Below, piece by piece: positions 1 to 41,371 of a stretch of 41,371 nt of DNA. The number at the start of each line of letters is the position of its first letter. Position 1 is the first letter of the stretch. The notes under the pieces were generated by a model. That model had not been told where the DNA came from, did no database searches, and saw only the letters and a program-made list of their open reading frames with translations. The DNA comes from a virus, in the IMG/VR virus record IMGVR_UViG_3300042392_002258, positions 1 through 41,371 of that record, one strand, 5' to 3'. The translations under genes and the position numbers were made by a program.

Positions 1-3000
1 CGAGACGGTCGCCCTTCAGACGGACGACTGGGACGTAGCCAGAACCATCGCCGCCTTAGTCGGCGCGGGCGCTCCAGACGTGCAGAACGCAGTGCTGCTG
101 TGGCAGGATGATGGCGATGGTGCCGATGCGATGTTCACGTTCACTGCGACCTCAGACGATTCGGCCCGGCGCATCGCAGATGTCTTCGACAAGTCGGGCA
201 GGCAGGGGTTCACCTACGACCCTGCCACCCGCGAGTTTTCAATTGCGGTCTCGGATCCGGATGCCACCGTGAATGATGGAATCAGACAGTTCATCGAGGG
301 AAATCGCGCGGCTGGCTACATTGAATCTGGCGCAGGTGCTGCAGGCGAACGAGGAAAGGGTCCGGGTCTCAAGAAAGGCAGGTTTGAACTCGTCTTCGAC
401 TCAGACTACCGAGCAATTATTGAAGGGAGTCAACGAAGGGCTGCCGCCGGAAATGCATTTGCGGGAGATCAAGGTCGGGCAGCCAGGGCCAATCAGCTTG
501 TCGCTCAAGTCCAATCGAGGCTGAGCGCATTTGAGGCGGCAAAGGCCGCAGAGGAAGGTGCCCCGCTGGCATCGCAGCCTCTGGTGTTTGGAGTGCCGGC
601 AGACAGTGGGTTCGCCGGTGCCGTTCAGGTGGCTGGGATTGATTCGGCGCTGAGGATTGCGGGGTCGCAGAAGTGGGCCAAAGGCCGCGAGCTGAAGGTG
701 ACGATGCAGACGTCATTGGCGACCGTCGCCGGCGTAGACGTCATGCGCGCCATCTCCACCCCCGGGGATTCCCGGTTCGAGTACCTGACGCAGGTCGGCA
801 CGCAGGATGCGCTGCGTGCGCTGCAGCAGAACCCGAATGCTGTGGGGTGGTACGACATTAAGACCAGGCAAGCTTTGGAGGTGGTGTCGCTTGTGCATCC
901 GGAGATCAAGACCAACCCGCGGGCGAGGTTCGCGTTCATCTGGGCTGTGGCGGTTACATCCAACGGGATGAAGGTGAACAAAAATTTTGAGATGGCTGAG
1001 AAGGTCTATCGGCAGTTCAAGGAGACCGGCAAAATGCCGACTAACGCAGGTGCCGGGCAGGCTGCTGCCGCCATCAATGACGCACTCAGCCTTTACAATC
1101 AGTTAGTAGACCAGTGGGGTATTGATAATCTGATGCGGTTCATGCTCAGCGACTTTACTGTCGGGCAGATTATCGCAATTGATGAGGACATAAAACCCGG
1201 AGGAGAGTGGGTTGAGACAATAGTGCGAGGCGCGGCGATCCTCGGACCCAAGATCGGCAACGGATTCTTCTCAAACCTGTACGGGAAGTTCGATGCGCTC
1301 ACGATGGATCGCTGGCTGGTGCGGACATGGGGTCGGTGGACCGGATCTCTGATTGTCCGGAACGAGGCGTTGATCGAAGAGGCGCGCATCAGAATAGGGG
1401 CGGCGATGGAGGCAGCATCGGCTGACTCTCGAACGATGGAGAACCTGAAGGCAGCGCTCAATCTGAATCAGTTGCCAACGGATCCGGATGCGCTTGCGGT
1501 CGCAATCAACAAGGCATCGCAGAAGGTGAATCTGCGCAACAGTATCTCATCCACCCCTCAGGGTGACGAGATGCGACTGGCGGCGAATAGCCTCGCGAAG
1601 CATCTTGATGGGCAGAAGGAGGCACCTCAAGGGCCAGGCGAACGGAACGAGATCAGGCGAGTGTTTCAATCCATCCTCGATAATATCCGGGAATCTGACC
1701 CGAGGTTCAAAGGGTTGACCATGGCTGACCTGCAGGCGGTGCTGTGGTACGCGGAGAAGCGGATTTATGAGATTGCAAAGGTGACCGATGACTCCGATGA
1801 TTCGGGCTACGAGGACGACGAGGCACCGGACTACGCCAACGCTGCGATACAGGTAGCGCGGGCGGCCGGTGTGTCGGAGGCTCGCATCAAAAAGGCTCTC
1901 AGAACAGCACTCTTAACCTCCGACGACAATGGACGCTCAACAGCAACACGATCAGGAGATGGCTCGCAGGATGCGGGGCAAGAAGGGTCTCGCAGCAGGC
2001 AGCAGGCAACGGCTCGAGGCTTTACTGAAAGCGAAAGGCGGCAGTTCCGACAGTTCGCAGCGCTTCGACGAATTCGGGGCTCCCGTAGATTACAATCCAC
2101 TGGCAGCGCTCAAGGCAAGGAATCCTGGTCTTACCGACAAGGAGATCGAGGAGATGGCGGAAGAACACGGGTTCTGAAGGGACTGGGTGTTCGGTATGTC
2201 GGGGAGTGGGTGGCAGGGAAAAACCTCAAGCGTGTCCTGAAATCGTCAGGGGAACGCATTGAGGTGCCGGAGTTTTACGAACTGGAGAAAAGCCAGCAGA
2301 GCGCGGCGGTATTTGGCGGGCTGATTTCGGCGGTCAAAGCATCATCGAAGTATGGTGCTGCGGTGTATGTCTATCCTCAGCAGGAATACGCGGACATGCG
2401 AATGTTCGTGACGAAGGACGGGAAAGCTGGGTTTGCGCTCAGGAAGGACGAGATCGTGTCTGTGTTCAGTGCGGGAGGGCGAGGGCGCGCGGGGATGGAG
2501 GCGGCTATTGCGGCCGGCGGTCGACGACTTCATGCTTTTGAGACCATACTGCCGGATTACTACGCCGCCCACGGTTTCCGTGCGGTTGCCAAAATGGGGT
2601 GGAACGAGGAGAAGAAGGAAGACGACTGGGACAAGGCTGCGTTCAGGCGGTACAACAACGGAGAGCCAGATGTCGTGTTCATGGTGCTGGATGAGGATGG
2701 ATCTGGTTTGTATTCACAGACCGACGGGAAGAAGGTCGGCGATTACGACGCCGGAGTCCGCCGGCAGAAGAAGGAACTCAAGGAACTCGAGGTCAGCCGA
2801 AACGCCAGGCGAGCAGGTGGGGCTGGTGCGGGCGCGCCGCTCGCATCGATGCCTGTGCGGCGAGGTTCGGTGGGCGGCATCTTCCGGATGTCGGGCACGG
2901 GATCGACGCAGGGAATACTCGTCGACCCGGAGCCACTGGCTACAGCCAAGGGACTCGCCGACAGGATCGACCAGATGTACGCGGAGGGTCAGACGGATGG

Positions 3001-6000
3001 CGTCGAGGATCTGGAGGCTGAGCTGGAGACCCTGCTCGACCTCATGGACGGTGGCATCGATTATCTGGAGGGGGAGAGTCAGGAAACCCCCGACAGTGAA
3101 GAGACGCGCGACATCGATGAGTTCTCCCCCGGGCCGGGCGAGCAGCTGCTGCTCAACTGGATTGCCTGGAACAATCCCACCCCCGGATTCAGTCCCAGCG
3201 AGGACTTTCCAACCTTTGGGGCAATGGCTCGCGCCCGCGACGGCGACGGCGCATGGAGAATACAGCCCGGCGTCACCGACGAGCAGATCGAGGCTGCCGC
3301 GCGGGAGGAGATGGCGCAATACATGCGCCGGCGGAGCGCCCTCAGCGGTCAGCCACTGGCATCGCTCGGCGGCACCCGGATCCGGCACCGTGCTGGTCAG
3401 GCGTTCCGAGTCAACGACCTCGCCACCCGTGCTCTGCTGACCGGCAGTCCCCTGCCTCGCGTGCTCGTCGAATCGGTTGAGGCAACGGACCGGTCGAAGC
3501 AGGCGGTAATGCAGACGGCGGCGCAGATCGGTCGCGAGATGGCGGTGGCTGCTGAGCGGACTGCGGCGCGCACAAGGATGCCCCTGGCAAATGTGCAGCA
3601 GCGGATCAGTGACGTCCTCGACGGGGTCGCCGGTGCCGGTGCTGCGCTGCGTACGCTGGATCCAACCCTGGCAGAGTATGCGCGGCGCGCGCGGCACATG
3701 GTCGACGATCTGTCGCAGGCAATCGCCAACACGCTGCCGACCGGCCCGATGAGTCAGGGAATCCTGACAAACCTCGGGACATGGATGCGCCGCAGTTACG
3801 CCGCGTTTGATCCGGAGAGCGGGTGGAATTACGATAATCTGGTGGCGGCTGCCGCGCGCAATCAGCAGGTCGGCGGGCGGCCGGCTGGCGCAATCCTCCG
3901 AGATGCTCGCCGACTGCTGCGCGCGCAGGATCCGGCGGCTACGGCAGACGAGATCGAGGCGACGATGCGGGATCTGATGGACCGGGATGTGGTAGGGCAG
4001 GCAATCGCTGGGGGCAGTGCTGTCAGGAAGAACGTGACGTCTCTGATCCGGCGGAGCACCATCGATCCGGAGATCAGAGCGTTGATGGGAGAGGAGACCA
4101 ATCCCATTCACCGCTTCGCTCAGTCGACGTCGTTCCAAGCGCAGTTCCTCGCGCGGCACGAAGGGCAGCACACAATTCGTCGAATCGGTCTGGCTGCCAA
4201 TCTGTTCCGCACTGCGAGGGGTGGTGTCTACACTGAGCAGATCCCGGCCGGTGAGGCGTGGTCGCCGCTGGCTGGGCTCTGGACGACTCCTCAGCTGCTC
4301 GCCGCTATGCGCTCGGCAGACGGCGGCGTGATGTCGGGGACGGACTTCTGGGGGTTGGCTGGGCGGTCGCTGACGTGGCTGGCTCATCGCGCGAAGATGA
4401 ACAGGGTGGCGCTGAACCCGGACTCATGGCTGGTCAACGTGTTCGGCGGCGTGGTGTCGGTCGTGGCGTCGGGGGATCCGTTCTACGGCAACATGCTCCG
4501 CCGGTTCCGTCAGGCGGTGGGTCTGTCGCGGGTCGACGCCGCGGGTCGGGTCAGTGCCACCAACCTCGCTGCGCAGGCGGTGCTCGATGGGCAGCGGCAG
4601 ATGGCTGCGCGGCTAGTGGCTAGTGGAGTAATCGGCAATACTCTGTCGCTGGGCGATCTGCAGGCGACCATCCCCCGGGCGATGCTGCAATGGATTGAGC
4701 GGGACGCGGCGGCGAACCGGGCGATGGGTGCGGCTGAACTGGCGTGGATTGGTCAGGCCCTTGGTCGAGGGTTTGGGCTACCCGGGCGCGCCGTCGGTGC
4801 CGCGGTCGGTGCCGCGGTCGGTGCGGCGGTGGGGCAGCAGCGGATCAATGCCGTGAATCAGGCAATCGCCAAGGTCGTCATGCAAACCCCTGACACCCTC
4901 GCGCGATTGACCGGATTCATGGGTAACTATGAGGCGGCGATGGCGTCGGGTCTGCGGGGGCCGGATGCCTTTGACTGGGCGGCGGAGCGGACTCGCAACA
5001 CGTTCCCTGATTACGGCAAACTGCCAGCAGCCATCAGAGACCTCAGCCGCATCGGGGTGCTAGGGTCGTTCGTCGCCTTCCAGTTTGAGGTGTATCGAAA
5101 CTTCATCTGGAACATCCGGTACATCGGTCAGGAGATGGGCAGCCGGAACCCCGCACTCCGGCGGCGCGGAATGGCGCGACTGGCAGGCATGGGGTCGGTG
5201 TCTGCGCTGGCGTTCGGCGGGCTGGGCAAATTGATAGGGTTGCTCGGCGGGGTTCCCGACGACGACGAGCGGTCGCGCGCATTCCGCAGGCAGTTTGCTG
5301 CACCATGGGAACGCGGCGCACAGCTCGAGTTCGTGCGGTATGACGAGCGTGGCGTGCAGTACTTCAACCCCAGCTACTTACTCCCTCCCGGGACCATGGC
5401 GGAACTGGTGGTGGCGGCGCAGTCCGGCGAGGATCCCGCCGATGCCGCTGGGCGGCTGGTGGCGCAGGCACTGCAGCAGTTCGCGGGCGGCTCCGTCAAC
5501 CTGTCGCCGGTGGTGGCTGCGGTGTCGGGGTATGATGCCGCCGGCCGCCAACTCTCCTACCGGCCCGGGATCGCCGGGGCGGCTGAGCGTGTCGATGCCG
5601 CAGCCAAGGTGATGCTCGACCCCGGGTATGCGGACAAGGTCGAGCGACTGGTCTACGCCACCCGCGGCGCTGAGCGGAAGGGGCGGTCGTTCAGCTGGGG
5701 TGAGGAGGGTGCTCGATTGGCTGGCGTGCGTGCGTTTTCTCGCACCTGGCCGCAACTCGTTCAGAACCGCCTCAGGGAATTCGCGAGCCAGTATCAGGAC
5801 ATCCGCAGCCAGGCGAACAAAGACCTCGGCATCAACCTGCCGGGTGCCGCCCAAAGGTCCATCGAGGAGGCAAACGCGCAGCTTGCAAAGCTGAGGGCTG
5901 AGGTGGAGAGGTTTCGGGCAGATGCAAAGGTGCTCGGGGTTCCCCCGGGGGTCGTGTACAAAGAGTTCAGGGACTCGGCGCTACCGACCGTCATCCGGTC

Positions 6001-6055
6001 AATCGAGCCCGACCCGCGCCAGCGGAACCGGGTGCGGACGGTTGGGAGTCGCTGA
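1..6055 (+). CDS. Giant polyvalent phage protein, C-terminal 2,017 residues (continues from 36840-41371 across the window ends)
   Basis: The frame is open from base 2 with no start of its own and stops at 6055; it joins in frame to the gene running off the right edge, giving about 3,528 residues in all (numbering below is for the joined protein). Visible parts: an HhH-GPD DNA-glycosylase-like region around residues 1780-1960, where GPKIGNGFFSNLYG (K1928) is followed by TMDRW (D1947), matching the Lys/Asp spacing of endonuclease III; a GNAT-like region around 2240-2440 (LPDYYAAHGF, PDVVFMV); an acidic segment around 2490-2580; then a long helical C-terminus with a glycine zipper (GAAVGAAVGAAVG) and hydrophobic helices resembling the LPD38-type region of polyvalent proteins. 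Such proteins are usually virion-borne and ejected with DNA. PLAS motifs at residues 1699, 2457 and 2629 lie near domain borders. Two stretches (273-524, 1929-2177) read better in another frame. Domain names are inference from motifs. Confidence 0.8.
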   Translation, partial: ETVALQTDDWDVARTIAALVGAGAPDVQNAVLLWQDDGDGADAMFTFTATSDDSARRIADVFDKSGRQGFTYDPATREFSIAVSDPDATVNDGIRQFIEGNRAAGYIESGAGAAGERGKGPGLKKGRFELVFDSDYRAIIEGSQRRAAAGNAFAGDQGRAARANQLVAQVQSRLSAFEAAKAAEEGAPLASQPLVFGVPADSGFAGAVQVAGIDSALRIAGSQKWAKGRELKVTMQTSLATVAGVDVMRAISTPGDSRFEYLTQVGTQDALRALQQNPNAVGWYDIKTRQALEVVSLVHPEIKTNPRARFAFIWAVAVTSNGMKVNKNFEMAEKVYRQFKETGKMPTNAGAGQAAAAINDALSLYNQLVDQWGIDNLMRFMLSDFTVGQIIAIDEDIKPGGEWVETIVRGAAILGPKIGNGFFSNLYGKFDALTMDRWLVRTWGRWTGSLIVRNEALIEEARIRIGAAMEAASADSRTMENLKAALNLNQLPTDPDALAVAINKASQKVNLRNSISSTPQGDEMRLAANSLAKHLDGQKEAPQGPGERNEIRRVFQSILDNIRESDPRFKGLTMADLQAVLWYAEKRIYEIAKVTDDSDDSGYEDDEAPDYANAAIQVARAAGVSEARIKKALRTALLTSDDNGRSTATRSGDGSQDAGQEGSRSRQQATARGFTESERRQFRQFAALRRIRGSRRLQSTGSAQGKESWSYRQGDRGDGGRTRVLKGLGVRYVGEWVAGKNLKRVLKSSGERIEVPEFYELEKSQQSAAVFGGLISAVKASSKYGAAVYVYPQQEYADMRMFVTKDGKAGFALRKDEIVSVFSAGGRGRAGMEAAIAAGGRRLHAFETILPDYYAAHGFRAVAKMGWNEEKKEDDWDKAAFRRYNNGEPDVVFMVLDEDGSGLYSQTDGKKVGDYDAGVRRQKKELKELEVSRNARRAGGAGAGAPLASMPVRRGSVGGIFRMSGTGSTQGILVDPEPLATAKGLADRIDQMYAEGQTDGVEDLEAELETLLDLMDGGIDYLEGESQETPDSEETRDIDEFSPGPGEQLLLNWIAWNNPTPGFSPSEDFPTFGAMARARDGDGAWRIQPGVTDEQIEAAAREEMAQYMRRRSALSGQPLASLGGTRIRHRAGQAFRVNDLATRALLTGSPLPRVLVESVEATDRSKQAVMQTAAQIGREMAVAAERTAARTRMPLANVQQRISDVLDGVAGAGAALRTLDPTLAEYARRARHMVDDLSQAIANTLPTGPMSQGILTNLGTWMRRSYAAFDPESGWNYDNLVAAAARNQQVGGRPAGAILRDARRLLRAQDPAATADEIEATMRDLMDRDVVGQAIAGGSAVRKNVTSLIRRSTIDPEIRALMGEETNPIHRFAQSTSFQAQFLARHEGQHTIRRIGLAANLFRTARGGVYTEQIPAGEAWSPLAGLWTTPQLLAAMRSADGGVMSGTDFWGLAGRSLTWLAHRAKMNRVALNPDSWLVNVFGGVVSVVASGDPFYGNMLRRFRQAVGLSRVDAAGRVSATNLAAQAVLDGQRQMAARLVASGVIGNTLSLGDLQATIPRAMLQWIERDAAANRAMGAAELAWIGQALGRGFGLPGRAVGAAVGAAVGAAVGQQRINAVNQAIAKVVMQTPDTLARLTGFMGNYEAAMASGLRGPDAFDWAAERTRNTFPDYGKLPAAIRDLSRIGVLGSFVAFQFEVYRNFIWNIRYIGQEMGSRNPALRRRGMARLAGMGSVSALAFGGLGKLIGLLGGVPDDDERSRAFRRQFAAPWERGAQLEFVRYDERGVQYFNPSYLLPPGTMAELVVAAQSGEDPADAAGRLVAQALQQFAGGSVNLSPVVAAVSGYDAAGRQLSYRPGIAGAAERVDAAAKVMLDPGYADKVERLVYATRGAERKGRSFSWGEEGARLAGVRAFSRTWPQLVQNRLREFASQYQDIRSQANKDLGINLPGAAQRSIEEANAQLAKLRAEVERFRADAKVLGVPPGVVYKEFRDSALPTVIRSIEPDPRQRNRVRTVGSR
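273..524 (+). CDS. Nested +1-frame ORF inside the giant gene (83 aa), possible real small gene
   Basis: This ORF starts at tandem ATG codons immediately after an in-frame TGA and ends at a CTGA. By hand count about 69% of its third codon positions are G/C, against about 45% for the giant frame over the same bases, so codon bias favours this frame. The product is amphipathic and normal in composition (ITLNLAQV-like helix, then LLKGVNEGLPPEMHLREIKV), while the giant frame here is rich in A, G and R. No family is recognised and the Shine-Dalgarno is weak. It could be a separate small gene, an overprinted gene, or the product of frameshifting. It ends 38 bases before the second PLAS motif. Confidence 0.4.
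   Translation: MMESDSSSREIARLATLNLAQVLQANEERVRVSRKAGLNSSSTQTTEQLLKGVNEGLPPEMHLREIKVGQPGPISLSLKSNRG
1929..2177 (+). CDS. Nested +1-frame ORF inside the giant gene (82 aa), probable real small phage protein
   Basis: The ORF opens at an ATG just after an in-frame TAA and ends with TGA (CTGA context). Its product has a basic helical N-terminus and a C-terminal segment containing FGAPVDYNPLAALKARNPG and a final acidic helix, which looks like a conserved small phage protein. In contrast, the giant frame over the same bases is a low-complexity R/S/G/T/Q string typical of an out-of-frame translation. Third-position G+C is about 65% here by hand count. It sits between the HhH-GPD-like and GNAT-like parts of the giant protein. 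There is no clear ribosome binding site. Function unknown. Confidence 0.5.
   Translation: MDAQQQHDQEMARRMRGKKGLAAGSRQRLEALLKAKGGSSDSSQRFDEFGAPVDYNPLAALKARNPGLTDKEIEEMAEEHGF
4793..4828 (+). repeat. Three tandem 12-bp units encoding a glycine zipper
   Basis: GTCGGTGCCGCG occurs twice, followed by GTCGGTGCGGCG. The units are in frame and encode a VGAA repeat, a glycine/alanine zipper of the kind that packs or inserts helices in membranes. The repeat could expand or contract without breaking the frame. Confidence 0.8.
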
Positions 6056-6302
6056 ATAGCATCTGGTATAGGATTCCACGCCACAATCGCAACCCCTTCA
6101 GCATCAAGGCACTTCCGCGCCACACGACAACATTCTCCATCCTGTGACGAATGATTTGTGAGGTGCCTGAATCTGAATGAATTGCGGGCGTGATTGTTGG
6201 AATCTCAATGGATTGAGCGGATTCTCGGGTATTTATTCTTCTGGTGGTTTCTGTTGCGATCTGTGACGGCGCAGGTATAGCGTGCAGCACAGCACTACCA
6301 CA
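6056..6302. other. Intergenic region before the integrase; candidate attP/promoter region
   Basis: This 247-bp stretch between the giant gene and the integrase is less G+C-rich than its surroundings and has no convincing ORF. It holds a perfect dyad, CTCAAT-GG-ATTGAG, at 6204-6217. Tyrosine-recombinase attachment sites often lie beside the integrase gene, so this is the best place for attP, but no host-identical core can be recognised from one sequence. No clear sigma-70 promoter and no terminator after 6055 were found. Confidence 0.35.
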
Positions 6303-7625
6303 ATGAATATTGGATCCTACGCCATCGTCCGCCAGCCCAAGTCGCGAGCCCGCTGGAAAACCGAGCAGCCTGAGTTCGAGCCGTGCTGGGTGGTGCGGTT
6401 TCGGATTCCGGGGCAGTCGGTGAAGGTAGAGTCAAGCCGGCTGGGGATCTGCGACCTGTGCCTCGCGGAGCCGAGCAACCCCACCGCCACCCGGGAGCGG
6501 TGCCGCTGCATCGGTCCGGTCCGTCAGTGGGCTGACGCCAAACTGAAGGCGATGGGGAAGCTGTGGCACGAAGGGCGCATCGAGGAGTTGGAGCGGGTGA
6601 CTGCGCGGAGGGTGGATTGCACCATCGGGCGGCTGGTCGACACCTTCGCCGCCAACATCCCCAAGGGGGGCTACCAGTTGGACTATGTGGCGGGGCTTTG
6701 GATCATTCTGCGGGAAGCGCTGGGGGTGGAGCAGGCGGCTGCCCGGAGGCTGCCGGTCACCGTGCTCACTCTGCAGCTGGCGGTCGACTGGATGACTTTG
6801 AGGTGGCATCACAATGCTGAGCGTGGGCTGCCGTCTCCACGGTCGTGGGAGCAGTTGCGGGCGGCGCTGAAGGCTGGCCAGCTGGCCGCGCCACCCCGCA
6901 ACGTCGCGAGCCCGGGGAACTACACCATCAATGGGTTGTTGACGAAGGTGCGAGCGCTCATTGGCGAGACCTCTCGCACGCATTACCTGCGCGGGCTGGA
7001 ACTGCCGGCGCTGACGTTCACGCAGTCGAAGGGTCTGGTGGCGGCGCGGGGCCAGCACCAGGCTCTGGACAGGTCGGTGGTGGCGGCGATCTACGCCTCG
7101 GCCGAGGAAGCGCTGGCGACTGGGGATCGCGACTGGTGGGTGGCTGTCCAGCTCACCAGCCGATACGGTCTCCGTCCCATCGAGGTGCTGGCCGCGCGCA
7201 CCAACTGGATCGAGCGACAGGAAGACGGCGAGTACATGCTCCACATCCGTAATCGGCAGGACGAGCAGTTTAGCCAGAAGGCACGCGCGCGGGCGGTCAA
7301 TGCTCAGTACTCGGTGCCGGCGGAGGTGGCGGAGGTTCTCCTGCAAGCCGGCGAAGGGCAGCACCTGTTCGCGCCTGGCAAGGCTGTGTCCACCCGAGAC
7401 AAGCTGATGGAGCGCATCTACAGTACCCGGCTCCGCCAATGGATTCCGGAGGGCAAGGACACTTGGTACGCATTCAGAAAGCTGTACGTTTCCATGCTCT
7501 ATGCGGCGCACGGGAAGGAGGCGGCGCGGCACGGTGCACGCCATGCGTCCAGCGATGTCACAGAGTCGCACTATGCGGTGCCGCTCGCCCACGTCCCTTC
7601 GGTCAACCCGCTGGAGAGGGTCTAA
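6303..7625 (+). CDS. int: Tyrosine-type site-specific recombinase (integrase)
   Basis: A 440-residue protein that would integrate and excise the phage. The C-terminal half has the family pattern: SRYGLRPIEVLAAR with the box-I arginine at residue 291, WYAFRKLY with the second arginine at 392 (the usual H of HxxR is replaced by Y), then RHASSDVTESHYA with H414 and nucleophile candidate Y424, spaced 10 apart as in this family. The N-terminal domain holds a cysteine cluster (CDLC and CRC, residues about 45-70) that may bind zinc. The ATG at 6303 was chosen; a GTG at 6282 is in frame and would add seven residues. The gene converges on the PP-loop gene with a 4-bp overlap of the stop codons. Its presence makes a temperate lifestyle likely. 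Confidence 0.85.
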   Translation: MNIGSYAIVRQPKSRARWKTEQPEFEPCWVVRFRIPGQSVKVESSRLGICDLCLAEPSNPTATRERCRCIGPVRQWADAKLKAMGKLWHEGRIEELERVTARRVDCTIGRLVDTFAANIPKGGYQLDYVAGLWIILREALGVEQAAARRLPVTVLTLQLAVDWMTLRWHHNAERGLPSPRSWEQLRAALKAGQLAAPPRNVASPGNYTINGLLTKVRALIGETSRTHYLRGLELPALTFTQSKGLVAARGQHQALDRSVVAAIYASAEEALATGDRDWWVAVQLTSRYGLRPIEVLAARTNWIERQEDGEYMLHIRNRQDEQFSQKARARAVNAQYSVPAEVAEVLLQAGEGQHLFAPGKAVSTRDKLMERIYSTRLRQWIPEGKDTWYAFRKLYVSMLYAAHGKEAARHGARHASSDVTESHYAVPLAHVPSVNPLERV

Positions 7626-8431
7626 TCGACGCAGCCGCAGGGAACGTGCACGGGCTCGAGGTCGAGCCATGGGGAGTCGTCCTCATGGCTCACCCAGTCC
7701 GCCCAGAGATTACCCTCGCCGCCTAATCCTCGTTTGACCCAATTCGTGGGCTGTGAGCGTCGTTCAATTTCGAGCGCTGTTTCAAACAGGGCCGGGTGAT
7801 TCTGACGCAGCAGGAGCACTTCGGACCGCTTGGACGCGGGGCACATGAAGCACGCCGACTTGCCCGGGACTGGCAGCCCGGCTGCCGCAATTGCAGCGGC
7901 GCAATCGGCGCGCCGCCAACCCCATTCAACCAGAGGATACCAAAACACGGTCGACATCCCTTTGGCTAATGTTTCGTCATGCTTCTTGAGAGCACGATGC
8001 CCTTCGTTGGCATCGTAACCGATTGCCTTTGTGACGACGGCGACCTGCCGCTCCCGCATCCATTGCTTCAGTCGCTTGTTCTGGGGTCGGATCTTGTGCC
8101 TGACTGAGCACCCTTTCCGCCCAGCATAAGCCAACGACGGCATCACGTTGTTTCGCAGGCACGCATCGACCAGTCCTTCGGGCTTGCCTTTGAAGGTGCC
8201 GTGCACCGTCTCGATTTCAAGACCCCACCACAGTTGAGTCATTGCGCTCATCTGTTGGGCGTGAGCATAGGTCTCCGGTCGTTCTGCGCCGGTGTCCGCA
8301 AACAGGATCAAATGCGGCGTGATGCCGCGTTCACGAAAACCCACCAGCATCGCAGTGCTGTTCAAGCCGCCTCCATAGGCGACTACAAGCGGCGGCGCAG
8401 CAGGGTCTGTATCGGGTCCGGTCATGGTCAT
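7622..8431 (-). CDS. PP-loop ATPase of the PAPS reductase/DndC-like superfamily
   Basis: This 269-residue protein begins with an adenylating PP-loop, AYGGGLNSTAML (residues 18-29), followed by the DTGAE motif at 46-50 that is typical of PAPS reductase and DndC-type enzymes. Cysteines at 108 (GCSVRHK) and 194/197 (CFMC) could hold an Fe-S cluster or zinc. Family members activate a substrate by adenylation or handle sulfur. In phage the targets are often unknown. It is the last gene of the leftward operon, 15 bp after the transglycosylase-fold gene, and that pairing suggests a role in base modification. QueC and related enzymes of 7-deazaguanine chemistry also use PP-loops, but this sequence looks more like the PAPS-reductase branch. 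Specific substrate unknown. Confidence 0.75.
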   Translation of the reverse strand: MTMTGPDTDPAAPPLVVAYGGGLNSTAMLVGFRERGITPHLILFADTGAERPETYAHAQQMSAMTQLWWGLEIETVHGTFKGKPEGLVDACLRNNVMPSLAYAGRKGCSVRHKIRPQNKRLKQWMRERQVAVVTKAIGYDANEGHRALKKHDETLAKGMSTVFWYPLVEWGWRRADCAAAIAAAGLPVPGKSACFMCPASKRSEVLLLRQNHPALFETALEIERRSQPTNWVKRGLGGEGNLWADWVSHEDDSPWLDLEPVHVPCGCVD

Positions 8432-8446
8432 GTCAGTTGATGTTGA

Positions 8447-9142
8447 TTACGCGGGAATTGCCAGCTCAGCCTGCGGGGGGATTGAGCCTTCGAGCCATTG
8501 TGCGAGCGCTTTGGCCTGGCGGCCCGATTCGGTGCCTTTCATCCATCCTGTGCCGTCCACCGATTCGACGTGCCACCGCTCGCAGATCTGGAGGCGGTCG
8601 ACCTCATTGACCCTTCCCACATGGACTCTCCGCCCGGTCTTCGCCCACATCGGGAGCGAACGCCATTTCCATTCTGTTGTGCCGCCGACGAAGATCACGT
8701 TGGCATCCCGTGGGATGTCGGCGGGAGTCATGCCGTCCTGCACCGCAATGGCGAGGGGCCAGCCGTAGCGCGCCGCGACCGGCGCATATTGATGCCACTT
8801 TGCTAAGGTAGCCGCACGATCCGCCACAACATCCGGCACCAAGACCCATCGGGGAGCCATTCCGTGAGCACGCACGGCAGCCAACATGGCAAGCCATGCG
8901 CGTTCGTCCCATGCTCGACCGGACGTCCAGCTCGCGAAGGCGTCATTATCGAGCGCAAACTGCATCCACGGTCGCAGCTTGGTCTTGCCCATGGCGGTCG
9001 GGCCGATCAGCCAGCCAATGCGCCCACTATACCGGCCAGCCCAGTAGTGCACGATGGCGCTAGAGTTATTGGACGGCATGACCATCAGTCGGTTCTTTGC
9101 CTCGCGAGCCATGATCTGAGCCCAGTGGAGATCAGTACTCAT
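8447..9142 (-). CDS. tRNA-guanine-transglycosylase-fold protein, DpdA-like (candidate DNA guanine exchange enzyme)
   Basis: A 231-residue protein whose motifs follow the order of the TGT family. LDNDAF (D65/D67) corresponds to the DSGGFQ region; VPDVV (D104) and AVQDG (Q135) correspond to the substrate-pocket Asp and the IVQGG region; FVGGTTEWK (G153-G154) to GGLAVGE; VHVGRVN (174-179) to the YLMGVG strand; SVDGTG (D196) to the FDC nucleophile segment. The C-terminal CxCxxC zinc site and tRNA-binding tail of bacterial Tgt are absent, so the protein is much shorter than Tgt (about 370 residues). Phage DpdA enzymes of this superfamily exchange guanine in DNA for preQ0. No preQ0 synthesis genes are present here, so the base would come from the host. 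ATG at 9142 overlaps the upstream stop by 4 bp. Assignment rests on motif order seen by eye. Confidence 0.6.
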   Translation of the reverse strand: MSTDLHWAQIMAREAKNRLMVMPSNNSSAIVHYWAGRYSGRIGWLIGPTAMGKTKLRPWMQFALDNDAFASWTSGRAWDERAWLAMLAAVRAHGMAPRWVLVPDVVADRAATLAKWHQYAPVAARYGWPLAIAVQDGMTPADIPRDANVIFVGGTTEWKWRSLPMWAKTGRRVHVGRVNEVDRLQICERWHVESVDGTGWMKGTESGRQAKALAQWLEGSIPPQAELAIPA

Positions 9143-9597
9143 GGTGGTGGTGGTTCGGTTGGGTTGGGGGCGGAGAAGAGGTCCAGCAGGACTCGGAGAT
9201 CGATAGCGGCGTGCATTGCGCGGATCTGCATCGGCTCGATGTGAATGCGCCACTGCAGCAGGTGGCGACACTGTCCGAGGTAGATCAGTGCCCACGTCAG
9301 GTAGACCGCGAGATCGAGTGCCTCCTGATAGGCGTGATCGATGCGCTCGCGAAACGGTGCCGGGTTGTCGATGAGGTCGGTCGGGTATTTCGCTCTGCCG
9401 TATGCCTGGCGGGACGCAATGTCGGCACGCATGCGACCGACGACGTCGTCGACAGCCTCGCGGTCCAGCTGATGCGCTGCGAGCATCGCTTTGCCGTTCG
9501 CCAAACCATCCATGTCGGCGAGGAGGGTGCAGAGGTATCCCTCGACCCCGGAGGGTGTCATAGGAGGTGGTGATGGGGTGGTGATGAAGGGATTCAT
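9139..9597 (-). CDS. MazG-like / phage helical nucleotide-hydrolase-like protein
   Basis: The 152-residue product is mainly helical. A central stretch, RQAYGRAKYPTDL (about residues 62-75) followed by AYQEALDLAVYLTWAL (about 88-104), resembles the EExxxD helical core of small phage MazG-type NTP pyrophosphohydrolases, with a conserved E and D pair in the second helix. If active it would clean or shape the dNTP pool. The C-terminus ends in a PEPPPP-like tail. The gene overlaps both neighbours by 4 bp in the leftward operon. The family link is tentative; it could be a non-catalytic relative. Confidence 0.45.
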   Translation of the reverse strand: MNPFITTPSPPPMTPSGVEGYLCTLLADMDGLANGKAMLAAHQLDREAVDDVVGRMRADIASRQAYGRAKYPTDLIDNPAPFRERIDHAYQEALDLAVYLTWALIYLGQCRHLLQWRIHIEPMQIRAMHAAIDLRVLLDLFSAPNPTEPPPP

Positions 9598-9884
9598 GAC
9601 GGGTTGATGCTGGTGGCTGGCGTTGATTCAGCTGGCGGGCGGCGATTCCAGCAGTCAAGCAGAGCGGTCCGGGATCGGCGGTTCGGGAAGGTTGCTCCGC
9701 ATTGATAGCAGCACATCGACCAGACGATGTCCGGGTTTGGAATCAGCCGGTCTCTGAGCCCGGTAAACACGGTAACGTACATCGGACCGTGTGGGGTGAA
9801 GCGGATGTCCCTGCCTCCGCAAAATGGGCAAGGCAGTGCTGCGTGCGGAGAGGCTGCCAATGATGGTGATGGCGAGGTGCTCAT
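9594..9884 (-). CDS. Lar-like antirestriction Zn-ribbon protein
   Basis: This 96-residue protein has LPCPFCGG (C19, C22), then a CCYQCG pair (C58/C59, C62) and a closing WNRR (79-82), the signature of the Lar restriction-alleviation family. In Rac prophage, Lar reduces type I restriction. The ATG at 9884 was chosen because it overlaps the upstream stop by 4 bp and directly precedes the family domain; a longer frame upstream lies inside the neighbouring gene. It stands beside the transglycosylase-like and PP-loop genes, supporting an anti-defence cluster. Many phage Lar-like proteins are only Zn-ribbons of unproven activity. Confidence 0.65.
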   Translation of the reverse strand: MSTSPSPSLAASPHAALPCPFCGGRDIRFTPHGPMYVTVFTGLRDRLIPNPDIVWSMCCYQCGATFPNRRSRTALLDCWNRRPPAESTPATSINPS

Positions 9885-10210
9885 AAAGGGTTCAGGCGGG
9901 CGTTGCGTTCGCGGCAGTGCTGTGCGTGGGCGGCGACACGCTCGGCACCGAACTCGGCTGTCATCATCTCCACGATGGCTCCGCAGGTGCTGCTGGGGTT
10001 GTTGATCATCAGTTGCCATGCTCGAAGGTCCATGTCGGCGAAGTCATCCGGCAGTTCATCCAGCACGGGCTCGATGTCGGGCTCCGGCTCAATGCGCCGG
10101 CTGCAGGTGGCGCAGGTCGCTATCCCGGTGCCTTCACAGACATCCATGTATTCGCCGCAGCATTCCGGCGGCTCGAGGTCATCGGGCGGGTCGTTCCAGT
10201 AGTCGTTCAT
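9881..10210 (-). CDS. Small acidic Zn-ribbon protein, function unknown
   Basis: A 109-residue acidic protein with four clustered cysteine sites near the N-terminus: ECCGEY, DVCEG and CATC (about residues 16-37), followed by an acidic linker rich in E, D and P and a helical C-terminus. The cysteine layout suggests one zinc ribbon. Start ATG at 10210 and stop at 9881 both overlap the neighbours by 4 bp. Possibly a protein-binding takeover factor; no family recognised. Confidence 0.7.
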   Translation of the reverse strand: MNDYWNDPPDDLEPPECCGEYMDVCEGTGIATCATCSRRIEPEPDIEPVLDELPDDFADMDLRAWQLMINNPSSTCGAIVEMMTAEFGAERVAAHAQHCRERNARLNPL

Positions 10211-10392
10211 GGATTCCCCCCTTCCGGCTCAAGATACCCCAACCCCAGACAGTGATTGCATCGTGCCAGCACATCCTTGCACCCACCCTCCTGCTCACCG
10301 TAGTGCCCGACGCCGGAGGTGAGCCAGCCGCGGCCGGCGCAGGTCTTGCACTTGCCAGAGGCGGGCTTCGCCTTCTTCTTTTTCGGCTTCAC
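10207..10392 (-). CDS. DnaJ-type Zn-finger miniprotein
   Basis: A 61-residue protein with a lysine-rich head (KPKKKKAK) and two CxxCxGxG-type knuckles: CKTCAGRGW (residues about 15-23) and CNHCLGLGY (about 45-53), as in the cysteine-rich domain of DnaJ but with only two repeats, which could bind one zinc. It starts at GTG 10392 right behind a GGAGG sequence in a repeated boundary motif. Role unknown; nucleic-acid or protein binding is plausible. Confidence 0.7.
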   Translation of the reverse strand: MKPKKKKAKPASGKCKTCAGRGWLTSGVGHYGEQEGGCKDVLARCNHCLGLGYLEPEGGNP

Positions 10393-10405
10393 GCGCCCTC
10401 CTCTC
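10389..10405 (-). repeat. Start-associated repeat, copy 1
   Basis: TCACGCGCCCTCCTCTC on the plus strand; read on the minus strand it carries GAGGAGG, then GCGC, then a GTGA stop/start overlap. It is identical over 17 bases to the copy at 10643-10659. It sets the start of the 10207-10392 gene. Confidence 0.8.
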
Positions 10406-10646
10406 TAAACTGCCGCCGCAGCGCGATCAGCCCAGCGATCAGCCGCCCCAGTCCGCGGTGCCGTTTCCGCGCCGCTTCCCATTGGCTCCATCGCTGGCAG
10501 TAACGACCGTTCGGCAGAATCGGCCCGCGGGATGGCATCAAATCCGCATCGCCGACCATCGCTTGCATCCACTCTCTTGCGTTAGCCTTCCTGCGCCTTG
10601 CCGTCCACTTCATCAGCTCAATCTGCTGGTCAAGCTCCACGCTCAC
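10389..10646 (-). CDS. Small basic helical phage protein, function unknown
   Basis: An 85-residue basic protein rich in R, W and Q (MKWTARRRKANAREWMQAM, then a WSQWEAARKRHRGLGRL helix), with no cysteine cluster. It ends in REEGA, and the bases of this ending contain the ribosome binding site of the next gene. Start is GTG at 10646, overlapping the upstream stop by 4 bp. DNA or RNA binding is possible from its charge. No family recognised. Confidence 0.6.
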   Translation of the reverse strand: MSVELDQQIELMKWTARRRKANAREWMQAMVGDADLMPSRGPILPNGRYCQRWSQWEAARKRHRGLGRLIAGLIALRRQFREEGA

Positions 10647-10659
10647 GCGCCCTCCTCTC
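10643..10659 (-). repeat. Start-associated repeat, copy 2
   Basis: TCACGCGCCCTCCTCTC, identical to copy 1. It spans the end of the 69-residue Zn-ribbon gene and the GTG start of the 85-residue gene, supplying the ribosome binding site. Confidence 0.8.
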
Positions 10660-10852
10660 CGGCATTCGACTTCTTAGTGCTGTAGCTGACGGAGTAATGC
10701 GCAGTCGCTTTGAAGGACTGCCCGCATTCCACGCACTGGGTTTCCACTTCGTTGTGTACATTCCACCCCCAGTCTTCGCAGACTTCATGCTCAGCGCCGC
10801 ACCATGGGCAGACGACGTCGTCCATGTAATCGGTGTCGAAGTTCGCACTCAC
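10643..10852 (-). CDS. Zn-ribbon miniprotein, function unknown
   Basis: A 69-residue protein starting at GTG 10852 (VSANFDTDYMDD). It has CPWCGAEHEVC near residue 15 and CVECG about 20 residues later, a two-knuckle zinc ribbon. The start was chosen because GTGA overlaps the upstream stop and lies 4 bases after GGAGG; a longer frame would run into the previous gene. The C-terminus EEGA is encoded by the repeated boundary motif. Function unknown; similar ribbons occur in phage takeover proteins. Confidence 0.7.
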   Translation of the reverse strand: MSANFDTDYMDDVVCPWCGAEHEVCEDWGWNVHNEVETQCVECGQSFKATAHYSVSYSTKKSNAGEEGA

Positions 10853-10862
10853 GCGCCCTCCT
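10849..10862 (-). repeat. Start-associated repeat, copy 3
   Basis: TCACGCGCCCTCCT, identical over 14 bases to the other two copies, at the same place relative to the GTGA overlap. The GTG start at 14619 has a related GGGGGCGCGTG context on the other strand. Confidence 0.75.
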
Positions 10863-11106
10863 TCTGTGGATTCCTCAACGCCAGAAAGAATTCCCCATGC
10901 TGCGTCACAACGCACCCCGGGGCTGCCTGCTCCACTGCTTTGGCGAAGATCGCGAATGCCGGAAGCGGGATCGGGAGCCGAATCATGGCAACGCAGTCGA
11001 GGGGAACGTACATCACCGTCTGTCCGTTCTCCGCGGGAGTGCGTGGGCGTTCGGATAATGATAATCCCGGCACAATGTCGAAACTGCTTGGCGGGTTTTT
11101 ACTCAT
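10849..11106 (-). CDS. Small phage protein, function unknown
   Basis: An 85-residue protein with the central segment YVPLDCVAMIRLPIPLPAFAIFAKAVEQ and ending KEGA. It looks like a compact alpha/beta domain; no motif is recognised. Both ends overlap neighbours by 4 bp (ATG at 11106, stop shared with GTGA at 10849-10852). Unlike its neighbours it lacks a zinc knuckle. Confidence 0.65.
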   Translation of the reverse strand: MSKNPPSSFDIVPGLSLSERPRTPAENGQTVMYVPLDCVAMIRLPIPLPAFAIFAKAVEQAAPGCVVTQHGEFFLALRNPQKEGA

Positions 11107-11630
11107 GATGATTTGAGGGAGAGTTTGACCACGGTGGCGACGTCGGATTTGGATCCGCTAGAGGCTTGCATTTCGCGCGCAGTGAGGGTCGTATCGGTGA
11201 TGATTTTGACCCACTGCTCCGTCGGGATCCGCAGCAGTTTGGGGTTTATGCGCAGGTAGTCGCACAGCCTGTCAATGTCCGCCGGCGTGCCCCAGACGCT
11301 GGCCTGACCCTGCTCAATGCTCGCCAACGACTTCCGGCTCATCTGGCATGCCCGCGCCATCGCCTCCTGAGCGATGGGCTGTTTCCGGCCGCAGGCTGAT
11401 GTGGACAAGCGGAGCCACCGGAGCCTCGCGCCAGGTGTGTGCTGCTCCGCGGGGTCGAGATCTCCGACGACTCGATTGCGGCGAGCAGCTGACCCGCATT
11501 TCGGCGAGCAGTTGCAGACGCTATCCCAATGAGACCGCTTTTGCTTGGGAGTGGGTCTGAACGTCCGGCCGCAGGCTGCGCAGATCTTGAAGGCGGTTTC
11601 GCGCCATGACAGTTCGGCCGGCGTGCTCAT
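11103..11630 (-). CDS. Zn-ribbon plus XRE-type HTH regulator
   Basis: A 175-residue protein with an N-terminal cysteine ribbon (CAACG at about 17-21, CNCSPKC at about 39-45) and a central helix-turn-helix of the XRE type, with QEAMARACQMSRKSLASIEQG placing the recognition helix near residues 95-108. The hydrophobic LCDYLRINP segment after it fits the fourth and fifth helices of the Cro/CI fold. It probably controls transcription, perhaps of its own operon or of the lysogeny switch. Start ATG 11630 overlaps the previous stop. A fusion of a ribbon to an XRE domain is unusual but seen in phages. Confidence 0.75.
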   Translation of the reverse strand: MSTPAELSWRETAFKICAACGRTFRPTPKQKRSHWDSVCNCSPKCGSAARRNRVVGDLDPAEQHTPGARLRWLRLSTSACGRKQPIAQEAMARACQMSRKSLASIEQGQASVWGTPADIDRLCDYLRINPKLLRIPTEQWVKIITDTTLTAREMQASSGSKSDVATVVKLSLKSS

Positions 11631-11857
11631 GCTGGATCCTCCGATTTGACGTTGCGGTTGGCGCGTTCGATGCGCCCGCGGAGGCGCGGCATGTCGGCTG
11701 TCAGCCAGACGACATCGATGTTGAGGTCGTCGTACCTGTCCTGGTGCCGAGGCAGCAGTCGCCGGTAGATCGCCTCGCCGTCGCGGAGCATGGAGAGGGA
11801 CATGCCCTCTCGCGTCTTGCGGATGCCGGCGAGGAGTTCGTCAATGGTGACGGTCAT
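11627..11857 (-). CDS. Small helical protein, function unknown
   Basis: A 76-residue protein starting MTVTIDELLAGIRK, followed by a helix with GEAIYRRLLPRHQDRYDDL and a basic C-terminus (RLRGRIERANRN). No family recognised. The ATG at 11857 was chosen because it overlaps the upstream stop by 4 bp; the in-frame extension upstream has an arginine/histidine-rich composition typical of non-coding translation. Confidence 0.65.
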   Translation of the reverse strand: MTVTIDELLAGIRKTREGMSLSMLRDGEAIYRRLLPRHQDRYDDLNIDVVWLTADMPRLRGRIERANRNVKSEDPA

Positions 11858-12021
11858 GGCTCGACGTGGTTGGAGGCTTCCGCTCGGCAGGCTCCGGAGC
11901 CGACCATGAATGCGGTGGCAGCCATGACCCCTGCCAAGAAGGTGGCGATGAAGGCGACGACCAGCAGCCAATTGCTCGGCGGTTCATCATCGGGATGGAG
12001 TGGTGATATGGGAGTGCTCAT
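11854..12021 (-). CDS. Single-pass membrane miniprotein, function unknown
   Basis: A 55-residue protein with a proline- and aspartate-rich head of about 16 residues followed by a transmembrane helix (NWLLVVAFIATFLAGVMAAT) and a short tail ending NHVEP. Topology is probably N-out or N-in single pass. Its stop overlaps the next ATG by 4 bp, which supports it being a real gene. It could act in superinfection exclusion, but nothing in the sequence proves that. Confidence 0.6.
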   Translation of the reverse strand: MSTPISPLHPDDEPPSNWLLVVAFIATFLAGVMAATAFMVGSGACRAEASNHVEP

Positions 12022-12163
12022 GGGAATTCTGATGCCTGACGCATTTGACGATCAGGCGTTTTTGTGACACGAAGGCACGACCGCCCCGAACCTCTCGAAG
12101 AGGTGGATGCGGTCGGTGTTCAGCTCCGGCTCCCTGGCCAGGGGCCGGGAATGATTGTGCGCG
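12022..12163. other. Short spacer with a perfect 12-bp palindrome
   Basis: This 142-bp spacer between the leftward RHH gene and the membrane miniprotein has no convincing ORF. It contains the palindrome CCCTGGCCAGGG at 12132-12143, and GCGCG-TTA-CGCGC at 12159-12171 spans the RHH stop codon. Either may weaken read-through from the regulator into the operon or serve as a binding site. Confidence 0.4.
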
Positions 12164-12415
12164 TTACGCGCCTTTGCGTTTCTGCTCAGCAGCGGCGCGC
12201 GCCTCGACCTGCTGCCAGAGTTCGCGGAAATCGATTGGTAGGTGCACCCGCCCGTTGTTTGCGGCGATGTACTGCCGCATCGCATCCAAGGCCCATCTGA
12301 GGATTTGAACGGCGTCGACGCCGTAAGTGGCAGCGACTTCAACAAGCCAATCGCGGTCTGCTTTTGGGATCCGAGCAGAGAACACGACTGTCTCTTGGCT
12401 GTTCTTTTTGGGCAT
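12164..12415 (-). CDS. Ribbon-helix-helix transcriptional regulator (leftward)
   Basis: An 83-residue protein with an Arc/CopG-type ribbon-helix-helix: strand ETVVFSARIPKADRDWL, then helices ending in LRWALDAMRQYI. It is the first gene of the leftward operon and starts 15 bases from the nearer operator copy in the divergent control region. RHH proteins bind as dimers of dimers to inverted or direct repeats, matching the paired operators there. It may repress its own promoter, the divergent one, or both. The second helix of the fold is followed by a charged tail, WQQVEARAAAEQKRKGA. Confidence 0.75.
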   Translation of the reverse strand: MPKKNSQETVVFSARIPKADRDWLVEVAATYGVDAVQILRWALDAMRQYIAANNGRVHLPIDFRELWQQVEARAAAEQKRKGA

Positions 12416-12429
12416 TCGCAGTCCATGGC

Positions 12430-12491
12430 ACGACTACATAAAACTACAAGATATTTCTTGCAAGTAGTTTGTTGTCGTTTTATGTCGTCGT
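12430..12491. promoter_or_regulatory. Symmetric divergent promoter/operator region
   Basis: Two inverted copies of ACGACnACATAAAACnACAA lie at 12430-12450 and, on the minus strand, 12471-12491, matching at 18 of 21 positions. Between them a self-complementary TTGCAA (12458-12463) can serve as a -35 element for both strands. On each strand it is followed by exactly 17 bp and then TATGTC (plus, 12481-12486) or TATGTA (minus, 12440-12435), weak -10 boxes that lie inside the operators. A plus-strand transcript would start close to the ATG at 12493 (leaderless or nearly so); the minus transcript would have a leader of about a dozen bases. AAACTAC...GTAGTTT forms an inner dyad. The repressor is probably one of the flanking RHH proteins. 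Confidence 0.7.
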
Positions 12492-12492
12492 T

Positions 12493-12693
12493 ATGGCTGA
12501 AGAATCCATCATGATGACTCTCCGACTTAGCCAGCAGGAGGTTGAGTTCCTCGACCTTCTGGCTGGCTCCCTCTGCAACACCCGGGCTGGGGTGGTTCGG
12601 TACGCGATCAAGAATCTCCGCACCGCTTCTGGAGACCACCAACCGGTCGTTCCCTTGGAAGCCGCCACCCAACGTGAGGAGGCAGCAGCATGA
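12493..12693 (+). CDS. Ribbon-helix-helix regulator (rightward)
   Basis: A 66-residue protein with the RHH pattern MTLRLSQQEVEFLDLLAG followed by a second helix, TRAGVVRYAIKNL. It mirrors the leftward RHH protein across the shared operator region, so the two may compete for the same sites, as Cro and CI do. ATG at 12493 follows directly after the second operator copy, without a Shine-Dalgarno; ATGs at 12511/12514 are alternatives. The gene end supplies a GAGGAGG site for the next gene, which overlaps it by 4 bp. Confidence 0.7.
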   Translation: MAEESIMMTLRLSQQEVEFLDLLAGSLCNTRAGVVRYAIKNLRTASGDHQPVVPLEAATQREEAAA

Positions 12694-13016
12694 ATCCTGT
12701 CGGAACTTTCCTCGCAGCGGCATCGATGGGGATCGCCGCCATCGGCTTGAATCGTGCGCTCTTCCATCGCTCGCGCCGGCCTGAGCCATCGCCCGAGGGC
12801 AACTCGGCCCCGCTGGCTGATGGAGCGTGCGGTGCGCTGGCCGCCACTGTGGTCGCTGCGACGCCAGCAGACCGCCAGACCCCTGACAGTGTGCGGTGGC
12901 ACCTTGAACGTGCCGAGGCTCGCCGGATCCGGCGCGCCTATCGTCGCATGCGGCACGACATCGACAGCCGTCTGGACAATCCAGCATGGCAGCGTGCAAC
13001 AGGGAGGTCGCTGTGA
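12690..13016 (+). CDS. Membrane-anchored small protein, function unknown
   Basis: A 108-residue protein with an N-terminal hydrophobic helix (VGTFLAAASMGIAAIGLNRALF) and a basic, helical C-terminal half (RRIRRAYRRMRHDID). It has GAGGAGG 7 bases before its ATG. The start overlaps the previous stop, and the end overlaps the following GTG. Probably anchored in the inner membrane with the basic part inside. No family recognised. Confidence 0.6.
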   Translation: MNPVGTFLAAASMGIAAIGLNRALFHRSRRPEPSPEGNSAPLADGACGALAATVVAATPADRQTPDSVRWHLERAEARRIRRAYRRMRHDIDSRLDNPAWQRATGRSL

Positions 13017-13180
13017 TCCGCCGGCTGCTATGGCCGGGATCGCTGCCATACCGAGGAGACCAGTGGTCCTGGCTGGTCCGGAACATCAACGAATGGCTCC
13101 CCCGTCGTCGCGACTGGATCGTCGACAGCCTGATCCGCGAGGACTTTTTCCACCTTCACTGCCTGCGCTGCATTGCATGA
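13013..13180 (+). CDS. Tryptophan-rich miniprotein, function unknown
   Basis: A 55-residue protein starting at GTG 13013 (MIRRLLWPGSLPYRGDQW), with a GGGAGG sequence 5 bases upstream. It has several W and R residues and ends HLHCLRCIA. Its GTGA start and ATGA end overlap both neighbours by 4 bp, which is the main reason to accept it. Function unknown. Confidence 0.5.
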   Translation: MIRRLLWPGSLPYRGDQWSWLVRNINEWLPRRRDWIVDSLIREDFFHLHCLRCIA

Positions 13181-13332
13181 ATCCGCGTCTCTGGATTATC
13201 ACGCCCCGGGGCAGGCTAACTTCCCTGCCATGGGCCTTAGGGGTCGACATGGGCCTAGTGGGATTGCAGCGATTGACGGCGCACCAGTGGGGCGAGGTCG
13301 TGATTCTGCTGCCTATCTACTCGGACTTCTGA
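13177..13332 (+). CDS. Small hydrophobic protein, function unknown
   Basis: A 51-residue protein (MNPRLWIITPRGRLTS...ILLPIYSDF) inferred from position: its ATG overlaps the previous stop, and its TGA overlaps the next ATG. Another frame is also open over the same bases, starting upstream of 13332 and joining the next gene in frame, so it is possible that the next gene starts earlier instead. No motif is recognised. Confidence 0.4.
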   Translation: MNPRLWIITPRGRLTSLPWALGVDMGLVGLQRLTAHQWGEVVILLPIYSDF

Positions 13333-13793
13333 TGGCACGCTCGACGCCAGCACAGCAGCCAGAAGGCACCACCGCCAAGAAGGGGCGTGGTCGCCCTTCT
13401 GGCGCTGTTCTGGCGTGGGATGTGCAGCGGGTCGCCGATCTCCTTGGGATCCCTGAGGCGCGCGTGGAGCGTGCCTGCGCCCTTTCCCCCCGTTTATTTT
13501 TCCCAGGAGCATTCCAGCAGGGGAAGGAATGGAGGATCCCTGAGAGAGACGTCAGGGCATTGGTAGGACCGGACCTGCCGCGGCTGCTCAAGGTCTCGGA
13601 GTTCGCCGACCTGATCGGTCTGAGTGCTCAGTGGATTTACGAGTTGGTCGCCCTCGGCACCATCCCGCACCGCCGAGTGCTCGGACATGTCAGGATCCCG
13701 GCAACAGCCTACTGGGAACTCCCTGAGGGTCGTCCGCCGGAGGTGCCCGCCCGCCCCCTCTCTTTTTCCAAACCAGAGGAGGACGAGGAATGA
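13332..13793 (+). CDS. Helix-turn-helix DNA-binding protein with two HTH-like segments
   Basis: A 153-residue protein with a basic head (KKGRGRPSG), a first HTH-like segment (VQRVADLLGIPEARVERAC), and a second one of the MerR/excisionase type (LKVSEFADLIGLSAQWIYEL followed by GTIPHRRVLGHVRIP). The second segment is the usual layout of phage excisionases and winged-helix regulators, so a role as Xis or transcription factor is possible. The N-terminal frame is open further upstream, but ATG 13332 fits the 4-bp overlaps in this operon. Confidence 0.65.
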   Translation: MARSTPAQQPEGTTAKKGRGRPSGAVLAWDVQRVADLLGIPEARVERACALSPRLFFPGAFQQGKEWRIPERDVRALVGPDLPRLLKVSEFADLIGLSAQWIYELVALGTIPHRRVLGHVRIPATAYWELPEGRPPEVPARPLSFSKPEEDEE

Positions 13794-14392
13794 GTGAGGA
13801 GACGACGGAACTGGGCTTCCCGGTCGATGTGGCGGAGCAGCTCGAGCAGCGGGGTGTCTACACCGCCGAACGACTGCAGGCGCGCAAGCCTGAGTTGGTG
13901 GCTGCTGCCAAGCGAATGCTGGGGCACGGGATCTCCTCGAAGATGACAGCCGAGATTCTGGGGGTCGACATCCGCGCCATCCTCGAAATCGGACGGCTGG
14001 GAGAGTCGGATGGCTCTATCCCACCTTATAAAGAAAGGACGCTGCGCCAACTGCGTGCGGTGGTCACCCTCTCCCTCGACTCCCTCGTCGACCGCGCAAA
14101 GGCCGGCAAGGTCTCCCCCATCGAGGTCTGCGCCTTGATCGACAAGGCGGAGTTGCTGAGCGGCGGTGCGACCAGCCGAGTCGAGGTCGTCGAGGATCCC
14201 GAGGTGGCTGAGTTCAGGCGGTTCCTCGCCGCGCAAATGCGCGGAATGGGAACCGGCTCGCCGGAAATCTCCGCAACAAGCGCCCTCGAGCCACCGGCCC
14301 GCCACCCCCTCTCCGGCCCCGTCATCGAGGTGCCTGCTGAGCCCTCAAAAGGCACCTCAGGAGATATGCAATGTTCTGCCTTACCCACTTAA
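13790..14392 (+). CDS. HTH-containing helical phage protein
   Basis: A 200-residue protein. After a short head it has a helix-turn-helix-like segment, AKRMLGHGISSKMTAEILGV (about residues 42-61), a long central helix with VTLSLDSLVDRAKAGKVSP, and a proline-rich, probably disordered tail. ATG overlaps the previous stop by 4 bp and is preceded by GAGGACGAGGA. A small terminase subunit would have this general layout (HTH plus oligomerisation helices), but it is far from TerL, so this is only one option. Confidence 0.6.
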   Translation: MSEETTELGFPVDVAEQLEQRGVYTAERLQARKPELVAAAKRMLGHGISSKMTAEILGVDIRAILEIGRLGESDGSIPPYKERTLRQLRAVVTLSLDSLVDRAKAGKVSPIEVCALIDKAELLSGGATSRVEVVEDPEVAEFRRFLAAQMRGMGTGSPEISATSALEPPARHPLSGPVIEVPAEPSKGTSGDMQCSALPT

Positions 14393-14618
14393 CCCGTTGA
14401 TTATCAACACATGCACCACCGCTATTCAGCCCGCTATACCTCGACTCCTCCCGGAAACCCGGGCGGTCGGCACCCAGCCGAACCGGGAAACCCTATCAAT
14501 TCCGCCCCTGTTTCCTATCAATTGACCGGGGGGGAGGGGGTCGCGCCGCGCGCGTCCGCCCGCCAATTAGATTGGATCCGCCTTCCGAAAATTAAATCGC
14601 AAAAGGAAGGGGGGGCGC
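14393..14618. promoter_or_regulatory. Intergenic control region before the replication module
   Basis: This 226-bp stretch separates the small-gene operon from the replication genes. It holds TTGATTATCAA (14397-14407, palindrome), two copies of CTATCAATT 22 bp apart (14493, 14515), and the dyad CCAAT-TAG-ATTGG (14563-14575). A weak promoter could lie between 14572 and 14600. A short ORF (14411-14632) has no ribosome binding site and poor composition and was not accepted. The region most likely carries the promoter and operators of the replication block. Confidence 0.45.
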
Positions 14619-15077
14619 GTGGCTGCCGCTGATGACACCCTCGCCCGGCAGCTGGGGGTCGCACCCCGGGTGATCGCCGCCGCCCGCCGCGACCTCAAGG
14701 AGGGGCTCCACTGGACGCAGGACGAACGCGGACGGGTGGAATGGCTCCCGGTCGGGGTCGATGCGCTGCGCGCGTTTCTGGGGCTTCCTGCGAGCGAAAA
14801 GGAGGGGGTGGGGGCGGCGACGCTGGATCCGGCGCGCCGACTGGGCTGGGCGGCTCCGGCTGCACCGGAGACCCCTGCTCCAGCTCAACCCATCGAGGTG
14901 TCCGCCCGCATCTGCCGCCTCATGCCCAATCCCTGCTTCGTCGCCGTCGACCTCGAGGGAATCGCCACCCCGGTCCGCGTGCGCGCCTCCGCCCGGCTCA
15001 CCGTCGGCAAGACCCTCCGCATCCGAGTCAACGCCGACGGCGGGCTCACCTGCATCTCCCCAACCTTCACTCCCTGA
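14619..15077 (+). CDS. Small HTH/OB-like protein of the replication module
   Basis: A 152-residue protein that starts at GTG 14619 behind AAGGAAGGGGG. The N-terminal half (LARQLGVAPRVIAAARRDL) looks like a helix-turn-helix; a proline/alanine linker joins it to a beta-rich C-terminal domain (CFVAVDLEGIATPVRVRAS...LRIRVNADG) with the feel of an OB or SH3-like fold. It opens the replication gene row, three bases before the exonuclease, so it may bind DNA at initiation or be a regulator. No family recognised. Confidence 0.6.
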   Translation: MAAADDTLARQLGVAPRVIAAARRDLKEGLHWTQDERGRVEWLPVGVDALRAFLGLPASEKEGVGAATLDPARRLGWAAPAAPETPAPAQPIEVSARICRLMPNPCFVAVDLEGIATPVRVRASARLTVGKTLRIRVNADGGLTCISPTFTP

Positions 15078-15080
15078 CAC

Positions 15081-15683
15081 ATGTCCTCATCCCTACAGAC
15101 CTCTCATCTCCTCGCGATTGATATCGAAACCGGCGGGCTGGACCCCGCGCGGCATCCCATCCTGTCGTTTGCCGCTCACCCAGAATGGAACCAGCAGCCG
15201 TTCTACAGGCTGGTGCTGCCGCCGGACTACGCTCCGATCGAGCCCGAGGCCGTGGCAGTGAACGGCTATGAGTGGGGTCTCTGGAAAAAAAGCGGGGCGG
15301 CCCCCATCGCCCAGGTCCTCAACGACTTCCGCGTCTGGATTCACGCGCGCCCCGGATCGGTTGGCAGTGTGGCTCCGGTCGCGCACAACGCCGGGTTTGA
15401 TCGCGCCTTCCTCGACTCCGCCTATCGCCGCCTCGCGATGACCCCCATGCTGGCGCACCGATGGGAGTGCTCACAAGCGACCCTGCTGGCGGCCCGCCGC
15501 GCAGGGATCATCGGGCCGGGCAGCTCATCCCTCGACGCCCTCGCCGACCTCTCGGGCCAGCAGCGCCCCGCAATCCATGCCGCCGACGTCGACGCCCGCG
15601 TCTGCCTGCGTGGCTACCAGTGGCTGCTGCGTCGCATGCAGCCTGGGTTCTTCCGCCGCCTGATCAATCGCCTGCCAGTATGA
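15081..15683 (+). CDS. DEDD-family 3'-5' exonuclease (DnaQ/RNase T-like)
   Basis: A 200-residue protein with the three exonuclease motifs: AIDIETGG (D14, E16), AHNAGFDRAFLD (the second catalytic D near residue 101) and HAADVDARVC (H-x4-D near residues 173-178). Together they form the metal site of DnaQ-like nucleases that trim 3' ends of DNA or RNA. It lies directly before the replication initiator and overlaps it by 4 bp, so a role in phage replication or repair is likely. Length is usual for a stand-alone exonuclease domain. Confidence 0.8.
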   Translation: MSSSLQTSHLLAIDIETGGLDPARHPILSFAAHPEWNQQPFYRLVLPPDYAPIEPEAVAVNGYEWGLWKKSGAAPIAQVLNDFRVWIHARPGSVGSVAPVAHNAGFDRAFLDSAYRRLAMTPMLAHRWECSQATLLAARRAGIIGPGSSSLDALADLSGQQRPAIHAADVDARVCLRGYQWLLRRMQPGFFRRLINRLPV

Positions 15684-16627
15684 GCAACGCCATCATCACA
15701 AGGGCATACGGCTCGACCGTGACCGACCCAAGCGACATCAGTGTGCTGGTGGCGTTGGCTGATCAGGCGAATGACGATGGCATCTGCTGGCCGAGTGTGG
15801 GTTCCGTCAGTCGCCGGACACGACTCTGCGATAGGACCGTGCAGCGTGCCCTGAGAAGACTGGTGGCTGAAAGGCACATCAGTGTGACAGGCGCAGTCGA
15901 AGGTGGTTTTGAACGGCAGACTCCTACCTATGTGGTCCACCCCCGGATGCCGCTGAGGGGTGACACAGAGTCACCGGTGACACAGAGTCACCCCCCGGTG
16001 ACACAGAGTCACCCCCCGGGTGTCACAGAGTCACCCCCCGGGTGTCACAGAGTCACCCCCCCGGTGACACAGAGTCACCCAAACCCTCATAGAACCCAAA
16101 GAGAACCCTCAAGGAACCCTCAAGGAACCCTCAGTGCGGACGCAAGCGCCCGCATGCAGGCACCAGAGGGAACCTCTGTCCTTCTGGACGTCGATCCGTT
16201 GGGCAAAAAGAAGAAGGGGGGCGGGGCGACCCTGACGGTCGAGTGGGACGGGACTTCGTTCCATGTGCCGGCGGAGCTGCTGACGCAGTGGCGGAAGGCG
16301 TTCCCTCAGCTGAACGTCGCCGGGTGCATCCGCGAGGCGGCGATGTGGGTCATCGACCACCCCTCCCGCTCGCGGAAAAAGCCAGGAGCGAGGTTTCTGG
16401 AAGGTTGGCTGCGCCGCACCCGGCCCGGCGATTCGCCGCCGCCGTCTGACGACGCAGATCCGCTGCCGCCGGTGGTGACGGGGCCTGACGACGGTCCGGA
16501 GGGATGGCAGGCAGCCTACGAGGCTATGTACGACCATGAGCCCGAAAAACCCTGGGCGATGCAGATCGCTGACGTCCAGCTCGAATGCAGGCAGTGGGTC
16601 AAAAAACGGGAGAGGGGGGTGGCGTGA
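15680..16627 (+). CDS. O-like replication initiator with internal iteron origin
   Basis: A 315-residue protein. The N-terminus (about 15-70) is a winged HTH of the type found in phage replication initiators (VLVALADQANDDGICWPS, then SRRTRLCDRTVQRALRRL). The middle is encoded by six iterons and is therefore a repetitive PVTQSHP-type linker. The C-terminal domain (LLTQWRKAFPQLNVAGCIRE, then FLEGWLRR near residue 250) resembles the helicase-loading part of lambda O/DnaT-like proteins. The following gene is DnaB and overlaps it by 4 bp, so this protein would open the origin and bring in the helicase. The origin is inside its own gene, as in lambda. Start ATG 15680 overlaps the exonuclease stop. 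Confidence 0.75.
   Translation: MSNAIITRAYGSTVTDPSDISVLVALADQANDDGICWPSVGSVSRRTRLCDRTVQRALRRLVAERHISVTGAVEGGFERQTPTYVVHPRMPLRGDTESPVTQSHPPVTQSHPPGVTESPPGCHRVTPPVTQSHPNPHRTQREPSRNPQGTLSADASARMQAPEGTSVLLDVDPLGKKKKGGGATLTVEWDGTSFHVPAELLTQWRKAFPQLNVAGCIREAAMWVIDHPSRSRKKPGARFLEGWLRRTRPGDSPPPSDDADPLPPVVTGPDDGPEGWQAAYEAMYDHEPEKPWAMQIADVQLECRQWVKKRERGVA
15959..16079 (+). repeat. Six iterons, predicted replication origin
   Basis: Six copies of GGTGACACAGAGTCACC or GGTGTCACAGAGTCACC start at 15959, 15976, 15997, 16019, 16041 and 16063; from the second on they are 21-22 bp apart, about two helical turns. Each unit is a dyad, GGTGAC-N5-GTCACC, or a close variant. They lie inside the initiator gene, which is the layout of the lambda origin, and are the best candidate sites for initiator binding. 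Confidence 0.8.
16103..16134 (+). repeat. Three 11-bp direct repeats beside the iterons
   Basis: GAACCCTCAAG occurs at 16103 and 16114, and a truncated copy at 16125. They follow the iterons with a purine-rich, less G+C-rich stretch from about 16081, which may be the region that melts first. The repeats are coding, so they also encode a repetitive linker in the initiator. Confidence 0.6.
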
Positions 16628-18357
16628 GTGGCATCAGTGAAGCGATGCAGGGGGAGCGGGCGGTTTTGGGGGCGATGCTGATGTCGCCGGACTATGCGGT
16701 GCCGTTGGCGGTTGAGCTTGTGACGTCGAGTGACTTTGGCTTCAAGCTCCACCAGCAGGCGTTCGATCTGATGCGCCAAATGGTCAACGCCGGCCAGCCT
16801 GTGGACATGACCACGCTGGCGGTCCGCATGATGGACGCGAAGCTGCTGGAGCAGCGGGAGATCGGGGTGCTGGGTGAGTGGATGGAGGCATCCACAAGCC
16901 CGACGCATGTCAGGGAATACGCTCGTCTGGTCCGCGCCAAGGCGCGCCGGCGGGAGTTTCTGGAGCTGCTGGACGACGCTGCGAAGAAGGTGCACGACGG
17001 AGCGGAGACCGAGGAGGAGTTTCGAGCGGTGATGGAGCACGTCATGGCTGGATCCGAGCGGTTACAACTGACCACCATGACGACGCATCGGGGTCTGAGG
17101 AGTGGTGGCGACGCTCTCGCCGAGGTGGCGGCGATGGCGTCGGAGCGTTACAAGCATCGGGGTCAACCGCTCGGGTTGGCTGTAGGATTTGCGGACCTTG
17201 ATAGGGTCGTGAATGGATTTCAGAAAAACGACTTTGTCGTCATCGGAGCCCGACCGGCGATGGGCAAAACCAGTCTTGGTGCGTGTCTGGCTGAGGGGAT
17301 CGCATTGGACGCGGCGAACAAGCGGAATGTGCCGGTTCTGATGATCACACTCGAAATGTCAGATACCCAGATCATGGAGAGAATGATCTTGGGGAGGTGC
17401 GAGATCAAGTTCAGCAAGGCCCGCACTGGCATGTTCTCCGATTGCGAGGGCGCGATCTGGGCAGCGGCGCAGGAGGTTCTGGCGAATCGCGCGGGCAAGT
17501 CGGCTGAAGACATCAAGATGGGCATCTTCGACCTCGCCGTCGAGCGGTTACAGGCGAAGTGGGCGAGGAAGGGACGAACGGATCCGGGGGCCGCCAATCC
17601 GGTGACCAACACCGAGGTGCGGGAGTCGGGTCTGCAGATCCAGATGATGGCGGAAAAGTTCGCTGCGGTCGCGACTGGCATGCTGACATTCTACGATTCC
17701 TACGGGGCGACGACGCAGGAGTTGAGGACTGTCATCGGTCAGTGGGTGCGGCGCATCGGGTGGTCGCCGGAATCGCAGGATTTGTGTCCCCCATGCGTCA
17801 TCATCGATTACATCCAGCTGATCAAAGCGTCGGAGAAGGCGAACCAGAAAGAGAAGCGGATGGCAATCGAGGAGGCGTGCAGTGTGCTCAAGGGGTTGGC
17901 GAAACGCCACAACATCGTCGTTGTGGGGCTGGCTCAGGTTGGGCGGTCTGCCGCCGATAATCCGGGGGCGCGTCCGGCAATGAAAGATTTCAAGGAATCC
18001 GGGGCAATCGAAGAGTATGCGGACGTCCTGATGTCCTTGCACCGTGACCCCTACTACAAAAAGTGGGATAAGTTAGGCGAGGACGCAAAAGAGTCGTGGG
18101 AGAAAAAGGCGGGTTTCCGGAACCGGGAACCGGCGCATGAGGCACTCAAGGAACCTGAGTGGGATGGGCAGTCGTTCTACGAAGCGCAGGCGACGCTTGA
18201 GATCTTGAAGGGAAGGAACGTCCCCACAGTCGAAATCCCCATGCTGTTCCATGGGGTACACATGCGGTTCGCCTCGCTCACCCCCGCTCTCTACAGCAAT
18301 AATCCTGACAAGCGTCAGAAAATCCAGCAGCCAACCGAACAAGACCTCGATATCTAA
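16624..18357 (+). CDS. dnaB: Replicative DNA helicase, DnaB family
   Basis: A 577-residue protein. The N-terminal domain begins EAMQGERAVLGAMLMSPDY, as in DnaB. The RecA-like core has Walker A GARPAMGKTS (K215, T216), Walker B VIIDYIQLI (D395) and the arginine/glutamine segment VVVGLAQVGRSA followed by KESGAIEEYADV. The gap between Walker A and B is about 180 residues, some 70 more than in E. coli DnaB, so there is an insert around residues 280-370. It uses ATP to unwind the replication fork. The GTG at 16624 overlaps the initiator stop by 4 bp; the pair forms the core of the replication module. Confidence 0.9.
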   Translation: MSGISEAMQGERAVLGAMLMSPDYAVPLAVELVTSSDFGFKLHQQAFDLMRQMVNAGQPVDMTTLAVRMMDAKLLEQREIGVLGEWMEASTSPTHVREYARLVRAKARRREFLELLDDAAKKVHDGAETEEEFRAVMEHVMAGSERLQLTTMTTHRGLRSGGDALAEVAAMASERYKHRGQPLGLAVGFADLDRVVNGFQKNDFVVIGARPAMGKTSLGACLAEGIALDAANKRNVPVLMITLEMSDTQIMERMILGRCEIKFSKARTGMFSDCEGAIWAAAQEVLANRAGKSAEDIKMGIFDLAVERLQAKWARKGRTDPGAANPVTNTEVRESGLQIQMMAEKFAAVATGMLTFYDSYGATTQELRTVIGQWVRRIGWSPESQDLCPPCVIIDYIQLIKASEKANQKEKRMAIEEACSVLKGLAKRHNIVVVGLAQVGRSAADNPGARPAMKDFKESGAIEEYADVLMSLHRDPYYKKWDKLGEDAKESWEKKAGFRNREPAHEALKEPEWDGQSFYEAQATLEILKGRNVPTVEIPMLFHGVHMRFASLTPALYSNNPDKRQKIQQPTEQDLDI

Positions 18358-18361
18358 TCCC

Positions 18362-18649
18362 ATGGCACACATCAAAAAAATCCTCAAAATGCAAGTCGGT
18401 GAATACACCGACAATACTGGCAAGACATCGCCGGAGATGCGCGAGATCGGCGTTATGATCGAGCACTCAAAGGGCGACGACGTCTGGTGCACGATCTCAC
18501 TGCACGCAGACATCCTCAACCCGGTGCTCTATCAGATGACGAAACCGTTCTGTCGAAAGGGCTCAAGCGGAGTCCCTGTGAAGCTGTACGATCTGACCCG
18601 CCGCAAGACCGTGCAGGACGACGACATGGGACCAGAGCAGGAATTCTGA
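18362..18649 (+). CDS. Small phage protein before TerL, function unknown
   Basis: A 95-residue protein (MAHIKKILKMQVGEYTD...) with a beta-rich look: EIGVMIEHSKGDDVWCTISLH and a basic C-terminal part. It could be a single-stranded-DNA-binding relative of the helicase module or a small phage factor. It stands between DnaB and TerL, the place where many phages have a small terminase subunit, but there is no HTH. No family recognised. ATG at 18362 follows four bases after the helicase stop. Confidence 0.6.
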   Translation: MAHIKKILKMQVGEYTDNTGKTSPEMREIGVMIEHSKGDDVWCTISLHADILNPVLYQMTKPFCRKGSSGVPVKLYDLTRRKTVQDDDMGPEQEF

Positions 18650-18651
18650 CC

Positions 18652-20565
18652 ATGGACCTCCGCGACCATCTCGAGAAAATCGTCGCCGGCCAGCTGGAGC
18701 ACCCGGTGTACCCAGCCATCGCCATTGATTGGTCCGCGCCCTACGACATGACGCAGTGCACCATCCGGATTGGGGAGGCATCGGAGGTGGTCGGGTACGA
18801 CCGGCTGCTGCGGATGATCGGGGCGCGCCGGAAAGTCATCGAGCAGGAGGAAGAGGATCCGTTGCGGTCGGGATACGAACCACCGTTCTGGCACCAGGTG
18901 GACCTGCGGGTGGCGAAGATGCGCCTGGCAAACCCCGGCGTGCAGCTCGAGGTGCTGCTGATGGGGGGGATCCGGTCTGGCAAGACGGAGTTCGCCACCA
19001 AAAGGTTAGTGCAGCATTTCTTCTGGACCCCGAATGCGTGGTGCTGGGGGCTGCATGAGATCGAGACCTCGTCGAAGCGGATCCAGCAGAGGCGGGTGCA
19101 CCGGTTCCTGCCGAGGGAGCTGGACACCAGCACCGGGAAACACAAAAAGGACAAATCCACCCACTTCAGTTATAGCGAGGGGAACGGATTCACTGGCAAT
19201 CAATTCACCTTGAGCTGGCAGGCGAAGGACTGGCGGGGTGCGGAATGCAGCGCTGGCGGCATGATGGACTTCAAGTTCTATAAATCGCAGGACAGCACAC
19301 TTCAGGGGGCTGAGTTGACGTGTGCGACATCGGACGAGTTGATCCCGAAGGCGACGTGCGACACCGTGCGCGAGCGGTTGCTGTCGCGGGCCGAGGACAC
19401 CAAGCGGGAATCGTTTCTGTCAGGGATCCGCGAGGCAATCCGAATCCTCGAGGAGGGCGGAACGCTCCCCCCTGCCCTGATTGCGTTAGTGTATTACGGA
19501 TGCCACCTGATCAGTTTCACCCCCAAAGAGGGGTATAGCGCGACGGTGGCGGATTTCCTGGACGGGGCCGTGACCATCGAGGACGTCGAAGCGGAGCTGC
19601 TGCCACTCAAAAACGGAACGGCGCAGCGGGTGCCTCGGTTCAAGCAGCCGCGCCGAAAGACCAGGCTGGTGGCGTATTTCCATACGAAAGACAACGTGTT
19701 TAGGGGGAACTACCCGGCGATGGCGCAGCAGTGCGCGGGTGCAAAGGAGGATTATGTGAGGGTGATTGCGTATGGCGATGTCGCGAAGGGATGGGCGTCG
19801 ACGTTTCCGAAATGGAGGGACACCGTGCATGTGGTGCCGCGCGAGGCGGTGCCGCGCGAGGGGACGTGGTACGAGATCTGCGACCCGGCTGGTGCGCGGA
19901 ATTGGTTCCTGCTCTGGGCGGTGGTGGATCCCGCTGGCCGCAAGTTCATCGTCCGCGAGTGGCCGCAGGAGGGGGACTTCATTCCAGATGTCGGAGATCC
20001 GGGGGCGTGGGCGGTGACGAGTGAGACTGGGGCGCGCAATGGCGACGCCGGAGACGCGCAGGATTCGTTCGGCTGGGGGTTCGAGCGGTATGCGGCTGAG
20101 ATCAGGAGGATACGCGAGGAGATTGGAGCGTGGTGGTCATCGAGCGCAGACGGGTGCAGTGGCGCTCCAATCGCGCCGGCGGAGAGTTACATGGACTCCC
20201 GGCTGGGTCAGGCGCAGACGACGGCGCACGGGGCCGCCACCACCATCATGGACGAACTCAACCTGCAGCCGGGGATGGCGTGGATCCCCGCCAGTGGCGA
20301 CAGGCTGGCGGAGGGGGATGCATTGATCAATGACCACCTCGACTACGATGAGACGAAGCCGGTGTCTCCACTCAATGCCCCGCGACTACAGGTCACTGAC
20401 AACTGCCGCGCGGTCATCTTCATGTTCCAGACTTACGGACCGCCGACGAGATCGCGCGACGAAGCATGCAAGGATGCGCGGGACTGCGTGGCATACCTCG
20501 TCAACGCCAACCCCGAGTACCTCGGCGGCGATGCCCTCGAGCCGGTCGGCGGCGGCTCATACTGA
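18652..20565 (+). CDS. terL: Terminase large subunit (TerL)
   Basis: A 637-residue protein. The ATPase has Walker A MGGIRSGKT (G105-T112) and Walker B with TSDEL (D228, E229). The C-terminal RNase H-like nuclease shows CDPAG (D411), YMDSRLG (D515) and a final ALINDHLDYD acid patch that would complete the metal site. It cuts phage DNA and drives it into the prohead through the portal. ATG at 18652 follows an AGGAATT site. The gene is followed by a small HTH gene and the portal. No clear small terminase was found next to it, so packaging (cos or pac) cannot be told from the sequence. Confidence 0.85.
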   Translation: MDLRDHLEKIVAGQLEHPVYPAIAIDWSAPYDMTQCTIRIGEASEVVGYDRLLRMIGARRKVIEQEEEDPLRSGYEPPFWHQVDLRVAKMRLANPGVQLEVLLMGGIRSGKTEFATKRLVQHFFWTPNAWCWGLHEIETSSKRIQQRRVHRFLPRELDTSTGKHKKDKSTHFSYSEGNGFTGNQFTLSWQAKDWRGAECSAGGMMDFKFYKSQDSTLQGAELTCATSDELIPKATCDTVRERLLSRAEDTKRESFLSGIREAIRILEEGGTLPPALIALVYYGCHLISFTPKEGYSATVADFLDGAVTIEDVEAELLPLKNGTAQRVPRFKQPRRKTRLVAYFHTKDNVFRGNYPAMAQQCAGAKEDYVRVIAYGDVAKGWASTFPKWRDTVHVVPREAVPREGTWYEICDPAGARNWFLLWAVVDPAGRKFIVREWPQEGDFIPDVGDPGAWAVTSETGARNGDAGDAQDSFGWGFERYAAEIRRIREEIGAWWSSSADGCSGAPIAPAESYMDSRLGQAQTTAHGAATTIMDELNLQPGMAWIPASGDRLAEGDALINDHLDYDETKPVSPLNAPRLQVTDNCRAVIFMFQTYGPPTRSRDEACKDARDCVAYLVNANPEYLGGDALEPVGGGSY

Positions 20566-20573
20566 TTCCCACC

Positions 20574-20804
20574 ATGACTACCGAATCCGCCCGCACCACA
20601 TACCCTCCCCTGCTCCGCTATAGCAAGGTCGTCGAACTGGCGGCGCAGATTGGCATTGGCCGCCACACTGTCCGCAAACTGCTAAGCGGCGGACAGATCG
20701 AGCGAGTGTCGCTCGGAGGCAGCAGCCATGGAGTCTACCGTCGCGACGATGTCTTGCGAACTCTCCTCCCAGAACCCAAACCACAACAACCCGAAACCAC
20801 ATGA
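20574..20804 (+). CDS. Small MerR/excisionase-type HTH protein
   Basis: A 76-residue protein with a single helix-turn-helix (VVELAAQIGIGRHTVRKLL) followed by a wing-like strand (GVYRRDDVLRTLLPEP). The layout is that of MerR-type or Xis-type winged DNA-binding proteins. It lies between TerL and the portal and overlaps the portal start by 4 bp. A DNA-binding protein in this place may be a small terminase subunit that recognises the packaging site, or a late regulator. Assignment as TerS is only an inference from position. Confidence 0.6.
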   Translation: MTTESARTTYPPLLRYSKVVELAAQIGIGRHTVRKLLSGGQIERVSLGGSSHGVYRRDDVLRTLLPEPKPQQPETT

Positions 20805-23098
20805 ATGATGAGACTGCTATGACGGCACTGTCGCCGCGCGACAAGCCCAACGTAAAGGCAATGGTCGATGAGATCCGGCGCGCCGCTGAGCGTGCTGGCG
20901 ATCTCGCCTTTTACGAGAGGATGGAAGTGAACCACTGGACCCGCCACAATTGGTGGGAAGGACAGACTTGGAGCGGGCGGAAGGAACTGCTGGAGGGGAC
21001 GGATCCGCGGAAAGTGTTTCCCTGGCCGGGAGCCAGCGATGCGCGGGTGCCGCTCATCGATGAGCTGATCAACGAGCGGACCGATCAGCTGATCGTCGCC
21101 TTTGACCTCGCGAGGTTTAGGGTCGGGCCGCGCGATCTGTCCGCCGACAACAATGCGCAGAACAAATCGGTGTTGTGGGCTGGCGTGGCAAATTACTATC
21201 AGGACGAGACTCTCGAAGAGTGCCGCACCGCTGCGTACCAATGGGCTGACTGGGCAGAGGAGTTCGGGCACGCACTGCTGTATGTTGGTTGGGAGGAGGA
21301 GCAGGCACTGGAAAGGAAAACCCTCACAGAAAACGACCTGCTGCAGATGCAGGTGCAAGCAGCGATGACTGCAGCAACCAACGAAGCGGTGATGGCGATG
21401 ACGGCTGAGGGGCAGCCATTGCCGCACCCGGGAGACGTTCTGACGCCGGAGCAGCAGCAGGCAATTGCCGTCGGGGTTGAGGCGCGGATGGTCGAGTTGG
21501 TGCGCGATCCTGCTGAGGTGGAGGAGTTGGTGGCGGTGCTGATGGCATACGATGCCGCAATGCCGGAGAGCGAGGCGCGACGGATTGCTGGCGATGTGAG
21601 GAGGGATGGTGAGGCAGAGTACTTTGTCCCCTACGTCCACCAATCCAAACCCTGCTGGAAGGCATGCATGCCGTACATCGATGCCCTCTACCCGCCTGAG
21701 TGCAGGCACATCCAAAAGGCACCATGGGTTGCCCTGGCAGAGTGGATGTCAGAGGCGGAGCTGAGGGAACGGGTGGCGTCGGAAGGTTGGTCCGAGACAT
21801 GGGTGGATCGGTTGCTAGAGAACAAAGGCAAGGCGTTCGATTTCGGGGCGCAGCAGTGGGCGGCGCATCGGGATTGGGTGATGGCTGGCGGGATGGTGGG
21901 AACCGGAGTCGATGCCGGTTCCTCGAACGAGACACCACTCTATCAAGTGCTCCATGTGTACTATCGTGCGACGGCGCAGGCGGGGGTGCCGTGCGTGTAC
22001 AGGACGGTGCTGAGCGGATGGATCGATGACGAATCCGCGATCCATGAGCCATGTCCGTATGCACATGGGAAGTACCCATTTCGAGAACGTGTCAGGGAGA
22101 TCAAAGCAAAAACGATGGTCGAGAGTCGCGGGGTCGGCGAGATCTCGTTCTCTGATCAGTCCAGTTTGAAAACTCACCGAGATCAGAGGAACGACAACGC
22201 CAGTCTCCAGCTGCTGCCGCCGGCGGAGGTGCCGGTGCAGCAGGCTGGTGGGCGGTTCCCACTCCTGCGGCCGGGCGTGCAGATCCCGCGACGCACCGGC
22301 GGCGGCGCGGCCGGCATCAATTGGATCAAACCACCCGGCGACCCGGGCGCGAGCGAGCGTGCGGAGCTGGACATCCGCCTATCAGTGGACCGGTACTGGG
22401 GGCGCGGCGCGGCGGTCGACCCTGACGTGCGGCTGACCCGGGCTCGCGCCAGAGTGAACCATTTCATGGCTGATCTGAGGGAGGTCTGGAAGTTGACGTT
22501 CCAACTCATCCAAGAGTATGCGCCAGAGCAGTTGAGGGTGGCGTCGGTGCGTGGGCTGCCGGTCGACCTGCAAGCCACTCGCGAGGACATTCAGGGGCAG
22601 GTGAGTCTGGACCTGACGTTTGATCCGGCGGACTTCGATGTGGCGACCGTCCTCAAAAAATTGGAGGTGCTGAACGAGGGTCTGCTGCCGCTCGACCGCA
22701 GCGGCAGCATCAACACAAATAACATCCTGCGCGCCGCCGTCTCGGCAATCATGCCGGGGTGGGTGTCGGAGATCATCCCGCAGTCGAGCGAGCAGACGAG
22801 GGCGTCGGAGATCGAAGACGAGGACCGTGCGCTCGGCCAGCTGCTGCTGGGGATGGAGCAGCCGTATGTTCCCGGTCGGGATCATCAGGCCCGACTGGAG
22901 ACCCTGCGCCGCCGCATGGAGGCGCAGAATCCGGATGGCTCCCCCACCGCCGCGGCCCGCATCGCCCAAGCGAATCCTGACATCGCTGCCCTCGTCGAGA
23001 ACCGCATGAAGTTCCATCAGTTCCAGCTCGAGCAGCAGCAGAATGCCGACATTGGTCGCAAGGGTGTCGACGAACTCCAATCCGAACCAACCGCCTGA
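20801..23098 (+). CDS. Portal protein
   Basis: A 765-residue protein. The N-terminal segment KVFPWPGASDARVPLIDELI (residues 71-90) is typical of podovirus-like portals, where a PFPGAxDxRVPL motif precedes the wing region. Middle parts are alpha-rich with mixed beta (VYRTVLSGWIDD), and the C-terminus is charged and glutamine-rich, as in a crown or barrel. Twelve copies would form the ring through which DNA passes. ATG 20801 overlaps the preceding stop. Size is at the upper end for portals of short-tailed phages. Confidence 0.8.
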   Translation: MNDETAMTALSPRDKPNVKAMVDEIRRAAERAGDLAFYERMEVNHWTRHNWWEGQTWSGRKELLEGTDPRKVFPWPGASDARVPLIDELINERTDQLIVAFDLARFRVGPRDLSADNNAQNKSVLWAGVANYYQDETLEECRTAAYQWADWAEEFGHALLYVGWEEEQALERKTLTENDLLQMQVQAAMTAATNEAVMAMTAEGQPLPHPGDVLTPEQQQAIAVGVEARMVELVRDPAEVEELVAVLMAYDAAMPESEARRIAGDVRRDGEAEYFVPYVHQSKPCWKACMPYIDALYPPECRHIQKAPWVALAEWMSEAELRERVASEGWSETWVDRLLENKGKAFDFGAQQWAAHRDWVMAGGMVGTGVDAGSSNETPLYQVLHVYYRATAQAGVPCVYRTVLSGWIDDESAIHEPCPYAHGKYPFRERVREIKAKTMVESRGVGEISFSDQSSLKTHRDQRNDNASLQLLPPAEVPVQQAGGRFPLLRPGVQIPRRTGGGAAGINWIKPPGDPGASERAELDIRLSVDRYWGRGAAVDPDVRLTRARARVNHFMADLREVWKLTFQLIQEYAPEQLRVASVRGLPVDLQATREDIQGQVSLDLTFDPADFDVATVLKKLEVLNEGLLPLDRSGSINTNNILRAAVSAIMPGWVSEIIPQSSEQTRASEIEDEDRALGQLLLGMEQPYVPGRDHQARLETLRRRMEAQNPDGSPTAAARIAQANPDIAALVENRMKFHQFQLEQQQNADIGRKGVDELQSEPTA

Positions 23099-23099
23099 C

Positions 23100-23363
23100 A
23101 TGCTATCAATCTACGATCTTGATCTTGGGGAGCCGGTGTCCGCCGAGGACTTGGCGGATGAGATGCGGTCCAACGAGAGCACGCCCCTGGTGCGCGGGCT
23201 GCTGCAATGGATGCGCCGCGAAGCCATTGGTGGCTTCAGCGCCGCCGCAGCGCTGGCCAGCGAGGACAAACCTGGCCAGCAGTTCCAATTGGGGGGCGCG
23301 CAGGCGTGGTCCGAGGCTGCGGAATCCATCTGGCGGATGGCGTCAACGGATCCGGACCCCTGA
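23100..23363 (+). CDS. Small head-region protein, function unknown
   Basis: An 87-residue protein (MLSIYDLDLGEPVSAEDLAD...) placed between portal and scaffold. It is acidic at the start and helical at the end, with QFQLGGAQAWSEAAESIWRM. No family recognised. A longer frame upstream overlaps the portal end; ATG 23100 is preferred because it follows the portal stop by one base. It could be a minor head or scaffold-associated factor. Confidence 0.55.
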   Translation: MLSIYDLDLGEPVSAEDLADEMRSNESTPLVRGLLQWMRREAIGGFSAAAALASEDKPGQQFQLGGAQAWSEAAESIWRMASTDPDP

Positions 23364-23382
23364 TCTGCCATGAAAGTTGAGT

Positions 23383-23457
23383 CCGATTCGGTCCGATTCC
23401 GTCCGAATCGGGCCGAATCGGTCCGACCCGGACGCGCCGCCAGTGGCGCGTCCGGGT
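23383..23457 (+). terminator. Double hairpin, probable terminator or mRNA processing site
   Basis: Two strong hairpins follow each other. The first pairs 23383-23399 with 23405-23421 (17 bp with one G-U pair, 5-base loop). The second pairs 23426-23438 with 23445-23457 (13 perfect bp, loop GCCAGT) and is followed by TTTG. The T-run is short, so termination may be partial. It lies between the portal part and the capsid part of the operon and could tune their ratio, or protect the capsid mRNA 5' end. Confidence 0.6.
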
Positions 23458-23503
23458 TTGGGGTGGATGCTGTGTGCCTGAGCACCCGCTCTGTATCACG
23501 ATC

Positions 23504-24622
23504 ATGGCTGTACAATCCAACCAGCAGACCCCTGCCACTACTGGCGGTCCCGAGGCGGCCGCGCCAACAGATCCCTCCGTCGCCTTCGAGGCGGCGGTGA
23601 TGTCAGATCTGGGCGAAACGACCCCACCACAGACTGAGCGCCGGCGCGCAAAGCCAGCACAGGCTGAGTACGACCCCGACGACCCCGACCAGCCCGATCC
23701 CGAAGAGGAGGCTGGGACTGACGACGAAGAGATCCCTGAGGACGAAGCGGAGGCTGATGCCGACGAGGAAACCGAAACCGACGACACCGAGGAGGAGTCC
23801 GATGAACCTGAGGAGGAAGCCGACGATGCTGACGAAAAGGCCTACGCAAAACTGCCGGCATGGGTGCAGAAACGCCTGTCTTCGCAAGGCAAGCAGCTCA
23901 AGGAATTGAAGGCTGCTGCGTCGAAGATGGTGACGATTGCGCCGACTGCGTCAGCGCCCCTGGCTGATGTCGAGACCGAGCAGGATCTGCAGACGCGACT
24001 GTCTGTCGCAAAGCAGATCAAAAAGTGGGTTCGCGAGAATCCCTACGGTGGCATCATCCGAGGTGATCATGGGGATGTGGAGATCAGTGAGGAGATGGCA
24101 CAGGAAAAACTGCAGTATGCTGAGGCAGTCCTCGATGCTGCACCTGATGCTCAGCGCCGCCTCCAGATCCGGTCGACCACCAAACCGTGGGAGCAGGCGG
24201 AGGCGATCTGCCCGGGGTTGTTTACCCCGGGGTCGGAGGAGCATGCGTTTGCTCAGGAGGCACTCAAGCGGTGCCCATCGATCAAGGTGTCGATGGACAA
24301 CTGGGAGATGTTCCTCGCGGCCGCAGTCCGCGGGCTCAAGGAAGCAGCCGACGAATCCTCTGGCAAAGCAAAGTACGTCAGGGTGCCAGTCAGGGGCGGG
24401 AAGGCTGTCGGTCCGACCGCCAAGGAGCAGTCTGTGAAACCGGGAACGAAACCGGTGGCGAATGGTGCGACGCAAGGCGGAAGACCACTCGCAGTCAAAG
24501 GGGCACCACCGCTCGGCAAGAGCGGCGGCAAGCCGAATCTCGAAGCGCTCGCAAACAAGGCTAGGGCATCCCGCGATCCCGAAGACTTTGCAGCACTTGT
24601 CGCGGCCGAACTGGCTGCCTGA
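23504..24622 (+). CDS. Scaffolding/head assembly protein
   Basis: A 372-residue protein. Residues about 55-120 are extremely acidic (repeating DDP, EEE, DDT elements), followed by a helical part with KLPAWVQKRLSSQGKQLKEL and a basic, glycine-rich C-terminus. This acidic, helical layout directly before the major capsid gene is typical of phage scaffolds, which guide prohead assembly and leave before maturation. ATG 23504 was chosen; GTG at 23474 is in frame. The assignment rests on composition and position. Confidence 0.65.
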   Translation: MAVQSNQQTPATTGGPEAAAPTDPSVAFEAAVMSDLGETTPPQTERRRAKPAQAEYDPDDPDQPDPEEEAGTDDEEIPEDEAEADADEETETDDTEEESDEPEEEADDADEKAYAKLPAWVQKRLSSQGKQLKELKAAASKMVTIAPTASAPLADVETEQDLQTRLSVAKQIKKWVRENPYGGIIRGDHGDVEISEEMAQEKLQYAEAVLDAAPDAQRRLQIRSTTKPWEQAEAICPGLFTPGSEEHAFAQEALKRCPSIKVSMDNWEMFLAAAVRGLKEAADESSGKAKYVRVPVRGGKAVGPTAKEQSVKPGTKPVANGATQGGRPLAVKGAPPLGKSGGKPNLEALANKARASRDPEDFAALVAAELAA

Positions 24623-24658
24623 CGCAACTCAATTAGCGGGACCAACCAAACCAAATCA

Positions 24659-25660
24659 ATGCCCGATCTCATCGATAACACTATTAGCAGCACGTTCCGT
24701 ATCCGGGACGTCAGCAACTCGTTCGCTCTCGCGCGAGCCGAAGAAAACCCGCTCAGCTCCATGGTCCCGCGCGGGCCAAAACCGAAATCGTCCCTGTACG
24801 AGTTTCCCTTCAAGCAGCGTCACACCCCGTCGGATAACGCCATCTCAGACGGTGTCGATGTAGCCGACGCCGAAGTCATCAATAACGAGTCGAACAAGCA
24901 CATGTTGCAAGGGCGCGTGCAGAAATCTCGCGTGGTGGTGGGGGTCAGTGACATGGCTGAGGAACTCGGCGAAGAGTATGCGGTATCCGGGGGTCTGCTT
25001 GCCGACAACGTGTCAGACGGTCTGGTGCTCGCGCGTGAGAACCTTGAATTCACGCTGCTCAAAGATGCGGACTCGCAGCCGTACAGCAGCACGACGGTGC
25101 CCATGAAACTGCGTGGTCTCCCTCACTGGATCCGCGCCGCTGCGCAGGCGGAACTGCCGGTTCCAACGGCGGCGCGCACGCCGGCCGAAAACCTCTCGCT
25201 GAGCAAGGCGACCGCAGGCGCAGTGACTGAGGACAACGTGCGGGCCATTATGCAGAGCATCGCAACGACTGCGCGACGCACCGGCAATTGGGACGTTTTT
25301 GTCAGTCCTGCCTTCAAAGCGGTGATCTCCAATTGGTCTCGGACCGGCGATGCGTCGGCGACGACGGCACCGCTCCGCCGATTCAACTCTAACGCAAAAG
25401 ACTCGACGATGACCCTGAACATTCAGGTGTACGAGAGCGACTTTGGCAAGCTGCGTCTGCACGTCCACTACAGTTTGCCGGCGACTGTGCATGCCTTGAT
25501 CGTGGACATGACCGCAGTCAAGTTGCGTCCCGTTCGCCCGCCTACCCTAAAGCCTTTGGAATATCGGGGCGGCGGGCATCGTCGGATGATCGAGTACATC
25601 TACGGGCTCGAGGTTTCCAACCCGCAGGCGCACGGTCGGATCACCACCGCAGCATCCTGA
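24659..25660 (+). CDS. Major capsid protein (SU10/DUF5309-like)
   Basis: A 333-residue protein directly after the scaffold gene. The middle part, VVVGVSDMAEELGEEYAVSGG (residues about 91-111) and the following NVSDGLVLARENLEFTLLK helix, resembles the E-loop and spine helix of HK97-fold capsids of the SU10 group. The C-terminal end has beta strands and RPVRPPTLKPLEYRG. Many copies form the icosahedral shell. No N-terminal prodomain is obvious. The position after portal and scaffold and the size fit a major capsid protein well. Confidence 0.75.
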   Translation: MPDLIDNTISSTFRIRDVSNSFALARAEENPLSSMVPRGPKPKSSLYEFPFKQRHTPSDNAISDGVDVADAEVINNESNKHMLQGRVQKSRVVVGVSDMAEELGEEYAVSGGLLADNVSDGLVLARENLEFTLLKDADSQPYSSTTVPMKLRGLPHWIRAAAQAELPVPTAARTPAENLSLSKATAGAVTEDNVRAIMQSIATTARRTGNWDVFVSPAFKAVISNWSRTGDASATTAPLRRFNSNAKDSTMTLNIQVYESDFGKLRLHVHYSLPATVHALIVDMTAVKLRPVRPPTLKPLEYRGGGHRRMIEYIYGLEVSNPQAHGRITTAAS

Positions 25661-25688
25661 GGCTATCGCCGCACAGTGCACATTTGCT

Positions 25689-25937
25689 ATGATTGACACT
25701 ATCATCAAATTCGCAAAGAGTCGTGGCAACGGCATGGTAGCGCTCGACGATCCGGAGACGGCAGCTGCATTAGCTGACGCCATCAACGCTGCCGAGGATG
25801 CCGAGAAACCTCGCCGGCGGAGATCCAAACCGGAGCCGACGCCTGAGCCTGAGCCGGATTCCAAACCGGAGCCGACGCCTGAGCCTGAGCCGGATTCCAA
25901 ACCGGAGCCTGAGCCGACGCCTGAGCCGGAAGGCTGA
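25689..25937 (+). CDS. Repeat-tailed small protein (PEPTPEPEPDSK repeats)
   Basis: An 82-residue protein. The first half looks folded (MIDTIIKFAKSRGNGMVALD, then DPETAAALADAINAAE); the second half is a basic RRRR cluster and then a proline/glutamate tail made of repeats of PEPTPEPEPDSK. Such tails are flexible and may bind the capsid surface or a ligand. It lies between the capsid and connector genes, where decoration or head-stabilising proteins are frequent. Function uncertain. Confidence 0.55.
   Translation: MIDTIIKFAKSRGNGMVALDDPETAAALADAINAAEDAEKPRRRRSKPEPTPEPEPDSKPEPTPEPEPDSKPEPEPTPEPEG
25825..25931 (+). repeat. 36-bp tandem repeat in the small head gene
   Basis: A 36-bp unit beginning CCAAACCGGAGCCGACGCC occurs at 25825 and 25861, with a rearranged third copy from 25897. 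All units are in frame and encode the Pro/Glu tail; the length of the tail may vary among relatives. Confidence 0.85.
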
Positions 25938-25958
25938 ACCATCTGGGGGATAAAGCGC

Positions 25959-26312
25959 ATGCACGACCCACTCCTAATCGACTTGGACTCCTTTGCGAGG
26001 CACATGGGAACCAAGGAACTGGACAGTTTCCTCCGGGAGCTGCATTGGGGCGTGCATGCGCGGCAGGTGACCAGCCATTTTAGGCAGGAGCACCATGCGC
26101 GGGCCGCGGCCGGTCAGGTCGCCACCGATGCGCTAGGCGAATGCACGACCGTCATTGATGCATCTGCCTTCCATTACTGGGGAGCCAGAGAGGGATATGA
26201 CTGCTGGAACGATGACACGTTCCTCAAGGAAATCCGCCGCGACAACCCCGCCACTCGCGTGCGGACTGCCGCACAGAAAACCACTATCCTAATGCCTGGA
26301 CTCGATGGCTGA
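25959..26312 (+). CDS. Small connector-region protein, function unknown
   Basis: A 117-residue protein (MHDPLLIDLDSFARHMG...) with helices around LDSFLRELHW and an H/R-rich middle, and the segment FHYWGAREGYDCW. It is between the capsid and the tail connector, and its end overlaps the next ATG by 8 bp, so coupling is likely. It may be a head completion (adaptor) protein. No family recognised. Confidence 0.55.
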   Translation: MHDPLLIDLDSFARHMGTKELDSFLRELHWGVHARQVTSHFRQEHHARAAAGQVATDALGECTTVIDASAFHYWGAREGYDCWNDDTFLKEIRRDNPATRVRTAAQKTTILMPGLDG

Positions 26313-27081
26313 CTTCCGCGACATCATGCCGTTTCGCACCGTCCCGTTTCGGGATCTGGTCTGGGGCGTGGCGCGGCGGGCCGGCATGGTGCCGGAGGAG
26401 GATGGTGTCGACCGGGCCGCGGCGAGCCTGATCGCTGAGGCATTGCAGTCCGCGCTCTATTTCGCATGGACATTTTGGGACTGGGAGGAGTGCTCGCCTG
26501 CCGCATGGTTCGGCGTCACGGTCGATGGCGACGGGCGGCGGGTGGTTCCTCGCCGGGTGCAGGGAACATGGGATGGCGACACCTATCAACCAGGGCACGA
26601 CCTGCACACGGTGCGCGGAGTGTGGACTGCCGACCCGACGTTGAGCGGCGAGCCGATCCGGTGGCTGCCGTCGTTCGGCTCGATTGCTCTGATGGATAGC
26701 GATCTGTCCAACGGAGACGAGGTCTGGATCCAGTATGCGCTTCCCCCGCCCCGGACATCCTCGGCTATCTGGTCGCCATCAAAAATCTACCGGCGGAACG
26801 ACGTGGTCGTCTCGGATGAGGGTGAGCTGTTCGCGTGCATCGCCCCCGAAAGTGTTGTGGGATCTGCACCGGCGGCGACTGGCGGGAACCCTTGGCAGTG
26901 GCAGTACATCCCGGAGATCCTCGCTGAGGCAGTCAAGGCGGGAGGGTTTGCGCTCTACACGCAGACCGAGGGAAAATACGACACCGCCACCATGCTGGCC
27001 GGGGCGATGACGGTGGCACTCGAATCCGAGGTGCTGCGCAAATCCCATACCGAAAATCAATTCAAAACCTACAGCAGATAA
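26305..27081 (+). CDS. Connector/tail-tube-like protein with a CBM5/12-like segment
   Basis: A 258-residue protein. The N-terminal part is helical and W/F-rich (ALYFAWTFWDWEE), the middle is beta-rich (VDGDGRRVVPRRVQG, DEVWIQYALP), and residues about 152-200 (IWSPSKIYRRNDVVV, then GELFACIAPES, then NPWQWQYI) match the layout of small carbohydrate-binding modules of the CBM5/12 group. The C-terminal helix ends HTENQFKTYSR, as in tail-tubular-A-type proteins. It probably joins head and tail and may touch cell-wall or surface sugars. A CBM in a connector is unusual. Confidence 0.6.
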   Translation: MADFRDIMPFRTVPFRDLVWGVARRAGMVPEEDGVDRAAASLIAEALQSALYFAWTFWDWEECSPAAWFGVTVDGDGRRVVPRRVQGTWDGDTYQPGHDLHTVRGVWTADPTLSGEPIRWLPSFGSIALMDSDLSNGDEVWIQYALPPPRTSSAIWSPSKIYRRNDVVVSDEGELFACIAPESVVGSAPAATGGNPWQWQYIPEILAEAVKAGGFALYTQTEGKYDTATMLAGAMTVALESEVLRKSHTENQFKTYSR

Positions 27082-27344
27082 TGCCGATTCTCACACTTTC
27101 TCCATCAGGTACTGGATCGATCCCTGGCAGAGGCGGGCGCAAAGGTTTGATCTTCACGATGAAGACCGGCGACGCCGACTATGGGTTTGAGTCGAATGTT
27201 TCGACAGCCGGGGCGACGGAGGGAATCCCGGTTCCTACCAGTCCGGCGGTACAGTTTCTGCCGGAGAAAGAGGTGGCTTCGATGCCTGTCTACTTCGCTG
27301 CAACCCCCTCAGGAGCGACAATCCTCTACACCGAAATTCTCTGA
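27081..27344 (+). CDS. Small tail-region protein, function unknown
   Basis: An 87-residue beta-rich protein (MPILTLSPSGTGSIPG..., then FTMKTGDADYGFESN). It starts in a TAATG overlap with the connector and ends in a gap-free run to the next gene. Likely a small head-tail or tail accessory protein; no motif recognised. Confidence 0.55.
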   Translation: MPILTLSPSGTGSIPGRGGRKGLIFTMKTGDADYGFESNVSTAGATEGIPVPTSPAVQFLPEKEVASMPVYFAATPSGATILYTEIL

Positions 27345-27622
27345 TGCCACAGGTCACCTCAGCAGCCAACGGTGCAGTCCCGGTGATCGCGGCTAGTGCG
27401 GCGCGCACCGAACTCATTTTACAGAACAACTCCGCCAAGGACGTGCGAGTCCGCATCTATGGGCCGGTCAGCCTGACAACGCCGGGGCAGAGCGGTCTGC
27501 TGCTGCGTGCAGACGGTGGATTTCTGGCGCTTCAGGGTGCAGACGCTCAACGCCCCGTCTACGCCCACACCGCCGACAGCAGCACCGTCATCCTCGACTA
27601 CGACAGCAACGTGGTGTCATGA
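27344..27622 (+). CDS. Small beta-rich tail protein, function unknown
   Basis: A 92-residue protein with strands such as RTELILQNNSAKDVRVRIYG and SGLLLRADGGFLALQ, which resembles a small jelly-roll or decoration-type domain. Its ATGA end overlaps the tail fibre start. It could be a baseplate or fibre-attachment factor. No family is recognised. Confidence 0.55.
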   Translation: MPQVTSAANGAVPVIAASAARTELILQNNSAKDVRVRIYGPVSLTTPGQSGLLLRADGGFLALQGADAQRPVYAHTADSSTVILDYDSNVVS

Positions 27623-29820
27623 GTGTTTTCATCGGTCATTCTTCAGGATCCAAACCCTCGGTCGCAGCCGACGCAGCAGCCGACATCCTTGAGGCTGAGC
27701 TGGCGCTGGGGGGCACGCCGGCAGCCAGCCGGTACTACGGGACCAATGCCGGTGCGGTGCGGGGATTCTACCCGCTGCCGACCGGCGATGGCGGTGGCGG
27801 CACGACCAACCTCGGGATCAATCTGACAGCAACAATCGTCGCCCTGAGCAGCAGCAGCGGCACCGGGGTGGATATCCCTGCCGCCACCACCACGCTGGCC
27901 GGGGCGATGACCGCCGCGGATCGGATCAAGCTCAACGGGATCGCCGCTGGGGCGACGGCGAATGCCGCTGACAGTGCGCTGCGAGATCGCTCGACGCACA
28001 CGGGAACGCAGTCGATGGGAACGATCACGGGGCTCAGCAGTGCGCTTGGTCTCAAGGCGGATCTGTCAGCGGCGACCTTTGGGAATCTCGGGGCGACTGA
28101 CTACATTTCCATCGTCGACACCGCCTCATCGTATACGCTGACACTGGAGTTTGCGGAGGGTCTGACGAATGATCACACAATCTGGATGCCAAATGCCTCC
28201 GGGACGCTTGCTTTGGTCGGTCACACGCACACTGCCGACAACCTGACGGATGCCACTGCCCTCGGCAAGGCGGTGATGCGGCTGTCGACGCCGCCGGCTA
28301 CGCGATTCGCTGCTTTCAATGCGGGCGGGATTGTCACCCTGCTGGACGAACCGAATTTCCGGAGCGCAATCGGGGCCCCCGCCGCTGACGACCCACGCTT
28401 CAGTGACGCTCGCACGCCGACTGCGCACACTCATCCGCCATCACAAATCACTGGTTCCACAACTCTGGGGCAGGCGTTGATGGTTGCGGCCAATCCGGAT
28501 GCCATCACATTCCTCAGGGTCAATGCCGACAATTCAGTGACGCTGCTGGACGCTGCCAGTTTTCGGACTGCGATTGGTGCTGGAGCTGGCACCCCTGCGG
28601 GATCAGGCACTGAATTACAGTTTCGGAATTCCACCACAGGCGAGTTTGCGGGAGTTCCTAACTCTTCTGTCTCCGGCGGAAGCATTACACTGCGAGGCAA
28701 TTACTCAGCCGTAAACCTGACGCCAGCAACTGCTGGCACACAGCAGAACTCTCCCGAGATCCACTGGCAGGGTAGCGGATGGGGTTCGACTGCAGGCGCG
28801 GCGCAGCCTGTTGAGTTTCGAGCGTATGTGGACGTTGTCTCGGGTACGAGTGCACCTACATACGTTCTGCGGTTTCAATCGCGCACTAATGTCGGCGGCG
28901 GCGGCGGGTCGGGGTGGACAAAAATATTGCACCTGCAGGCAGGTCAGGCAGGGCCTTTGGTCGACGGCGGAGGTGTCTCCGCTCAGTTTGGAACCACATC
29001 ATTAACGCAGTGCAACGTCACCAGTGTAGCGCAGCTGAATGGCTCAATGGTTGGGCTGAGGCTCATCAATACGTTTTTTGTTTCGTGGTCTGCTGACAAT
29101 AATCCGTCCGGTGCCGCAGATCTGTTTATCGGCAGGCGGGCATCAGCAAATCTGCGGATAGGAGGTGCTGATGCAGCATCCGCAGTCGCGCAGACTATTT
29201 CGGTCCAAAGCATTTCGGCCGGCACCTCAAACATGGGCGCACCCGTGTTCAGCATCGACGGATCTCAGTGCACTGGCACTGCTGTTGGTGGCACCGGATC
29301 GGCTGGCGATGTGCGGATCCGGACTGCGCCGGCGGGAGCATCAGGCAGTGCGCAGAATGCGTATGTCGAGAGTCTGCGAGCAAGGGCCGGGAAAGGCATT
29401 GCTCTATCGAACGGCAACTTTGCTGCGGCGGGGGATTGCATTGGCGAATGCACGGTGCTCCGCGGAAACACGTCAGGGACGACTCCGGCGATTCTGTCCG
29501 AGTCTTCCCTTGGCGGGGGCATGCTAATCCCGCTCAATGCCGTCGTCCATGCAATCGTACTGGTTCAAGGAATCAGTGAGGCGGGTGACGTTGCCAGATT
29601 CGCGCGGCAGGTGTGCGCTAAAAACGTGGCAGGCACCTCGAGCCTGGTGTCCTCCAATGTAACTATTGGAGCGGACGACAGTGGCACGACATCACTGGCG
29701 ATTACCGTGTCCGACACAAATGACACTCTGGACATTCAGGTTACCGGAACATCCGGCAACAACTGGCGATGGAACGCAGTGGTCCTGGCTGGTGAACTAG
29801 TTAGAAACATAGCAGAATGA
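27619..29820 (+). CDS. Tail fibre protein
   Basis: A 733-residue protein, rich in G, S, T and A, with fibre-type repeats. A unit made of LTDATALGKAVM, then RFAAFNAGGIVTLLDEPNFRS and AIGAP occurs near residues 210-255, and a related one, LGQALMVAANPDAITFLRVN followed by SFRTAIGAG, near 285-325. ADRIKLNGIAAGA and AHTHPPSQI are also fibre-typical. The C-terminal part looks beta-rich and could be the receptor-binding domain. It should form a trimer and bind the host surface. It overlaps both neighbours by 4 bp. Confidence 0.75.
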   Translation: MSVFIGHSSGSKPSVAADAAADILEAELALGGTPAASRYYGTNAGAVRGFYPLPTGDGGGGTTNLGINLTATIVALSSSSGTGVDIPAATTTLAGAMTAADRIKLNGIAAGATANAADSALRDRSTHTGTQSMGTITGLSSALGLKADLSAATFGNLGATDYISIVDTASSYTLTLEFAEGLTNDHTIWMPNASGTLALVGHTHTADNLTDATALGKAVMRLSTPPATRFAAFNAGGIVTLLDEPNFRSAIGAPAADDPRFSDARTPTAHTHPPSQITGSTTLGQALMVAANPDAITFLRVNADNSVTLLDAASFRTAIGAGAGTPAGSGTELQFRNSTTGEFAGVPNSSVSGGSITLRGNYSAVNLTPATAGTQQNSPEIHWQGSGWGSTAGAAQPVEFRAYVDVVSGTSAPTYVLRFQSRTNVGGGGGSGWTKILHLQAGQAGPLVDGGGVSAQFGTTSLTQCNVTSVAQLNGSMVGLRLINTFFVSWSADNNPSGAADLFIGRRASANLRIGGADAASAVAQTISVQSISAGTSNMGAPVFSIDGSQCTGTAVGGTGSAGDVRIRTAPAGASGSAQNAYVESLRARAGKGIALSNGNFAAAGDCIGECTVLRGNTSGTTPAILSESSLGGGMLIPLNAVVHAIVLVQGISEAGDVARFARQVCAKNVAGTSSLVSSNVTIGADDSGTTSLAITVSDTNDTLDIQVTGTSGNNWRWNAVVLAGELVRNIAE

Positions 29821-30431
29821 AGACCTTTGGCATTCCATTGATTCGACAGCTGATAAGCCTCCCGCTCACATCGGACGGAGATCCTAATTGGCTGGCCGCA
29901 ACGCCGGAGGGGCAATTCACGCTTGCCGACCCGCGCGCACCGTGGAACGCGCCAGACCCAGAACCTCCCGCCGCCGACCCCGAGGCACCCGAGCAGCCTC
30001 AGCCCGAACCCATCAACCGAGACCCTGACGCATACCCCGGGGTTCTGTGGACACCACCGGATCTCATCCCGTTCGTCAAGCTCCCTGCCCCCAGTGTGCC
30101 GGCCGGAAAGGTGGCTGATCCGGTGCTGGTCTGGCATGCTGACAGGGTGGAGCGGGACTGGAGCATCCGCGACATGACCGACGAGGAAATCGCAGCATCC
30201 AACCGGAAGGTCTGGGCGGACGCGGGTAAATTCGTTGCTGAGTTTACAGATGCTGAACAGGAGGGCATCGCCACCAGCACGCACCCTGTTGTGAGTCGCC
30301 TCAGGCTTATGCTCGCAACGTGGCGGGCGCGTCTCTTCAGCGATGACCCGCGAGTCGCCGAGGGTCTCCAACTGCTCGAAGCCGTCGAAATCATCACCCC
30401 TCAACGCCGCACCACTATCCTGACCCCATGA
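29817..30431 (+). CDS. Tail-fibre-associated protein, possible assembly factor
   Basis: A 204-residue protein directly after the fibre gene with an ATGA overlap. It has a proline-rich segment (PDPEPPAADPEAPEQPQPEP) and a folded C-terminal half with DADRVERDWSIRDMTDEEIAAS-like helices and WRARLFSD. Fibre chaperones and adaptors often stand at this place, and a segment reading DRVERDWSIRDMTDEE resembles the end of tail-fibre assembly proteins. No firm family. Confidence 0.5.
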   Translation: MKTFGIPLIRQLISLPLTSDGDPNWLAATPEGQFTLADPRAPWNAPDPEPPAADPEAPEQPQPEPINRDPDAYPGVLWTPPDLIPFVKLPAPSVPAGKVADPVLVWHADRVERDWSIRDMTDEEIAASNRKVWADAGKFVAEFTDAEQEGIATSTHPVVSRLRLMLATWRARLFSDDPRVAEGLQLLEAVEIITPQRRTTILTP

Positions 30432-30829
30432 CCCTCGAACAAGCTTTATTGACCGCCCTTACCGCAGTAAGCGGGGTACTCGTCACCGTGTCGAAACTCC
30501 TTTGGAAAGAAGCGATAGAGTGCAAGGACGACCGCAAAACAATCCGCGCCGAACTAGACGAACTTCGCGAGCAGCATGGTCTCAATGCCGGCCGCCTTGA
30601 AGCTGTAGACCGGTGCCCGATTGCCTCATGCCCGCACAGCCGCCTGGCCAAAGCGGTGACGGTCGTCGTTGCGCTGTGCGCCGCTTTTCTGTTTGCCAGC
30701 TGTGCCACCACCCCGTCGGGCATCTCTCTCGGCTGGGAGGGGGATCTGGCTGGGGTGCCGGTGCGCGCCAGCTACAAGGGAGGTAAGGCGAGTGTGATCA
30801 TCGACAAGCGAGTGAACCCTACCAAGTGA
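30428..30829 (+). CDS. Putative holin/spanin-like lysis protein with lipobox
   Basis: A 133-residue protein. A hydrophobic N-terminal helix (about 5-27) is followed by a charged coiled-coil-like stretch (CKDDRKTIRAELDELREQ), a second hydrophobic helix (74-91), and LFASC with C92 at the lipobox position, then a short C-terminal domain. The position before the endolysin supports a lysis role. The layout looks like a holin head joined to an outer-membrane-lipoprotein (Rz1-type) tail. An internal GTG at 30657 could give the lipoprotein part alone, so there may be two products. Confidence 0.55.
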   Translation: MTLEQALLTALTAVSGVLVTVSKLLWKEAIECKDDRKTIRAELDELREQHGLNAGRLEAVDRCPIASCPHSRLAKAVTVVVALCAAFLFASCATTPSGISLGWEGDLAGVPVRASYKGGKASVIIDKRVNPTK

Positions 30830-30832
30830 TTT

Positions 30833-31327
30833 ATGCCACCCGCACCATTCACCAAACGGACCATTGAGAATTTAAGCGGACTCAATGCGCATGCTCGCGA
30901 GCGGATTGAGGAGTTGATGGAGCAGATCCAGCCGATCCTCGACGCCAACGGAGTCCGCATCGAAGTGCTGTCGGGTCTCCGCAGCTGGCAACAGCAAGCG
31001 GCCCTCTACGCCAGCGGGCGGACCAAGCCCGGACCGATCCTGACCAAAGCACCTCCCGGGAATAGCTGGCATCAATATGGCTTAGCGGTAGACTTCGGGT
31101 TGTTCCGCGGCGGGAAGTATCTGGACGAAACAGAACCGAAGACCAGCAATCGCCTCTACCGGGAAATCGCGGCGGTCGCGAGCAAACTCGATATCCAGTG
31201 GGCTGGCACTTGGAAGTCGTTTCCTGAAACGCCCCACTTCCAATACTGCGGCGGTATCCCGTCCATCCGTGCAGCCAAGGACCGCTTCCAATCCCGCGGC
31301 ATGAGTGTCGCCCGCATGCTCCCATAA
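30833..31327 (+). CDS. Endolysin, peptidase M15 family (L,D-/D-Ala-type)
   Basis: A 164-residue protein. The zinc-peptidase M15 motifs are SGLRSWQQQAALYASGR (residues 47-63), SWHQYGLAVDF with ligands H80 and D87 (HxxGxAxD), and PHFQY with H135. Such enzymes cut peptide cross-links in peptidoglycan and act as endolysins. No signal peptide or binding domain is visible, so it would need a holin for access to the wall. It is three bases after the lysis-protein gene. Length is usual for phage M15C endolysins. Confidence 0.85.
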   Translation: MPPAPFTKRTIENLSGLNAHARERIEELMEQIQPILDANGVRIEVLSGLRSWQQQAALYASGRTKPGPILTKAPPGNSWHQYGLAVDFGLFRGGKYLDETEPKTSNRLYREIAAVASKLDIQWAGTWKSFPETPHFQYCGGIPSIRAAKDRFQSRGMSVARMLP

Positions 31328-31330
31328 CCA

Positions 31331-33133
31331 ATGCCGTGGATTCAACAGCGCCCGGGAGATGAGCCGACCACCGTCGGTCTCGATGCCGCATGGCGCGGGC
31401 TCAACGATGCGCTGGATCCATCCCTGCTCGATGAGGGGTACTACGCCCGCGGAATCAATGTGAGGATTGGCCCCTCCGGAAAACCGGTGACTCGCGGGGT
31501 GGCGGTGTCGCCAATCCATTTCCGGCCGGTCCTGACAAACTGCGCCGGTGCCGGCATCTATGACGACGCCAACGGAGACCGTTGGGTGCTGGTGGCGGAT
31601 GCCGCCGCCATCTGGCTGCTGCGGGATGGGTGCGCGCCGATCCCACTGACGCTGCCGGCGGGCACGACGATCTCGACACGGTGCCGATTTCTGCAGGCGG
31701 CGTCGGACCGGATCTACTGCCTGCGTGGGCCTGACCACCTCCCGCTCGAATGGCGGGGTGATCGAGCGCAGCCGTGGCGGCTATGCGTCGCGACCATCGA
31801 GCCTGACCGGGCTGAGTTCCTGCAGTCAATCCCGCCGTCGTCTGGCGGCGCAGTCATGGCGGACCGGCTGATGGTGTTCTCCGGAGACCAGGTGTTCTGG
31901 TCCGACTTGTTGGATTACACGGCATTCGACACCGCACTCAACAATGCACGGTTTGCCCGCGGCGAGGCGGCACCGATCACTGCAGTGGCACCCTATCAAG
32001 GTTCGCGGCTGGTGGTCTTCAAGGACTCAGCCACCTACTTCCTGAACAACGTCGGCGGAGACATGGGCAGCGTCTCGGTGGACCGGCTCCCGTCGGAGAT
32101 CGGTTGCGTGGCGCAGGGAAGTGTCGCCTCGGTCGGGAATGATCTGATCTGGCTGGGGTCTGGCGGCATCTACCGGCTGAGCCAGACCGAGCAGGGAGTG
32201 ATGCGCGGCGACCCGCTCCCGCTCTCCGCTGACATCTCGGGCACCATGGGCCGGGTGAATTGGTCGGCAGCCGGCGCGGCGACGGCATGCGTGGTGACCG
32301 CCGACGGCACCACCCTGTACCGCATTTCCCTGCCCCTCGATGGCAGCACCATCTGCAACGCAGTGCTGGTGTACGATGTGACTCGAGCCAAGTGGGTGTC
32401 CGAGGATTATTACGGGCTGCTGCCTGCAGCGGTGCGCGAGCCATCCGCCATCCCTGACGGTGCCTCCGCTCCGGTGCTGTACGATCCGGGTGCGGTGGCG
32501 ATTTCGTATGGGGAGAGTGTGGAGCAGCCAGGGTTTGTCGCCGCTGCGGACTTTGTGCCGGTGACTTACGCCGGGCGGCAGACGGCGGCACTGGTGACCC
32601 TGACAAGAATCCTGATCCTCGACCAGCCGGGCCTGATGGATCAGATGGATTCGGCGCAATGGCCGGTGTACACCCAGTTCGCGACTCGGGGGTATCTGCT
32701 CGATAGCCTCGAGCACAAACAGATCGCGGAGGTGCTGACTGCAGCAAGCACGCAGGATGCGATTCTGCGACTGACGGTGGCGGCCGATGGCGTGGGCGAG
32801 ACGCTCGATGCCGGACCTGACCGGCTGCGGGACCGGCGACGGTACTCGACGTGGGGGCGTTCTGACTACGTCGTCAGCAACGCCAATGGAGACTTCGGCG
32901 CGGGGCGGCGGGAGGACTACACGGTTTATGTGGAGGACGAGGCTGATTTCTCAAAGACCGGCGAGGGTCGCATCTCCCTCGACCTGCTGGCCAGCTGGAC
33001 GGATAGCCGTCCAATCCGCGGGCGGGGTCGGTGGTTTCAGGTGATCCTGACCGCAGACCGTGGACGGCTGCAGCTCGACTCTATCCAAGCTGTGGCGCGT
33101 CAGCCCAAACGCGCACGTCACCAACAATTTTGA
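31331..33133 (+). CDS. Tail hub/nozzle-like beta-propeller protein
   Basis: A 600-residue, beta-rich protein. N-terminal part includes RIGPSGKPVTRGVAVSP and repeated blades such as DRLMVFSGDQVFWSDLLDY, SRLVVFKDSATYFLNNVGGD, NDLIWLGSGGIYRLSQTEQG and VYDVTRAKWVSEDYYG, which is typical of tail proteins of short-tailed phages (T7 gp12 or P22 gp10 type). The C-terminal quarter has DRGRLQLDSIQAVARQPK. It would form the tail tube tip or hub. Follows the endolysin by three bases. Family level is inference. Confidence 0.6.
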   Translation: MPWIQQRPGDEPTTVGLDAAWRGLNDALDPSLLDEGYYARGINVRIGPSGKPVTRGVAVSPIHFRPVLTNCAGAGIYDDANGDRWVLVADAAAIWLLRDGCAPIPLTLPAGTTISTRCRFLQAASDRIYCLRGPDHLPLEWRGDRAQPWRLCVATIEPDRAEFLQSIPPSSGGAVMADRLMVFSGDQVFWSDLLDYTAFDTALNNARFARGEAAPITAVAPYQGSRLVVFKDSATYFLNNVGGDMGSVSVDRLPSEIGCVAQGSVASVGNDLIWLGSGGIYRLSQTEQGVMRGDPLPLSADISGTMGRVNWSAAGAATACVVTADGTTLYRISLPLDGSTICNAVLVYDVTRAKWVSEDYYGLLPAAVREPSAIPDGASAPVLYDPGAVAISYGESVEQPGFVAAADFVPVTYAGRQTAALVTLTRILILDQPGLMDQMDSAQWPVYTQFATRGYLLDSLEHKQIAEVLTAASTQDAILRLTVAADGVGETLDAGPDRLRDRRRYSTWGRSDYVVSNANGDFGAGRREDYTVYVEDEADFSKTGEGRISLDLLASWTDSRPIRGRGRWFQVILTADRGRLQLDSIQAVARQPKRARHQQF

Positions 33134-33137
33134 TCCC

Positions 33138-34967
33138 ATGGCAGCTGTTCCACTCCAAGTCACCCGAGGCAAAACCTTCACCTCCGGCCCGGTCACGGCC
33201 GCAGACCTGAACCTCGCCGCCGCTCCGCAGGTCGAGATCCCGGAGGGTGCCGGCATCGGGCCGGAGCACCTGAATGTGTCGGCGGTGGCGGCCGCCATCG
33301 GGAGCAGTTCGCGGCCGGTCAACTGGGTGCCCAACCCCGCGGTCCTGCCCGGGTTTTGGCAGGCTCCGGCGGGCATCGCAGTGGCGGCGGGGACGCGGCG
33401 CGAAAACGCGCGAGACTGGGAGGTGGCACCGACGGGTGGTGCCGCTCAGTATGCGCAGACGACCAGCACTCCGGACACCAACAGCAGCACCTCCGCACAG
33501 ATCAATGGTGGGTCCGGCGTCACCGGGGTCGATTTCGGGTTCTACCTCGATCACAACTCCGCCGGCCAGCTGCGAGGGGAGGCGGCGCTCTGCTTCTCTG
33601 TCTGGATCTACAACGGAGGCGGCGCGGCGTGGACCCCGCAGCTGATCGTGCAGCCATCGTCTGTGGCTGGCGTGCCCGGCGGCGGCGCTGAGACGGTTCT
33701 GACAAACGCTGCCAATGCACTCCCGGTATCGCAGTGGCTGCGGTGCACCTGGACGATCCCGGCATCGACCATCGCCAATTTCGCCAACGGCGCGCGCATC
33801 ATGATCCGCATCCCGGGTGCGGTCATGAATAACATCGGGAAGTTCGCCCAGTTCTCCCAGGCGCAACTGGAGATCGGCACCGCTCCGAGTGGGTTCATGA
33901 AGAGCCCGGTGGCGATGGCGGAGGATGGGCAGGCAGTCGGCAGCACTCAGCTGTGGTTTGGCCTGACTCCCCTGACTGGCTGGCTGTGGTGCGATGGCGC
34001 GGCATACGCGCAGGGTGACTATCCTCAGTTGTTCGCATTGCTGGGGACACGCTACGGATCCGGAGGTGCGGGAACCTTCCGGGTGCCCGACGTGCGGGAG
34101 TCCTTGATTGCGGGTGCCGGCATCATGCCGGGCAGTGGTGCGGCGTCACCCAACCGGCTGCGGGTGGCGCTTGATGGCTGCAATGTTGGGGCTGGCGACT
34201 TGTTTGTGGCGGTGCCCGATTTCTCGCGACTGGCGGTAGGGATGGCTGTGACCGGCGCAGGCATTGGGGATGGCGCAGTGGTCACCAAGTTCAGCGGGAC
34301 CAATCGGGTCCACTTGTCGGTGGCGAACGTCGAGGGAGTCGGGCCGGTCACGTTGTACTTCGCCCGCACCGTGGCGGATCCGACACTGGTGACTGGGGTG
34401 CCGCCGGCGCCGGCGGGAGGTCGGCGGGTGCGGGCGGAGACCGAGGTGCGCGGCTGCTCGACGACGGTGTCGGTGTTCGAGGTGACGCTGCCCTCGGCAA
34501 CAGCAGCCGATGCTGTGGCGATTGGGTCGGTGGTGATCGCAGCCAATCTGCCGGCGGGCACCGTGGTGGTGGCGCGCAAGACGACGACGGTGCTGGTGTT
34601 GAGTGCGGCGGCGACGTCGACGTTGGCGGGGTCGGCGACCCTGAAGTTCGTGCATCCGTCTGCCGCCGGGGAATTGATCCCGCCGGTGGTGCTCGACCAG
34701 TGTGCGACCACCAGTTCCTCCACCACCGTCACCACGCCGACCACGACCGGACTGCGCGCAGGAATGCCGGTGAGCGGCACAGGCATCCCCGCTGGAGCGT
34801 TCGTCGCCAGCATCACAGACGGCACGACGTTGGTGCTCAGCGCAGCGGCGACTGCGACCGGTGCCTCTGTCCGCCTGGCGTTCACGGTCGGAGCAACGGA
34901 GTCCGTCACCGGTCCTGACACGCTGCTCCCTATCATGTCCATCCCGCTCGTCATCAAAGCCGCCTGA
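33138..34967 (+). CDS. Tail fibre/collar protein with Phage-tail-collar domain and three repeated beta units
   Basis: A 609-residue protein. Residues about 276-330 (GWLWCDGAAYAQGDYPQLFA, then GGAGTFRVPDVRESL) are a phage tail collar domain. Before it is a beta-rich, carbohydrate-module-like part; after it three related units contain GMAVTGAGIGDGAVVTKF, GSVVIAANLPAGTVVVARK and GMPVSGTGIPAGAFVASI, each followed by a LSAAAT-like strand. Repeated units make an extended shaft or a receptor-binding tip. It probably is a second fibre besides the 733-residue one. ATG 33138 is close to the stop of the hub gene. Confidence 0.7.
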   Translation: MAAVPLQVTRGKTFTSGPVTAADLNLAAAPQVEIPEGAGIGPEHLNVSAVAAAIGSSSRPVNWVPNPAVLPGFWQAPAGIAVAAGTRRENARDWEVAPTGGAAQYAQTTSTPDTNSSTSAQINGGSGVTGVDFGFYLDHNSAGQLRGEAALCFSVWIYNGGGAAWTPQLIVQPSSVAGVPGGGAETVLTNAANALPVSQWLRCTWTIPASTIANFANGARIMIRIPGAVMNNIGKFAQFSQAQLEIGTAPSGFMKSPVAMAEDGQAVGSTQLWFGLTPLTGWLWCDGAAYAQGDYPQLFALLGTRYGSGGAGTFRVPDVRESLIAGAGIMPGSGAASPNRLRVALDGCNVGAGDLFVAVPDFSRLAVGMAVTGAGIGDGAVVTKFSGTNRVHLSVANVEGVGPVTLYFARTVADPTLVTGVPPAPAGGRRVRAETEVRGCSTTVSVFEVTLPSATAADAVAIGSVVIAANLPAGTVVVARKTTTVLVLSAAATSTLAGSATLKFVHPSAAGELIPPVVLDQCATTSSSTTVTTPTTTGLRAGMPVSGTGIPAGAFVASITDGTTLVLSAAATATGASVRLAFTVGATESVTGPDTLLPIMSIPLVIKAA

Positions 34968-34971
34968 AGTT

Positions 34972-35922
34972 ATGGCAATCAAATCCAACAAATCCACGAA
35001 GAAGAAGACCAAGAAGATCGCCGCCCCGCAGCGCAGTCTCCTGCAGGAGGGGCGGGATGCGCTCGGGCTCATGAACGAGGCAATGCCTCAACTGCTCGCC
35101 AATGAGCAGCAGTATTCACCACAGTTCGCGCGGGCCGAGGCAGCCACCGCCGGGGCTCGAGCTGAGGCGGAGCGCGGCGTCATGGACAGCCAGTATGGCG
35201 CACTGCGGCAGAGCATGCTGAGCAGCTCGCCGGAGCTGCGCGCGGCGAACAGTGCGATGACCTCCCGACTTGGGGAGCTGGGACCGTCCGGCATCGAGAC
35301 GGCGCTGGCTCAGCAGGCTCAGTCGGAACTGTCGCTGGGCGGGCAGCTGACCAACGACCAACGGCGCGAGGCGGATCAGAGTGTGCGCGCCGCTCTCTCA
35401 GCTCGAGGGATGGCGGGCGGCACGGCAGGGGCAGTGAGTGAGGTGCTCAATCGGCAGGGCATGTCCGACGCCAGACTGCAGCAGCGGCGTCAGTTCGCCG
35501 GCGGTGTCGACTCCATGATTCAGCAGCGCAAGAGCGGTGACGCCGCCATCGCCAACAACTCCTTCAACACGCTCTCCGCATTCTGGGATCCGCAGCAGCG
35601 ACTCTTCGGAAGATCCGGGTCGGCGGTCAGCGGGCAGGTGTCGGGACCGGCTGCCTTCAATCCGTTCCTTTCGAGCGCATCGAATGTCGGTTCCGGGAAC
35701 CAGAACGCCTCCATCGCTGCGATGCAGGCGAATGAGCAGGCGCGGCAGTTCGGCATTTCTCAGGCGTGGGAGCAGAAGGCATTCGACCTCAACCGGCAGG
35801 ACTCTTTGCGGAACCAGCAGCTCAATAATCAAGCCGCACAAAGTGCATCAAGGACGAGCGCTTTTGGAAACATTGCCGGAATGGTGTTCGGCGGCTTTGC
35901 CGGGAACGGATTCAAACTCTGA
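34972..35922 (+). CDS. Probable internal virion/ejection protein
   Basis: A 316-residue helical protein, with a lysine-rich head (KSNKSTKKKTKKIAAPQ) and long Q/A/R-rich helices such as ANEQQYSPQFARAEAATAGA and RLQQRRQFAGG; the C-terminus has the glycine-rich FGNIAGMVFGGFAGNG, which may touch membranes. Such composition between tail and the giant virion protein fits podovirus ejection proteins. ATG 34972 was chosen after the fibre stop. A longer frame upstream overlaps the fibre. Confidence 0.55.
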   Translation: MAIKSNKSTKKKTKKIAAPQRSLLQEGRDALGLMNEAMPQLLANEQQYSPQFARAEAATAGARAEAERGVMDSQYGALRQSMLSSSPELRAANSAMTSRLGELGPSGIETALAQQAQSELSLGGQLTNDQRREADQSVRAALSARGMAGGTAGAVSEVLNRQGMSDARLQQRRQFAGGVDSMIQQRKSGDAAIANNSFNTLSAFWDPQQRLFGRSGSAVSGQVSGPAAFNPFLSSASNVGSGNQNASIAAMQANEQARQFGISQAWEQKAFDLNRQDSLRNQQLNNQAAQSASRTSAFGNIAGMVFGGFAGNGFKL

Positions 35923-35928
35923 CACATC

Positions 35929-36843
35929 ATGCCTTCCTACAATCCAGCAGTCAACGACCGGTCCGGCGAGATCCGCGCGGCGGGCCTGGCGGATGCGTTC
36001 AAATCCTTCGCGGGGTACGGCATGCAGGGCATGCAGTGGGGTCGGGGCAATCGCCAGCGTGCGGAGGACATGGATTTCAAACGGGAGATGTTCGGGGCGC
36101 AGCAGGCGGCGCAAGAGCAGCAGTTCGCCATGGCGAATGCCCGCGACCAGCAGAGGTTTGCGATGGAGATGCAGAGTCAGCAGATGGCTCAGGCGGAGCG
36201 GAAGGCGATGGCTGAGGAGCGGAAGGCTGAATCCCTCGCCGAGGCAGACGGCTTGACGGCTGCGGTCCTCCAATCGTTCGGCCCGCGGATCAGTGAGGAC
36301 GAACGCGCGCGGGTGGCAGCCATGCCACCGCAGGCGCGCAAAGCGTGGGCGCTGACTCAGTCGAAGCTGATCCCGCAGATCCTGCAGGATGAGCAGACAA
36401 GGATGCCCATCACGACGCAACCACTTCCGGGTGGAGGTGGCGCAATTCTGCAGGGATCCCGCTTCCTCGGGCAGTACTCGGGGCCGCAGCAGCAGCGGAC
36501 AATGGAGCCCGAGAAAATCGGCATCGATCAAGCAACCGGTCAGCCGGTGTATGGGAGTTTTGGGATTGGTCCTGACGGACAGTTGGCGTTTCAGCGGGCA
36601 CCGCTGCCGCCGGGTGTCGTGGCTGCCGCGCCTCGTCAGGAGCGTCCGCCGGCATTGGTGCCAATGGGTCAGGACGGCAATGGGAACCCACTGTTCGGCA
36701 CATTGGTTCCTGATGCTGGGGGCTTCAAATTCCAGCAAATCGCTCCCGGCACTGTGATTCCTTCCGGCGGCTCGCGCGGGCAATCCCCTGCCCCGGCTGC
36801 CGCGCCTTCGTCCTCAGGATCCCGCCCATACTTCAACCGATGA
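35929..36843 (+). CDS. Probable internal virion protein
   Basis: A 304-residue protein with a long central Q/M/E-rich coiled-coil-like helix (EQQFAMANARDQQRFAMEMQ) and a proline/glycine-rich tail (SGGSRGQSPAPAAAPSS). It starts 6 bases after the previous stop and its TGA overlaps the giant gene's ATG. It likely forms part of the ejectosome or binds the giant protein in the virion. No family recognised. Confidence 0.55.
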   Translation: MPSYNPAVNDRSGEIRAAGLADAFKSFAGYGMQGMQWGRGNRQRAEDMDFKREMFGAQQAAQEQQFAMANARDQQRFAMEMQSQQMAQAERKAMAEERKAESLAEADGLTAAVLQSFGPRISEDERARVAAMPPQARKAWALTQSKLIPQILQDEQTRMPITTQPLPGGGGAILQGSRFLGQYSGPQQQRTMEPEKIGIDQATGQPVYGSFGIGPDGQLAFQRAPLPPGVVAAAPRQERPPALVPMGQDGNGNPLFGTLVPDAGGFKFQQIAPGTVIPSGGSRGQSPAPAAAPSSSGSRPYFNR

Positions 36844-39800
36844 CCACCATTCCGACTCTCGACGAACTGCTCAGCTATCAGCCCGCAGAGGGGCCGCCGA
36901 TATCCTATCAGGAGAGACTGTCGGCGATCTCAAAGTGGAAGACTGATCTGGAAACAATTGGCCGGGATGTGGCAGCCAAGGGGGAGATCCCGCCGGAGAA
37001 GGTGTGGTCGGAGGATGCCAGGCTCGAGGCTGATATCCAGAAGGCGGTGCCCGCACTGAGGCAGCAGGCGTTCGAGGATGCCTTTGCGGCGGAATTCCCC
37101 GACCCGGCGGAGCGTCAGGTGGTGGCGCAGACGCTGGCGGAGACGGCGGCGCAGAACCAAGGGAGGTTGCAGCCAGCCATCAGTATGCGGCCCGATTGGG
37201 AGGAGAAAGTGACCCGCGCGGAGGCGGTCTGGATGGATCCACAGTGGGATCAATTCCAAGGGAAGAGCGGTGGCGTCAGCGGCGATCTGGTGCTCGGCGG
37301 AAACCGACTTGGAGCACTGGCGGTGCGTCCTCGAGGAAATGGGTTTGAAGCGTTAGTGGAGAACGCGGCGGGAGAGAAATCCCTGCGGCAGATGCCGGGT
37401 ATCGAGGAGATCCGGAGGCGGGCGCGGGATGACTTCGACAAGGTGGAAAAGGGTTTGTTTGCCGCCATGGGGAGAGTCGAGTCTGCGCGCGACGCCATGG
37501 TGACGTTGGATCCGGCGATGGAGCGCGAGTACGACAACCGGCTTCAGGATCTGCAAACCATCGAGCGTGCAGAACCATCGGTCGCGGCTAGGTTGTGGAT
37601 GGCGCGCCAGCTCAAGGATGACCCGTCGTTCACCTCGGCAATCCCGGGAGCCAACCTTGATTCCATCAGCGATGTCCGAGCATGGGCTTCGCAGTTTACG
37701 GCTCGCCCTCTGCTGGGGATGCTGCGGTCGTTTGCGCAGGCTGGTGATGCTGTGCTGCCCGGCCCATCTCGCATCGACCCTGCGGCGGTGGATGCAATGA
37801 CCCCGGGTGCGCTGGGTAATCGGGTTGAAGCGATGGGTGTGGATGGATCGCAGGGGGATGTGCCGATTGCGGATCAGCTATCACAAGGCGTCGAGTCCAT
37901 GGCGACACTGATGCTGCCGGGCGGAGCGGCCCGCCCCGCGAGCGGGCTGGCGTTGAGGATGCTAGGCAGGGTCTCTCCGGCGGCACGGGCGGCTGAGGAA
38001 CTGGGGGCGGTGGCGCGGGGTGTGGAGACGGCGACAGCAATTGGTCAGGCGGCACCGTATGCGGGAATGTATACGGCCAGCTTCGGGTCGCGGTCCGGCG
38101 ATGCCGAGGCGCAGGCGCAGGCGGCGGAGGCGAGCGGGGATCAGGCTCAGGCAGATCGGATCCGGAGGTGGTCTTTGCTCTCGTCTGCGGCGGGTGCTGC
38201 TGTGGACACCGCCGTCGAGCGGATCTTTCCTGAAGAGCGGCTGGTCACCGGCGGACTGCGCGCGACCGCGCGGCGCACTGCGATGGCTCCGGTGCAGGAG
38301 GCGGCCGAGGAATTCATCGCGGCTGGGATCAACAACCCCATCCGGGATGCGGCGGGTCAATCGCAGGAGGATCCGTTTGCGGCGGCGAAGGGAGGATTCT
38401 TCGGAGGTCTGTCGTTTGCCGCAGGTGGTGCTGCGCGGGGAATTGGTCAGGCGATTGCGGCGCGGAGTATAGCTGCGCCCGAGGTTGATGACTCCGCACC
38501 GGCTCAGCAGCAGGACGGTGTTTCAGTGATTGTGCCGCCCGCCGCACCAGCCCAGACCCCCTCCCCTGCTCCTGCCGCGGCACCGGTGGCGCAGGAACCG
38601 GTGGTGGCAGCGGATCAGATGACGGCTGGCCCGCGCACGCTCGCCGATGTGGCGGAGCGGGCTGGGCGGACGACCCCGGCTGAGGAGACCGTATCGGAAC
38701 TCCCAGAGACCCTGATGGAGCAGCGTGCGCGCGTGGTGTCCGGCGTGCAGTCAGCGATGCTGGTGCCCGGCGTCGAGCAGCTGCCGGCGGAGCTGGCACC
38801 GAGGGAGGGCGAGCCACTGGTGGTGGTGCCCACGCAGGACGGGCTGCTCATCACCCGCCCCGAGAACGCGGAGGCGGCAGCCACTCTGGTGGCGGAGGGG
38901 CGCACCGGTGACGCTCTGGGCTACGGAGTGCCGCGGCGGCCGGCGCAGCCAACGGCGGCGGTGGTGCTGCGCAATGCGCAGGGCATCGAGGTGCAGGCGG
39001 CCGAGATCGATGAAGGCACCAGAGTGCAGGTGGTCGCTGCATTCCAAGAGCGGGCTCAGCCCGGCGATTCTGTGACCGTCGAACCTCGGGAGTTTGTGGC
39101 GGCTCAGCGTGGCGGGCTCGCTCCAATGGGTCCGGCCCCGCAGGCGCGCCAGAATGCCGGCCCGGTGGCAGGTCTGCTGCTGCCACCTCAGGACATCCCC
39201 CGCGGAGCAGTGACAGAGGCAGCCATGCCGCAGGATGCGGCGGCGGCGGTGCAGCAGCTCAATCAGGAGATGCCAGGGCTGGTCAATCCGGAGCAGTTAG
39301 TCATTGCCCAGAACGGCACCACGTTCGCGGCGACCGGCGGGCTGCAGGCAATGCCCAACCTGCTGCGTGCGGGCGACGGCATCAATCAGGCCGAGGGGTA
39401 CTACGATCCGGGGACAGGGGTGTCGGTTGTCTTCCTCGATCAGGTGGTCCGCCGGCCGGGGGAAACGCAGGCTGCGGCGGTGGCAAGGGTCATCATCCAT
39501 GAGCGTGTGGGGCATGCCGGATTCTTCGTCATGATGGGGGATGCCGACTTTGCGCGACGCTGGAAAGCGCTGGCACGGCAGGTGCCGGCTGCTGAGCTGG
39601 CGGAGTTGCGAGCACGGGGCTACAGCCACCTCGGAGCCGAGGCGTTGGCATGGGAGTGGTTTGCTAGTAAAGCGGAACAGGACGGCAAGGCGCAGCTGGG
39701 TGGGCTGGTGTCCCGCATGATGGCTGCGGTGCGCGCGTGGCTGGACAAACTGATGCGCCGCATCAGCCGGCGTGCCGCCACCAATGCGGAGGTGCGGGAG

Positions 39801-41371
39801 CTGATCGGGCTCGCCCGGCAGGCGGCGCAAGGACAAGGCGGTGCCGCGCGTGTTCCGATTGCGCGCATGGGTGAGGTGAGGTATGATTTGGGCAATGAAG
39901 AAACAACCCAAGCGGAGGAAACCCAAAAAGGTGGTGTATCCAATCGGGGAAGAGGGTCTCAAAACAGGTCAGCTAAGCGGTCCCGGCGAGGGTTGATGTT
40001 CTCGCTGCCGCCTAGGGCGGTTCAGGGGTACTTCGATGCCAGTGCGGTGCCGGCGGAGAAGATCGCAGCCAACCCTGCCGACGCCGCAGGACTGGGGTCC
40101 ATCACGGCAACGCAACCGTTTGATGCGGAGCAATGGAAAGAAAGAAGAGCGAAGGCTGAACGGGTTTGGAGAGGACTGGTGGACGGTTGGCCTTCACTGC
40201 TTCCGGAAGCCCTTGAGGCACTCGATCAGGGGCCGGTCTCCAGCCTCATGCATGGGCTGATCTCGCGCGAAATCCCGTCGTGGGACGTGCGGGGTGCGGT
40301 GATTGAATCGCCGGCGGACATTCTGGCGCTGACCCATGCCGTTCGCTCGCCGTTTGTGGAAAGCTTGAAACTGCTGGTGGTGGGTGATGACGGGACCGTC
40401 GTGGGGTCACGCATCGTGACGGTCGGAACGCTCGACCAGACCTCCGCTCACGCTCGGGAGTTGTTTGCTGCGATGGAGTCAATCCTTGAAGGGCATACCG
40501 GGAAGATCCGCGGGTGGATGATTTCCCACAACCATCCTGGCGGACAGGTTACCCCGTCGTCTGCCGACGTGAGGTTCACTCGACTATTGCAGGATGCGGC
40601 GGAAATGTACGGAATTCCGCTCCTCGACCACGTCGTCACAAACGGGACTAGGTATTACAGCTTTCTGGAAAAGGGACTGCTCACAATGCCGCCGGTGTCG
40701 GGGCCGAAAGATAAACGGTTGGGAGTCAGGAAAATGAGGGACAAGCCGGAATGGCAGAGGCAAATTAACCCTCAACAAGCTGAATGGGAAGTGGTGGACC
40801 GTGGATTGCGCCCCGAGTTGACTCCGGATGTGTTGCGCGAGTTGGCGCTTAACGCCACCTCCACAGACCCAAATCACATTCATCTGGTTTACATCAGTAC
40901 TCGGAACCAGATAATCGCTGTTGAGCGAGTAAAGGAGACCACCCCTGCCGTCGTGATCCAGGCAGCCATGCGAGGCGTTGGGCGTGAGGGGGCAGCTGGA
41001 GTTGCATTGATTCTGAATGGCGACTACCAAAAGGGCGCATCAATGAGTTCCAGTCGCGAACTGGTGCGGCTTTTTCAGGATCGGTTGCGGGCTGCAAACA
41101 TAAACCCCGTAGATGCCGCGCAGCGGAACAACCCGGCTACCTATCGCGAGTTGGGGCTAATGGATTCGAGCCCGCTGGCGTCGCAGCCAATCCGGATGAC
41201 TGCCGCGGCGGACCGGGTGAGCAATCTGGAGGGCATGACGATGGCGGATGTGGAGCGGAGTACAGCAGGTCAGAGTTTCGGCGACCTGCAGCGCTTGATC
41301 GACCGTGTGGCAGACGCTTTCGGCGTGCCCATCGTGTCGCGTAAGCCGGTGGTGGGTGGATGGAAGGAGGA
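36840..41371 (+). CDS. Giant polyvalent phage protein, N-terminal 1,510 residues (continues at 1-6055)
   Basis: The ATG overlaps the preceding TGA and the frame is open to the window end. Residues 1-290 are helical; around 290-560 come glycine/alanine-rich hydrophobic stretches (GFFGGLSFAAGG) of the kind seen in ejected proteins. At 887-892 HERVGH is a zincin-like HExxGH motif, one residue longer than the classical HExxH. Residues about 1100-1270 are a RadC/JAB domain: HNH (H1230, H1232) then S1240 and D1243 give the JAMM pattern HxHx7Sx2D. A related beta-rich segment follows (LVYISTRNQIIAVERV). The first PLAS motif is at 1445. Proteins that join peptidase, JAB and nucleic-acid enzymes are known as polyvalent proteins and are injected to counter host defences. 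A short nested ORF (39895-39996) interrupts the coding character here. Confidence 0.8.
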   Translation, partial: MTTIPTLDELLSYQPAEGPPISYQERLSAISKWKTDLETIGRDVAAKGEIPPEKVWSEDARLEADIQKAVPALRQQAFEDAFAAEFPDPAERQVVAQTLAETAAQNQGRLQPAISMRPDWEEKVTRAEAVWMDPQWDQFQGKSGGVSGDLVLGGNRLGALAVRPRGNGFEALVENAAGEKSLRQMPGIEEIRRRARDDFDKVEKGLFAAMGRVESARDAMVTLDPAMEREYDNRLQDLQTIERAEPSVAARLWMARQLKDDPSFTSAIPGANLDSISDVRAWASQFTARPLLGMLRSFAQAGDAVLPGPSRIDPAAVDAMTPGALGNRVEAMGVDGSQGDVPIADQLSQGVESMATLMLPGGAARPASGLALRMLGRVSPAARAAEELGAVARGVETATAIGQAAPYAGMYTASFGSRSGDAEAQAQAAEASGDQAQADRIRRWSLLSSAAGAAVDTAVERIFPEERLVTGGLRATARRTAMAPVQEAAEEFIAAGINNPIRDAAGQSQEDPFAAAKGGFFGGLSFAAGGAARGIGQAIAARSIAAPEVDDSAPAQQQDGVSVIVPPAAPAQTPSPAPAAAPVAQEPVVAADQMTAGPRTLADVAERAGRTTPAEETVSELPETLMEQRARVVSGVQSAMLVPGVEQLPAELAPREGEPLVVVPTQDGLLITRPENAEAAATLVAEGRTGDALGYGVPRRPAQPTAAVVLRNAQGIEVQAAEIDEGTRVQVVAAFQERAQPGDSVTVEPREFVAAQRGGLAPMGPAPQARQNAGPVAGLLLPPQDIPRGAVTEAAMPQDAAAAVQQLNQEMPGLVNPEQLVIAQNGTTFAATGGLQAMPNLLRAGDGINQAEGYYDPGTGVSVVFLDQVVRRPGETQAAAVARVIIHERVGHAGFFVMMGDADFARRWKALARQVPAAELAELRARGYSHLGAEALAWEWFASKAEQDGKAQLGGLVSRMMAAVRAWLDKLMRRISRRAATNAEVRELIGLARQAAQGQGGAARVPIARMGEVRYDLGNEETTQAEETQKGGVSNRGRGSQNRSAKRSRRGLMFSLPPRAVQGYFDASAVPAEKIAANPADAAGLGSITATQPFDAEQWKERRAKAERVWRGLVDGWPSLLPEALEALDQGPVSSLMHGLISREIPSWDVRGAVIESPADILALTHAVRSPFVESLKLLVVGDDGTVVGSRIVTVGTLDQTSAHARELFAAMESILEGHTGKIRGWMISHNHPGGQVTPSSADVRFTRLLQDAAEMYGIPLLDHVVTNGTRYYSFLEKGLLTMPPVSGPKDKRLGVRKMRDKPEWQRQINPQQAEWEVVDRGLRPELTPDVLRELALNATSTDPNHIHLVYISTRNQIIAVERVKETTPAVVIQAAMRGVGREGAAGVALILNGDYQKGASMSSSRELVRLFQDRLRAANINPVDAAQRNNPATYRELGLMDSSPLASQPIRMTAAADRVSNLEGMTMADVERSTAGQSFGDLQRLIDRVADAFGVPIVSRKPVVGGWKE
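39895..39996 (+). CDS. Nested +1-frame mini-ORF (33 aa) inside the giant gene
   Basis: A 33-codon ORF beginning MKKQPKRRKPKKVV and ending LSGPGEG, with a stop that overlaps an ATG of the giant frame (TGATG at 39994-39998, where MFSLPP begins). The giant frame here is a low-complexity N/T/Q/E/G/R/S stretch. A GAGGTGAGGT sequence lies about 15 bases upstream. Its very basic head and clean stop-start overlap look like a real small gene followed by an internal start. Too short to be certain. Confidence 0.4.
   Translation: MKKQPKRRKPKKVVYPIGEEGLKTGQLSGPGEG
39996..41371 (+). other. Possible internal start of the RadC/JAB part of the giant gene
   Basis: ATG at 39996 is in the giant frame and overlaps the stop of the nested mini-ORF by the TGATG pattern used elsewhere in this genome. 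A product starting here (MFSLPPRAVQG) would lead with the RadC/JAB domain. The FSL motif at such starts is also common as a linker motif in polyvalent proteins, so this may be only a linker. Confidence 0.3.

Follow-up and report, generated by a model that had tools for sequence, protein, structure and literature searches.

Phages that encode a singleton DpdA and no preQ0 genes of their own have already been described, and were proposed to depend on external preQ0 (Hutinet et al. 2019, PMC6884629). The PF02592 transporter family is known to import preQ0 and preQ1 (PMC11130926). Genes of the Q pathway are absent from Mycobacteria, and Rhodococcus erythropolis has TGT alone (PMC6884629). A TGT-fold protein encoded together with a PP-loop partner is also known from a different setting, namely Cap10 (with Cap9) of type IV CBASS. 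These are among the known systems closest to the locus described here, in which a short protein distantly related to the DpdA of the Enterobacteria phage 9g type is encoded beside a PP-loop enzyme.

The stretch of DNA analysed (the window) is a 41,371-base IMG/VR virus record. Its minus strand contains the two open frames that a sequence-only reading had proposed as a guanine-modification pair, and both were recovered intact: P0001, a TGT-fold (DpdA-superfamily) short transglycosylase-like protein of 231 residues (8447-9142), and P0002, a PP-loop ATP pyrophosphatase of 269 residues belonging to the PAPS-reductase/SspD/DndC-like group (7622-8431), with a gap of 15 bases between the stop of the former and the start of the latter. 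On the same strand a gene for a 152-residue protein of phrog_11184 (9139-9597) overlaps the start codon of P0001 and is probably part of one common transcript with it. The Lar-like restriction alleviation protein of 141 residues (9594-10019, minus strand; PF14354, 7.9e-8), to which the pair had been described as adjacent, is a genuine member of its family, but lies one gene beyond. On the plus strand a 447-residue frame (6282-7625), which appears tyrosine recombinase-like by eye (SRYGLRP, GARHASSDVTESHYA) and has no match in Pfam or PHROG, converges with the PP-loop gene, so that the 3' ends of the two overlap. The same strand also encodes a 1,991-residue protein (80-6055) without any Pfam match, which is possibly a large injected (polyvalent) protein.

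We place P0001 in the TGT/DpdA superfamily because its predicted fold, a profile match to DpdA and the conservation of its motifs all agree. Its AlphaFold2 model (pLDDT 88.4, pTM 0.86, from 42 aligned sequences) displays the TIM-barrel fold of the TGTs, as the sequence-only reading had anticipated. Foldseek searches of the PDB with this model recovered the Z. mobilis TGT and the P. horikoshii ArcTGT as best matches, with TrpA barrels mixed among the matches at similar E-values, and VIA-align gave a Z of 14.8 to TGT and 14.7 to Cap10. Likewise, several of the top matches in the BFVD viral library are phage queuine tRNA-ribosyltransferases. At the sequence-profile level, hhalign of the P0001 profile against canonical phage DpdA yielded a score of 54.8 (probability 93-95), whereas 60 column shuffles never scored above 21.4 and the reversed profile scored 16.9; the D..AF, GG, H and D motifs of P0001 and DpdA are aligned. 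The same procedure gave no direct match to bacterial TGT profiles, and identity to bacterial TGT and ArcTGT is only about 10%. P0001 has no match in Pfam or NCBIfam; a search of the PDB with its amino acid sequence returned integrases alone, which we judged to be chance matches, and profiles of its family likewise returned nothing of note.

All the motifs by which P0001 was originally recognized are present, namely LDNDAF (D65), VPDVV (D104), AVQDG (Q135), FVGG (G153-G154), HVGRVN (H174) and SVDG (D196). Their residues are invariant or nearly so among 57 distinct relatives and the motifs are kept in divergent phage, plasmid and giant-protein members, with D65, P103, D104, Q135, D136, G137, G153, G154, H174, R177, N179, D196 and G197 identical in 12 of 12 such divergent members; given this conservation the motifs are not a product of chance. 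The two catalytic aspartates and the guanine-pocket residues (D65, D104, Q135, G153-G154 and D196) are all invariant and occur as D, D, Q, GG, D in the same order as in bacterial TGT and ArcTGT. H174 is also invariant and lies in a matching motif, with hhalign placing it near, not clearly on, H196 of the 9g enzyme. P0001 differs from the 9g-type DpdA in size (231 versus 317 residues) and in having VQDG where the latter has CFHAGE. It differs from the TGTs in lacking the Zn/tRNA-binding tail: C187 is its single cysteine and hence there is no C-terminal Zn site, in agreement with what had been noted from the sequence. Taken together, the model and the profiles indicate that P0001 belongs to the TGT/DpdA superfamily as a short and distantly related member that has no Zn tail.

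Relatives of P0001 were collected from IMG/VR (80), phage records, prokaryote genomes and 174 plasmids, mostly of Pseudomonas. They form a distinct short clade whose members occur in phages, in prophages and on plasmids; it corresponds to phrog_15826 in PHROGs and matches phrog_887 only weakly, and some of its members are already labelled 'DpdA-like' in SEA-PHAGES records. The Pseudomonas plasmid members are common and annotated as hypothetical (NZ_CP097558.1 and 173 other plasmid records); among plasmid versions, trfA is close to the gene in pPAC1.3a, and in a plasmid of Deinococcus grandis it has parA/parB nearby. In Escherichia phage phiG7 a frameshift splits the TGT-like gene into two frames (L088:5941-6533) and in SHIN8 the match is likewise in two pieces, which may reflect either decay or a programmed frameshift. 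A 4,658-residue phage frame (L206:2654-16630) includes a complete TGT-like domain, which spans approximately residues 3120-3370 and has every catalytic motif, and this hints that some members act early in infection; the same contig also carries a PP-loop gene whose product is 37% identical to P0002.

The gene neighborhoods of these relatives supply the link to 7-deazaguanine, since they carry QueD, QueC, QueE or a transporter alongside. In about 15 loci the start of queD lies within the final codons of the TGT-like gene, with a 4-bp overlap (ATGA); in others queD, queC (L020, L093) or queE (L097) is directly upstream of it. Of 50 family contigs, 12 contained QueD above the cut-off, as opposed to none of 48 controls, the contigs being not fully independent for the purposes of Fisher tests. 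These controls were picked by an arbitrary 16-mer, as the capsid and helicase genes of the window gave too few contigs; clustering of neighbors by open frames was rejected because mirrored frames made it too noisy. A PF02592 (YhhQ-type) transporter adjoins the TGT-like gene in the actinophages GreaseLightnin and ReqiPine5, and is two genes upstream of it in Aoka. Sonali, phiG7 and R29Z encode the short TGT-like protein in addition to preQ0 genes and a canonical DpdA. The window itself encodes no detectable FolE, QueD, QueE, QueC, DpdA or YhhQ-type transporter, consistent with the first inspection, which had found the four synthesis genes missing. The sole QueD-like match below 0.01 (11929-11780) is a 53-residue piece with a GHxCxRxHG pattern, which we consider a chance fragment. 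As no supply gene is present, the base would have to come from the host, and the neighborhoods of the relatives lend support to the earlier suggestion of such host supply.

P0002 shows the features that had been ascribed to it, i.e. a PP-loop (GGGLNST), a DTGAE motif and cysteines (C108, C194, C197, C265 and C267), of which C108, C194 and C197 are conserved. It matches phrog_424 'PAPS reductase' at 1.8e-27 and SspD at 3.9e-13, but its score against the Pfam PAPS reductase model PF01507 (15.8 bits) falls below the cut-off of 22.5, and a general scan of the window revealed no dnd or ssp partner genes. The SspD profile matches 17 of 18 PP-loop neighbors. A profile of these neighbors finds as its best solved relative chain C of PDB 21fy, 'PptA' (2.5e-12), on which our literature search found no publication, followed by CysH and then weakly by Cap9 (E 0.0035). 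A structural model of P0002 (pLDDT 80) recovers PAPS reductases, GMP synthetase, TtuA, LarE, YcfA and Cap9 at similar Z (11.2 for Cap9). Both sequence and model identify P0002 as a PP-loop ATP pyrophosphatase most like the sulfur-handling members of the class. The further proposal that P0002 may convert preQ0 found no support here: the protein resembles PAPS reductase, SspD/DndC and sulfur-transfer PP-loops rather than QueC, whose Pfam model (PF06508) gave no match to it at E up to 1.

We propose, with a probability of roughly 0.55, that P0001 swaps guanine in DNA for a host 7-deazaguanine and that P0002 is an optional PP-loop accessory. P0001 would be a catalytically active member of the TGT/DpdA superfamily that exchanges bases: at selected positions in the phage DNA it would excise guanine via a covalent Asp-deoxyribose intermediate and then insert preQ0 or a close relative drawn from the host queuosine pathway; DNA modified in this way would be masked from restriction. 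P0002 may adenylate some substrate, the most plausible guess being a further modification of the 7-deazaguanine base or its nucleoside. What the computation establishes is the fold, the conservation of the active site, the remote kinship with DpdA and the genomic context; catalysis, the identity of the base, DNA as its target, supply by the host and any part played by P0002 are inferences. Base exchange in DNA with a host 7-deazaguanine is the best-supported reading, as has been proposed for the singleton DpdA phages (PMC6884629). Two observations on phages count against insertion: the DNA of the singleton-DpdA phage Orion contained no 7-deazaguanine, and that of Salmonella phage 7-11 only a trace of dADG (PMC6884629).

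The pairing of the two genes recurs among the relatives. Strong phrog_424 matches are present in 8 of 50 family contigs as opposed to 0 of 48 controls (p 0.003), and the PP-loop gene is closer to the TGT-like gene than predicted by uniform placement (p about 1e-6, a value that takes no account of the modular organization of phage genomes). It is found beside or near the TGT-like gene in the window, L027, L076, L067, L068, R6L, ReqiPine5 and Aoka, being immediately adjacent in the first three and in the next-gene position in ReqiPine5. In Arthrobacter phage Aoka (L103:3625-5616) and Rhodococcus phage ReqiPine5 (L105:5345-7506) the PF02592 transporter, the TGT-like gene and the PP-loop gene all lie within a few kilobases. 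This enrichment and adjacency speak against the alternative that P0001 is a TGT-fold enzyme and P0002 an unrelated accessory, for example a PP-loop of the thiolation or phosphorothioation type, which merely shares a mobile gene region with it. That alternative nevertheless comes close to even odds in our estimation, because the PP-loop partner is absent in phages with an 80%-identical P0001, the neighboring PP-loops fall in several unrelated subfamilies that share about 15-25% identity with one another, close relatives of P0002 come mostly from phages without a TGT-like gene, and the SspD/DndC profiles match. Thus, the pairing inferred from the sequence recurs above chance but is not an obligate partnership; the association is real, loose and optional. 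A two-part phage system that combines the short TGT-like enzyme with a PP-loop enzyme of the sulfur-transfer type, and so equips DNA with a novel 7-deazaguanine that might contain sulfur, its precursor being made by the host or imported, strikes us as rather a long shot.

Other alternatives concern P0001 itself. Some phages keep both a P0001-type protein and a canonical DpdA, and its function may for this reason differ from preQ0 insertion. One such function would be that of an eraser or counter-defence enzyme, relying on the same covalent chemistry to take out modified guanine, whether the phage's own, the host's or a rival's. The coexistence with DpdA in Sonali, R29Z and phiG7, the precedent of Cap10 for repurposing of TGT-fold enzymes and the member within the 4,658-residue protein, an arrangement to be expected if it is injected along with the DNA, would all be compatible with it. 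Yet many lineages have the P0001-type protein alone with a supply gene (QueD, QueC, QueE or transporter), which insertion explains better, and we hold the eraser role to be unlikely. We think it similarly improbable that the substrate of P0001 is RNA, such as a tRNA of the host or the phage, and not DNA. Specificity for tRNA is the classical property of the TGT fold, and the family retains the TGT-like VQ.G motif, but P0001 is devoid of the tRNA-binding tail, the window has no tRNA genes, and in R29Z and phiG7 the gene is beside or near the DNA polymerase. Finally, a nucleobase-protein conjugation pair like Cap10/Cap9 of type IV CBASS is very improbable, since, despite the equally good match of P0001 to Cap10 and the contact of the PP-loop profile and model with Cap9, P0002 is nearer PAPS reductase and SspD than the QueC-like Cap9, no CD-NTase or other CBASS gene was noted in a general scan of the window genes, and P0001 retains the full TGT active site.

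The system is hence less novel than first supposed: the TGT fold and the idea of singleton DpdA phages without preQ0 genes (in print since 2019) were already known, and what is new is the distribution of the clade, the supply-gene contexts and the loose PP-loop link. We found none of these in the literature surveyed, which stopped short of Cui 2023 and de Crecy-Lagard 2024, where the clade may have been named earlier. The analysis defines a short TGT-like clade across phages, prophages and plasmids, whose neighboring genes suggest that the base is obtained by making it, by boosting one step of its synthesis, by importing it or by borrowing it from the host, and, thanks to the gene groups of Aoka and ReqiPine5, phages available in culture could be examined directly by LC-MS.

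What the first reader, a model, noticed from the sequence alone, without database searches (positions are those of the whole stretch)
39895..39996. Three nested ORFs share one logic: +1 frame, at linkers, ending in an NTGA overlap with the giant frame
All three nested ORFs (39895-39996, 273-524, 1929-2177) lie in the +1 frame and end so that the giant-frame codon at the overlap is xTG (TTG then ATG, CTG, CTG). This is the same 4-bp overlap geometry used by almost all genes here (ATGA, GTGA). It suggests that a former row of separate genes and mini-genes has become one open frame, or that the giant product and separate pieces are both made. The frame staying open over about 200 shadow codons is unlikely without selection at typical stop rates, but not impossible.
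Basis: inference. Interest (0 to 1): 0.75.

Follow-up and report, generated by a model that had tools for sequence, protein, structure and literature searches.

The report
Hidden genes inside giant phage gene
Inside one very long phage gene lies at least one complete small gene read in a shifted frame; about 80 distinct sequences from related phages keep it, no protein library or annotated genome we searched records it, and it shows that the 'linkers' of giant phage proteins can conceal whole genes.

Summary
The three nested ORFs exist as described. They lie in the +1 frame of one long frame that is open across the contig ends (3,528 codons if the contig is circular). Staying open is not unusual given the giant protein (P = 0.83, 0.18, 0.85). 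The 'NTGA' overlap follows automatically from any +1 TGA stop.

Nested ORF 1929-2177 is nevertheless a real, conserved overlapping gene. It directly follows a conserved ~410-residue domain of the giant protein. Relatives keep a +1-frame ORF there. In 56 tested, the start codon sits at the same place in 56 (20.8 expected) and the frame is open in 56 (30.7 expected), often with a Shine-Dalgarno site. In two clades selection acts on the nested frame (pN/pS 0.33-0.41), not the giant frame (1.06-1.16). No Pfam or PHROGs family matches. The giant frame stays open through it in usable relatives, so this is not a decayed row of genes.

ORF 273-524 is possible and 39895-39996 weak: they rank 2nd and 3rd of 40 nested ORFs by codon signal, but no relatives cover them. 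A second conserved nested gene occurs in the Limnohabitans phage DC33 clade, so the 'one logic' idea is partly right.

The parts
36840..41371 (+). giant gene, first part (codons 1-1510; continues at position 1 if the contig is circular)
   Evidence: open frame, in frame over the contig junction
1..6055 (+). giant gene, second part, to its stop codon
   Evidence: relatives carry single uninterrupted giant frames of about 2,000-5,300 codons
638..1873 (+). conserved all-helical ~410-aa domain of the giant protein ending in ...GYEDDEAPDYANAA; directly precedes the nested gene in relatives
   Evidence: alignments A1 and A4, 42-60% identity to most relatives; AF2 pLDDT 90; no solved relative by sequence or Foldseek
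1929..2177 (+). nested gene (82 aa, MDAQQQHDQEM...EEMAEEHGF), +1 frame: confirmed overlapping gene
   Evidence: conserved start, frame and protein in relatives; top codon signal in the giant gene
1909..1928 (+). leader of the nested gene: 2 G in 20 nt, weakly structured, like this phage's other start sites
   Evidence: 1.2 percentile among +1-frame ATGs of the giant gene
1914..1916 (+). +1-frame TAA four codons before the nested ATG, which separates the ORF from any upstream frameshift
273..524 (+). candidate nested gene (83 aa), +1 frame; unconfirmed
   Evidence: rank 2 of 40 by codon signal; no homologues; leader not start-like
39895..39996 (+). candidate nested mini-ORF (33 aa, Lys/Arg-rich; alternative start 39883), +1 frame; weak
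   Evidence: rank 3 of 40 by codon signal, about 1.5 sd above background; no relatives; G-rich leader
2390..2692 (+). giant-frame domain after the nested gene (PHROG 2563, unknown function)
40305..40679 (+). RadC/JAB domain of the giant protein, downstream of ORF 39895-39996
   Evidence: Pfam PF04002, E 8.5e-22

Best explanation
The giant gene encodes a multidomain phage protein, by its position next to structural genes in relatives probably a virion (ejection-type) polyvalent protein. The linker after its conserved helical domain is overprinted by a complete small gene (1929-2177) in the +1 frame. Ribosomes that read the long mRNA make the giant protein. Other ribosomes start independently inside it, at the nested ATG/GTG, and make a separate, soluble, mostly helical protein of 70-80 aa (about 30 aa or more in some clades). 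In the nested stretch of two clades the giant frame only needs to stay open; its sequence is a by-product of the nested gene. Shown: conservation, start site, selection, and giant-frame continuity in relatives. Inferred: that both products are made; that the small protein works alongside the giant protein it is always linked to (assembly, chaperoning or packaging partner). ORF 273-524 may be a second such gene in this phage; 39895-39996 is undecided.
For:: a +1-frame ORF right after the same giant-frame motif in nearly all of 92 distinct relatives; ATG is replaced by GTG at the same site in several, as expected of a start codon; 56 sequences; start codon at the site in 56 (20.8 expected under synonymous resampling), open in 56 (30.7 expected), Shine-Dalgarno of 4 nt or more in 39 (27.3 expected), up to AAGGAGGT five bases before ATG; mean +1 identity 0.38 against 0.35 in the giant frame in the same region; null +1 identity 0.215; alignment score 103 against 7; pN/pS inside, +1 frame 0.41 and 0.33, giant frame 1.06 and 1.16; in the flank the pattern is reversed; top codon signal in the window's giant gene; the window's nested start has the G-poor leader of this phage's other genes, which mostly lack Shine-Dalgarno sites; shorter +1 peptides in more distant clades are also conserved beyond the null; a second nested gene, with Shine-Dalgarno sites and suppressed giant-frame synonymous change, in 17 loci.
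Against: No expression data. In the window alone ORF3 has no Shine-Dalgarno site, and its start plus openness would occur in about 28% of resampled sequences. One clade (L045, L047 and kin) and a few others keep the +1 peptide without an obvious start codon. The relatives are not phylogenetically independent. The function is unknown: no family, no fold match, modest model confidence (pLDDT 73.5).
Confidence: 0.88

Rival explanations
1. Programmed +1 ribosomal frameshifting: the +1 peptide is an alternative C-terminus of the domain before it, not a separate protein.
For: The +1 peptide almost always follows the same domain; in some clades (L019, L023, L045, L047) the +1 frame is open and shows no clear start codon before the conserved part.
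Against: In the window and most of its clade a +1 stop lies a few codons before the conserved ATG/GTG; the start position is kept as ATG or GTG with Shine-Dalgarno sites. No slippery motif or recoding stop was seen by eye; no systematic search for one was made.
Confidence: 0.06
2. A former row of separate genes was fused into one open frame, leaving the mini-ORFs as remnants.
For: Mini-ORFs lie between domains.
Against: The giant frame is continuous through the nested gene in the relatives, named phages annotate one CDS, and the nested frame is under purifying selection, so it is not a remnant. Mini-ORFs overlap the giant frame completely instead of abutting domains.
Confidence: 0.03
3. The +1 ORFs are shadow artefacts of GC-rich composition and of conservation of the giant protein; only the giant protein is made.
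For: Openness is expected from the giant protein's own sequence; for 273-524 and 39895-39996 there is no comparative evidence and their leaders are not start-like.
Against: For 1929-2177 synonymous resampling removes the +1 similarity, and selection acts on the +1 frame with the giant frame near neutral in two clades.
Confidence: 0.03
4. All three ORFs of the window are genuine nested genes.
For: They rank 1, 2, 3 of 40 by codon signal, with low giant-frame GC3 at exactly those places; relatives hold more than one nested gene per giant gene.
Against: No relatives cover the first two; 39895-39996 is only about 1.5 sd above background; other stretches of low GC3 without such ORFs occur (codons 1090-1123, 1342-1425).
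Confidence: 0.3

Closest known systems
Lambda Rz/Rz1 embedded spanin genes (PMC6139136)
   Same: A small gene wholly inside another phage gene, in the +1 frame, with its own start, usually missed by gene callers.
   Different: Rz1 is a lipoprotein paired with a small lysis protein; here the small protein has no Cys in the window or DC33 copies, so no lipobox, and the host gene is a 2,000-5,300-codon multidomain gene with the overlap at an inter-domain linker.
Polyvalent proteins of phages and conjugative elements (Iyer et al. 2017, PMC5512222)
   Same: Very large multidomain phage protein; contains a RadC/JAB domain and conserved domains of unknown function.
   Different: A text search of that paper found no mention of overlapping genes in such loci, and it says RadC occurs only in conjugative-element polyvalent proteins; this one is in a phage contig.
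Limnohabitans phage DC33 gene LBILNBIM_00045 and Podoviridae sp. ctQRb9 / ctEw122 (PQ492659, MW202722, MW202640)
   Same: Giant gene with the same conserved domain and a nested +1 ORF right after it.
   Different: Only the giant CDS is annotated; the nested gene is not recorded.

Membership tests
Overlapping (overprinted) nested protein gene | Lies entirely within another gene in a different frame, with a start codon | tested here: met
   1929-2177 inside the giant frame, +1; start ATG/GTG conserved
Overlapping (overprinted) nested protein gene | Purifying selection on the nested frame beyond that caused by the outer gene | tested here: met
   pN/pS 0.33-0.57 in +1 in three clades; resampling null
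Overlapping (overprinted) nested protein gene | Same two features for 273-524 and 39895-39996 | tested here: inconclusive
   only codon-signal support, no relatives
Overlapping (overprinted) nested protein gene | Protein is actually made | not testable with these tools
   needs ribosome profiling or mass spectrometry
Programmed +1 frameshift product | +1 frame open from the shift site without need of a start codon | tested here: not met
   +1 stop four codons before the ATG in the window, similar stops in most of its clade; inconclusive in the DWDLL clade
Embedded o-spanin (Rz1-like) | Lipobox cysteine in a small protein nested in an i-spanin gene | tested here: not met
   no Cys in the window or DC33 nested protein; host gene is a giant multidomain gene
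Polyvalent protein (giant product) | Large multidomain phage protein with typical effector or LPD domains | tested here: inconclusive
   RadC/JAB found; other domains unmatched in Pfam
Virion/ejection protein (giant product) | Present in virions | not testable with these tools
   inferred from gene order next to head/tail genes in relatives and a match to a virion structural PHROG (phrog_22602)

The most novel reading that the evidence does not exclude
Inter-domain linkers of giant phage genes are a regular home for complete small genes, several per giant gene and all in the +1 frame. Part of what looks like disordered linker in these giant proteins is then the shadow of nested genes, not sequence selected for itself; all three ORFs of this window would be examples.
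Probability: 0.35. Interest if true: 0.82.

Novelty: new variant of a known kind. Interest (0 to 1): 0.7.

Why it matters
A conserved small-protein family sits in plain view inside giant phage genes, missed because gene callers disallow such overlaps; it matches nothing in Pfam or PHROGs. It means that linker sequences of giant polyvalent phage proteins cannot be read as ordinary disordered protein, and that knock-outs or truncations of giant genes may also remove hidden genes. An isolated phage, DC33 on Limnohabitans sp. DCL3 (PMC12195039), carries the gene, so expression can be tested directly.

Tried and rejected
Openness of the shadow frame as evidence: rejected after synonymous resampling.
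NTGA geometry as evidence of gene coupling: rejected, automatic for a +1 TGA stop. Only ORF1's TGATG would allow re-initiation in the giant frame; untested.
Relatives for codons about 820-1720 (ORF1, ORF2): none in viral contigs, none for ORF2 in phages or viral contigs.
Stand-alone copies of the nested protein: none in the phage collection; weak Arthrobacter phage HTH hits (E 0.7) judged chance. A profile search in viral contigs could not be run.
Family libraries, PDB sequences and Foldseek gave nothing for the nested protein.
Fold of the upstream domain: confident model but no PDB match.
All-against-all search of alternative-frame ORFs in giants: mostly near-identical pairs that say nothing; diverged pairs L103-L127 and L108-L115 followed only by eye.

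Full report
WHAT WAS CHECKED. The window is a 41,371-base phage contig from a viral metagenome collection. One frame is open from ATG 36840 to the right end, and another from base 2 to a stop at 6055; joined across the ends they are in phase and give 3,528 codons without an internal stop. That the contig is circular is an inference.

Two do not. Keeping the giant protein sequence fixed and resampling its codons from the gene's own usage, the +1 frame is open across the three ORFs with probability 0.83, 0.18 and 0.85, so openness is not surprising. The NTGA overlap follows from any +1 TGA stop. What is unusual is codon choice. A codon-usage scan along the whole giant gene, +1 frame minus giant frame, finds its highest 83-codon windows at codons 2153-2235 and 1602-1684, and among 33-codon windows places 1018-1050 next after two pieces of the first. 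These are ORF 1929-2177, ORF 273-524 and ORF 39895-39996 to within a codon or so. Among all 40 same-strand nested ORFs of 30 aa or more they rank 1, 2 and 3 (z 5.2, 4.5, 3.2), but the background mean is 1.25 with sd 1.25, so only the first two stand clearly apart. Giant-frame GC3 falls to 0.43-0.45 inside them from 0.71 overall; lesser dips occur elsewhere without such ORFs.

RELATIVES SETTLE THE THIRD ORF. Searching viral contigs, genomes and phage records with the giant protein gave over 120 loci. Directly after a conserved ~410-residue domain ending in GYEDDEAPDYANAA, nearly every relative has a +1-frame ORF. In the main clade it reads M-x-A-Q-x-x-H-D...S-R-x-x-L-E-A-L-L...D-P-I-E...P-G-L-T-R-E...M-A-E-x-F-G-F-stop. 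At the start position ATG is replaced by GTG in several relatives. In 56 sequences the start codon sits at the site in all 56 (20.8 expected under synonymous resampling), the frame is open in all 56 (30.7 expected), and 39 have a Shine-Dalgarno match of 4 nt or more (27.3 expected), for example AAGGAGGTCGACG-ATG in MW202640. The 56 were picked by a motif that includes a start codon, and related sequences are not independent, so these are descriptive counts; the selection tests below do not depend on them.

SELECTION. Across 465 pairs from 31 representatives, mean identity inside the ORF is 0.38 in the +1 frame and 0.35 in the giant frame; after synonymous resampling the +1 identity would be 0.215, and the alignment score 7 instead of 103. 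Nei-Gojobori counts within clades give pN/pS of 0.41 (L003 clade) and 0.33 (L111 clade) in the +1 frame against 1.06 and 1.16 in the giant frame for the same bases; upstream, the giant frame is constrained and the +1 frame is not. In the DC33 clade both frames are constrained and giant-frame synonymous change falls from 0.366 to 0.135. In two clades, then, the nested gene dictates the sequence and the giant frame only has to stay open. In more distant clades only a shorter +1 peptide is kept (YRPxxAQQExDQEN..., AQxEQNExLE..., DWDLLEELDQ...), still conserved beyond the null.

HOW IT PROBABLY WORKS. In the window and most of its clade a +1 stop lies just upstream of the nested start, so a frameshift from the giant frame does not explain the peptide; independent initiation does. 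Most window genes examined lack Shine-Dalgarno sites (17 of 20 with at most 3 matching bases) and instead have G-poor leaders (3.3 G in 20 nt against 7.9 at +1-frame ATGs in the giant gene). The nested gene's leader has 2 G (1.2 percentile) and little structure (-2.6 kcal/mol, mean -12.1), the phage's own start signature; ORF 273-524 (7 G) and 39895-39996 (9 G) do not have it. The product is predicted as four helices with moderate confidence, without a fold match and without a match in PHROGs, Pfam or PDB sequences. That it works with the giant protein is inferred from constant linkage only. Some clades keep the peptide without an obvious start codon; how they make it is open.

MORE THAN ONE PER GIANT GENE. 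In 17 loci of the DC33 clade a second +1 ORF of 62 codons (MENPQSLPNQEPE...) lies about 320 codons after the domain-end motif, before another domain, with Shine-Dalgarno sites such as AAAGGAAGATC-ATG or AAAGGAGAGAAGATA-ATG. Giant-frame pS is 0.17 there against 0.43 just downstream. A 5,293-codon giant gene in a Hydrogenophaga bin has two further candidates, one with a relative in L123. In relatives with usable sequence the giant frame continues past the nested gene; the exceptions are loci ending at a contig end and L079, with a local break.

THE OTHER TWO ORFS. No relative covers giant codons about 820-1720, and ORF 273-524 has no homologue in phages or viral contigs. They rest on codon signal alone: I give 273-524 about even odds and 39895-39996 about one in three of being genes (inference).

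WHAT IS KNOWN. Embedded +1-frame genes are known in phages, above all Rz1 inside Rz, and gene callers miss them (PMC6139136). Polyvalent giant proteins are known, but a text search of the describing paper found no overlapping genes (PMC5512222). DC33, an isolate on Limnohabitans sp. DCL3 (PMC12195039), carries the nested gene at 27566-27781 on the minus strand within LBILNBIM_00045, unannotated. I found no description of this family in the library searched, which does not hold most subscription journals.

Noticed in passing
L063:5203-5391 (also L050 giant codons 1571-1632 and 15 other loci): Second nested +1-frame gene (62 aa, MENPQSLPNQEPE...PTEQA) in giant genes of the DC33 clade, with Shine-Dalgarno sites and suppressed giant-frame synonymous change.
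   Followed up: partly
L127 giant codons 983-1055 and 2963-3029; L123 codons 1026-1119: A 5,293-codon giant gene in a Hydrogenophaga bin has two further +1 ORFs with strong codon signal; the second resembles one in L123 and carries a DAQQQHD motif like the window's nested protein, at another place in the giant gene.
   Followed up: partly
L042, L045, L047, L048, L031, L027 after the YEDDEAPDYANAA motif: A clade keeps a +1 peptide (xIDWDLLEELDQQEEGQ...) with no obvious start codon; its expression mechanism is unexplained.
   Followed up: partly
window genes in general, e.g. 20801, 24659, 27081, 31331, 36840: Start sites mostly lack Shine-Dalgarno matches and have G-poor, A/C-rich leaders, suggesting a host with SD-independent initiation.
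   Followed up: partly
window 41172, 563, 2837, 3353 (giant codons 1445, 1699, 2457, 2629): The motif PLAS(Q/M/L) recurs four times between domains of the giant protein; it could be a processing site or a domain-start motif.
   Followed up: no
window 39994-39998: TGA of ORF 39895-39996 overlaps a giant-frame ATG (TGATG), so re-initiation into the giant frame at Met (MFSLPPRA...) is formally possible.
   Followed up: no
PQ492659.1 (L050): Limnohabitans phage DC33 is filed under Inoviridae in the record, although the paper reports an icosahedral head with a short tail and a double-stranded DNA genome.
   Followed up: no
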